Shown here piece after piece: positions 1 through 42,246 of a stretch of 42,246 nucleotides of DNA (position 1 is its first letter; every line of letters starts with the position of its first letter). The stretch spans positions 1 through 42,246 of the IMG/VR virus record IMGVR_UViG_3300034062_004862. One strand, 5' to 3'. The DNA is from a virus. The notes below the pieces were generated by a model. That model saw nothing but the letters and a program-made list of their open reading frames with translations. It ran no database searches and was not told where the DNA came from. The position numbers were made by a program, and so were the translations under genes.

Positions 1-850
1 TTTTTTTGAATTCTTCCCTTTTATCAAAAGCAGATATGTTATTTATATAATGTGAGTTGTTTCTATATTTGTAATTTTCACAAACTACCAAATTTTTTAT
101 TTTAAATTGTTGAATATTTATATCAGTTGCTTTCATCAACTTTTCAGCACCCCACATTATAAATGTATCTTCATATCCATAATGTCCAAACGATTCAGGT
201 ACTCCAATTCTTCGTACCAAATCTCCACTTAAACAAGTCATCCACCCTCCTGCAAATTTAAATCTAGGTTGATTTGGAATAAATGCAGACACTGATTCCA
301 GTCCCACTTCTCCTTTTATACCACTATCTACAAATGGGTCATTAATTCTTTGATAATTTAATGGTTTATTCTTAAACTCGTCATTTACCAAACAATCCCA
401 AGTAGTATCCCAACATCTAACAATTTCAGGTGTTACTATTGAATAATTTGTTTGCTGAGAAACAATTGGTAATATGGTTTCAAAATAAGCAAGAGTTCTT
501 TCATCAAAAATGATATCAGTATCCAACCAAATAAAAAAGTCAGCATCAGTATATTCTAATGTAGTAAATCTACGTTGGGATACACATCCCTTTATGTCAT
601 CTGATATTCTGAAAGTTTTCATACACCAATCAGTATGTGCAGAAAGTTTCATAAACTTATCAACAAAATATTGTTTAGGAATTGATGATTTTTTCCAGTT
701 TACCAACTCATCTGATAAAGTCATGGAAACATCCAACACCCACTCGGTTTTATTAGTAATGTAAGTTGATGCAATTTTTAACTGATTTAGTGTTTTTTCT
801 AAATCATCAATCTCATGTGGTAATGAGAATATCGATATAACTATTTTCAT
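1..850 (-). CDS. Glycosyltransferase, GT-A type (3' end outside window)
   Basis: The reading frame opens at the ATG at 850-848 and is still open at base 1, so the C-terminus is missing. I translated it directly: it begins MKIVISIFSLPHEIDDLEKT and carries a WLDTD motif (DxD near residues 110-112) inside a hydrophobic strand. That is the metal and nucleotide-sugar site of GT-A glycosyltransferases. Downstream come FKFAGGWMTCLSGDL and GYEDTFIMWG; the ED motif suits the acceptor/catalytic region of GT2-like enzymes. It overlaps the preceding gene by ATGA, so it is probably translationally coupled. The sugar and acceptor are unknown. I am confident of the gene and reasonably confident of the fold. 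Confidence 0.8.
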   Translation of the reverse strand, partial: MKIVISIFSLPHEIDDLEKTLNQLKIASTYITNKTEWVLDVSMTLSDELVNWKKSSIPKQYFVDKFMKLSAHTDWCMKTFRISDDIKGCVSQRRFTTLEYTDADFFIWLDTDIIFDERTLAYFETILPIVSQQTNYSIVTPEIVRCWDTTWDCLVNDEFKNKPLNYQRINDPFVDSGIKGEVGLESVSAFIPNQPRFKFAGGWMTCLSGDLVRRIGVPESFGHYGYEDTFIMWGAEKLMKATDINIQQFKIKNLVVCENYKYRNNSHYINNISAFDKREEFKK

Positions 851-1638
851 TTATACTTTTGGTATATGTGTTCTTTAATTTGTGGATGTCTATCATACTG
901 ATGCACAATAACAAATTCATCACCAGTTTGAGTATAGAATTTCTCCTCCCAATAAATAGGTGTTGGTTCTAAAAGTTTATCACCAAAATGTTCTTTTTTA
1001 ATTAACACCGTGCCCAATTGAGTTACAAACCCTTCTTCTTGTTTTACAAACTGAATGTTTTCTTTAAAATGATTTAGATTAATTAGGACATTAAATGCTG
1101 CTTGGTCTGATAACTGACTAGGATTTGCTGTTGTCAAACTCCATCTATAAATTTCGATGAAAAGGTCTTTTAATGCGTATCCTTTACCAACAATAGTACC
1201 AGCACAATAGGAAATTTTATTTTGTAACCATTCCCATTCCATAGGAAATGAAGTACCTGCATTTACTACTGCCCAATCATCATCTTTGAAAGTCACACAT
1301 TCTGAAAATGCAAGAAGTTCTCCTTTCATATTTTTCTCTAACCACTCGGTTGGATCTTTCTGAAAAATAACATCCTTTACATCTGTCCAAATTATAGTTT
1401 CATCTTCATAAGTTTGAAGAAGTTTGTATGCATCTCTGAATCTTTGTAAGATAATATGTTGTTGTAAATCCCCACCATATAATTCCCATCCTTTTGATTT
1501 AAGATACTCAATAGTTTCAGATGGTACATCATATACCAACATCACTTTACCACCTTTAAATCCACTTTGTTCTATGGATTCCACATAAGGTCTTATATCA
1601 TGTGGAGCGTATTTTGTTATACAACCAAATATTATCAT
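847..1638 (-). CDS. Putative glycosyltransferase (nucleotide-sugar transferase-like)
   Basis: A 263-residue protein with no signal peptide or membrane segment, so probably cytoplasmic. The stretch IIWTDVKDVIFQKDP (near residues 82-96) resembles the D-x-x-D plus 'F..DP' signature of eukaryote-like GT-A nucleotide-diphospho-sugar transferases. Later segments (NAGTSFPMEWEW and SDQAAFNVLI) fit the substrate-binding half of such enzymes; 'DQ..FN' is common there. It is coupled by ATGA overlaps to genes on both sides within the sugar cluster. Donor and acceptor cannot be read from the sequence. The family call rests on motif recognition only. Confidence 0.65.
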   Translation of the reverse strand: MIIFGCITKYAPHDIRPYVESIEQSGFKGGKVMLVYDVPSETIEYLKSKGWELYGGDLQQHIILQRFRDAYKLLQTYEDETIIWTDVKDVIFQKDPTEWLEKNMKGELLAFSECVTFKDDDWAVVNAGTSFPMEWEWLQNKISYCAGTIVGKGYALKDLFIEIYRWSLTTANPSQLSDQAAFNVLINLNHFKENIQFVKQEEGFVTQLGTVLIKKEHFGDKLLEPTPIYWEEKFYTQTGDEFVIVHQYDRHPQIKEHIYQKYK

Positions 1639-2402
1639 AAACTTCTTATTATATCAATATCTTTCATACCAGTGATAATTTCAAATTCATTCCACTTATC
1701 ACCAACTTCCCAATGTTCTGCTAATTTGTGATTTTGAATAATATCATAACCTTCTAATTGCATTATAAATTGTAAAATGTAATCGGCCCAACCTATTATT
1801 TTATTATGATTTTTTAATTCATCGTAGTTTTGCCAAATAATATCTTTTTTATTTTCCCAACTTTTTATAAATTCCCTTCTATTAAAAATAGTTCCTCCAC
1901 CAGATGCATAACCGGGTGAGTGAGGATTTCCTCCATTATTTTTTATAAAATTCATAAAATGTGCAGGAATTGCATTTGGTCTATTTCTACCAGTTGGTGA
2001 TGGATCAGTTGGATGAATTGCCATTGAAAATTTAGTATTTAAAATAGAAATTGGTTTTAAAACAAAGTCATCTTCTTCCAATAAAATAAAATAGGTTGAA
2101 TCACTTTTGAGACATGCATCATAAATACCACGAATCCACTCAAATGTAGATTCTTTTGGCCAACATTCATACCCTACATGAACTTGGCCAAAGTTTCCAC
2201 AATATCCTAGTTGAAAATTATTTCTACTAAAAGTGAATTCATTTTTGTAACAAATATCGGTATAATTTGTTACATCTCCATCATAATCTACATTGATAAA
2301 AATATCAGAATCGGGATAAAATTTCTTTAAACTATTTACTGATTTTAGACCTGCTTCATACTTTGTCCAAGCCCACAAATATCCACTTATTAATTTACCC
2401 AT
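1635..2402 (-). CDS. Putative glycosyltransferase-like protein with EEDD motif
   Basis: A 255-residue soluble protein. It opens with MGKLISGYLWAWTKYEAGLKSVNSLKKFYP, a layout typical of GT-A folds in which an N-terminal strand is followed by a helix around the nucleotide. YFILLEEDDFVL (near residue 105) looks like the acidic metal-binding motif that follows a hydrophobic strand. A glycine-rich patch, SPGYASGGGTIFNRREF, could be the acceptor loop. It overlaps the preceding gene by 8 bases and the next by ATGA. The family is not certain; the position inside a run of glycosyltransferases supports the call. Confidence 0.55.
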   Translation of the reverse strand: MGKLISGYLWAWTKYEAGLKSVNSLKKFYPDSDIFINVDYDGDVTNYTDICYKNEFTFSRNNFQLGYCGNFGQVHVGYECWPKESTFEWIRGIYDACLKSDSTYFILLEEDDFVLKPISILNTKFSMAIHPTDPSPTGRNRPNAIPAHFMNFIKNNGGNPHSPGYASGGGTIFNRREFIKSWENKKDIIWQNYDELKNHNKIIGWADYILQFIMQLEGYDIIQNHKLAEHWEVGDKWNEFEIITGMKDIDIIRSL

Positions 2403-3066
2403 GTCTCATTAATTTATATAAATCATTATCAATTGCGTTTACAAATTTATCACATACCCATTTTACATTTCCTTCACCAACTTGATTTACCATAGGTAAG
2501 TACCAATTATGCATTGCAATATTTACTCCGTGTGGAGGATTGGTTTCCATTTCGTTAATCGATTCAATTACATTATTCAACATAGAATACGGAAAAACTA
2601 TAAATGTATCATTTACAATTGGCAAATCAACAAGTTCGGGTTCTCTCCATAAGAAATTGAATTTAGTAAAATCAAATGGATATTCTTTAAATGGGTTTTT
2701 TAAAAAATTTATATCAAATCTAGTTGATATTATCAAATCTAAATCTTCATTTTTAAGTTGTTCTAGACTACCAATATAAGTTGAAGATATTGCCTTATAC
2801 CCATTTGATACTCTATCACCTCCTCCTATTGTATTATGATTTGGATTAATGAATTCATGTTTTATAGTTGGTTGATATGTGTTTAGTATATCACTTCGTT
2901 TAACATTATCATAACTATAAATGTAGTATTTAATATCATGACCTTCTTCTTTTAATGGATTAACTACATTTTTCATAAAACCGTCAACAGCATCTTCATA
3001 GTTTCTATACCTACCTGCTGTTCCATCATTATATGAAACACCTACTAAATTAATTCCTATTTTCAT
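2395..3066 (-). CDS. Putative glycosyltransferase-like protein with R-F-D motif
   Basis: A 223-residue soluble protein beginning MKIGINLVGVSYNDG. A hydrophobic strand ending in IISTRFDINFLKNP (near residues 112-125) parallels VIRSRYDLGIQQP in the protein at 5110-5799. The two may be distant members of one family, with R-[FY]-D taking the place of the usual DxD. Such proteins often sit in phage and bacterial polysaccharide clusters, but I cannot name a reaction. The start overlaps the end of the acetyltransferase gene by 17 bases. Call based on context and the shared motif. Confidence 0.5.
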   Translation of the reverse strand: MKIGINLVGVSYNDGTAGRYRNYEDAVDGFMKNVVNPLKEEGHDIKYYIYSYDNVKRSDILNTYQPTIKHEFINPNHNTIGGGDRVSNGYKAISSTYIGSLEQLKNEDLDLIISTRFDINFLKNPFKEYPFDFTKFNFLWREPELVDLPIVNDTFIVFPYSMLNNVIESINEMETNPPHGVNIAMHNWYLPMVNQVGEGNVKWVCDKFVNAIDNDLYKLMRHG

Positions 3067-3469
3067 AAATCATTTGTATGTATTCTCTACCTCTGATAAT
3101 TTTAGAATTTCCATTTTCTACAAACCCTAATTCAGTATAAAGATTTTTGGCAAAATTATCAACAAATACCCAAAGAGATGCGTATTCTTTATCTTTCAAA
3201 TAGAGTTTGTATGCATCTCTTGCGTATCCTTTTCTTCGGTAATTTGGATGAATATCTATGCCTACTTCATCTCCATTGGTTCTTATATACCCAACAGAAA
3301 TATGGTCAATTTCAATTATATACCATAATGGATTTTTTTTAAAAAACCATTCAACACATTCACCTAATGTAAATACTGAATCATTTTCTAAATTAACTCG
3401 TGTTGTATCATCGTTTCTAACTTCCAACAAGAATTCTAAATCCATTGATATTAATTTTCTTATTACCAT
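3050..3469 (-). CDS. GNAT-family N-acetyltransferase
   Basis: Acetyl-CoA-dependent N-acetyltransferase, here probably acting on an amino sugar. The GNAT core is visible: strand 'ISVGYIRTNGDEVGIDIHP' is followed by the acetyl-CoA pyrophosphate loop NYRRKGYARDA (an R-x-x-G-x-A motif), then a C-terminal 'NFAKNLYTELGF', the usual N..A..LY...GF signature. I place the start at the ATG at 3469-3467, which overlaps the aminotransferase stop as TAATG. An in-frame TTG two codons upstream is less likely. It follows directly after a DegT aminotransferase, the pairing expected when an amino group is made and then acetylated. Length (139 residues) is normal. Confidence 0.85.
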   Translation of the reverse strand: MVIRKLISMDLEFLLEVRNDDTTRVNLENDSVFTLGECVEWFFKKNPLWYIIEIDHISVGYIRTNGDEVGIDIHPNYRRKGYARDAYKLYLKDKEYASLWVFVDNFAKNLYTELGFVENGNSKIIRGREYIQMIYENRN

Positions 3470-4659
3470 TACCAACCTTTTTTAATACAATCGACAATAT
3501 ATTGTCTTTCTTCTGGAGTTACCCACCATCCTACTGGTATCGAAACTACCTTCGGTAATACTCTATCTAATGTTGGTAGAGGACTTCTGAATTCTTTTAC
3601 TGCAGTGTGTTTATCATTTCTTTCATGTACTTGAGATACAACAATACCGCAATCTTTCATGTGTTTGTAGAATCCATCTCTATTCTCAACTAGTAAACTA
3701 TAAATCCAAAATGCAGAATTATGGTCTTTATGTCTTTCTAAAAGAGTCACACCATTTACACCTTTTAAATTCTCATCGTAGAATTTAGCATTCTCTCTAT
3801 GTTTTCCAATAATAGTATCAGCATCTTTTAAGTTTTCAATACCAACAGTTGCACATACATCATTCATGTGGAATTTGAATCCCCATTCAACGATATCTGC
3901 TTCACATCGGAAATCTTTTCTATTACCACCTCTATCGATTCCATACCAACGAATCAACTTTGAACGATTGTATAAGTCTTGGTGTGGTAATACTAATAAT
4001 CCACCATCGATTGCAGTAATGTGTTTGATTGCTTGTAAAGAATACATAACCATATTACCATGATTACCTAGTTTCTTTCCTTTATATTCAGAACCAAATG
4101 AGTGTGCACCATCTTCAATAATAGCAGGTTTAAACCCATACAATTCAAATGATTTTTCTTGTATCTTCTTTAATCTATCCAAATCCAAAGGATACCCACC
4201 CCAATGTACTGCAATGATTGCTTTAGTTTTTGGTGTGATTTTTCTTTCTAAATCATCCAAATCCATATTCAAAGTTTTCTCATCAATATCCACCCATTTA
4301 ATTTTCAATCCATTTGCAAGGATTGGCCAGTTGGATGCCGTACAAGTTAATGCAGTTGCAAGAACTTCGTCTCCTTCTTTAATTCCCGGCCAGTTTCTTT
4401 CATATACGGAGTATCCATCTGCAATTGCTATGTTTGATGGTTTTTTTAATAAATGTAAAGCGAGATGTAGACCAGATGTACCTGAATTCAAAGTGACAAC
4501 TCTATCTGAATTTAGATATTGATTTAGTTTTTCTTCAAATTCATCTACCTTAGGTCCTTGACCTATATATCCACTATCCAAAACTTTGCCAACTTCTATT
4601 TTGGCGTTTGGATTCATGTGTACTTTAAATAACTGAATTGGTGTGTTTATTTTTTTCAT
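3469..4659 (-). CDS. DegT/DnrJ/EryC1 sugar aminotransferase
   Basis: PLP-dependent aminotransferase that converts a keto-sugar nucleotide to an amino sugar, usually with glutamate as donor. The 396-residue length is typical. Features visible: N-terminal VLDSGYIGQGPKVDEFE, LNSGTSGLHLAL (cofactor phosphate contact, residues 57-68), IIEDGAHSFGS (Asp183 for the pyridine nitrogen) and SLQAIKHITAIDGG with the Schiff-base Lys212. The insert DGYSVYERNWPGI (residues 81-93) is longer than usual between strand and helix. Neighbours supply the acetyltransferase downstream and the epimerase and nucleotidyltransferase elsewhere in the cluster. The exact sugar cannot be told. Confidence 0.92.
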   Translation of the reverse strand: MKKINTPIQLFKVHMNPNAKIEVGKVLDSGYIGQGPKVDEFEEKLNQYLNSDRVVTLNSGTSGLHLALHLLKKPSNIAIADGYSVYERNWPGIKEGDEVLATALTCTASNWPILANGLKIKWVDIDEKTLNMDLDDLERKITPKTKAIIAVHWGGYPLDLDRLKKIQEKSFELYGFKPAIIEDGAHSFGSEYKGKKLGNHGNMVMYSLQAIKHITAIDGGLLVLPHQDLYNRSKLIRWYGIDRGGNRKDFRCEADIVEWGFKFHMNDVCATVGIENLKDADTIIGKHRENAKFYDENLKGVNGVTLLERHKDHNSAFWIYSLLVENRDGFYKHMKDCGIVVSQVHERNDKHTAVKEFRSPLPTLDRVLPKVVSIPVGWWVTPEERQYIVDCIKKGW

Positions 4660-4663
4660 AATA

Positions 4664-5113
4664 TTATTTTTTATAATTTTCTATATAATCAGAGCAAATT
4701 CCCATACATTGAGACACATCATCGTTATAAATTTCAGGCATTACTGCTATACTTCCTTTTATAGGCTGTTTCCCTGGATACACCCAAATGAAAGAAAGAG
4801 ATGTTAGGGTTAGAGTATCATTTTCATGCCAGAAATAATTGAATCCATCATAATGTTTATTATCACTATCCAATTCAATTACGGCTTCTATATTTTTACA
4901 ATGTATCCACAATTTATCTTGTCTTTCTTCCAACCATTCAATTGATATTTTATACTGAGGTTCATCGTGTCCTAACCACCATTCTTCATTTATAAACCAA
5001 ACATCAATCTCTACATCATATCCTTGTTTAAGGGCAGACTCAATATAAGGAGGATAATTTTCATATTCCTCTATTTTTCCATTTAGATTTCCTCTATGTG
5101 ATATTAGTATCAT
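4664..5113 (-). CDS. Short GDPD-like phosphodiesterase
   Basis: A 149-residue protein of the glycerophosphodiester phosphodiesterase/PI-PLC-like TIM-barrel group. The expected catalytic residues are present: HRG at 6-8, E35 and D37 in VEIDVW, and H49 in LGHDEP. It is much shorter than typical family members (about 230-250), so it may be a minimal barrel or have a changed activity. No signal peptide is seen, which argues against a periplasmic glycerophosphodiesterase role. It lies between the aminotransferase (4-base gap) and a glycosyltransferase-like gene (ATGA overlap), which suggests a role in processing a glycan or phosphosugar. The activity itself is an inference. Confidence 0.7.
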   Translation of the reverse strand: MILISHRGNLNGKIEEYENYPPYIESALKQGYDVEIDVWFINEEWWLGHDEPQYKISIEWLEERQDKLWIHCKNIEAVIELDSDNKHYDGFNYFWHENDTLTLTSLSFIWVYPGKQPIKGSIAVMPEIYNDDVSQCMGICSDYIENYKK

Positions 5114-5799
5114 ATTATATTTCCGTTTTCATCTCCCCACCATATTTTATTTTCTCTCAATAACGAGAATCTTAATGAATGATTTCTAGTTGCTTTAGTA
5201 ATAAGATTATGTCTTTGTAATATAGTTGTCCAACTACTTTCTGCACTATTTAATGTTCCTGATTCTCTACCATGTTTAATAACTTCGTCAAATATATTAT
5301 AAAAAAGTATATTTGAATTTTGTTTATTAGTAATACATAGATTATCATCAAAAAATTGAGTTCCATGTGTACCGTGGTTTATTAAATCCATATTGAATTC
5401 TTTCAAATTAATTGGTTGTTGGATTCCTAAATCATATCTACTTCTAATTACAACATCATACTCAATCATTGAATCATATAATGGTTTATATCCCATTTGC
5501 CAACTATAAAACATTGGTAATTGTCTGAAACAACTCATCACATCATATTGTGGTAATGGTCGGGATTTATCAGAGTGTGGTAGTTTTATGCCTTCTTTGT
5601 ATTCTGTGAATTTAAAGGGTTCTTGTATTTGTAATGATTTTGGAGTTAGATATGTTTCACTTACAAGTTGCCATTCTTCATCCTTCCACGCGTATAAATA
5701 AACATCAGTATCATAGTTTTCTATGATATGTTTCCAAGTATGATTATACCCTTCTTTAACTTTTCGTGGTAATCCACTTAATAACAATGCTACTTTCAT
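5110..5799 (-). CDS. Putative glycosyltransferase-like protein with R-Y-D motif
   Basis: A 229-residue soluble protein starting MKVALLLSGLPRKVKEGY. The opening 'LLSG.pR' plus a central VVIRSRYDLGIQQP (near residues 115-128) is a pattern I associate with uncharacterised polysaccharide-cluster proteins. The protein at 2395-3066 has a related RFD segment. C-terminal SAESSWTTILQRHNL would fit an acceptor-side helix. It is coupled by ATGA overlaps to the cupin upstream and the phosphodiesterase downstream. No reaction can be assigned. Confidence 0.5.
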   Translation of the reverse strand: MKVALLLSGLPRKVKEGYNHTWKHIIENYDTDVYLYAWKDEEWQLVSETYLTPKSLQIQEPFKFTEYKEGIKLPHSDKSRPLPQYDVMSCFRQLPMFYSWQMGYKPLYDSMIEYDVVIRSRYDLGIQQPINLKEFNMDLINHGTHGTQFFDDNLCITNKQNSNILFYNIFDEVIKHGRESGTLNSAESSWTTILQRHNLITKATRNHSLRFSLLRENKIWWGDENGNII

Positions 5800-6119
5800 T
5801 TTACAATATACTTATCTCCAATTGAAGATATTGTTTTTATGGTTATTATGGTGCAATCTTCTAGAAATATAGGATTTGCTATTTCATGTGGATGAAGTAT
5901 GAAAATATCTCCTGAATTTAAATCAGTATCTTGTATTGTCATTCTTCCTTGAATTAAATAGTTTATTTCGGTGGCAAGTTTATGATAATGTGTATCCCAT
6001 ACTTCACCCTTTGGATGTGTTTTAACACCCACTTCAAATTCTTTTGTTTTATAAGCAGTTGGTTCAAAATCACCTACAAACCATCCACCTTTCATATCTT
6101 CTATTTTAAGAATATCCAT
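5796..6119 (-). CDS. Cupin-domain protein
   Basis: A 107-residue single cupin. Motif 1 is intact: G38-x5-H44-x-H46-x4-E51-x6-G58. Motif 2 runs from G70 to HPHEIAN with H76 and H78. The two histidines, the glutamate and a motif 2 histidine would bind one metal ion. Small cupins in sugar clusters include ketoisomerases and epimerases that act on nucleotide sugars; others are sensors or oxygenases. It sits 8 bases after the HAD-nucleotidyltransferase gene and overlaps the next gene by ATGA, so a role in the same sugar pathway is likely. It is shorter than the known 3,4-ketoisomerases, so I do not assign that reaction. Confidence 0.8.
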   Translation of the reverse strand: MDILKIEDMKGGWFVGDFEPTAYKTKEFEVGVKTHPKGEVWDTHYHKLATEINYLIQGRMTIQDTDLNSGDIFILHPHEIANPIFLEDCTIITIKTISSIGDKYIVK

Positions 6120-6127
6120 TTCAGAAA

Positions 6128-7504
6128 TTATTTATGATTTTCCAAATAATAATTTAAATCTTCAGGCGTTCCTAATCCCCACATATTTTCACTTGGTATT
6201 TGATAATTAAAAATAACTTTACCATCTTCAATAAACTCATTATAGATAGGTGCTACATAGAATTCATTATTTGTTCTGATATTCTTTTCAATCATTTGTT
6301 CTGCATACTTTACAAAATCCGAACCCTTTTTAAAATAATATATACCAGTTGTTGCTTGATTGGATATTGGATTCTTCTCTGCTACTTCGGTAATGATACC
6401 ATTTTCATCCGATTTTGCAAATGACCATTTTGGATGTATTCCTTCAAAACACATTATACACCCATCGAAATCTTTTTCATTCATCTGATACATAAAATCA
6501 GTAGAATTCCATTCTATAAATTGGTCTGAATTTGTTAAAATTAATGGACTATCGTTGTTGATAAATTCTTTTGTTAGTAAAACAGTACATGCAGCACCTT
6601 CAGTAATTCCATCAACTTCAATTACTTTACAATTTGGTGTTATCAGATTTAAAAGAGTATCTAAATTATATTTTTCTCTATGTTCTTTCTGAACTACATA
6701 GATATAATTTGCATCTATATTCATACTTTCTACCACTAATTGAATCATTGGTTTACCTTTTACATCAATTAGTGGTTTTGGAAATGTGTAACCTGCATTT
6801 TTAAATCTAGAACCTGCTCCTGCCATTGGAATAACTACATTTAGTTTATCATCTTTCCACTTATTCATAGTTTTTCTTTTTGTGTTTTTTAATATCTTAT
6901 AAATTTTTTCCAAATTCATATCTTTTGAATTTTTTACTCTCAAAACTGATGCCTTTGAACGAGTTGCTGATAATAAACCTTGAGGTGAATCTTCAATAAT
7001 TAATGTCTCTTCAGGTAAACATCCCATCATAGATATTGCTTTCCAATAAATTTCAGGATGTGGTTTTGGATTTTTAATATCATCGTTTGTTACAACTACA
7101 TCTAAATACTCAATAACTCCAGTTTTTGCAAGTGCAACCAATGCAGTTCTTCTGATACAATTGGTACAGCATCCAATTAAATACCCATCTTCTTTTAAAG
7201 TTCTAAAAATATTTAAAATATTTTCATCAGGTGTAATTTTTACAAACTCTTTTAGTGTATATTCTTGTTTTTTATCATAGATTTGTTTATGAGTTTCAGG
7301 GGGTAACCCTTTGTACTTTGTCAACATTTCTAATTTTGTCAAAGTTTTCAACCCATCGTATTTACTAATGTGTTCTTGTGAAGTTATAATATATTTAGAA
7401 TCTATTTCAGAAATAGAATTGTTTAATGCATGGTAATGTATTTCTTTTGTATCAGTAATAACACCGTCTAAGTCAAATAATATTAATTTAATTTTATCCA
7501 CCAT
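6128..7504 (-). CDS. HAD hydrolase-nucleotidyltransferase fusion
   Basis: A two-domain enzyme. The N-terminal HAD phosphatase has FDLDGVITDT (nucleophile D15 and acid D17, numbered from the upstream ATG at 7516), CCTN near 115-118 and IIEDSPQG near 172-179. The C-terminal sugar nucleotidyltransferase (from about residue 225) has MAGAGSRF...YTFPKPLIDV, then TNSDQFIEW for metal binding and TTGIYYFKKG. The likely roles are making and activating a sugar phosphate. Starts at 7516 and 7504 are both ATG; I prefer 7504 because GAGGGAAAGT lies just upstream and it gives the usual short run before the DLDG strand. Its start overlaps the preceding gene. Confidence 0.9.
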   Translation of the reverse strand: MVDKIKLILFDLDGVITDTKEIHYHALNNSISEIDSKYIITSQEHISKYDGLKTLTKLEMLTKYKGLPPETHKQIYDKKQEYTLKEFVKITPDENILNIFRTLKEDGYLIGCCTNCIRRTALVALAKTGVIEYLDVVVTNDDIKNPKPHPEIYWKAISMMGCLPEETLIIEDSPQGLLSATRSKASVLRVKNSKDMNLEKIYKILKNTKRKTMNKWKDDKLNVVIPMAGAGSRFKNAGYTFPKPLIDVKGKPMIQLVVESMNIDANYIYVVQKEHREKYNLDTLLNLITPNCKVIEVDGITEGAACTVLLTKEFINNDSPLILTNSDQFIEWNSTDFMYQMNEKDFDGCIMCFEGIHPKWSFAKSDENGIITEVAEKNPISNQATTGIYYFKKGSDFVKYAEQMIEKNIRTNNEFYVAPIYNEFIEDGKVIFNYQIPSENMWGLGTPEDLNYYLENHK

Positions 7505-8234
7505 ACTTTCCCTCATCTATGTGTTTAAATAAACCTTCACCGTGTCCAACTTTATATGTTTGTTGTGCCCACCATTTTGAGATGTTACCTTCGAGGGCAA
7601 TCCCACCACCTGCAAATGGTACTACCGTAGTTAAATAAAAATCTTTTTTGTATAAACAAGGGTTGTTTGTCCAATTACCATATCGAGATGTTGTGGTGAA
7701 ATACTCACCATCTTTTTGTATGTGTTGTGGAAATTCAACCGATGGGTCTGTCCAATGTACTGAATCTAAAAGATGTGGTGAAGTGCATTCGATTTCATTA
7801 TCATAGTAACTCAATTCCTGTCCTTTATATCTAAAAGAAAAATGTGGATGACCGGGTTCGAATCTATGTCTATACCTGATACACGAATAACCTTTATCTA
7901 ATAACTCAACGCCACTTTTTAATCTATCATAAGTAGTTTGTTTATTTTCTATGAGTTTCCAATCATGTTCCAATACCAAAACATTATCGGTTTTGGATTG
8001 TTCGGTCAATTTGATAAATCCTTGCCCGATTCCAATATTATCCGATTCTGATATATACTTTAATCCAAAATGTTCCGCGATTTGTTTATCTTGTTCCGAA
8101 CATTCTTGGAATAAAATAGTAATATCATTTACAATATCAAATAAACCATTTTGATAATAAGTTGATATAGTATTTACAAGTGTTTGACCACTTCTCCAAG
8201 AGAGAATTCCTACTGAGATTGGGAGTTTTTCCAT
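7494..8234 (-). CDS. Family 2-like glycosyltransferase
   Basis: A soluble protein of 246 residues from the ATG at 8234. An in-frame GTG at 8243 is less likely, and GGAAAG lies ahead of the ATG. It begins LPISVGILSWRSGQTLVNTIS, the N-terminal strand and helix of GT2 enzymes. NVLVLEHDWKLI takes the place of the DxD strand, with E-H-D instead of DxD. A C-terminal VPFAGGGIALEGNISKWW is the likely acceptor region. The acceptor is unknown. The start overlaps the preceding glycosyltransferase by 25 bases, and the gene leads into the HAD-nucleotidyltransferase fusion. Confidence 0.7.
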   Translation of the reverse strand: MEKLPISVGILSWRSGQTLVNTISTYYQNGLFDIVNDITILFQECSEQDKQIAEHFGLKYISESDNIGIGQGFIKLTEQSKTDNVLVLEHDWKLIENKQTTYDRLKSGVELLDKGYSCIRYRHRFEPGHPHFSFRYKGQELSYYDNEIECTSPHLLDSVHWTDPSVEFPQHIQKDGEYFTTTSRYGNWTNNPCLYKKDFYLTTVVPFAGGGIALEGNISKWWAQQTYKVGHGEGLFKHIDEGKYGG

Positions 8235-9103
8235 TCTTTCCACTTTTTAATTATAAATTCTACTCTTTGTTTTTGAGTGTGATACTGCATTACAACATCA
8301 TATCCATTTTGGGCAATTCTTTCTCGTTCTTCAGGGTTTTCTACATAATAGTTCATCTTATTAACACAATCAACTATATCATCGTAGAAAACTATTTCTT
8401 CACCTTCTTTAAATAATTCGTGTAATCTTTTTGATTCTGATAATCTATCACATAAAACAAGTTTTTTACAAGCCATACCTTCAAATATTCTACGAGTAAC
8501 TTCACCCCAACGAGAATTTTGAACTACCATCAACCCTTTATTCAAAAATTCAGTATGTTCTTTGTAATCTAAGTTATTTCTATTACCAATGGAACCTTGA
8601 CCGTGATTAGTTAGTGTATCTAAAAATTCAGAACTACCATAACCACGGGTTGTCACTGCAACATATTCAGGTGTTGTTTCGATTGGAAACTGAACTCGTG
8701 TATCTGCAAAATGAGTCCACCATGAAGCATTTATTCCTCTTGATTTATATTCTTCAGTTGCATCAGAATCAGGTGAAAGTGTAATATGAAACCTATTTGA
8801 TTTTGGAAAGTTTCTCTCAAAATTCTGAGGGTCATCTCCACTTTCTTGAACCCAAAAAGCAGAAACTAAATCCTTATTTAGATATTGTGAATCAAACCTA
8901 CCCCAATCCATGAAAAGAACTATATCAGTTTTTGGGTTATTATTTAACCAAATTTTTATATTAGAATCATTCCAATTTTGTAATCGGTTGGAGCCTATTG
9001 AAACAAATTCAATTTCCCATCCTTGAGATTTGAATTCATTTACAAGAGCAATAGGAGTTGACCACTCTTCGTTTTCATATGCATATATAAAAGTTATTTT
9101 CAT
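8210..9103 (-). CDS. GT-B glycosyltransferase, CgeB-like
   Basis: A 297-residue protein with a two-Rossmann GT-B layout. The N-terminal half (MKITFIYAYENEEWSTPIAL) would bind the acceptor. The C-terminal half has GLMVVQNSRWGEVTRRIFEGMACKKLVLCDR, the 'R.fE..acG..l' nucleotide-sugar signature of the Glyco_trans_1_2/CgeB-type group. The family's usual position of that segment, about two thirds along the protein, fits. A stretch near residue 149 (VAVTTRGYGSSEFLDTL) links the domains. It overlaps the epimerase gene by ATGA. The donor is not determinable. Confidence 0.8.
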   Translation of the reverse strand: MKITFIYAYENEEWSTPIALVNEFKSQGWEIEFVSIGSNRLQNWNDSNIKIWLNNNPKTDIVLFMDWGRFDSQYLNKDLVSAFWVQESGDDPQNFERNFPKSNRFHITLSPDSDATEEYKSRGINASWWTHFADTRVQFPIETTPEYVAVTTRGYGSSEFLDTLTNHGQGSIGNRNNLDYKEHTEFLNKGLMVVQNSRWGEVTRRIFEGMACKKLVLCDRLSESKRLHELFKEGEEIVFYDDIVDCVNKMNYYVENPEERERIAQNGYDVVMQYHTQKQRVEFIIKKWKEWKNSQSQ

Positions 9104-9945
9104 AAACTATTGATATAATCTTTTAACTTATCATTTGGTGTCCATCCCAATCTTTCAAGTGAATCATTATTTTCTCGTAATGTTTCTCTATAATTTCCCT
9201 TTTGGTCGGGTATATGTAATTTATCTACTCCAAATTTATCTTTAAACATTTGATATACTTCGTTTATAGAATAGTTTATTCCAGTACCAAATTCCCATGC
9301 ATCTTCGTGTTTTTCTGAACTTGTTCCAATTTTATATAATCCATCTACAATATCATTTACATGAGTAAAATCTCTTCTTTGTTCTCCATCACCTACGATA
9401 GTAATAGGTAATCCATCTCTAACTTGTCTTCTCCAAATACCAATTACTGCAGCCCAATCTCCATCTACTATTTCATCAGGACCATAAACATTATAAAATC
9501 TACAAATTTCAACATCTAAATTGTAAACCTTTTTATATAATTTAAAAATTTCTTCACCCATGTGTTTAAAACACGCATAAGGTGATTGATATGGATTGTG
9601 CCATCTTGAAGATGAACCTGAATAAATTACTTTTATTCCTTTATTCTTTGCCCATTCAGCAACCATGTGGCAACCATTAGTATTTACTCTAAATGTTTCA
9701 ATTGGGTCTTCAAATGAAGGTTGAATTCGTGAAAGTGCAGCAAGATGATAAACCAAATCATAATCACCATCTAAATACAATATAGTTTCAATATCACCTT
9801 CTATGTATTTTGCACCATCTATATGATTTTCTTTAAAACCTGTCTCATAATTATCCAATGAGTGAACTATGTGTCCTTCATTTAATAATCGTTTGATAAG
9901 ATTCGTACCTATAAAACCAGCTCCACCTGTTACTAATATTTTCAT
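9100..9945 (-). CDS. NAD-dependent epimerase/dehydratase
   Basis: Extended short-chain dehydrogenase acting on nucleotide sugars, such as a UDP-hexose 4-epimerase or related dehydratase. The NAD-binding GGAGFIG is at residues 7-13, the adenine-ribose Asp31 is in SLDNYETG, and the catalytic Y123-x3-K127 lies in SPYACFKHMGEE. An upstream Ser at 109-113 (YSGSSS) completes the active site. RFYNVYGPDE is the typical substrate-binding loop. At 281 residues it is slightly short (about 310-340 is usual) but ends plausibly. ATGA overlaps join it to both neighbours, so it is likely to supply the sugar used by this cluster. Confidence 0.92.
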   Translation of the reverse strand: MKILVTGGAGFIGTNLIKRLLNEGHIVHSLDNYETGFKENHIDGAKYIEGDIETILYLDGDYDLVYHLAALSRIQPSFEDPIETFRVNTNGCHMVAEWAKNKGIKVIYSGSSSRWHNPYQSPYACFKHMGEEIFKLYKKVYNLDVEICRFYNVYGPDEIVDGDWAAVIGIWRRQVRDGLPITIVGDGEQRRDFTHVNDIVDGLYKIGTSSEKHEDAWEFGTGINYSINEVYQMFKDKFGVDKLHIPDQKGNYRETLRENNDSLERLGWTPNDKLKDYINSL

Positions 9946-10568
9946 ATAGTTTCGTAAAATTCGTTTTGTTTTTCTTGTCTTTTAATATCTTTTGGGTGAT
10001 ATAAACTCCAATGTTCTTCTGCCGGGAAGTTTGAGAACGTAGTATAACCAGTGATTCGTTCATGAACTTTATTCATCCATTGGACTTCATCGGTTCTTTT
10101 ATAAATTCTCATTTGATAATCAGGGAAATTCACCCAACCTTTTTCATTTACTCTCCATCCCCATTTAAAAATGTGGTGTTGTGTAATTCCTTCTACCGTA
10201 TTTACTCTTGGTACAAATACCACATCTACTGGATTTGTTTCCAAAACTTGTGGTAGATATTCAATAAGAGCTTCATGTGGAATTTCATCTGCATCAATTT
10301 GAAATACATAATCTTTCGTACAATGTGATTTCAAATTGTTCTTGAATGATGCAAAATCTTTATTTAAAGGAAATGAAATAACCGTATGATTTTTATGCAT
10401 TTTCTCAACGATTTCAAGATAATCCTTTACTTGTTTTGTAACACTATCTTTATCATATTGAATTACAATCTCATCTTCTTCCCTAATATGTAATTGTAAA
10501 AAATTTAATAACTTTGTAAGTTCATCTATTTCATTACAAACTGTAATCGCGTAACTAATACTAATCAT
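9942..10568 (-). CDS. Family 2 glycosyltransferase
   Basis: A 208-residue GT-A enzyme. It starts ISISYAITVCNEIDELTKLL, the standard GT2 first strand with 'CNE'. DYVFQIDADEIPHEAL (near residues 86-101) carries the DxD motif (D-A-D) that binds the metal and nucleotide sugar. A conserved-looking tail, MNKVHERITGY then HWSLYHPKD, resembles the end of the short GT2 enzymes that act in glycan assembly. No membrane segment is seen. It leads into the epimerase by an ATGA overlap and follows a hypothetical gene by 2 bases. Confidence 0.85.
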   Translation of the reverse strand: MISISYAITVCNEIDELTKLLNFLQLHIREEDEIVIQYDKDSVTKQVKDYLEIVEKMHKNHTVISFPLNKDFASFKNNLKSHCTKDYVFQIDADEIPHEALIEYLPQVLETNPVDVVFVPRVNTVEGITQHHIFKWGWRVNEKGWVNFPDYQMRIYKRTDEVQWMNKVHERITGYTTFSNFPAEEHWSLYHPKDIKRQEKQNEFYETI

Positions 10569-10570
10569 GT

Positions 10571-11140
10571 TTATTGTATATTTTCACCTTGTGTATCATT
10601 TGTTTGTGTAGTTGTAATCGAACCATCTCTTTGATTTATTTCATCTTGTATGACATTTCTTTGTTTGGTTGCATTTGAACCTTCACCAAACATTTTTTGT
10701 AACATTTCATCTTCAAATCTGATTTCAAACACATTTACAATATCTTTTAATAAATAAACTCTGTAATTTGCTAGTACCGGAGAATATATTTTTGGATTTC
10801 GTTTTATGTAATTTTCAAATAGTAGTTTTCCATCTCTTGAAAAAGTTTTTAAAATATCTTCAAGACGAGGATTTGCAGGAATTGGGATTCTTTTATCTCT
10901 TAATTTGTTAATAAATTGAGTGAAGTAAATTGGTCTTATATCATTTAATTTAATGCAATGAATTCTGTCAGTACCAATTTTTCCAATTACAAAAACAAGA
11001 CGAGTTTCTTCTCCAGTCTTGGTAATAGGGTCACTACCCTTGTAGGTAGATATTCTATATATGTTTCTCGGTCTGATTTCATTCCGAGATACACGAACTT
11101 CTGGTTTTAGAATTTCTCGATATTGTTTTATGAACGTCAT
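10571..11140 (-). CDS. Hypothetical phage protein
   Basis: A 189-residue protein I do not recognise. The N-terminal two thirds are basic and look globular, with VFVIGKIGTDRIHCIKLNDIRPIYF suggesting strands of a small beta-barrel or SH3-like fold. The last 40 residues are rich in Q, N, T and G and are probably disordered. It has no signal peptide or membrane segment and no clear catalytic motif. The ATG overlaps the stop of the upstream glycosyltransferase as TAATG, and it sits between two sugar-transfer genes. That position does not prove a sugar-related job, as dUTPase is also embedded in the cluster. Confidence 0.8.
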   Translation of the reverse strand: MTFIKQYREILKPEVRVSRNEIRPRNIYRISTYKGSDPITKTGEETRLVFVIGKIGTDRIHCIKLNDIRPIYFTQFINKLRDKRIPIPANPRLEDILKTFSRDGKLLFENYIKRNPKIYSPVLANYRVYLLKDIVNVFEIRFEDEMLQKMFGEGSNATKQRNVIQDEINQRDGSITTTQTNDTQGENIQ

Positions 11141-12411
11141 TACAATTTCTTAATTTGTGGAAGAACCAACTCTACTTTTTGTTGTATTTTTACATATTTA
11201 TCAACTAATTTCTTGAATGATTCTGTCATCTTTTCCAAAGAAAATTTGGTATTAATATTATCACTCAACCCTTTTGATTTTTTAAGATAAGAATCGTAGT
11301 TTTTATATGTATCGAATATAACTTGAGCAGCTTTTGAATAATCTACATAGAACCATTTTGATTCTTTTAACAAGAATTGATTTTGTGCTGATTCGTGCAC
11401 ATTTTTCAATTCGCCCTCTAAATAAATAGTATGAGCCTCAGGTAAAAAATCAGTATATCCACTCCAATTTGAAACAATAATTGGTTTTCCAGTTGTAGCA
11501 AATTCTGCAAGTGGTCGGCCGTATCCTTCTCCTTTGGTAAATGAAACCATAGCTTTTACTTTACTATCATTGTAAAGTTCATTTAGTTCTGATTCCAACA
11601 AATCACCCCATATCAAATGAATAGGAGGACATTTATCACCAAACTCTTTTGTAATTGCATATACTCTATTTGCAATATCTTCTCTCTCACCAACAGAGAA
11701 CCCTGCGTGAGAGGTTTTTAGGATAAGACCAGGTTGTTTATCCTTTGATAGATTTTTGAATACAGTACAAAATGTTTTAATCATCATACCGGTATCTTTT
11801 CTATCATGACCTAAATCTCCACCTAACCAATGTCCTACATAAAGAAAGTTAAAATCAGTATCAACATTTTTCAGTATATCTTTACTTTCTCTTAAATTAA
11901 CTTTACCATTAAAGATGTTAGTATCAACTCCTTCAAAAAGGACTTCTACCGGAACTTGAACTTGAATATCTCTAATTTTTTGTCCTGTCCTTTTATCAGT
12001 TTCTGCAAATGATGTTTTTTCCAAAACTTGTTTAGTAAAGTCTGATGGAACTAAAACCAAATCCATTTGATTACATCCATCGATAAATTCTTTTGGTGCT
12101 ACGGTAGTTTCTACCCCCGCAGTTACCCCAATATTATATTTACCAACTTTTCTGAATTCATTTGCAACTGATACTTGAACATATACTTCAGGTTGTTGTG
12201 TCAATTGAACTGTAATGTTTGATAAAATCTTTTGATGAAATTCATCATTTGGATTTAATTGATTTTGAGGTGTACTACCCCACCGAGTAGGAATAATTTT
12301 TATATCAAATTTATCCATTTCAAAAAGAGATTTTAACAAATCTCTTGAATGGTCTCCATAACCTGAACGAGTTGCTACTGGTCCTTGAAATACTAATAAT
12401 GGTTTACTCAT
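11140..12411 (-). CDS. GT-B glycosyltransferase (GT4-like)
   Basis: A 423-residue enzyme of the group 1 type. The N-terminal domain has FQGPVATRSGYGDHSRDLL, an acceptor-site start like that of other GT4 proteins. The C-terminal domain has FNFLYVGHWLGGDLGHDRKDTGMMIK (start of the nucleotide-sugar domain), then a GEGYGRPLAEFATTGKPIIVSNWSG segment. That segment is the E-x7-E-like signature with GRPLAEF for the donor phosphates. It is fully soluble. It overlaps the preceding small gene by 8 bases. Donor and acceptor are unknown. It shares architecture with the protein at 13121-14512. Confidence 0.88.
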   Translation of the reverse strand: MSKPLLVFQGPVATRSGYGDHSRDLLKSLFEMDKFDIKIIPTRWGSTPQNQLNPNDEFHQKILSNITVQLTQQPEVYVQVSVANEFRKVGKYNIGVTAGVETTVAPKEFIDGCNQMDLVLVPSDFTKQVLEKTSFAETDKRTGQKIRDIQVQVPVEVLFEGVDTNIFNGKVNLRESKDILKNVDTDFNFLYVGHWLGGDLGHDRKDTGMMIKTFCTVFKNLSKDKQPGLILKTSHAGFSVGEREDIANRVYAITKEFGDKCPPIHLIWGDLLESELNELYNDSKVKAMVSFTKGEGYGRPLAEFATTGKPIIVSNWSGYTDFLPEAHTIYLEGELKNVHESAQNQFLLKESKWFYVDYSKAAQVIFDTYKNYDSYLKKSKGLSDNINTKFSLEKMTESFKKLVDKYVKIQQKVELVLPQIKKL

Positions 12412-12682
12412 TTTCTTTTTGTTTTTTTCGTAGTTCTTCTTCTTGTCTCAAACATCTTTCAATAGACATTTGAACTAATTTTGTTACATTTTCTAATTTA
12501 TCTGGTTCGTGTGGTGAGTTATAACATTCAAACTTTACTTGTTCTACTTCGTTATCCACCAAAGCCATCACATGGTAATCTTCATTCAGGGGTCTATTAT
12601 CATAAATTGCTTTACGAGATACATCCCATTGCTCTGATTTCCAATACCCAGGGAATCGTATTACTAATACTGGTTTACTCAT
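12404..12682 (-). CDS. Hypothetical small protein
   Basis: A 92-residue protein that I do not recognise. The longer open frame extends upstream into the dUTPase gene, but the ATG at 12682-12680 lies just after the dUTPase stop (stop and start form TAATATG) and is the likely start. It begins MSKPVLVIRFPGYWKSEQW. The first third looks like a strand-helix unit; the last 25 residues (ERCLRQEEELRKKQKE) are a charged helix, possibly a coiled coil. There is no signal peptide or catalytic motif. It is coupled to the next glycosyltransferase by an 8-base overlap. Confidence 0.75.
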   Translation of the reverse strand: MSKPVLVIRFPGYWKSEQWDVSRKAIYDNRPLNEDYHVMALVDNEVEQVKFECYNSPHEPDKLENVTKLVQMSIERCLRQEEELRKKQKENE

Positions 12683-12683
12683 A

Positions 12684-13118
12684 TTACTTTCCAGTTGAAC
12701 CAAATCCACCTTCACCTCTTTCAGTATCCGATAACTCATCAGCTTCTTCAAACTCAATTGTTGGGTGTGGTATAATCATAATTTGTGCACCTTTATCTCC
12801 TACGTTATACTTTGTGGATGAATCTTGCTTTAACCAACTTGTTTTTTTGAATGTTGCTTGTAATTCACCCCTATATCCGCTATCAATTACACCAACAGAA
12901 TTTGTTAATGCTAAATCATATTTTCTAACAGATGAACGAGGGAATACCAATCCAACAAAACCAAAAGGTATTTCTAAAGCAATACCAAATCCATAAGTAA
13001 CATCGGTTGTGGTTTCAGATATGATACTTGTTATTGTCAAATCCATTCCAGCATCCCCACTTTTTGCATAAGTGGGAATTACTGCATTAGGATGTAATTT
13101 TTTTATTCTTACTTTCAT
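12684..13118 (-). CDS. dut: dUTPase
   Basis: Trimeric dUTP diphosphatase (dUTP to dUMP and PPi), which keeps uracil out of phage DNA and supplies dUMP to thymidylate synthesis. All five motifs are present in order: GDAGMDL (21-27), PRSSV (60-64), GVIDSGYRGEL (76-86), GDKGAQIMI (107-115) and the flexible C-terminal arm RGEGGFGSTG. The 144-residue length is normal, and the tyrosine of motif 3 that packs on uracil is conserved. It is embedded between glycosyltransferases, a common kind of shuffled phage gene order. No sign of damage. Confidence 0.97.
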   Translation of the reverse strand: MKVRIKKLHPNAVIPTYAKSGDAGMDLTITSIISETTTDVTYGFGIALEIPFGFVGLVFPRSSVRKYDLALTNSVGVIDSGYRGELQATFKKTSWLKQDSSTKYNVGDKGAQIMIIPHPTIEFEEADELSDTERGEGGFGSTGK

Positions 13119-13120
13119 TT

Positions 13121-14512
13121 TTATTTTAATTTATGAATAGTAAATCTATCTTTTGGTTTCCAATTTTCGAATGTGGTTTCAATACCATCAATTAGTGTTT
13201 GACACATATTTTTATGATTCAATCCCATTTCACCCAAAAATTCTTCTCTACCTTTCAAACCAGCAGCCTTTCGTTCTTCAGGTGTTTTATCGTACCAATA
13301 ACGAATTGCCTCTGCAGTTTCGTAAATGTCTACTTTATCATCAATAATATATGGAGTTGGTACTGAACCTACCATAGATTGAGTTCTTGAGAATACAGGT
13401 TTTACCCACTCACCATGAGTTACTTTATCTTCCCACAATCTCCAATCGTGTAGAGAACCGATTTTAATATAATCATCTGCAGTTAGATACTTACCATCAA
13501 TCTTAAATCCACACTGGTCTTGTAATCCACCGGTAACATTCACAATGATTGGGGTACCTGCCATAACTGATTCTGCAGTTACTAATCCAAATCCTTCATT
13601 ACCTGCAATGTTAATTGTCACATCTGATAGGTTGTAAATCCAATTCAATTGTTGTTGATTGATTCTATTTGCAGAGAACTTAATATCACAGCCAGGTGCA
13701 ATAGTTTCTGCTACTTTAAACAAATCAGTACCATTTTGGTCAATAGGTGCAGTATGCATTACCAAACAAACTTTATCTTTATCTTCTTCAGGTAATCCAT
13801 CTACAAACATTTTAAATGCCCAGATTACATCAGATGGTTGTTTTCTTTTGATATTTCGATTCATCCAAAATAGAACGAACTTGTAATCTTTATTACCAAA
13901 AAATTCTTTTTTAAAATCTTCGGGTACTTCAGTTGGTTTAAATGTTTCTGAATTGATACCATGTGGTACATAGGAAACTTGCCAATCTTGTAATGGGTTA
14001 TTTGTTGGTGATTCGATTTTACCAACTCGGTTTACAATACCATAAGTTTGTCTTGAAATACAACCCAACCAATCACACGATTCATAATAATCTCTATTAT
14101 ATTTAGGATCTGGTAAATCATCCCAAATGTGATAAAAAAGAATTGGAATGTTTTGTCTAATCTCATGTTCGATTTCGTATAACCATCTCCAATAACGAGG
14201 ATCGGTAAAGTGTAGAATTGCATCAGGTTGATGTCTCATAATCAACTCTCGTAGAATATTTGCATCACCATATCCACTCCAAGGAATAATTTTTAGAGAT
14301 GCATCATGAACACCACTCACCTCTCTTGCATCTTGACCCAAATCAATTTCTCTGCCTTTTTCGGGATGTTCTACTGCTGCTCCTAATTGAATCCAATGGT
14401 ATTTTTCAAAAGTACCAAATACCAATTCTTTTGAAACGGTTGCAATACCAGATGTCATTCTTAAATCATCTGATAATAAAAGAATCTTTTTCTTTTGTTT
14501 TTCTTCTGTCAT
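13121..14512 (-). CDS. GT-B glycosyltransferase (GT4-like)
   Basis: A 463-residue soluble enzyme. N-terminal: KKILLLSDDLRMTSGIATVSKELV, the acceptor-binding start. The donor-binding half begins near KFVLFWMNRNIKRKQPSDVIWAF. It includes GNEGFGLVTAESVMAGTPIIVNVTGGLQDQ, the classic GT4 signature in which E of 'GFGLVTAES' contacts the nucleotide sugar and GG follows. The leader carries the recurring AT-rich motif TTTTAAAATAAAAGTTAC before the ATG. It is 2 bases from dUTPase and follows the ribbon-helix-helix gene. The acceptor is unknown. Confidence 0.9.
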   Translation of the reverse strand: MTEEKQKKKILLLSDDLRMTSGIATVSKELVFGTFEKYHWIQLGAAVEHPEKGREIDLGQDAREVSGVHDASLKIIPWSGYGDANILRELIMRHQPDAILHFTDPRYWRWLYEIEHEIRQNIPILFYHIWDDLPDPKYNRDYYESCDWLGCISRQTYGIVNRVGKIESPTNNPLQDWQVSYVPHGINSETFKPTEVPEDFKKEFFGNKDYKFVLFWMNRNIKRKQPSDVIWAFKMFVDGLPEEDKDKVCLVMHTAPIDQNGTDLFKVAETIAPGCDIKFSANRINQQQLNWIYNLSDVTINIAGNEGFGLVTAESVMAGTPIIVNVTGGLQDQCGFKIDGKYLTADDYIKIGSLHDWRLWEDKVTHGEWVKPVFSRTQSMVGSVPTPYIIDDKVDIYETAEAIRYWYDKTPEERKAAGLKGREEFLGEMGLNHKNMCQTLIDGIETTFENWKPKDRFTIHKLK

Positions 14513-14528
14513 TTATGTAACTTTTATT

Positions 14529-14723
14529 TTAAAATTGCGAACCACTTGATTGCAGTTCTGTAAATTCATTGATTTTCGTTTGAAACTCTTCTTCTTCGGT
14601 ATAAAGTTCTAATGAACGATTTACAATCTTTTGTAATGTGATGTTTGAATCAAATGAAACTCTCTTAAATTTTGAGTAAACATCTTTTAAGATCTTTACC
14701 GTTGTTAATTTTGTTTCTGCCAT
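14529..14723 (-). CDS. Ribbon-helix-helix-like small DNA-binding protein
   Basis: A 64-residue protein. The order TTVKILKDVYSKFKRVSFDSNITLQKIVNRSLELY matches an Arc/MetJ-like ribbon-helix-helix: a beta strand (TTVKI) that would enter the DNA major groove, helix A (KDVYSKFKRVSFD), a turn, and helix B (TLQKIVNRSLEL). The last 25 residues are acidic and polar. Start: an AGGAGA Shine-Dalgarno-like sequence lies 4 bases ahead of the ATG, unusual in this window. An AT-rich dyad just upstream could be its own operator. It is probably a local repressor; target genes are unknown. Confidence 0.75.
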   Translation of the reverse strand: MAETKLTTVKILKDVYSKFKRVSFDSNITLQKIVNRSLELYTEEEEFQTKINEFTELQSSGSQF

Positions 14724-14737
14724 AACTCTCCTTTTTA

Positions 14738-14769
14738 TGTATTTTGTATATAAATATATATGAAATACA
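14738..14769. promoter_or_regulatory. AT-rich dyad upstream of the ribbon-helix-helix gene
   Basis: Outer arms TGTATTT (14738-14744) and AAATACA (14763-14769) are perfect complements. After two mismatched positions, inner arms of 5 bp follow. It lies between the nuclease stop and the small regulator's start. It could be an operator for a symmetric dimer such as a ribbon-helix-helix protein, or a weak hairpin; no U-run follows it in the direction of transcription. Confidence 0.45.
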
Positions 14770-14780
14770 AAAACGAAAAA

Positions 14781-15638
14781 TTATTGCCAAATTGGACAGA
14801 GTTTTCTAGTTTTAAACTCACACCAATTACACGCCTTACCTTTATTTGTTGGAAAATTATCAGTACGAATCAATCCACCATCATCATAAATCGTATCCAC
14901 GAATTCCATAAACCCTTTCCATGCGAGATTTACCGATGGTTTACCATGTGGGGGAATGAATTTAGAAATACGAGGTACCGTATAATCAGTAGATTCCATA
15001 AGTTTTCTTTTTAGAATCTGATATTCTACTTTTACTTTTTCTAATGGTATATCATACTTTTCTGAATAGAACTTTTTGTACAATAACATTTGAGCTGTTT
15101 TTACCTTATCTGCCTTTTGATACTTGTTCCACCCACTTGTGGATGTTTTTAAGTCAATAATAATAATCTCACCACTTGAAATATCTTTTAATACAATATC
15201 AATAAAACCAACAAAATGCACACCAGGTTTGATTTCTGCATTAAGTGACATTTCTATTGCTACTAACTCAAATCCACTCTTGGTATATAGGTTATCTAAT
15301 TTGGATTTAAAGTATTGTAGAATCTGTCTACCATCACCATAGAACTCTTCCAACTCTTCACGAGTACACGGAGTTCCTTCGGTTAGTTTTTCTTTTTCTT
15401 TGGTGAAATGTTCTACTAACTTATCTTTCAGCATCATTTCCAAATCTAGTTCTAATGCCTGTTTCTTTGTCACACCATACATTACTGATAAAAAATGTTG
15501 TATGGTTTCGTGCATTGCAGAACCAAAAATTGTGTGGATGTTTGCAGAACTCTCGCCCAACTTATCAATGTAGTTGAGTTTGAATTGTTGTGGACAAGAT
15601 GTCCACATTGAGTATTGGGAATAACTTACCTTTGCCAT
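14781..15638 (-). CDS. Cas4/RecB-like PD-(D/E)XK nuclease with Fe-S cysteines
   Basis: A 285-residue nuclease. Core residues: H43 in FGSAMHE, D147 in GFIDIV, and D162-L-K164 in IIDLKTS (motifs II/III, binding Mg/Mn), with Q183 of AQMLLY. Four cysteines, C15 near the N-terminus and C270-x2-C273-x7-C281 at the C-terminus, fit the 4Fe-4S staple of Cas4, AddB and related nucleases. It is expected to cut or trim DNA ends in phage recombination, repair or host DNA breakdown. It has its own strong promoter immediately upstream. No cas1, cas2 or CRISPR is present, so a spacer-acquisition role is not supported. Confidence 0.88.
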   Translation of the reverse strand: MAKVSYSQYSMWTSCPQQFKLNYIDKLGESSANIHTIFGSAMHETIQHFLSVMYGVTKKQALELDLEMMLKDKLVEHFTKEKEKLTEGTPCTREELEEFYGDGRQILQYFKSKLDNLYTKSGFELVAIEMSLNAEIKPGVHFVGFIDIVLKDISSGEIIIIDLKTSTSGWNKYQKADKVKTAQMLLYKKFYSEKYDIPLEKVKVEYQILKRKLMESTDYTVPRISKFIPPHGKPSVNLAWKGFMEFVDTIYDDGGLIRTDNFPTNKGKACNWCEFKTRKLCPIWQ

Positions 15639-15656
15639 TTATATATCGTTATGTTA

Positions 15657-15688
15657 CAAAGATACAAAAAAAACTTCAGAATACCAAA
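15657..15688 (-). promoter_or_regulatory. Bacteroidota-type promoter for the Cas4/RecB-like gene
   Basis: Reads TTTGG near -33 (15684-15688), 20 bases, then TATCTTTG (15657-15664) on the minus strand, the TTTG/TAnnTTTG layout of Bacteroidota primary-sigma promoters. The -7 box ends 18 bases before the ATG, so the leader is very short. A run of eight T lies just upstream of the -7 box. Confidence 0.8.
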
Positions 15689-15699
15689 CCTTTAGTTGT

Positions 15700-16962
15700 T
15701 TATTTTTTAGGAATGAGCGAATCAAAATCGACACCTTTCAAAACTGACCAATGTGTTTTATTCATTTCATCTAATACTTTTGTTTTGTTGTATATCTCAT
15801 CCTCAAAAGAACCATCAAATGAATTAGTAAAATCTATTATTTGTTTAATTTCTCTTTTTGTTTTTTCAGAAAGATTATTTGTTTCACTGCCATTTTCTAA
15901 AAATGATGTAATTTTATTTTTTTCAGTTTTTGGTAAAGTGTTTAAAGCAGAAAATGAAGGACCCCATGCGTAATAAAAATCTAAATGATTAGAACTTGTG
16001 ATGTGTTCTTTATCTAACATATAATTTATAAAATCAAAAATATGATAAACATTCCAAATCGTAGTTGTATATTGAAAATTATAATTCAAACCAGTACTTG
16101 GTTCTTGCACATTTTTAGGGTTTGCGTATTTTTTTATAGTGTTTAAATTTTGTTCAAATCGTTTCCAATTCAAACCTGTTCGTTGGTATTCACCCACTTC
16201 TTTAATACCATCGCATGAAATTGATAAAAATACTTTATAAAATCCTTTCCATAAATCAATCAAACTTTGTTCATCGTATTTAATTACTGAAAGATTTGTG
16301 TTATAATGTATAGATAAACTTCTAGCAGAAAAAAATTCAGTTGCGCTTAATTGAAATTCTTGAATTAGCATAGTATCATGCAAATATTTAAGAACTTCAA
16401 AATGTTCTGGCATAATTAAAGGTTCACCTCCTGCAAAGTAAATGCTTTTTATATCTGATAAATGAACTTTTAAATCTTGAGCAATTGTATCGGATACTTT
16501 AAGTATTTTTGGATAATCTTTAAGTTGGTGTTCTTCTCGTATCTTTCCATAATCTTCATACCAATTGGATGAAAAATTGTGATTACACATTCTGCATTTA
16601 AAATTACACAAATTAGAAAATCTAACATCTAAATGTTGAAATTGTGATGGTACACTATAATCATCATTTACTTTTGGAAAAATCCATAGAGGATTATTAT
16701 TGAAATCTAATCTAGGAGAATGATTTGTAGTATCTTCTCTTTTATAACATACATCACAAACTTTATTTCGTTTACCCTCCAACATATCTTTACGAAGTTC
16801 TTTCATTTGCTCGGAGTTGAAAGCTTCATCAATAGACATTGTTTTAAGATTCAAAGGTTCATCAAATCCACCTGCTATACAACATGGTTTCATTTCACCC
16901 TTTGGTTCTGCATACAAATGTACGAATGGTAAAATACAAAAAGTATTACTTTCTGAATTCAT
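15700..16962 (-). CDS. Radical SAM protein with SPASM/twitch-like cysteines
   Basis: A 420-residue radical SAM enzyme. The 4Fe-4S/SAM-binding C119-x3-C123-x2-C126 lies in LDVRFSNLCNFKCRMCNHNF, followed by YFAGGEPLI (the GGE motif for SAM). Unusually, an auxiliary cysteine group precedes it: C9, C27-C28, C69 and C72, with ILPFVHLYAEPKGEMKPCC. That order is known from phage and cyanobacterial 'twitch' radical SAM proteins whose substrate is undefined. It starts as TAATG with the zinc-ribbon gene. Nearby SGNH and GT2 genes hint at glycan or peptide modification, but I do not assign a product. It is visibly more AT-rich than the replication genes. Confidence 0.87.
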   Translation of the reverse strand: MNSESNTFCILPFVHLYAEPKGEMKPCCIAGGFDEPLNLKTMSIDEAFNSEQMKELRKDMLEGKRNKVCDVCYKREDTTNHSPRLDFNNNPLWIFPKVNDDYSVPSQFQHLDVRFSNLCNFKCRMCNHNFSSNWYEDYGKIREEHQLKDYPKILKVSDTIAQDLKVHLSDIKSIYFAGGEPLIMPEHFEVLKYLHDTMLIQEFQLSATEFFSARSLSIHYNTNLSVIKYDEQSLIDLWKGFYKVFLSISCDGIKEVGEYQRTGLNWKRFEQNLNTIKKYANPKNVQEPSTGLNYNFQYTTTIWNVYHIFDFINYMLDKEHITSSNHLDFYYAWGPSFSALNTLPKTEKNKITSFLENGSETNNLSEKTKREIKQIIDFTNSFDGSFEDEIYNKTKVLDEMNKTHWSVLKGVDFDSLIPKK

Positions 16963-17216
16963 TATTTATTTTTAAACTCTTTTGGTAATAATTCTTCACA
17001 AATTTCACCACAATCACCACAAAGAAAAACTTCTACCGGAATCAATACATCTTGGGGAGTACCTGCAGCAATCTTTGGTATTTTTAGAAACTTGTTACCA
17101 TTGATAAAAATTGAACCACCACAATTTTGGCAAGTAATTTCTTTTGCTTGTGATAAATCGATTGTAGGTTGTTTAGGTTGTGGTGGTAATCCTTTACCTC
17201 CTAGTAATTGTGCCAT
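16962..17216 (-). CDS. Small zinc-ribbon protein
   Basis: An 84-residue protein with two C-x2-C knuckles, CQNCGG (near 34-37) and CGDCGE (near 67-70), spaced as in a zinc ribbon. The N-terminal 25 residues (GGKGLPPQPKQP) are rich in proline and glycine. It probably binds one zinc ion and acts through protein or nucleic-acid contacts. Its leader has the recurring CTAAAATAAAAGTTATG form. It is joined to the radical SAM gene by TAATG, a pairing that suggests linked expression but not function. Confidence 0.75.
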   Translation of the reverse strand: MAQLLGGKGLPPQPKQPTIDLSQAKEITCQNCGGSIFINGNKFLKIPKIAAGTPQDVLIPVEVFLCGDCGEICEELLPKEFKNK

Positions 17217-17231
17217 AACTTTTATTTTAGT

Positions 17232-17582
17232 TTAATCGAACCATTGGGAACGATGTGTTTTTACATTTTTTATACCAGTACTTTTAAATACATCGTGTTT
17301 CTTTTTTACCTTATTTAGGTATTCTTCTTTATCAAACCCGATTTCTTCATTCTCCTTACCCAACTTATTGAGTTTCTTGAGATCTTCATCATTCAATGAT
17401 TCTCCTTTAATAGAAGCATCGATAGATGCATATTTTTTTAGTTGATGTGTATTCAAGGGTTTGGTGAATTTTTTTAGATACTCGGCTTTACTATCGATGT
17501 AGTCTAAAAATGAATTAAAATCTTCTTCACCGAGTTTATTTAACTCTTCTTCACTTAGTGGATTATTAGAATCGTATTTCAT
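17232..17582 (-). CDS. Hypothetical charged phage protein
   Basis: A 116-residue protein very rich in K, E, D, L and N, and predicted mostly helical (SEEELNKLGEEDFNSFLDYIDSKAEYLKKF). It has no signal peptide, cysteine pattern or known motif. It has its own promoter, which overlaps the end of the SGNH gene, and is followed by the zinc-ribbon gene after 15 bases. The function is unknown; early-expressed small charged proteins of this type are common in large phages. Confidence 0.72.
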   Translation of the reverse strand: MKYDSNNPLSEEELNKLGEEDFNSFLDYIDSKAEYLKKFTKPLNTHQLKKYASIDASIKGESLNDEDLKKLNKLGKENEEIGFDKEEYLNKVKKKHDVFKSTGIKNVKTHRSQWFD

Positions 17583-17600
17583 ATCTTAAAGTTTATACTA

Positions 17601-17631
17601 CAAATATACGAAATTCTGTCTTAAAATCCAA
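17601..17631 (-). promoter_or_regulatory. Bacteroidota-type promoter for the 116-residue gene
   Basis: Minus strand reads TTGGATTTT near -33 (TTG at 17629-17631), then TATATTTG (17601-17608) after 20 bases. The -33 box lies inside the last codons of the SGNH gene. The -7 box is 18 bases from the ATG at 17582, matching the distance at 15657. Confidence 0.7.
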
Positions 17632-18298
17632 GTATATTCGATTTTAATTTATTTATAATTGAATTGGCAATAACTTGATGTCCCTCCAAGTTAAAATGAC
17701 CATCATCTATATGTTTGGTAAATTGTATAGTTAAATCTCGAAGTTTTATGTGATGCATAAATTCAAAACATTCATACTCAACATCATTATATAAAATTGG
17801 TATATAATGTTTTGTATATTCGTTTTTTAGAATATCACCCATTTCTTTGTACCAAGAAAAAGCATACCAATCTAAACCTAAATTTTTACATTTTTCTGAG
17901 ACAGTTATAATTTGGTTTTTAATTAAATCATGAATATTATCAGTTTTATCATCTTTTGGAATTCCTCTGGTGGGTGCTGAAAATTGTACGATTACTCTAC
18001 TAATATTATTAACGGTCACATACATATTAACATTATCCAAGTGTCTAAAAATTTTATAATTATCCCCACCGTTTTCAAAGTGTGGTGTAATCATTGGTTC
18101 GTTTAACTCCTTTGAAACTAAATAAGGAAATGAATTTTTTCGTCTAAATTCATCTGCTTTAAAACCTAATGATTCGAACCGTTTTTTACTTTCTAAAAAA
18201 TTTCTACAATCATCCCAACTCCAACCCTCATTTTCAACCAAATGATAATATTGAAGTCCTTGACCCCATGTAAAACTATCACCTAAAAATAAAATCAT
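17621..18298 (-). CDS. SGNH/GDSL-family hydrolase
   Basis: A 225-residue esterase-like protein. The nucleophile block is FLGDSFTWG (D7, S8) and the C-terminal catalytic dyad is DDGHFNLEGH (D198 and H201, with H207). Block III resembles VIVQFSAPTR in place of the usual GxND, so the oxyanion Asn is not obvious. No signal peptide is present, so it acts in the cytoplasm or on the virion. In glycan clusters such enzymes remove or move O-acyl groups, which would fit the neighbouring glycosyltransferase. Leader AAATTAAAAGTTATATG is typical for this window. Confidence 0.82.
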   Translation of the reverse strand: MILFLGDSFTWGQGLQYYHLVENEGWSWDDCRNFLESKKRFESLGFKADEFRRKNSFPYLVSKELNEPMITPHFENGGDNYKIFRHLDNVNMYVTVNNISRVIVQFSAPTRGIPKDDKTDNIHDLIKNQIITVSEKCKNLGLDWYAFSWYKEMGDILKNEYTKHYIPILYNDVEYECFEFMHHIKLRDLTIQFTKHIDDGHFNLEGHQVIANSIINKLKSNILGF

Positions 18299-18316
18299 AT
18301 AACTTTTAATTTAAAT

Positions 18317-19027
18317 TTATTTTTTCCAGTATCCTACATCATTTCTAAACCAATCAATATTATTTTTGTTTGAATAAGTTAAAATAATATTTTTTATAAA
18401 TGATAAGTTTCCCATTTTTTTAAATCTTCTATCATCCTGACCAATATACTTATCAAGTATTTTAAATCTTGACCTTGGTATTTGTTTACTTAACCAAAAA
18501 TCTTCTGAGTTTTGTATTGTTTCATCAAAACCACCTAATTCATAAAATTTATGTTTTGATATGAAAAAATAACAACCGGTACAAAAAGTGGGTGACATTA
18601 TTTTTCTTATAATTTCAAACACTTTCCAAGTTAACCAAGGTTTAATACCTTTCACGGTAGATTTTTGTTTACATCCAATTATATCAAAATCAAATGCATT
18701 ATTTAAAGTTTCAGATATTGTATCGGAATCCAATAATACAGAATCTGCATCTAAAAATAAAATAAAAGGAGTTCTAACAAGTTCTGCTCCTTTGTTTCTA
18801 CCATAGGCTACACTACCACCTGTTCGGATTTCTATCTCTAAATTTTCAAAATCGTTATTGGCTTTGGATATGTGTTCTAATGTCTTATCAGTTGAATTAG
18901 CATCACAAATAATTACACGAATTTTTGTATGTAGATTCTGTCTTGATAAATACCATAGTGTGTTGTAGATGTACCGTTCTTCATTATAAGATGGTATTAC
19001 TACCGTAAATAATTCTGATGTATGCAT
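18317..19027 (-). CDS. Family 2 glycosyltransferase
   Basis: A 236-residue GT-A enzyme beginning FTVVIPSYNEERYIYNTL, a canonical GT2 first strand. The nucleotide region has VIICDANSTDKTLEHI and the donor site has FILFLDADSVLLDSD (DxD at D-A-D). C-terminal ELGGFDETIQNSEDFWLSKQI carries the E-D catalytic-base motif and the 'GGFDE' acceptor loop. It has no clear trailing membrane helix. Its ATG lies only 6 bases past the terminator-like hairpin that ends the receptor gene, so its expression may depend on read-through or an unseen promoter. Confidence 0.9.
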   Translation of the reverse strand: MHTSELFTVVIPSYNEERYIYNTLWYLSRQNLHTKIRVIICDANSTDKTLEHISKANNDFENLEIEIRTGGSVAYGRNKGAELVRTPFILFLDADSVLLDSDTISETLNNAFDFDIIGCKQKSTVKGIKPWLTWKVFEIIRKIMSPTFCTGCYFFISKHKFYELGGFDETIQNSEDFWLSKQIPRSRFKILDKYIGQDDRRFKKMGNLSFIKNIILTYSNKNNIDWFRNDVGYWKK

Positions 19028-19033
19028 AATAAA

Positions 19034-19059
19034 GAGGGGAGGGTTTACTCCTCCCCCTC
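19034..19059 (-). terminator. G/C-rich terminator-like hairpin after the receptor gene
   Basis: On the minus strand, GAGGGGGAGG and CCTCCCCTC flank AGTAAA, giving a stem of about nine pairs with one bulge, followed by TTTATT. It begins 20 bases after the stop of the TonB-dependent receptor gene. It is by far the most G/C-rich short element in the window. The reverse orientation lacks a useful tail. It probably ends or weakens transcription from the receptor gene toward the glycosyltransferase gene. Confidence 0.72.
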
Positions 19060-19079
19060 ATTTATAAATATCTACTTAA

Positions 19080-22000
19080 TTAATTAAATGTATATCTCAA
19101 CCCGAATTGCATTCTCCAAACATCGGATACACCTACCGTAGGTCTATATGTTTGTGATACCAAATCAGTGCCAAAGTTTCTCATTCTAAATTGAGGTCTT
19201 CCATCTGCACTTGCAGGTCCGCCTTGTGCTGAAGATGGAACAACTAATGGTTGTGTTGTATTAAATGTTTGTCCAATACCCCATTCTGAATTCAACAAGT
19301 TACCCAAGTTAAGAACATCGACTCTGAATTCCAAAGCGTTTTTCTTTCCTTTGATGTTGGTGAATAATTGTTGTGCAAATGCCAAATCAGCTCTATAAAC
19401 CATCGGCATAATTACCGCACCTCTTTCAGCATATTCACCTCGATTTGCACTTAGATACTTATCTTGTTGAATATACGCTTCCCATGCATTAGCTTGTTCT
19501 GCTGCAGTGAATGTTTTTCCATTAGCAGTGAATTGTTGGAAGTTCATTTGGTCCTTACTCTTTGGAATAAAGATAAGGTCATTAGCAGTACCACCATCAT
19601 TATTCAAATCACCACCATATACATAACTGGCGTTTCCAAGAGTTCTACCTTCCCAAAATACTGAAATTGATGTGTTTCCGAATTTGAAGAAATCTTTGGA
19701 ATAACTTGCAGTACCGAATACTCTATGACCCATGAAGTTGGAAGAGAATCCAAGACCAGGATTATTAGGGTCTTGAGAAATTGGATTACCAAACCAAGTA
19801 CCAGCTGCAATGGAACCAGGGTCTACTGTGTTTTTAGTTTCACCATAACTATATGCTCCTTTAACAAATAATCCATTCGTGAAAGGTCTTTCCAATGAGA
19901 AAGATGCAACCCAAGAATATCCAACTGCTTGATTAGAAAGAGTTACAGCGTTAGGGATTTTAGAATTAATTCTATTACTTGAATTCCATCTATATCTACT
20001 ATCAGGACCAGTAAAGTTAGATTGTGCCACTGGTAGGTTTGCGTTATAATATGCAACACCATTAACATCTGAACTATAAATGAACTCGCCAGTTGCAATA
20101 ATACCTAAAGGTAGTTTTTGGTCAACTGCAACATTCGTTCTCCAAACTTGTGGAAATCTAAAGTTTGATTCAGTTAATGCCAATTCGTATGAAGATGCTG
20201 GATTGCCAGTCACCGTTGTTGGTTTGTAAGTATCTGGATTTGGATTGAATGGTCGAGTAGTGGTGTTATCCAACTGAGCAAAACCTGTTAAGATACCATT
20301 GTTACCCACCTGATTTGAAATCCATACATAAGCAGGTCTACCTGTGAATACACCAGAACCTCCTCTGAATTGAGTCTTTTGGTTATTAAATACATCCCAA
20401 TTGAAACCTACTCGTGGAGACCATAGAATGTTTGCCTCTGGTAGTTGGTCTGTTCTGAAGTTAACAAATCTACCATCTGCGTTTCTGAAATTCATAGTTT
20501 CAACTTCTGTGTTTCTTAATGCAGTTGCCCCGAAGTATGGAATATCAAATCTCAAACCTGCAGTAAGTTTAAGGTTTGTTCTTGCCTGAAATTCATCTTG
20601 AGCGTAAAGACCGAAGTAATCAACTTCTAGTGGTTGAACTGGTTTTTCGGAACCAGGAATGTTATTCCATCTTACTTGAAATCTTCTCAAGTTTACTCCT
20701 GAAGGAGTTTTGTTCTCATTTGTCAAGAAGTTGTTTGCATCTTTGTAGAAATCATCCAAAGAGTTATACACATAAACTGATTGAGAACCCGGAAAGAACA
20801 CGTTTTCAGATTGGTATTTTTCATAGGTACCACCTGCAGTAATTGTGTGATTTCCAGCAAAGATTTGAAGATTGTTTTGAACTTGGAAAGTTTTGTATCT
20901 AAGTTCGTTGTTCGGAGTAAATGGTTCAAATCCAAATGAAGTATAAGTTGCTCCATTATTTAGAATATCCACCATAGGGAAGAATTCACCCTTGTAACCA
21001 CGAGATTCATCTTGGTAAGTATAACCAACAATCAAGTTGTTTGTTACATTCGTTCCAATTCTTGAGTTCAACTCACCAACCACAGAACGAATGTTTTCCA
21101 TAATGCTGTAGTTCGAGTTTTGGAAGTTCAATGCTTCGGGTCTGAAGTTTCTATTACCAAAACCTAATGAAGAAGAACCTGACATCAAGACATCAGTAGA
21201 CGAATCTAAATGATTATATCGTACAGTAAATTTATTTTTATCGTTGATGTTATAATCAAATTTCACCAAGAATTTGGTTGAAAGAGTTTCATTATCATAA
21301 TCTTGGAATGGTCCAGTTTCATAACCAAACTTATCACTCAAAAATCCACTCAAAGTATTCAAATCAGATGCTAGAACTCGTGTCACATTACCAGTGATTG
21401 GTTCACTACCATTGTTTGCTCTCCAAGTTGTGCCTGGTCTTGATTCTTGGTCATCTTCGAATGATGCGAAGAAGAATAGTTTATTTTTTACAATTGGACC
21501 ACCAACTCGGAAACCTTGTTGTTTGTAAGTGAAATCACCTGGATTAAATGTATTTACACCAGCCTTAGTACCTACATTGTTGTTGTTTCGCCAGAAATAG
21601 TAAGCAGAACCTACAAATTCATTTGTACCACTTCTTGTTACGGTGTTTACACCTGCACCAGTAAAGTTACCTTGTCTAACATCGTAAGGTGCTACGTTTA
21701 CCGAAATTTGGTCAATAGCATCCAAAGAGATTGGAGATACACCAGTTCTACCACCTGGATTAGAACCACTTCCAAGACCGAATGAGTTGTTGAAATAAGA
21801 ACCATCTACGGTAATGTTATTCAATCTACCATCTTGTCCTGCAAATGATTGGCCATTGGATTGTGGAGTTAATCTTGTGAAATCGTTAATACTACGAGAA
21901 ATAGTTGGCAATCTATTCAAGTTTTGATTTGTGATACCAGTGGAGGCACCAGTTCGTTCGGAACTAAATACTGGATTTTTTTCACCTACTACAATCACTT

Positions 22001-22370
22001 CTTTCAAATCAGAAGTTTCGGTAAGTAAACTAAAATCAACATTTGTGGTTACACCCAAACTCAAAAATACTCCATCTACTTTGGATACCGAGTAACCAAT
22101 AAAAGATGTAGATAATGAATAAGGACCACCAATCCTCACATTTGGGATAAAATATCTACCTTCGGAATTAGATACTGTATTGTACTTTGTTCCAGAAGGT
22201 GTGTGAATTGCAGTAATTACTGCTCCGGGTAGAGATTCACCTTCGTTTGAACCAACTTTACCCGAAATACTAGCCGTTGTTACCCCTTGTGAATAAGCCG
22301 TGAGACTTAGAAACATAGTAAGTAAAGTAACAAAACTAAACTTCATTAAGTTTTTTAATTTGTTTTTCAT
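19080..22370 (-). CDS. Oar/TonB-dependent outer-membrane receptor, host-like
   Basis: A complete outer-membrane receptor of about 1100 residues. Numbering from the upstream ATG at 22397: signal peptide about 10-37 (MKNKLKNLMKFSF... ending AYSQG), a carboxypeptidase-regulatory-like domain at about 43-125 (SISGKVGSNEGESLPGAVI), a linker with EVIVVGEK at 133-140, a plug at about 145-265 (including GRLNNITVDGSYFNNS and GNFTGAGVNTVTRSGTNEF), and a beta-barrel to the C-terminus ending MQFGLRYTFN, whose last residues suit barrel assembly. I place the start at the ATG at 22370 because it begins the signal peptide; an in-frame ATG at 22397 also exists. No frameshift or stop is seen. It sits 11 bases after the guanine-enzyme stop when counted from 22397. 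Such genes belong to Bacteroidota nutrient uptake and are foreign to phages. Confidence 0.93.
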   Translation of the reverse strand: MKNKLKNLMKFSFVTLLTMFLSLTAYSQGVTTASISGKVGSNEGESLPGAVITAIHTPSGTKYNTVSNSEGRYFIPNVRIGGPYSLSTSFIGYSVSKVDGVFLSLGVTTNVDFSLLTETSDLKEVIVVGEKNPVFSSERTGASTGITNQNLNRLPTISRSINDFTRLTPQSNGQSFAGQDGRLNNITVDGSYFNNSFGLGSGSNPGGRTGVSPISLDAIDQISVNVAPYDVRQGNFTGAGVNTVTRSGTNEFVGSAYYFWRNNNNVGTKAGVNTFNPGDFTYKQQGFRVGGPIVKNKLFFFASFEDDQESRPGTTWRANNGSEPITGNVTRVLASDLNTLSGFLSDKFGYETGPFQDYDNETLSTKFLVKFDYNINDKNKFTVRYNHLDSSTDVLMSGSSSLGFGNRNFRPEALNFQNSNYSIMENIRSVVGELNSRIGTNVTNNLIVGYTYQDESRGYKGEFFPMVDILNNGATYTSFGFEPFTPNNELRYKTFQVQNNLQIFAGNHTITAGGTYEKYQSENVFFPGSQSVYVYNSLDDFYKDANNFLTNENKTPSGVNLRRFQVRWNNIPGSEKPVQPLEVDYFGLYAQDEFQARTNLKLTAGLRFDIPYFGATALRNTEVETMNFRNADGRFVNFRTDQLPEANILWSPRVGFNWDVFNNQKTQFRGGSGVFTGRPAYVWISNQVGNNGILTGFAQLDNTTTRPFNPNPDTYKPTTVTGNPASSYELALTESNFRFPQVWRTNVAVDQKLPLGIIATGEFIYSSDVNGVAYYNANLPVAQSNFTGPDSRYRWNSSNRINSKIPNAVTLSNQAVGYSWVASFSLERPFTNGLFVKGAYSYGETKNTVDPGSIAAGTWFGNPISQDPNNPGLGFSSNFMGHRVFGTASYSKDFFKFGNTSISVFWEGRTLGNASYVYGGDLNNDGGTANDLIFIPKSKDQMNFQQFTANGKTFTAAEQANAWEAYIQQDKYLSANRGEYAERGAVIMPMVYRADLAFAQQLFTNIKGKKNALEFRVDVLNLGNLLNSEWGIGQTFNTTQPLVVPSSAQGGPASADGRPQFRMRNFGTDLVSQTYRPTVGVSDVWRMQFGLRYTFN

Positions 22371-22408
22371 ACTTTTTTCTTTTTTAAAATTAAACATAAC
22401 ATTTTACT

Positions 22409-23479
22409 TTACAAAAGATGTGGTTTTGCTTCATTAATTCCTGAGTTAGTCACAACAACATATTTGGGTTTGAATTCTTCAAGATTTCTTGCCCCACCAT
22501 AAGATAATGCAGATTTAACACCATCCAACAATCCATTTACAATAAACTTCACACCACCCTTGTATGGAATTGTTGTTGATTCTCCCTCCACATTTCTCAC
22601 TTGCTGTCCGTTAACTACTTTGGTTTCCAATGATGCCGAACCACGATATCTTTTATAGAGACCTTTTGGAGTTTCAATTATTTGACCAGGTGCTTCTTCT
22701 GTGCCTGCCAATAATGAACCCAACATTACAGAACTTGCTCCCAATGCTAGTGCCTTAGAAATATCACCACTTGTTCTAATTCCCCCATCTGCCATAATTG
22801 GAGTTTTAGCAACTTTGATAATTTCTTCCAAGCAACTAACATTTGGTACTCCAAAACCTGTTTTTATTCTTGTTGTACAAAGTGAACCCCCACCGATGCC
22901 AACTCTTAACCCATCTGCTCCTGCTTTTTCCAAATCTATTGCAGCTTGGGCAGTAGCGATGTTACCGGCGATGATATCAACTTTCTCATCAAGATTTTCT
23001 TTACACCACTTTATCATGTCTATAACATTTTTGTGGTGACCATGAGCAACATCAATCACTAAAATGTTGGCTCCACTTTCTACCAATGATTTGGCTCGTT
23101 CTTTATCCAATTCCGATACTCCTATTGCAGCCATGATTGGAATCAGATTAATTTCGGCATGCCAATCATCGTACATTACACCCCACTCTTCGAAAGGTCC
23201 TCCGAACCCTTCTCCGTATATTCTTTGATATAATGATTTTACTACTCGTGATTGTTCTTCGATACTCATAAATCTATGAATACAACCAACTCCACCCATT
23301 AAAAATATTTTGAACGCCATTTCTTCTCCACACACTGTATCCATAGGGGATGCAACAAGTGGATTTAAAAGACCGTATCTTCGAGATACGAGAGTGTTAA
23401 GATTGATTTGTGTTCTGGAGGGAATATGAGAATATTGTGGTACTAATTGGATGTCATCGTAAGTAAGATGATAATTCAT
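22409..23479 (-). CDS. IMP dehydrogenase/GMP reductase-family enzyme
   Basis: A 356-residue TIM-barrel enzyme of guanine-nucleotide metabolism. The catalytic loop is [20 protein letters not shown] with Cys201. ASPMDTV (43-49) and [37 protein letters not shown] are the barrel signatures. There are no CBS domains; the usual insertion site holds only a short segment near residues 88-112. [12 protein letters not shown] resembles GMP reductase, while the tail [14 protein letters not shown] resembles IMP dehydrogenase, so I leave the reaction open. It would raise the GTP or dGTP supply, or feed a guanine-modification route. Leader TTAAAATACAAGTTATATG. Confidence 0.88.
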
Positions 23480-23491
23480 ATAACTTGTATT

Positions 23492-23746
23492 TTAATCGTG
23501 ATTTTCAGTTAACAACTTTTTCTCTGATGTTGGTGTTGAATCCACATTTGCAGTTGTTGTTGTATAGTAATAAGGATTTGGATGTCCTTTACCATCAACA
23601 TAAGGTGGGTGGATATTATAGTTCGGTTCATCATTAACCTTTGCCAATGTATCTTTTAATGCATCCCATTGTTTGGGTGTTATATTATATTCATGTACTC
23701 CTTGAGTAAATCCTTGTAACCAAAGGACGAATTCTTTTGATGTCAT
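23492..23746 (-). CDS. Hypothetical small phage protein (EFVLWLxGF type)
   Basis: An 84-residue protein starting MTSKEFVLWLQGFTQGVHEYNITPKQWDALKDTLAKV, a helical opening that I have seen in short, uncharacterised tailed-phage proteins. The rest is polar (HPPYVDGKGHPNPYYYTTTT) and probably flexible. It has no signal peptide, cysteines or catalytic motif. It starts as TAATG with the groES stop and lies 12 bases ahead of the guanine-enzyme gene, so it is transcribed with both. Confidence 0.75.
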   Translation of the reverse strand: MTSKEFVLWLQGFTQGVHEYNITPKQWDALKDTLAKVNDEPNYNIHPPYVDGKGHPNPYYYTTTTANVDSTPTSEKKLLTENHD

Positions 23747-24045
23747 TACTTTAAAATTCCAATTAGTTCATGTTCTCTGAATAATAAGTATTCATCATCA
23801 CCCAATTTCAGTTTATTAGTTGCCTCATCTTTTGAATAAAGAACTTTATCACCAACACTCACACTCATTGGAATTGAATTACCAGTTTGAGAAAATAACC
23901 CAGTACCAACTGCAACAACTTCTCCTACAATTTTTTGTCCTCTACTGATTGAATCGTTAAGAATCAATCCTCCTTTTGATTTTTGTTCTACTTGTTCTGG
24001 TTTTACCAAAACTCTATCACCAAGTGGTTTAAAATTTGTTTCCAT
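23746..24045 (-). CDS. groES: Co-chaperonin GroES
   Basis: A 99-residue lid protein for the GroEL chamber. PLGDRVLVKPEQVEQKSKGGLILNDS contains the GroES fold start, the mobile loop (KSKGGLIL, which docks on GroEL) and the hydrophobic loop residues. SVGDKVLYSKDEATNKLKLGDDEYLLFREHELIGIL is the normal C-terminal half. It is more like bacterial GroES than T4 gp31. It lies 1 base after the gp62 stop, so it is expressed with the clamp loader and far from groEL (27868-29508). It probably helps fold the capsid protein or replisome parts. Confidence 0.93.
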   Translation of the reverse strand: METNFKPLGDRVLVKPEQVEQKSKGGLILNDSISRGQKIVGEVVAVGTGLFSQTGNSIPMSVSVGDKVLYSKDEATNKLKLGDDEYLLFREHELIGILK

Positions 24046-24046
24046 A

Positions 24047-24496
24047 TTATATATTTAATTTTAGTTTTGTAATTTGTTTTGTTTCAATACCGTAAGTTTC
24101 ACACAATTCTTTTATCCATTCTCTACCTTTACGAGTATTGTATAAGATTTTCAAATACTCTTCTGATTGTAATGTATTTGTCTCATAATGTTTTGAAACT
24201 AATTCTACTAACCATTTCTCATACGAATCTTCACCCTTTGCCTTCATGTACTTCAAATACGCCCTTGTTTTTGGTAAAAGGTCAATCAGAGCAAGATAAC
24301 AAGCCTTAGGTGGTACTTCTTGAAGATGTGGTTGTAGTTGTGCAATCATACCAACCCAATCAGGATTCATCGAAAGGAATCGGAATATCATATAATTCGA
24401 CCATGTTTTTTTATCCGATTCATCTAACTTATCCCAATACTTTTTATCTTGTTCTTGGGTTACTGCCTTGATATGGTCAAAGAGTGTTTTTGCCAT
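24047..24496 (-). CDS. gp62: Clamp-loader small subunit gp62
   Basis: A 149-residue protein beginning MAKTLFDHIKAVTQEQDKKYWDKL. It has the all-helical composition and the SNYMIFRFLSMNPDW stretch typical of T4-like gp62 proteins. It joins four gp44 subunits to load the gp45 clamp at primer ends. The start is at the ATG at 24496-24494, which forms TAATG with the gp44 stop. The longer open frame reaching 24526 is not used. Order gp45, methyltransferase, gp44, gp62 keeps the T4 replication-gene order apart from the inserted methyltransferase gene. Little sequence outside that motif is diagnostic. Confidence 0.88.
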   Translation of the reverse strand: MAKTLFDHIKAVTQEQDKKYWDKLDESDKKTWSNYMIFRFLSMNPDWVGMIAQLQPHLQEVPPKACYLALIDLLPKTRAYLKYMKAKGEDSYEKWLVELVSKHYETNTLQSEEYLKILYNTRKGREWIKELCETYGIETKQITKLKLNI

Positions 24497-25446
24497 TACA
24501 ATAATGAATTTATTTCTATCAAACATCCTGCCATAGCGATTTCTTTATCTATGGAATGGAAATGATTTGTTTGTCCTTGTGATAACGCTAGAATAACATT
24601 TGCTGTATTACTTGGTGCGTATTCATCTACTTTATCATACAACAAAGTAAATAATTCAGTAAAATCAGTTACTCTACTATCGATTAAGGTTTGTCTCAAT
24701 TTCATATAACGATTTCTTACATCATCTTTGGATTTAAGAATATCCAAGATTTTCATTTTGTAATCGTTTTCCAATAGATTTTGGACATCTACTTTCAATT
24801 CTCCTTTATGGGAGTTTAATTGACAAGTATTAATAACTTTACGAATATCAGGATAACCTGCATCAATAATAGGAACTAAATCTTTTGGCTCAAACTTTAC
24901 ATTTTCTGATTTAAGAATCTTTGAGATTTGAATCGCAACATCTTTTTTAGTTGGAGGTACGATTTGGAAAGTTTGACAACGAGATTGAATTGGTTCAATT
25001 ACTTTTTCTACATAATTACAAGTTAAGATAAACCTGCAATGTTTAGAGAATGTTTCCATCAAGTTTCTCAAAATTGCCTGAGCATTCTGAGACATATAAT
25101 CAAACTCATCAAGAATAACAATTTTCATTGGTTTGAATCCAATGGTTGATGCGAAACCTTTTACTTTGTTTCTTACCATATCCACATTGTTTTCATCCGA
25201 TGCGTTAATGATGATATGGTCACACTCAATAGAATTTACTATTAGTTTAGCAAGTGTAGTTTTACCAGTACCTGCTCTACCATAAAGAAGTAGGTGGGGA
25301 ACGTCACCACTTTCAATGTAACCTTTTACTTTATCCTTTAGATGTTCGTTCCCCACATAGTTTTCCAATAAGGTTGGACGATATTTCTCCACCCACAAAC
25401 TATTATCTACTTTTTTATTATCGTTATTATCTGAAAAGAATGCCAT
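24496..25446 (-). CDS. gp44: Clamp-loader ATPase gp44
   Basis: A 316-residue AAA+ ATPase that opens the gp45 clamp. Features: LWVEKYRPTLLENYVGNEH (the family's N-terminal signature), Walker A GRAGTGKTT (56-64), Walker B ILDEFD (111-116), sensor 1 LTCNY (141-145), the arginine-finger motif SRC (155-157) and a sensor 2 region near DAGYPDIRKVINTCQ. The C-terminal collar helices complete the length. The gene runs directly into gp62 through TAATG. All key residues are intact. Confidence 0.96.
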   Translation of the reverse strand: MAFFSDNNDNKKVDNSLWVEKYRPTLLENYVGNEHLKDKVKGYIESGDVPHLLLYGRAGTGKTTLAKLIVNSIECDHIIINASDENNVDMVRNKVKGFASTIGFKPMKIVILDEFDYMSQNAQAILRNLMETFSKHCRFILTCNYVEKVIEPIQSRCQTFQIVPPTKKDVAIQISKILKSENVKFEPKDLVPIIDAGYPDIRKVINTCQLNSHKGELKVDVQNLLENDYKMKILDILKSKDDVRNRYMKLRQTLIDSRVTDFTELFTLLYDKVDEYAPSNTANVILALSQGQTNHFHSIDKEIAMAGCLIEINSLL

Positions 25447-25451
25447 TTTAA

Positions 25452-27083
25452 TTATTTTTTATGAAATACAAATATTGGTTCGAACTTATACGCTTTACCA
25501 TTATGAATTACTGAATTTTTAATACCCGATTTTGATGGGTCTAATCCAACCATTCTAGTCATCAACATTTTTAATTTACCCTTATATTCGCATCCTAATT
25601 CGGTTAGAATATCAATAGAATCTTGTTCCAATGGATAATACGTGTTGGAACCAATTTTAATATCTGCAATGTTCCAAAGTACATACCTATCATTTTTAAG
25701 GTATTCGTAAATGGTAGTTAATGTAGGACGGAGGAAATTCTCTTTCCAATCTTCATACTCACCATACGCTTTGAATGATTGTTTCTCATCTTGAGAATAT
25801 TGTTCTCGATTAAAATATGGTGGAGATGTAAATGCTAAATCCAACTTACCTTTATACTTTTGGAACTTTGGATTGTGTTGAATTAGTTCCGAACCATCTT
25901 GGAATAACTCGTAAGTATTTCCTTGTTTTTTTACATCAAAGAATTTAATTAACGAATCTGAAAAATCATCTACACACTTTTTATTGTAAAAATCTGCAAC
26001 ATATTCATATCGAGATATACCAAGTTCGGGTATAAAATTATCAGGATTTGGGTCGGTTCCCACATAATGAGTTTTCTTTCTACTACTCATTGCACCAAGT
26101 ATTCTACCACCCCATCCTGAAGATGAATCATAAATATGTAGTGGTTCATTTTGTTCGATGTGATTAGTATAATTTTCGTAAATCCACTTTGCAGTTAACG
26201 CAGGAAAATTCACAGCAGGTTGTCCACATGATAATCGGAATACTTGAAGAATCTTTGGAAAAATTCCATCAGTTTTATCATACCAACGAATTAGATAATG
26301 ATAATTTTTTCGAGTACCATCTGCCAATTCATAGTAATCAGGAACATCACCCACATTTGCAAGTTGGGTTTGATTTAAATAACCGTTATCTCTTAACTCT
26401 CTAATTTGAGTCCCTGATAAATAAAGATTACCAAATCCAACATACTCTGCGTTGAATGTACCATAATTACCTAATGTCTCTTCTTTTACTCTTGCAAGGA
26501 CAATATCTGAATTACTCCATTCACCGTTAAAGATTTTACCGTCATGTGCTTCTTTAATAAAAGTATATCCATCTTGTCCATCCCAAAAAGGATTTTCATC
26601 TTTCTTGTTGATAATAGAACGAGACCAAGAATACATAGAATCTCTCTTCACTGCTCGTTTCATGATCTTTACAAAAGTTTCTTCAAGTTCGGGGTCAGCA
26701 AAGTGGTCATAGATACTCAAACCTCCATCGGCAGATTTACCAATAGAGATTTTAGTTTTCAACATGGTTGGAAAAAATTGATTCACAACCGATGCATCTT
26801 TGTTGAAGTTTTGGATAATACCTAATGAGTCAACATCATCACTCAAATCTTTTTCCCAATACTCTGCAGGGTTTGATTTAAGTTTCTTGAATGAATCAAT
26901 AATACCTTCTTCATCCCTACCGATAACTGGTGGTGTACCACTTACATCCCATTGCTCAGTCACTTCTTTACGAAGAAGTTTAGCCCAAGACACAAACTCA
27001 TCATCGGTCATTTCTAACAACCGATGATAAGTAGTGTTGGATTTAAACTCAGAAAATTTACTTCGTTCGTAAAAGTACTTCAT
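25452..27083 (-). CDS. Large DNA methyltransferase with unknown N-terminal region
   Basis: A 543-residue protein inserted between clamp and clamp-loader genes. The C-terminal half (from about 315) is a SAM-dependent methyltransferase: motif I YDSSSGWGGRILGA (318-331), an acidic SAM-ribose contact in VGTDPNP, and motif IV TSPPYF (419-424), which suits an N4-cytosine or N6-adenine DNA methylase. The first 300 residues have no motif I recognise, though the helix-rich opening and a region near DIVLARVKEETLGNYGTFN may be a target-recognition part. The start at 27083 overlaps the clamp stop by one base. It may protect phage DNA or mark replicated DNA. Confidence 0.82.
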   Translation of the reverse strand: MKYFYERSKFSEFKSNTTYHRLLEMTDDEFVSWAKLLRKEVTEQWDVSGTPPVIGRDEEGIIDSFKKLKSNPAEYWEKDLSDDVDSLGIIQNFNKDASVVNQFFPTMLKTKISIGKSADGGLSIYDHFADPELEETFVKIMKRAVKRDSMYSWSRSIINKKDENPFWDGQDGYTFIKEAHDGKIFNGEWSNSDIVLARVKEETLGNYGTFNAEYVGFGNLYLSGTQIRELRDNGYLNQTQLANVGDVPDYYELADGTRKNYHYLIRWYDKTDGIFPKILQVFRLSCGQPAVNFPALTAKWIYENYTNHIEQNEPLHIYDSSSGWGGRILGAMSSRKKTHYVGTDPNPDNFIPELGISRYEYVADFYNKKCVDDFSDSLIKFFDVKKQGNTYELFQDGSELIQHNPKFQKYKGKLDLAFTSPPYFNREQYSQDEKQSFKAYGEYEDWKENFLRPTLTTIYEYLKNDRYVLWNIADIKIGSNTYYPLEQDSIDILTELGCEYKGKLKMLMTRMVGLDPSKSGIKNSVIHNGKAYKFEPIFVFHKK

Positions 27084-27796
27084 TAGGATTGAATCTCTAC
27101 AAGGTAGTAATCAGAAGTATACTGGTCAATTTCAAAGTGGATATGAGAAAGACCTTGTGTTGAAATATTCAAAGTTGCATCAGATGCTTCTTTGTTAGCC
27201 ACAAGAATTTCTTTAAGATAAGTTGCTGAGAATGAGATTGGTTCTACATCACCATTACACTCACAATCTACATCAATAGAAATTCGGTTAGTGTTGATGT
27301 TGGAATGACCTAAAATAATCTGTCCTTTACCACCCTTACAAGTAAAAGTAAAGTTGTTCTCATCTGCAAGAGCACCCTTTGCTCGGATAAAAGTATTGAT
27401 GAAAGTAGAATCCAATTTAATCTTTACATCAAAGTTTGGAAGCTGTTTCAAATCAGGTACATTTGGAATAACCGAAAGGTCTGCCAACATATAGTTTACT
27501 GAAGTTGATTTATCCTTGAACTTTAAAGAAACTGCCTTACCTTCAATATCTTGGATTGCGAAATCTACACCATCTCCAAGAACTGATAGCATTTTGGTTA
27601 GTTTTGTAGTATCATATACACCCAAAGTTGCATCTGAACCATCAAATTCTTTCATACTTACCGAACCCAAAACTGATTTGTCATCGGAGATAAAAGATGT
27701 TGAAAGAGAACCATCTTTTGATTCCCATTTTACTGATTCAACCAAACCAGCAAGAGTGTACTTTTGTACGAAACGATTTAATTTTTGTTTTTCCAT
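27083..27796 (-). CDS. gp45: DNA polymerase sliding clamp gp45
   Basis: A 237-residue ring-forming processivity factor. The opening LNRFVQKYTLAGLVESVKWESKDGSLST matches the T4-like clamp start, and the two-domain repeat is seen in ATLGVYDTTKLTKMLSVLGDG and then FINTFIRAKGALADENNF. The C-terminal DYYLVEIQS is the usual clamp end. It also contacts late-transcription proteins in T4. It has a strong promoter just upstream, so clamp, methyltransferase, gp44, gp62, groES and the guanine enzyme are likely one unit. Confidence 0.9.
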   Translation of the reverse strand: MEKQKLNRFVQKYTLAGLVESVKWESKDGSLSTSFISDDKSVLGSVSMKEFDGSDATLGVYDTTKLTKMLSVLGDGVDFAIQDIEGKAVSLKFKDKSTSVNYMLADLSVIPNVPDLKQLPNFDVKIKLDSTFINTFIRAKGALADENNFTFTCKGGKGQIILGHSNINTNRISIDVDCECNGDVEPISFSATYLKEILVANKEASDATLNISTQGLSHIHFEIDQYTSDYYLVEIQS

Positions 27797-27818
27797 TGTT
27801 ATTTATTTTAAATTTAGT

Positions 27819-27850
27819 CAAAGATACGAAAAAAATCTGAGTATACCAAA
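27819..27850 (-). promoter_or_regulatory. Bacteroidota-type promoter for the clamp operon
   Basis: TTTGGTATAC near -33 (TTTGG at 27846-27850), 20 bases, then TATCTTTG (27819-27826). The -7 box is 22 bases from the clamp ATG. The element lies in the gap between groEL and the clamp gene, as expected for a new transcription unit. Confidence 0.8.
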
Positions 27851-27867
27851 AATTTTTCATTTTTATT

Positions 27868-29523
<1,656 letters not shown>

Positions 29524-29548
29524 TTATTATTTAGTTTGTATATTACAT

Positions 29549-29568
29549 ACCCCATACCAATATGGGAT
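29549..29568 (-). promoter_or_regulatory. Hairpin in the groEL leader
   Basis: On the minus strand, ATCCCATA, loop TTGG, TATGGGGT: eight pairs with one U-G. It is inside the leader between the promoter and the groEL start, 40 bases ahead of the ATG. It could control RNA stability or translation. It has no U-run, so it is not a typical terminator. Confidence 0.5.
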
Positions 29569-29572
29569 ATAC

Positions 29573-29585
29573 TGACATATTGTCA
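29573..29585. promoter_or_regulatory. 13-base palindrome downstream of the groEL promoter
   Basis: TGACATATTGTCA is a perfect inverted repeat (TGACA arms, 3-base centre). It lies 10 bases past the -7 box, over or just past the start of transcription, where a repressor would block it. It does not match the CIRCE element (TTAGCACTC-N9-GAGTGCTAA), so a different regulator is implied. Confidence 0.5.
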
Positions 29586-29595
29586 TATTATTTTA

Positions 29596-29627
29596 CAAAG
29601 ATACGAAAAAGATTTCATTTATCCAAA
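29596..29627 (-). promoter_or_regulatory. Bacteroidota-type promoter for groEL
   Basis: TTTGG (29623-29627), 20 bases, TATCTTTG (29596-29603), preceded by TTTTTCG. The -33 box is inside the last codons of the upstream methyltransferase-like gene. The leader to the groEL ATG is 87 bases, much longer than the 16-39 bases at the other promoters. Confidence 0.8.
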
Positions 29628-30095
29628 AAATTCACCTAATTTAATTTCGGTTAGTGATGAAGTTGATGGAGTACCATCAAATCGGTAATGATAAGTTAAA
29701 GCATCAGCACATACTATATTTCTATCAAGTATATCCAAAATTTCTTGTGTTGGATTTGAACCTGCTAATCTTTCTTTACATAACTTTACATTATCTTCCA
29801 TCAGTTCTACCCCATAAGTTGTAGAAAGTGCTTGTTCTAGGGTACAGCCACTTCTTTCCATTTTTCGTATTACTACTTCTGAAAGGAATTGGCCATCACC
29901 ACATGAGGGATCTAAGAATGTTTTATTTGGATTTTGGAATAATTCTAAATTGGATTCTTCTAACTTATCCAACATTTCTTGTACCAATTGGGTAGGAGTA
30001 AATACTTCGGCAGTTTCTTTTACTCTGAGTTTATCTCTTTGTATACCACTCATATAGGAGTGATTTCTACTATGTTCTATAAAATTATCCAACAT
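29619..30095 (-). CDS. Truncated N6-adenine methyltransferase-like protein
   Basis: A 158-residue protein with the front part of an adenine methylase: AEVFTPTQLVQEML (29-42, motif X-like) and FLDPSCGDGQFL (60-71, motif I for SAM), followed by YGVELMEDNVKLCKERL (the acidic ribose contact). It stops at NIVCADALTYHYRFDG, before any NPPY/DPPY catalytic motif, so methyl transfer by itself is doubtful. I recall similar short proteins in other T4-like phages. It overlaps the larger methyltransferase gene by 11 bases; the two may work together. Confidence 0.75.
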   Translation of the reverse strand: MLDNFIEHSRNHSYMSGIQRDKLRVKETAEVFTPTQLVQEMLDKLEESNLELFQNPNKTFLDPSCGDGQFLSEVVIRKMERSGCTLEQALSTTYGVELMEDNVKLCKERLAGSNPTQEILDILDRNIVCADALTYHYRFDGTPSTSSLTEIKLGEFFG

Positions 30096-31188
30096 AGTTT
30101 TCGATATAATCTATTTCTTCTTGAGTTAAATCATATAAATTATAAATAAAATCATCAGAATCTTTAATAGGAGATGAAGGCATTGGTATATTATTTATAA
30201 ATCCAAGTGTGATGAATGGACTAGTTGAATAACAAATATATAAAAAAGAGAATAATTTTGAATTAAGTAAAATTTGTTTTTCATATGAACGAATTGTATC
30301 AGTATAATCTGCATTAAGTTTAATATCAAATAAATCATTAACAATCAATGCATTAAAATATTTATTTCTATTCATTCTTCGTACAAATACGGAGTCTTTT
30401 GGGACAGGAGCAACATCTCGTTTGAATGTAAAATTAGAAGTGGAAGTTATACCATATATTTTTTGAATAATATTCAAACTTATATTAGACATATTACCTA
30501 ATGGTATTAGAGTACTGCCATCGTATTTTATATTTGCATAAAATTCCTCTGTGTCTGTTTTTACCAAGGTATGTGTATTAGAATTATTTTTAGACATTAT
30601 ATACCAACAAAACGTAGAACCGACATTAAAATATTTTTTTGCAGTAGTATTAAAATATTCTATAAAAGCACCATCCATGCAATGTATTTTATCTTTTAAA
30701 AAAGTTGGTGGATTTACATACATTAATTTACCATTAGATTTAATTAATTCAATACCTTTGGTGATAAAATGTGGATATAGGTGACTCTGACCTAATTGAA
30801 CACCACTACTCTGAAATGGTGGATTTCCAAGTACTACATCAAATTCCATATTTAATTTTAAATTTAAAAAGTTTTCGTTATATACATTAACGAAACCAAG
30901 TTTTTTAAGTATATCATAGTTCACTCGTGAAATATCTACCATAAATATCATATTTTCTAAAATCCACTTTGAATCATGATACTTTAAAAGTCTATCATAT
31001 AAAACAACACCAAAAGTACCAGTTCCAGCACAAGGATCAAGAAATTTACTATTCGGATTTTTGAATATTTCTTCATCTAAGTATGATATCATTTCTTCTG
31101 CCAACTTTATATTAGTTGGTGACGTTGCCCCCTTTGAAAAGAAGGAGAGTTTTACGAATTTAGAATGGTCTTCTTTAAGGTTTATCAT
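30085..31188 (-). CDS. N6-adenine DNA methyltransferase-like protein
   Basis: A 367-residue SAM-dependent methyltransferase. Motif I is FLDPCAGTGTFG (49-60) and motif IV is GNPPF (121-125), the N6-adenine class (Eco57I/TaqI-like order). The N-terminal ATSPTNIKLAEEM is a motif X-like segment. The C-terminal 200 residues, with GITSTSNFTFKRDVAPVPKDSVFVRRMNRNKYFN, may recognise DNA. A promoter candidate lies just upstream. It is visibly more AT-rich than the replication genes. With the adjacent helicase and small methyltransferase it forms a possible restriction-modification group. Confidence 0.85.
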   Translation of the reverse strand: MINLKEDHSKFVKLSFFSKGATSPTNIKLAEEMISYLDEEIFKNPNSKFLDPCAGTGTFGVVLYDRLLKYHDSKWILENMIFMVDISRVNYDILKKLGFVNVYNENFLNLKLNMEFDVVLGNPPFQSSGVQLGQSHLYPHFITKGIELIKSNGKLMYVNPPTFLKDKIHCMDGAFIEYFNTTAKKYFNVGSTFCWYIMSKNNSNTHTLVKTDTEEFYANIKYDGSTLIPLGNMSNISLNIIQKIYGITSTSNFTFKRDVAPVPKDSVFVRRMNRNKYFNALIVNDLFDIKLNADYTDTIRSYEKQILLNSKLFSFLYICYSTSPFITLGFINNIPMPSSPIKDSDDFIYNLYDLTQEEIDYIENYVG

Positions 31189-31209
31189 ACTTTTATATTT
31201 TTAACTCCT

Positions 31210-31217
31210 CAAATATA
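31210..31217 (-). promoter_or_regulatory. Candidate -7 box for the 367-residue methyltransferase gene
   Basis: TATATTTG lies 21 bases before the ATG at 31188, a distance like that at the other promoters. The expected TTTG at -33 is missing (AGGAAA instead), so this is weaker evidence. Confidence 0.45.
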
Positions 31218-31245
31218 ATAAAAATATTTGATATTTCCTACTAGT

Positions 31246-33477
31246 TTACAAGAAATAATTGATTTGTCTTGGATTAATAATACCACGATTAATTAGTAAC
31301 TCAAAAGTAGATTTTCCAACTTTACAAACTTCTTCAAGTGATTCGGTTGGTACATTGTTAAGAATATCTTGAAGTGTCTTTTGTCCATATAAAGACGCCA
31401 ATAAAGGAAGTGGAGCAATGATACCAACAATATTTTTGATTGCTTTCATCAACCCATCTTTTTCTTTCTTAGTCATATCTTTTTTAAGACCTCGATGTTT
31501 ATAGTTTTTACCACTTTCCATTTCATTTGTATTCATTTCCGATTTTACTACTTGTTTGGTGTATGTTTTAAGACCTGAAAAATCAGAAATGATGTCCTCA
31601 TCAACTCTGTTGAAGTTAATCCAGTTGTTATAAGTCTTTGTTAAAGTGGCAGCTCTATAATCACCTTTGTTGATTTGTTCAAGTATCTCACTCACATCTA
31701 CCAACTTTGGTTGAGGACCATCTCCTATTCTATAAACATTGTTACAATCAATCCACTCTTTCAATACCGTTTGTGAATCATCTCGATTCTCATTAGATGC
31801 TTGAGCATTTGCAATCTCAAATACCATTTGAAATGCTCGTTCTGGTGAAAAGTCAAACACATAACCAAATTCTTTACCTCCCATAGGAGATGCAACTCTA
31901 AAGATAAACTGAAAGTATTTTTCAAGTGATTCGGTATCAGAAAGAATCAAACAACCATTCCAAGGTTTAACGGTTGTACCTTCAATGAATCGGCCGATTG
32001 TCAATGTAATTGTTTTTTCGTTCGAAATAATTGCATTGTGGACATCATCAATATCTTTGGTTTCATCACCCGATGCAACAATCACTTTATATTCGGGAGC
32101 AACTTGGTTAATCATTCTACCAACTGCTTTAGCGGTTGCAACTGAATCAGGTAACAACCAAACTGTGTGATTTAAATTTCCTTCACAAAATCTAAAAGGT
32201 GAGTATTTCGATTTGTTGTTACTCTTTCCAAGTACGTCTGAAATAAAATCATGAGCATCTCCACCAAAAACAAATGTACCATCATCATTGGTTGCTAGTA
32301 ATTTGGTAATCGTGAATTGTTCTTCATCGGTATAATTTGGATTGTTTTTGTAACAGTCATCAACCTGGGGAATAAAAGTTTTGAGAGTTACTGAATCATT
32401 TTCAATTCCATTCTCAATATCAAGTCTCTTATCAATTTGTTGCTCGGTATATCCATAGAAGTAACTATTTAAAGGAGTAAATCCTCTTGAAACAATAGTC
32501 TTGTATGGGGTACCCGAAACAAAAGTTTTGTGCTCAATTGATAATTCATCTACTAAATCATTAAAGTTTTTGGTATCAGTACCAGAGTGACACTCATCAA
32601 TAAACACATCTCTAAAAGTGAGTGATTTTAGAAAATTTCTAGTTTTCTTTCGTTTCTTGTTTTGTGCAAGTTGAGTTGATACTGCGATGATTGTAACTTT
32701 ATCTGGATTAAGTGTTATTTTATCACCATCTGTTGTATCTTTAAGTAAAAGATAATCAAAGTCTTTAAAGTAAATGTGATTCTTAATATCGTTTCTTAAT
32801 GTATCAAAAACACCAGGTTTGGCAGTCAGTACCATAAGTACATCCCCCTTCTTTAAGAATCCTTGTTTAAGAAGATGATAATTTGAAGTCAACCAAGCAA
32901 AGTTTTTACCATATCTCATGATAGCACCCAAAAGAAATTGGTTTCCACCACTTAATCGGTGAGGCAGAAATTTATCTATAAAATTTTGTTGTCTTTTTCG
33001 AGGCGAAAATGTGAAAATTCTATCCCCATCCTTGTATAATTCGGATGAAACTTCTTTTGTAATTATATCAAGTGAAGTCATAAAGGTTTCTTTACCTTTA
33101 CCATTAATCACTTGTTCTCCAATTCTAACATTTACTTTTTGTTCAATCTCAAAAGGAGTGCCAACTTCTAATTCATCATTACCGAAATGAAGAACCCATA
33201 GAATAACAACAGGTTCGTTAATCCATGTGTAACTATCAATTGTTTCTTGGGGAGTAGTACCATACTTTGCCTGTGTCCCAAATTGTCCAAATTTAATCGG
33301 ATGAAGTTTATTTGGGTCAAGTAACATGAGTTTGTATTGAGATTCGGTTACCCATGCATATAAACCTCGGCCTTTTTTTCTAAAAACTTCAAGTTGAGAT
33401 GTTGGAAGTGATGTCATTATATTCCATCCACCTTGATTATTTTTAAGAATGCCTATCAAACTTGATTTTTTTTTCAT
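31246..33477 (-). CDS. SF2 helicase with N-terminal GIY-YIG-like region
   Basis: A 743-residue protein. Residues 38-64 (GLYAW... to IKFGQFG) and a later acidic position in GKGKETF (127-132) resemble a GIY-YIG/T5orf172-type nuclease. The helicase core has a Walker A-like GAIMRYGKN (184-192), DECH (294-297), FVSGTPYKT, and a motif VI-like FQFIFRVASP. The Walker A ends K-N where K-T or K-S is normal, so ATP turnover may be altered. The C-terminal region (about 680-743) may contain a helix-hairpin-helix. It may serve restriction, replication restart or recombination. Its own promoter is upstream. Confidence 0.78.
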   Translation of the reverse strand: MKKKSSLIGILKNNQGGWNIMTSLPTSQLEVFRKKGRGLYAWVTESQYKLMLLDPNKLHPIKFGQFGTQAKYGTTPQETIDSYTWINEPVVILWVLHFGNDELEVGTPFEIEQKVNVRIGEQVINGKGKETFMTSLDIITKEVSSELYKDGDRIFTFSPRKRQQNFIDKFLPHRLSGGNQFLLGAIMRYGKNFAWLTSNYHLLKQGFLKKGDVLMVLTAKPGVFDTLRNDIKNHIYFKDFDYLLLKDTTDGDKITLNPDKVTIIAVSTQLAQNKKRKKTRNFLKSLTFRDVFIDECHSGTDTKNFNDLVDELSIEHKTFVSGTPYKTIVSRGFTPLNSYFYGYTEQQIDKRLDIENGIENDSVTLKTFIPQVDDCYKNNPNYTDEEQFTITKLLATNDDGTFVFGGDAHDFISDVLGKSNNKSKYSPFRFCEGNLNHTVWLLPDSVATAKAVGRMINQVAPEYKVIVASGDETKDIDDVHNAIISNEKTITLTIGRFIEGTTVKPWNGCLILSDTESLEKYFQFIFRVASPMGGKEFGYVFDFSPERAFQMVFEIANAQASNENRDDSQTVLKEWIDCNNVYRIGDGPQPKLVDVSEILEQINKGDYRAATLTKTYNNWINFNRVDEDIISDFSGLKTYTKQVVKSEMNTNEMESGKNYKHRGLKKDMTKKEKDGLMKAIKNIVGIIAPLPLLASLYGQKTLQDILNNVPTESLEEVCKVGKSTFELLINRGIINPRQINYFL

Positions 33478-33516
33478 TTCTCTTTTATTGTTTAGTGTTT
33501 ATCTCTCATTACCTTA

Positions 33517-33547
33517 CAAAGATACGAAAAATAGCCTAGAATTCAAA
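33517..33547 (-). promoter_or_regulatory. Bacteroidota-type promoter for the helicase gene
   Basis: TTTTGAATTC near -33 (TTTG at 33544-33547), 19 bases, then TATCTTTG (33517-33524) with TTTTTCG just upstream. The -7 box ends 39 bases before the ATG. It lies in the 90-base gap after DNA polymerase. Confidence 0.75.
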
Positions 33548-33567
33548 ATATTTATTCAATTATTTTC

Positions 33568-36084
33568 TTAAAAACTGAAAAACTTTTCAGCCGTTCGTTG
33601 TTCTGATACTACATCTCCCCAACCTACTGCCGTAAAGAAATCTTGAAGTTTACCTTTTAACTCTGCTTCGAAAATTCTATTATGGTCTACATAGGTATTG
33701 ATAAAATCTATAATCTCGGGTGGGTCTTGATACCCAGTAAATGCTAGACCATCCAATCCCAATGGGTTATTTTTAAGATATACCCATTTTACTTTATCAC
33801 CATTACCCATTGGAGAGTATTTAAATGGTGCTTCAAAATGTTTTAAACAATCATTATATGCAATTGCTGCTTTGACGTGAGCAGGAGTTCCTTTTTCAAC
33901 TTGGAAAGGTTGTCTTTTCTTACCCATGTATTTAGTAAGTTCTTTTACTGCCGAGTTTTTAGCAATATCTTTTATCTCATATTCTGTCATTTTCTTTTTG
34001 AACGCCAGAACTTTATCGGAGATTTCGGTTTCAGTTTCACCTCGTAGAATCGAAATAAGAACCTCTGCCATGATTTCTTGGAACGCCTTGGGGAATGATG
34101 ACCGTTTAACATCCAATCCCTTCACATCCAATTTATCCATTGGTACGCCGTTATTCATGATAATCCATTGTGCATATCTTTTCTTTGCTACCCAAAGACC
34201 AGATTTTGCAACGAATTCCTTTTTAATTTCAAATCGGTGTTTATCTGCAGGTACATTAAATACTTTTACCGAAAGTATATTGTAGAAATTGTTTAAGTAA
34301 TCTTGAACTTCTCCTGCAATACCATCTACATAACCTGCGATTGTATCTTGTTCTTCATTTCTCCAATTCGGGAATCTTTTTTCCATCAGGGGAACTGCGG
34401 AAAAGAACACAGAATCAGTATCAATATAAATGTTGGAATCTACATCTTTTGTACCCAACTCCTTGTTATACTTGATATTTGCCATATCAGCAGTTGATTT
34501 AATAACTGTTTGACCAGTTAGGGTTACTGCTTCTGCATTATCAATATCATAGAATCTAAATGCAGGTAATCCTAATACTCCATATAGAGAGTTCAACAAA
34601 ATCTTTTGAACCAATTGTCTCTTAGCATAGAAAGCGTATTTTTCCATATCACCTTCTTTACCGTATTTCTTTTCCAACTTTCGGAATTCAACTCGTTGGT
34701 TAAACCACAAATCAAGAATACCTGGAATACATCCAACCTTATCTGATGAATATAAAACTCCATTCGATGCAATTCTATATTCGGATTCATCTAAATACTT
34801 TCGTAGATTTTCTTTACTGATTCTTTCTTCACCAAGTTGGTAATAATCAACTTCACCTTTCATGAACTTATTTGCATCCCAATTTTGAATCTTACCAATT
34901 TTAGTTTCAGGTGAGATATTCAATGTCATAATGATGGATGGATATAGAGATGTTAAATCCAAATCATAAATCCAATCGTATTTACCCACAATTGGGTCTT
35001 TCACATACGCACCGATAAACTTTTCTTGGTCATTATCACGAAGAGCTTGCATTCTTTCCTGTCTATCCGCAGGTTTGTTCGGTGCTACTAAATTCTTTCT
35101 GCGAAGATATGTCAACATTGCACCTTCCAAATACTTGGAGGAATACACAAAATCTTCATAAGGAACGTGACCTGCGTGGCAGATACCCCTACACAAATCG
35201 ATAAATTGTAATTTCTTATCGAACCCAACTACCAACTCAACATCGACTAAGTTATACTCAATAAACTTTTCAATATCATCTCTGAATAATTGGTCAAGAT
35301 TACCTTGATATTCTATTTTACCTCTACCCAATTCAATTTGAGCAACGGTATCCAATCGGTAGTTTGGTAATTCACCATAGTTGTATTTCTTATACAATTC
35401 GATGTAATCCAAATAAGAAACACCTGCCATAAAGTATCTTTTACGATATGGTGACCAAAAACATTCTCCAATAGGAGATAATCTATTTGCGTGTTTTTCT
35501 CCCAATAACCTTTTTATTCGATTATACAACATCGGTGTATCAAAGTAATCAATGTTCCAACCCGTGACAATTGATGGGTTGATATATTCGTATAAATCCA
35601 AATACTTCAACAACATATCCCTTTCATCTACAAAAGGAATAACGATTGCTGATTTGGTTGTTTTTTCAACCATCTTACCACTCTTATCCATAACTAATAC
35701 CCAATACTGGTCAGTTGCAGAATCGTGTAAAGCAATTGATGTTAATTCGTTCTTTGCCTCATCAGGATTTGGTAGACCAGATTCCATCTCACACTCAATA
35801 TCGTAAGTAAGAATCACATGGGCAGTGGAAGGATCATCCGAATCTGAATATAAATCTACTAATGCACGAGTTGTTTCAGGTACATCGGATTCAAATAAGT
35901 TTGGATCATCCTTGGTAAATTTGTAGATTTTAGTCAACCTATCTCCATAAATGGATTGATATTCACCATTAACCGCAGGTTCGTATGCGTATCGTGTGTA
36001 AGGAAAAGCACTATACCCTCTAACATCATCCCAAAGATGTATTAAGTTTTTTTCTCGTTGATAATATATGTTTTGATATGCCAT
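33568..36084 (-). CDS. gp43: Family B DNA polymerase gp43
   Basis: The replicative polymerase, 838 residues. Exonuclease: DIE (95-97), NIDYFD (177-182, Exo II) and Y277-x3-D281 (Exo III). Polymerase: motif A DLTSLYPSI (376-384), motif B KILLNSLYGVLG (494-505) and motif C YIDTDS (553-558). All catalytic acids are present, so both synthesis and proofreading look active. The C-terminal tail (AEKFFSF) could be the clamp-binding end. It is downstream of a PLP-fold gene by TAATG and shares an operon with the TS-like and asparagine-synthetase-like genes. It is slightly shorter than T4 gp43 (898). Confidence 0.97.
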   Translation of the reverse strand: MAYQNIYYQREKNLIHLWDDVRGYSAFPYTRYAYEPAVNGEYQSIYGDRLTKIYKFTKDDPNLFESDVPETTRALVDLYSDSDDPSTAHVILTYDIECEMESGLPNPDEAKNELTSIALHDSATDQYWVLVMDKSGKMVEKTTKSAIVIPFVDERDMLLKYLDLYEYINPSIVTGWNIDYFDTPMLYNRIKRLLGEKHANRLSPIGECFWSPYRKRYFMAGVSYLDYIELYKKYNYGELPNYRLDTVAQIELGRGKIEYQGNLDQLFRDDIEKFIEYNLVDVELVVGFDKKLQFIDLCRGICHAGHVPYEDFVYSSKYLEGAMLTYLRRKNLVAPNKPADRQERMQALRDNDQEKFIGAYVKDPIVGKYDWIYDLDLTSLYPSIIMTLNISPETKIGKIQNWDANKFMKGEVDYYQLGEERISKENLRKYLDESEYRIASNGVLYSSDKVGCIPGILDLWFNQRVEFRKLEKKYGKEGDMEKYAFYAKRQLVQKILLNSLYGVLGLPAFRFYDIDNAEAVTLTGQTVIKSTADMANIKYNKELGTKDVDSNIYIDTDSVFFSAVPLMEKRFPNWRNEEQDTIAGYVDGIAGEVQDYLNNFYNILSVKVFNVPADKHRFEIKKEFVAKSGLWVAKKRYAQWIIMNNGVPMDKLDVKGLDVKRSSFPKAFQEIMAEVLISILRGETETEISDKVLAFKKKMTEYEIKDIAKNSAVKELTKYMGKKRQPFQVEKGTPAHVKAAIAYNDCLKHFEAPFKYSPMGNGDKVKWVYLKNNPLGLDGLAFTGYQDPPEIIDFINTYVDHNRIFEAELKGKLQDFFTAVGWGDVVSEQRTAEKFFSF

Positions 36085-36935
36085 TATTTAATATTTAACG
36101 ATTTTTTATAAGAACCACCAATGTTCCAAAATAGTATTTTACCATCAAGTTTTTCTATATTTTGTTCTAACCAATACCACATCTTTCTTTCCCAAAATTC
36201 GTTCATATCAAAAGGATAATCAGTAATACTTTCCATCATATCATCAAATGCAAAATCTGATTTGTAAATGTGAATATTATTCAAATCACCGGCTTTGTTT
36301 TCATTCAAAATCTTTTTAGTAGATTCAATTGATGACATTGTAATCGTATGTACTTGCCTTTTATTTTTAAGAATATCTTTCCATGAAGTATATTGTAGAA
36401 ATTCTCGAATCAAACCTGATGCAGTGACTGCACTACCGATTGCTACAACTAAATGGTCAAAATCTTGTTCTGCTAAAACTTCTTTCATTCTATCCTGCAT
36501 GTAGTTTACATAAGTAGGATGATTGAATGCGTAAGGTAATTGTTGCCAACCATTTTTTTGAGCAATACCACCTAACTTATTTTCAAGTAGTTTCATCATA
36601 TTAGGTTTCATGGGATTCAGAGTTGCACCATTACCTCGGATGATTTCTAAAATTTCGGGTGGATATGATTTCGAATCAGGATACGAAGATATAAACTCAA
36701 TACCATATTCCTTACATAATTTTGATAAAACCCAACCTGTCCAACTTCCATATACTGAAAGGTGTGTTAGTGGTTTTGATTTATCAATATAATCAGATTC
36801 TAAAATTCTTTTAATTCCTTCAATCTTTGCCCATCTTGGAAAGTTTACACCATCCCCAACAAGGTCATCTCTTTTTACATAAACCTTTTTACCTTTTAAA
36901 AAGTATTCTTCTATTGGAGTTTGAATCAAAGCCAT
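36084..36935 (-). CDS. PLP-fold protein, ACC deaminase/D-cysteine desulfhydrase-like
   Basis: A 283-residue fold-type II PLP-like protein. VYVKRDDLVGDG (18-29) and LSVYGSWTGWVLS (59-71) follow the order of the ACC deaminase family, and AIGSAVTASGL (near 166-176) corresponds to the cofactor phosphate loop. The usual GGNKxRKLE Schiff-base segment is VNFPRWAKIEG here. If aligned that way, the catalytic Lys is Arg34, with Lys37 nearby. The reaction is therefore open: a changed PLP enzyme or a non-catalytic fold. It overlaps the asparagine-synthetase-like gene by 10 bases and DNA polymerase by one. It may act on an amino acid or a modified base. Confidence 0.75.
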   Translation of the reverse strand: MALIQTPIEEYFLKGKKVYVKRDDLVGDGVNFPRWAKIEGIKRILESDYIDKSKPLTHLSVYGSWTGWVLSKLCKEYGIEFISSYPDSKSYPPEILEIIRGNGATLNPMKPNMMKLLENKLGGIAQKNGWQQLPYAFNHPTYVNYMQDRMKEVLAEQDFDHLVVAIGSAVTASGLIREFLQYTSWKDILKNKRQVHTITMSSIESTKKILNENKAGDLNNIHIYKSDFAFDDMMESITDYPFDMNEFWERKMWYWLEQNIEKLDGKILFWNIGGSYKKSLNIK

Positions 36936-38431
36936 TTGTAGATTCCTATGTTTTTGTTTGTAATTTCTGCTCTCAACTTTTTATGTGAGAATCCATGTAT
37001 CTTTTGGAAATTATCGCCAATCACATGAATCATATTTTTTCTATTGTTGAAGTTTATACTCTTATCATTCAAAATAATATGTTCGATGTATTGTTTAAAG
37101 TTAGTTCCTTTTTGGAATGCTCGTTTTTCTTGGTCAAGAATTTCATCGGGTAATTTACCTCGGAATGCATCTGCAAGAGGTCTTTTCCACTGTCCTTTAT
37201 CTGCCAAGAACTCATCGGTAAGATTTGTGGTATAGTTCAAAAATTCTCTATCAAAGAAAGGACATCTCAATTCAATAGTACCGTAATTCATAAATATAGT
37301 ATTACCTCTCAATAAATTACCGTAGTGTTGTTTTTCAAATAACTTTTTACGAACATCACTCCAATCGGGTTTTTTACTAAACATTCTGAATGTTCCATAG
37401 GAGCCATAAGATTCATCCGAACCCTCACCACTAAATGCTACTTTGATTCCATCCTTTGCCATTTCTTCTGCAATGAATGATTGTAGAATACCCACTTCCA
37501 TTTGAACTGTTGATGGGTATTCAATTACTCGAATTGATTCCATAAATCGTTGTTTAATAATTTCTTCATTTCTTGGAACGAATACTTCTATCAACTCAAC
37601 TCCGATTGCTTTCGCACACACTCTTGCCTTTTGTAAATCTTTTGATTCTTGGTCAAATGCAATGGTATATGCCTTTATATTAGGAATTCGTTGTGCAAGT
37701 AGATAAGTGATAATTGCAGAATCAATACCACCACTCAATGATGTTGCAATAGGTACATCGGATAATAATCTTTTATCTACTGCACTTTCTAAAAGTTTGA
37801 ATGTAGTTTCACCCACTTCCTCGTGAGATGTAGCTTTGGTTGTTTCTGATGCAAATTGAAAGTAGTAATTTTTATCAATTGTAAATTCATCAGTATCTAA
37901 ATTAATTTCGATAAATGAATTTTTCGGAACAATCTTGACATCATCAATACCATCTTGGGTAAGAATCGATTTAATTTCACTTGCGATGATATACTTGTTG
38001 GTATTGTAGATATATAGGGGTATTTTACCCACCCAGTCACGAGATAATATCAGTTTGTTTCCATCATATATAACAAATGAAAACATTCCCTCTAACCTCT
38101 TTAATTCACCTTCTTTGTAAAGAAAAAGAATAATTTCTGAATCTGAATTTGATTTGAATGTATAACCTCGTTCTTCGTATTCTTTTCGTAATTGTGGATA
38201 GTTCCAAATTTCACCATTTACTATCAGTTCAATTCCATCGTATTCCATCGGTTGATTACCTAACGGAGAAATATCATTAATTGATAAACGATTGTGTCCT
38301 AAATGAATGGTTTTATTTTTGTAGATAAATTCTTTTATACCACGATTATCCCTACCACGATGTGCTATTGCTTCAAGCATTTCATTCACATCGGATTTAG
38401 TATAACCAATCGTTGCTACGATTCCACACAT
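36926..38431 (-). CDS. asnB: Glutamine-dependent asparagine synthetase-like amidotransferase
   Basis: A 501-residue two-domain enzyme. The glutaminase domain has the N-terminal nucleophile Cys2 in MCGIVATIGY, plus RLSIND and NGEIWNY (N72-G73-E74 region). The synthetase domain has the ATP PP-loop SLSGGIDSA (231-239) and FSGEGSDESYGSYG. It would use glutamine ammonia and ATP to amidate aspartate or another carboxylate. The length is a little below typical AsnB (about 550). Context is unusual: it lies 1 base after the TS-like gene stop and overlaps the PLP-like gene, in an operon leading to DNA polymerase. The real acceptor could differ from aspartate. Confidence 0.92.
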   Translation of the reverse strand: MCGIVATIGYTKSDVNEMLEAIAHRGRDNRGIKEFIYKNKTIHLGHNRLSINDISPLGNQPMEYDGIELIVNGEIWNYPQLRKEYEERGYTFKSNSDSEIILFLYKEGELKRLEGMFSFVIYDGNKLILSRDWVGKIPLYIYNTNKYIIASEIKSILTQDGIDDVKIVPKNSFIEINLDTDEFTIDKNYYFQFASETTKATSHEEVGETTFKLLESAVDKRLLSDVPIATSLSGGIDSAIITYLLAQRIPNIKAYTIAFDQESKDLQKARVCAKAIGVELIEVFVPRNEEIIKQRFMESIRVIEYPSTVQMEVGILQSFIAEEMAKDGIKVAFSGEGSDESYGSYGTFRMFSKKPDWSDVRKKLFEKQHYGNLLRGNTIFMNYGTIELRCPFFDREFLNYTTNLTDEFLADKGQWKRPLADAFRGKLPDEILDQEKRAFQKGTNFKQYIEHIILNDKSINFNNRKNMIHVIGDNFQKIHGFSHKKLRAEITNKNIGIYKWL

Positions 38432-38432
38432 A

Positions 38433-39131
38433 TTATTTATTTAATACTTCTAATAACTTGATTGTTTTTTTCTTTTCATCATTCATATCACCAATGTGAC
38501 AAGAACAAGCTAGAACCGATACTTTTGCTAATTCCATATCGGATTGTTCTGCAAGGAATTTACCCATCTCAACTAATGCAGTGTAATCTGCATAACCAGA
38601 TTTAGATACTCGATTAGAACGAATAATTGATGTCAAGTAGATTTTACCATTTCTTGGTTTAATGTCAATCGCTAACATACAAGGTTGTGAGTATGGGTTT
38701 CTTGCATCTCTACTTGGATCAAAGATAATCAATTCACATCTTTTAACTGCTTTACCAGTTTTCAAGATTTTGATTACATTCTCTACCTGATTGAATGTTC
38801 CTCCCCACGAAACCATTCTACCCCAATATGAATCGTGCCAGTGGTCTTTAATGAATTTATATTCCAACCCTTCTTCTGCTTGGAAAAAAGCATTGGGTGC
38901 TTGTTTTGGTTCGGGTTTTAAGAATGTCACTGTCTTTGCGTAATCAATTCTATCATCGCCCATGATTTCTCTAAAATGAGAATCAAACCATTCATCGGAT
39001 TCGAATTGTGTAATTTCTGTCATTACATTCAATTCTTCGGTAAGATTACCTACTTTTACTCCATTTGCTAAAAGATGTTTGGATACTTTTACCCATGCAT
39101 CACCGGGAGATACTGCTTCTATAACTGTCAT
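38433..39131 (-). CDS. Thymidylate-synthase-family enzyme, divergent
   Basis: A 232-residue protein of the ThyA superfamily. FDPSRDARNPYSQPCML carries the family's 'NP.D....PC' segment with catalytic Cys151. ADYTALVEMGKFLAEQSDMELAKV follows R171-S172, the nucleotide-phosphate contact. SYWGRMVSWGGTFNQVENVIKILKTGKAVKR matches the dimer/phosphate side. At the Asn that reads the pyrimidine (LPFN in standard ThyA) it has YADY, and the usual D-x-H-x-Y has become S-C-H-I-G. Substrate use may differ from dUMP methylation, for example hydroxymethylation. It is shorter than common ThyA and heads its own operon. Confidence 0.82.
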   Translation of the reverse strand: MTVIEAVSPGDAWVKVSKHLLANGVKVGNLTEELNVMTEITQFESDEWFDSHFREIMGDDRIDYAKTVTFLKPEPKQAPNAFFQAEEGLEYKFIKDHWHDSYWGRMVSWGGTFNQVENVIKILKTGKAVKRCELIIFDPSRDARNPYSQPCMLAIDIKPRNGKIYLTSIIRSNRVSKSGYADYTALVEMGKFLAEQSDMELAKVSVLACSCHIGDMNDEKKKTIKLLEVLNK

Positions 39132-39147
39132 TTTATATTATTTTTAT

Positions 39148-39179
39148 CAAAGATACAAAAAATATCTGATATATCCAAA
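39148..39179 (-). promoter_or_regulatory. Bacteroidota-type promoter for the TS-like/AsnB/PLP/polymerase operon
   Basis: TTTGGATATA near -33 (TTTGG at 39175-39179), 20 bases, then TATCTTTG (39148-39155). The -7 box is 16 bases from the ATG of the TS-like gene, the shortest leader of the set. Its position makes the following four genes a likely single unit. Confidence 0.8.
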
Positions 39180-39189
39180 TTGTTTTGAA

Positions 39190-39375
39190 TCAGATGTGAG
39201 TCCAAGTGTGTTTTTTTACAATTTCTTCTACATTCCACTTGGATACTTTAAAATTTCGGGATATTACAGAAGTAGAGAACCCCTTTGTATGGAGTTCTCT
39301 AATCTGTCTAACTTGATCATTAGTGAGTTTTGCACGAGGATGATTTTCACCTCTTCTATTGTTTGATTTGCTCAT
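39190..39375 (-). CDS. Small helix-turn-helix protein
   Basis: A 61-residue basic protein. RRGENHPRAKLTNDQVRQIRELHTKGFSTSVISRNFKVSKWNVEEIVKKHTW is a homeodomain-like helix-turn-helix of the kind that follows HNH nucleases or stands alone in phages. FSTSVISRNFKVS is the turn and SKWNVEEIVKK the recognition helix. No nuclease residues are present, so it is DNA-binding only. Its start overlaps the thioredoxin gene end by 20 bases. The promoter next to its 3' end points the same way, so a regulatory role at 39148 is possible but not shown. Confidence 0.72.
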   Translation of the reverse strand: MSKSNNRRGENHPRAKLTNDQVRQIRELHTKGFSTSVISRNFKVSKWNVEEIVKKHTWTHI

Positions 39376-39622
39376 TTATAACATTGGTATAAAAAATCTC
39401 CGATTGCAAACCACTAATTCTTTTTACCTCTTGACCATTTTTTTCAATTACAACTGTTGGAACCGAACGAATTCCATATTTTGAAGCAATTTCAAATTGT
39501 TCGTCCACATCTACATTTGTAAATCTAACATTATTAAATTTTGGTTTTATACTCTCCATAACTGGAGCCAACATCTTACATGGTCCACACCAAGATGCTG
39601 AGAATTTTTTTACTTCTACCAT
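39356..39622 (-). CDS. Thioredoxin
   Basis: An 88-residue thioredoxin with the redox pair in WCGPCK (C12 and C15), the cis-proline region SVPTVVIEKNG and a typical C-terminal helix. It would return electrons to ribonucleotide reductase, encoded 25 bases upstream, through the C-terminal cysteine pair of NrdA. It is shorter than host Trx (about 105-110), lacking the first strand, as is common in phages. The WCGPC motif is the host type rather than a glutaredoxin type. Confidence 0.93.
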   Translation of the reverse strand: MVEVKKFSASWCGPCKMLAPVMESIKPKFNNVRFTNVDVDEQFEIASKYGIRSVPTVVIEKNGQEVKRISGLQSEIFYTNVINEQIKQ

Positions 39623-39647
39623 TTTTTCTTATTTTAAGTTAAATTTT

Positions 39648-41432
39648 TTATCCATCACATGAGAGACAATCAGGGTCCATTGCTTTCGTTGCAATATCAC
39701 CACGAAGAACCGATTCAGTTCTCATATAATAAAGTGTTTTCACACCTTGTTTCCAAGCTTCCATAGTCACTTGGTTAATCCACTTTGGTTCTGCGATTGC
39801 AGGGAATGCCAAGTTCAAAGATACGGCCTGGTCAATGTATTGTTGTCTTATTCCAGCCTGTCTTACCAAATCCAATTGGTTGATTTCTTTAAATGTTTTA
39901 AATACATCTTTTACTGGAAATGCCTTTTGTAAATCATGTGGAGGAATTTCATCACATCTTACTACTTTACCATTACAAAAACACCAATTATCTAGTTCTT
40001 GAATATCTTGTATAGAACCACCATCTTCCAAAACCTTATCCCAAGTTTCTTTTGTATTGATTCCTACTTTCTTAAATACTTTTTCTAATTCCGAATTTCT
40101 TCGGATAAAAGTTCCTTTTGCAGTTTGTTCGGTGAACACATTTGCTGCCCAAGGTTCAATACCTGCAGATACATCACCACTCAATTTGGAATTTGATACG
40201 GTTGGAGCTATTGCTCGTAAGTGAGTATTTCGGAATCCACTATCTTTACACCAAAGTGGTTCACCATATTCAGATGCGAGGTCTCTTGATGCCCTCTCGG
40301 ATTCTATCTTCAATTGAGAGAAAATCTTACGAGTTTCAAACTGAGCAGGCATTCCTTCAAATGGAATTCCTCTTTGTTGTAGATAAGTATGCCATCCTAA
40401 TACTCCCAATCCTAATGCTCTACCTTTTTCGGCCGAACGAACTGAGTTCTCAAACCCCCTTAACCCTTTTGCCTTTTGGATAAATTCAGAAAGAACCCCA
40501 TCCAAGAACCAAATTGAGGTATAAATCAAATCAGTATCCTTCCACTCATCGTATTTAGCCAAGTTTAAAGAACTTAAACAACAAACAAATGAATGTGATT
40601 CATCGGTATGTAAAGTAATTTCAGAACAAATATTCGTCATGAATACTTTCAAACCATTTTCCTTATACATCGGAGGGTTTTGTTTGTTTACATTACCCTT
40701 AAACATAATATATGGTTCACCAGTTGCCTTTCTCTTTTGAAGTAGTTTACCCCACTTTCTTCTGGCAGTTTCATCACCATCTTGGAGTTTTCTCATAAAC
40801 TTATCACCTATCACAGCACATTGGTGTAGGTTAAGTGATTGTCTATTCACATCTCCCTTTGGTTCTCTGATTTCTAACCATTGTTCGAAATCTTTATGTT
40901 CGATATTTAGGTTTACTGATGCAGCTCCTCTACGAACCGAACCTTGATTCGTTGCAAGAATGGTTGAATCGTAAATCTTACAAAAGGGAACTACTCCATC
41001 AGAAGTTCCATTTCCCGTAATTACTGCACCGGCAGGTCTGATTTGATTGATACCAATACCAACACCACCACCATGCTTTGCCAATAACATCAACTCCAAG
41101 TTTTTATTACCAATATCAAAAATAGAATCGGCAACATCAATACCAAAACAAGATATAGGTAATCCTCTATCGGTTCCCGTATTTGAAAGGACTGGAGTAG
41201 CAAGGTTCAACCAACCTTTCCAAATGTAATCAAAAAATTTGGTTGCCATTTGTGGTTTATTTAATCTCTGTGCTACCTTGCTAGCAACTCTCCAATAAGC
41301 ATCTTTTGGTTTTTCACCAGGAAGTAAATAACCTTTTGAGATTGTTTTTACATAAATCTCGGTATTACCCCATGATGGAAAATCAACATCTAATTCCCAA
41401 CCTAATTCTTCGCCGTAGTTTCTAACTGCCAT
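39648..41432 (-). CDS. nrdA: Ribonucleotide reductase large subunit NrdA, no ATP cone
   Basis: A class I reductase large subunit. Active-site residues: C95 in LPISCFG, N267-x-C269-x-E271 in NICSEI, and C284 or C285 of VCCLSS. A YY pair is in TLYYMRT for radical transfer, and C589-x2-C592 at the tail is the thioredoxin-reducible pair. At 594 residues it lacks the N-terminal ATP cone (about 90 residues) of T4 and E. coli NrdA, so overall dATP inhibition is probably lost. The substrate-specificity site appears kept. It follows nrdB and a small acidic gene and precedes thioredoxin. Confidence 0.95.
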   Translation of the reverse strand: MAVRNYGEELGWELDVDFPSWGNTEIYVKTISKGYLLPGEKPKDAYWRVASKVAQRLNKPQMATKFFDYIWKGWLNLATPVLSNTGTDRGLPISCFGIDVADSIFDIGNKNLELMLLAKHGGGVGIGINQIRPAGAVITGNGTSDGVVPFCKIYDSTILATNQGSVRRGAASVNLNIEHKDFEQWLEIREPKGDVNRQSLNLHQCAVIGDKFMRKLQDGDETARRKWGKLLQKRKATGEPYIMFKGNVNKQNPPMYKENGLKVFMTNICSEITLHTDESHSFVCCLSSLNLAKYDEWKDTDLIYTSIWFLDGVLSEFIQKAKGLRGFENSVRSAEKGRALGLGVLGWHTYLQQRGIPFEGMPAQFETRKIFSQLKIESERASRDLASEYGEPLWCKDSGFRNTHLRAIAPTVSNSKLSGDVSAGIEPWAANVFTEQTAKGTFIRRNSELEKVFKKVGINTKETWDKVLEDGGSIQDIQELDNWCFCNGKVVRCDEIPPHDLQKAFPVKDVFKTFKEINQLDLVRQAGIRQQYIDQAVSLNLAFPAIAEPKWINQVTMEAWKQGVKTLYYMRTESVLRGDIATKAMDPDCLSCDG

Positions 41433-41454
41433 TTTATTTCTTTCTTTTTAACTT

Positions 41455-41721
41455 TTAATTACCATCCCAAGGTACATACTTGTATCTTTGTTCCAATTTT
41501 TTAATCTCTTCTTCATTCAATTCTTCCTCATCGTCTAAATTGAATTCAATAGTATCATCGTAACATTTTTCATCATCGTGGTGATAGATATCGTCACACA
41601 TTCCATCGGGACAATTCTCAATCATTTCTAATGCTTCGTCAGCATCTTCTGCGAGAACACTATAAGTCCATGCTGTAACAAGAACTCGTTCTGCTACAAA
41701 TGTAAATTTTTTCTTTGCCAT
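41455..41721 (-). CDS. Hypothetical small acidic protein between nrdB and nrdA
   Basis: An 88-residue protein I do not recognise. It starts at the ATG at 41721 (MAKKKFTFVAERVLV); the longer frame to 41760 runs into nrdB. After a beta-rich start comes ENCPDGMCDDIYHHDDEKC (C37, C42, H47, H48, C53), a possible metal site, and a very acidic tail (LDDEEELNEEEIKKLE). No catalytic motif is seen. Its place inside the reductase operon suggests a helper or regulator of that enzyme, but nothing in the sequence proves this. Confidence 0.72.
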   Translation of the reverse strand: MAKKKFTFVAERVLVTAWTYSVLAEDADEALEMIENCPDGMCDDIYHHDDEKCYDDTIEFNLDDEEELNEEEIKKLEQRYKYVPWDGN

Positions 41722-41734
41722 AACCTTTTTTAGT

Positions 41735-42246
41735 TTAAAATAAATCTGACCAATCTTCACCTTCGTTTGCCTTACTATAATCAGTAGGTCTCATTGCGAA
41801 GAAATCGGTATGGGTAACTCCACCAGTGAGGTGGTAGAACCAATCTAATTCAGATGCTTTGGTTTCATCATATTCAAAGTAATCTTCACTACCTTTAGTT
41901 GGAGTGTATCCCAACTCTGCTAATTTTTCATTAACTCGTTTGGTGATAAATTCTTTTAGGTCATCTTTTTTAAGATTTTCCAAATCACCCATTTCAAAAA
42001 TTTTATCAATAAATTTGTGTTCCAAATCTCTAATGATTCTTGCAGCCTCATAAATTGCAGGTTTTGCTTCATCCAATAGTTCTGGAAACTCCTCGCACAT
42101 ATGACGGAATAATTGACATCCCATCTTTGAGTGAAGTGATTCATCTCTTACACTCCACTTCATTTGCTGGCCAATTCCTTTCAATAGATTTCTCATTTGG
42201 AAAGAATATAGGACAGCAAATGAGGAGTATAGAGCTACACCCTCTG
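41735..42246 (-). CDS. nrdB: Ribonucleotide reductase small subunit NrdB (5' end outside window)
   Basis: C-terminal part of the di-iron subunit. The frame runs past base 42246, so there is no start in this window; I read EGVALYSSFAVLYSF ahead of the first internal Met, a typical NrdB helix whose Glu is an iron ligand. RDESLHSKMG gives the next iron ligands (E-x2-H). The tail ends GEDWSDLF, the usual acidic/aromatic peptide that docks into NrdA. It makes the tyrosyl radical used by NrdA. The radical Tyr is outside the window. Confidence 0.93.
   Translation of the reverse strand, partial: EGVALYSSFAVLYSFQMRNLLKGIGQQMKWSVRDESLHSKMGCQLFRHMCEEFPELLDEAKPAIYEAARIIRDLEHKFIDKIFEMGDLENLKKDDLKEFITKRVNEKLAELGYTPTKGSEDYFEYDETKASELDWFYHLTGGVTHTDFFAMRPTDYSKANEGEDWSDLF

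Follow-up and report, generated by a model that had tools for sequence, protein, structure and literature searches.

The window analyzed here, a virus record of 42,246 bases from IMG/VR that represents a large freshwater phage, carries on its minus strand a gene for an Oar-type TonB-dependent receptor (TBDR) of 1105 amino acids (19080..22397), recognized from its reading frame and from Pfam matches. The frame runs from an ATG at 22397 to a stop at 19080, with 1105 codons and no internal stop, and coincides exactly with the intact Oar-type frame of about 1100 codons that an earlier note on this DNA had placed here.

All parts of the protein are given below with their minus-strand coordinates. 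The N terminus (residues 1-36, 22290..22397) resembles a signal peptide, recognized by eye from its lysine-rich start and hydrophobic core, followed by QGVTT. Next comes an N-terminal extension (NTE, residues 37-130, 22008..22289), the part that is altered in phages, in which Pfam matched the carboxypeptidase-regulatory-like domain (CarboxypepD_reg, PF13620) over residues 43-124 at 1.8e-16. A TonB-box-like segment, DLKEVIVVG (residues 130-138, 21984..22010), was identified by a profile comparison in which it lines up with the segment IGEVIVTS from a different family of phage TBDRs; its form is retained relative to the host version, ELSEVLVTA. The plug segment (residues 139-260, 21618..21983) had no Pfam match to PF07715 in the phage protein and only a sub-threshold one (3e-4) in a host homolog (L123), but residues 141-260 are about 90% identical to their counterpart in Algoriphagus proteins. 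The outer-membrane barrel occupies residues 261-1105 (19083..21617), and its best stretch, residues 369-1036, matched the Oar-type barrel OMP_b-brl_4 (PF25183) at 3.8e-43 (148 bits against a cut-off of 30). Thus, of the domains named in the earlier note, Pfam recovered the barrel and the regulatory-like domain, while the signal peptide rests on inspection and the plug on its similarity to host proteins.

A phmmer search of PDB sequences with the single TBDR protein returned no match, and a 16-sequence family profile matched only in the NTE, to a SusC homolog (9hfj, 5e-4) and a TonB-dependent receptor (6ytc, 5e-3). An AlphaFold2 model built from only 22 close sequences had a mean pLDDT of 43.3, too low for the model to be usable.

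The gene is tightly packed, as had been observed before: only 11 bases separate it from its upstream neighbor, a gene of the IMPDH/GMP-reductase family that we call guaB (22409..23479, minus strand). The 356-aa product of this guaB-like gene falls under the NCBIfam cut-offs of IMP dehydrogenase and GMP reductase alike. Downstream lie a terminator-like hairpin (19030..19060, minus strand; -17.6 kcal/mol, z -2.1) and a gene for a family 2 glycosyltransferase (18317..19027, minus strand). The surroundings are T4-like replication genes (DNA polymerase, clamp loader and ribonucleotide reductase) together with GroEL and GroES, and the metabolic cargo of the window includes, besides the IMPDH/GMP-reductase-family gene, glycosyltransferases and a radical SAM gene. 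The latter (15700-16962) is a twitch-domain radical SAM gene in a phage, scoring 321 bits against an NCBIfam cut-off of 170. The interval between groES and guaB holds a small gene (23492-23746) whose first half is conserved and whose second half is variable and of low complexity; its product is 84 aa long in the window, 112 aa in contig L051 and 146 aa in contig L008. Pfam and PHROGs searches of the flanking genes turned up no SusD-like lipoprotein with which the receptor could form a SusCD pair.

The receptor gene in other phage contigs

The TBDR gene was found in 10 other IMG/VR contigs, each with a different data set number; across the part that matched, identity is 87-100%. In three of them (L002, L003 and L004) the protein is identical to that of the window. 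As for position, guaB lies directly upstream in 8 of the 10 (the same three plus L005, L007, L008, L010 and L011), and the glycosyltransferase gene is seen downstream in five of these eight (L002, L003, L004, L007 and L008). One copy (L007:2283-5480) shows an in-frame loss of 30 residues, corresponding to window residues 549-578, which is either real or an assembly error.

In contrast, contig L051 presents an empty site, in which guaB is followed by a hairpin and then by the adjoining glycosyltransferase gene, without the TBDR gene. In guaB, GroES and the clamp loader, this contig shares 87-93% identity with the window. Because a similar hairpin is present at this empty site, the hairpin is part of the locus and not of the insert; the strong hairpin previously noted at the end of the gene does exist, but it is not tied to the insertion. 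The same junctions in other data sets, together with the empty site, rule out an assembly join, against which the packed fit had already been taken to argue. In more distant relatives (L016, L027 and L032/L044), guaB is followed by a different gene. The nearest named phage by polymerase (51%), Microcystis phage Mel-JY01 (L381), has a gene order resembling that of the window (polymerase, clamp loader, guaB, glycosyltransferases), and the receptor gene is absent at that place. Mel-JY01 was recorded from a cyanobacterium, which bears on the question of the host of the window's phage group.

Two of the 10 contigs, L006 (89%) and L009 (87%), carry the TBDR gene amid genes other than those of the window. 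These contigs encode a T4-like terminase, portal, head protease and Clp-type ATPase, and the first three of these rule out mislabeled host DNA. Identity of their terminase is about 34% to the one of G359, a genome of 288 kb related to the window's phage, and 44-63% to those of three other guaB-bearing phages. Given the terminase distance to G359, it is unlikely that these contigs come from another part of the genome of the window's phage. The distant terminase and the phage genes on these contigs therefore indicate that the TBDR clade is common to two distant phage lineages, which may share it either through phage-phage exchange or from a common source. In a further contig (L005:3293-7200), the guaB side of the window's lineage is joined through the receptor gene to a downstream context of the L006/L009 type. 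A crossover test found about 96% identity to L008 until near codon 690 and 85-89% thereafter, so that L005 is either a recombinant or a chimeric assembly.

The Oar-type gene is not the only TBDR in such phages. Three relatives without it (G361, G369 and G362) have another TBDR instead: in the first two, a protein of 904-906 aa in which NTE, plug and barrel are all clear, and in the third a like match. The viral collection yielded 407 stretches that match this family, and it was located at L212:3181-5901 (minus strand) and L213:5025-7739 (plus strand) in guaB-bearing phages. An 827-aa TBDR, divergent from the Oar gene, accompanies the latter in the second lineage (L006:5237-7720 and L009:5241-7724, minus strand) and belongs to a family of 117 matching viral stretches. 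A 398-aa protein overlaps the end of this gene in both contigs. We did not find the 827-aa protein of L006 in 76 Algoriphagus-group genomes at E 1e-50, a search run without a positive control that shows only that no close relative is present. Among 31 contigs with a 904-aa or 827-aa TBDR, picked mostly for length, 15 have a T4-type portal gene; therefore, at least those 15 are phages, and some of the remainder may be misassigned host DNA. With two further families in hundreds of viral contigs, phage-borne TBDRs are therefore recurrent. No PHROG family matches the Oar-type gene. The earlier note had called such receptors not a standard phage gene, a statement that must be qualified in view of these families and a published megaphage example.

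That example is a putative SusC TBDR in the megaphages Mar_Mega_1 and LR745206, interpreted as an uptake helper (PMC9723777), and we found nothing closer in the literature on phage-borne TBDRs. The window gene resembles it in being a TBDR in a large phage genome for which uptake is the proposed role. However, the megaphage protein belongs to another TBDR family (that of LR745206 matches our 827-aa family at 26.7% identity over 96%), and the text consulted on it contains no analysis of selection, of where the gene came from or of change by domain.

Origin and selection

The nearest bacterial genes found encode Oar proteins of Algoriphagus, which are 72-80% identical to the phage protein over nearly the full length. 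In a tree of 37 proteins, built along the lines of the comparison with host receptors that had been proposed, the six phage copies of nearly full length group together in a single clade (SH-aLRT 100) that lies inside Algoriphagus; its sister clade is made up of Algoriphagus and Bacteroidetes metagenome genomes. A tree of plug and barrel alone placed the phages inside Algoriphagus in the same way with strong support, and in a tree of the NTE alone they fell outside Algoriphagus with weak support. The simplest reading is a single origin: phages would have acquired the gene one time from a bacterium resembling Algoriphagus (Cyclobacteriaceae), and it would now be resident in them. We infer the phage host from the gene tree only.

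Between phage copies, dN/dS is 0.035-0.075 at dS of 0.2-1.5. Comparing the window with L008, the TBDR gene has a dS of 0.93, and ten neighboring genes range from 0.12 to 1.58 (median about 0.68). Because the value for the TBDR gene lies within the range of its neighbors, the gene has probably traveled with them since these phages parted. Its composition is also that of the phage. GC3 is 0.25 for the phage TBDR, 0.15-0.28 for phage backbone genes and 0.38-0.44 for the Algoriphagus copies, and codon usage correlates at 0.925 with the backbone and at 0.72-0.83 with host Oar genes. The gene therefore combines all the marks of a host-derived auxiliary gene, namely a host homolog, a phage clade, purifying selection and phage composition. 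Judged from these sequence comparisons, it is a resident phage gene that selection has retained intact.

These data bear on whether the gene is a mere passenger or an artefact, that is, an assembly join or a recent neutral capture from the host. The junction in L005, where two phage contexts meet through the receptor gene, does mean that chimeras or recombinants are possible at this locus. However, with the junctions in other data sets, the empty site, the phage-like codon usage and dN/dS far under 1 at high dS, we regard this explanation as highly improbable and reject both of its forms. The earlier idea of a host gene caught in passing finds no support, since phages have long carried the gene, purifying selection on it is strong and its codon usage is phage-like.

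Domain-specific change and the possible role of the receptor

To compare domains, we used group consensus sequences, with the window's phage group as lineage A and the L006/L009 group as lineage B; the NTE was taken as residues 37-140 (104 sites), including the TonB-box-like segment. In the NTE, the phage consensus differs from that of the sister hosts at 47/104 sites (lineage A) or 49/104 sites (lineage B), and the two phage lineages differ from each other at 41/104, compared with 7-13/104 among host clades. No such excess is seen in the barrel (125-146/844 differences between phage and host against 135-155/844 between hosts) or in the plug (11-13/120 against 8-12/120). The p values for the contrast are about 1e-11 (8e-12 for 47/104 in the NTE against 125/844 in the barrel); because they assume independent sites, and because the phage copies have a common ancestry, they measure the contrast and not repeated events. 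Identity in the NTE is 54% between phage and Algoriphagus and 87-92% among Algoriphagus, and dN/dS is 0.14-0.28 in the NTE (window against L008, L005 or L006) compared with 0.04-0.05 in the barrel of the same pairs. When the barrel was scanned in 25-residue windows, none was clearly more diverged from the sister hosts than the hosts are among themselves.

The data give no demonstration that the NTE was swapped in from a foreign donor: when 395 genomes of the same class were searched, the phage NTE was matched best by members of the Algoriphagus group. Because even these reach only 51-56%, the NTE has either changed fast in place or come from an unsampled donor.

A barrel and plug at host level together with an altered NTE favor a functional transporter whose coupling in the periplasm has changed, rather than a decoy based on receptor loops. 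Such a pattern would be expected of a transporter that is retained because of its substrate and whose coupling has been adjusted, unlike a decoy with altered surface loops. Taken with the retention of the gene and its phage codon usage, the periplasmic change suggests that the phage uses the transporter during infection. We propose that the TBDR is produced in infection along with guaB, exported by its signal peptide and inserted into the outer membrane of the infected cell, where host TonB would power it through the retained TonB-box-like segment and it would import a substrate needed by a large phage. The substrate side would have been kept, and the coupling to periplasmic partners (the choice of TonB, gating or host regulation) changed. 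As one whole, from a resident captured Oar-type gene to TonB-driven uptake with a recoupled NTE, we give this account an even chance of being right. Of the three possibilities raised in the earlier note, the new uptake channel fits best. Against uptake, the gain may be small late in a lytic infection, and a role other than uptake, such as exclusion or protein export, would select for an intact barrel too.

One such role is exclusion, in which the phage version of Oar would flood the outer membrane and displace a host copy bound by rival phages, or debris would titrate the rivals. Phages classically use TBDRs, FhuA among them, as receptors, and FhuA is inactivated by the small phage proteins Llp of T5 (PMC9586334) and Cor of phi80 and N15 (PMC11436027). 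Like them, the phage TBDR is a phage protein that would act at the level of an outer-membrane TBDR, and a copy from within the Algoriphagus clade is what replacement requires. However, Llp and Cor are small blocking proteins that bring about superinfection exclusion at FhuA, whereas the phage TBDR is receptor-like with 1105 aa and is not of their type. Escape from rivals also predicts altered surface loops, and the excess change lies in the periplasmic part instead; other TBDR families in other phages further point to a general use rather than to one receptor. We therefore consider replacement or decoy unlikely. The masking or replacement suggested earlier survives at that level, but it should show as changes in the barrel loops, and the barrel lends it no support.

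Phage PA-2 offers a parallel in its lc porin, which is likewise a complete outer-membrane barrel borne by a phage. Unlike the window TBDR, lc is a general porin of a temperate phage and has no TonB plug.

Protein export, by which the receptor would release a phage protein before lysis, is suggested by Oar of Myxococcus, which is needed for secretion of the protease PopC (PMC6434023). The phage gene shares with this and the Cyclobacteriaceae Oar-type transporters a PF13620-type NTE, a TonB-box-like segment and a large PF25183 barrel, but those transporters are bacterial and not phage-encoded, and the phage NTE has diverged from the Algoriphagus NTEs as described above. Since no candidate exported protein was found and most TBDRs import, with Myxococcus as the exception, export seems quite improbable. 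A regulatory or stress role, in which the altered NTE is the working part and, for example, draws host TonB off other receptors, would account for the excess change being in the NTE only and for the difference between the two phage lineages there. It would also predict weaker constraint on the barrel than the dN/dS of 0.03-0.06 that we observed, and has in our view only a slim chance of being correct.

Returning to TonB-driven uptake, a broader version would be that large T4-like phages commonly bear their own TonB-dependent transporters of several families, this one refitted in its NTE with plug and barrel unchanged in kind, and that part of the infected cell's nutrient import is thereby under phage control. 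We put this forward tentatively, as a possible but rather doubtful generalization.

It was already known that phages bind and block TBDRs, and a putative SusC in megaphages has been published (PMC9723777). New here are a conserved Oar-type TBDR of phages, the evidence of selection on it, its domain-specific change and the breadth of phage-borne TBDRs. The gene genuinely belongs to phages and is conserved in them; its protein class is known, its kind of setting is known though little studied, and the domain-specific pattern is new and testable: phages carry a TBDR of their own, under strong selection across a long divergence, with one domain changed. The altered NTE amounts to a natural experiment on a part of Bacteroidota transporters whose function is poorly understood. 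Should the protein work, lytic infection would affect traffic across the outer membrane, with consequences for nutrient flow in fresh water and for competition between phages.
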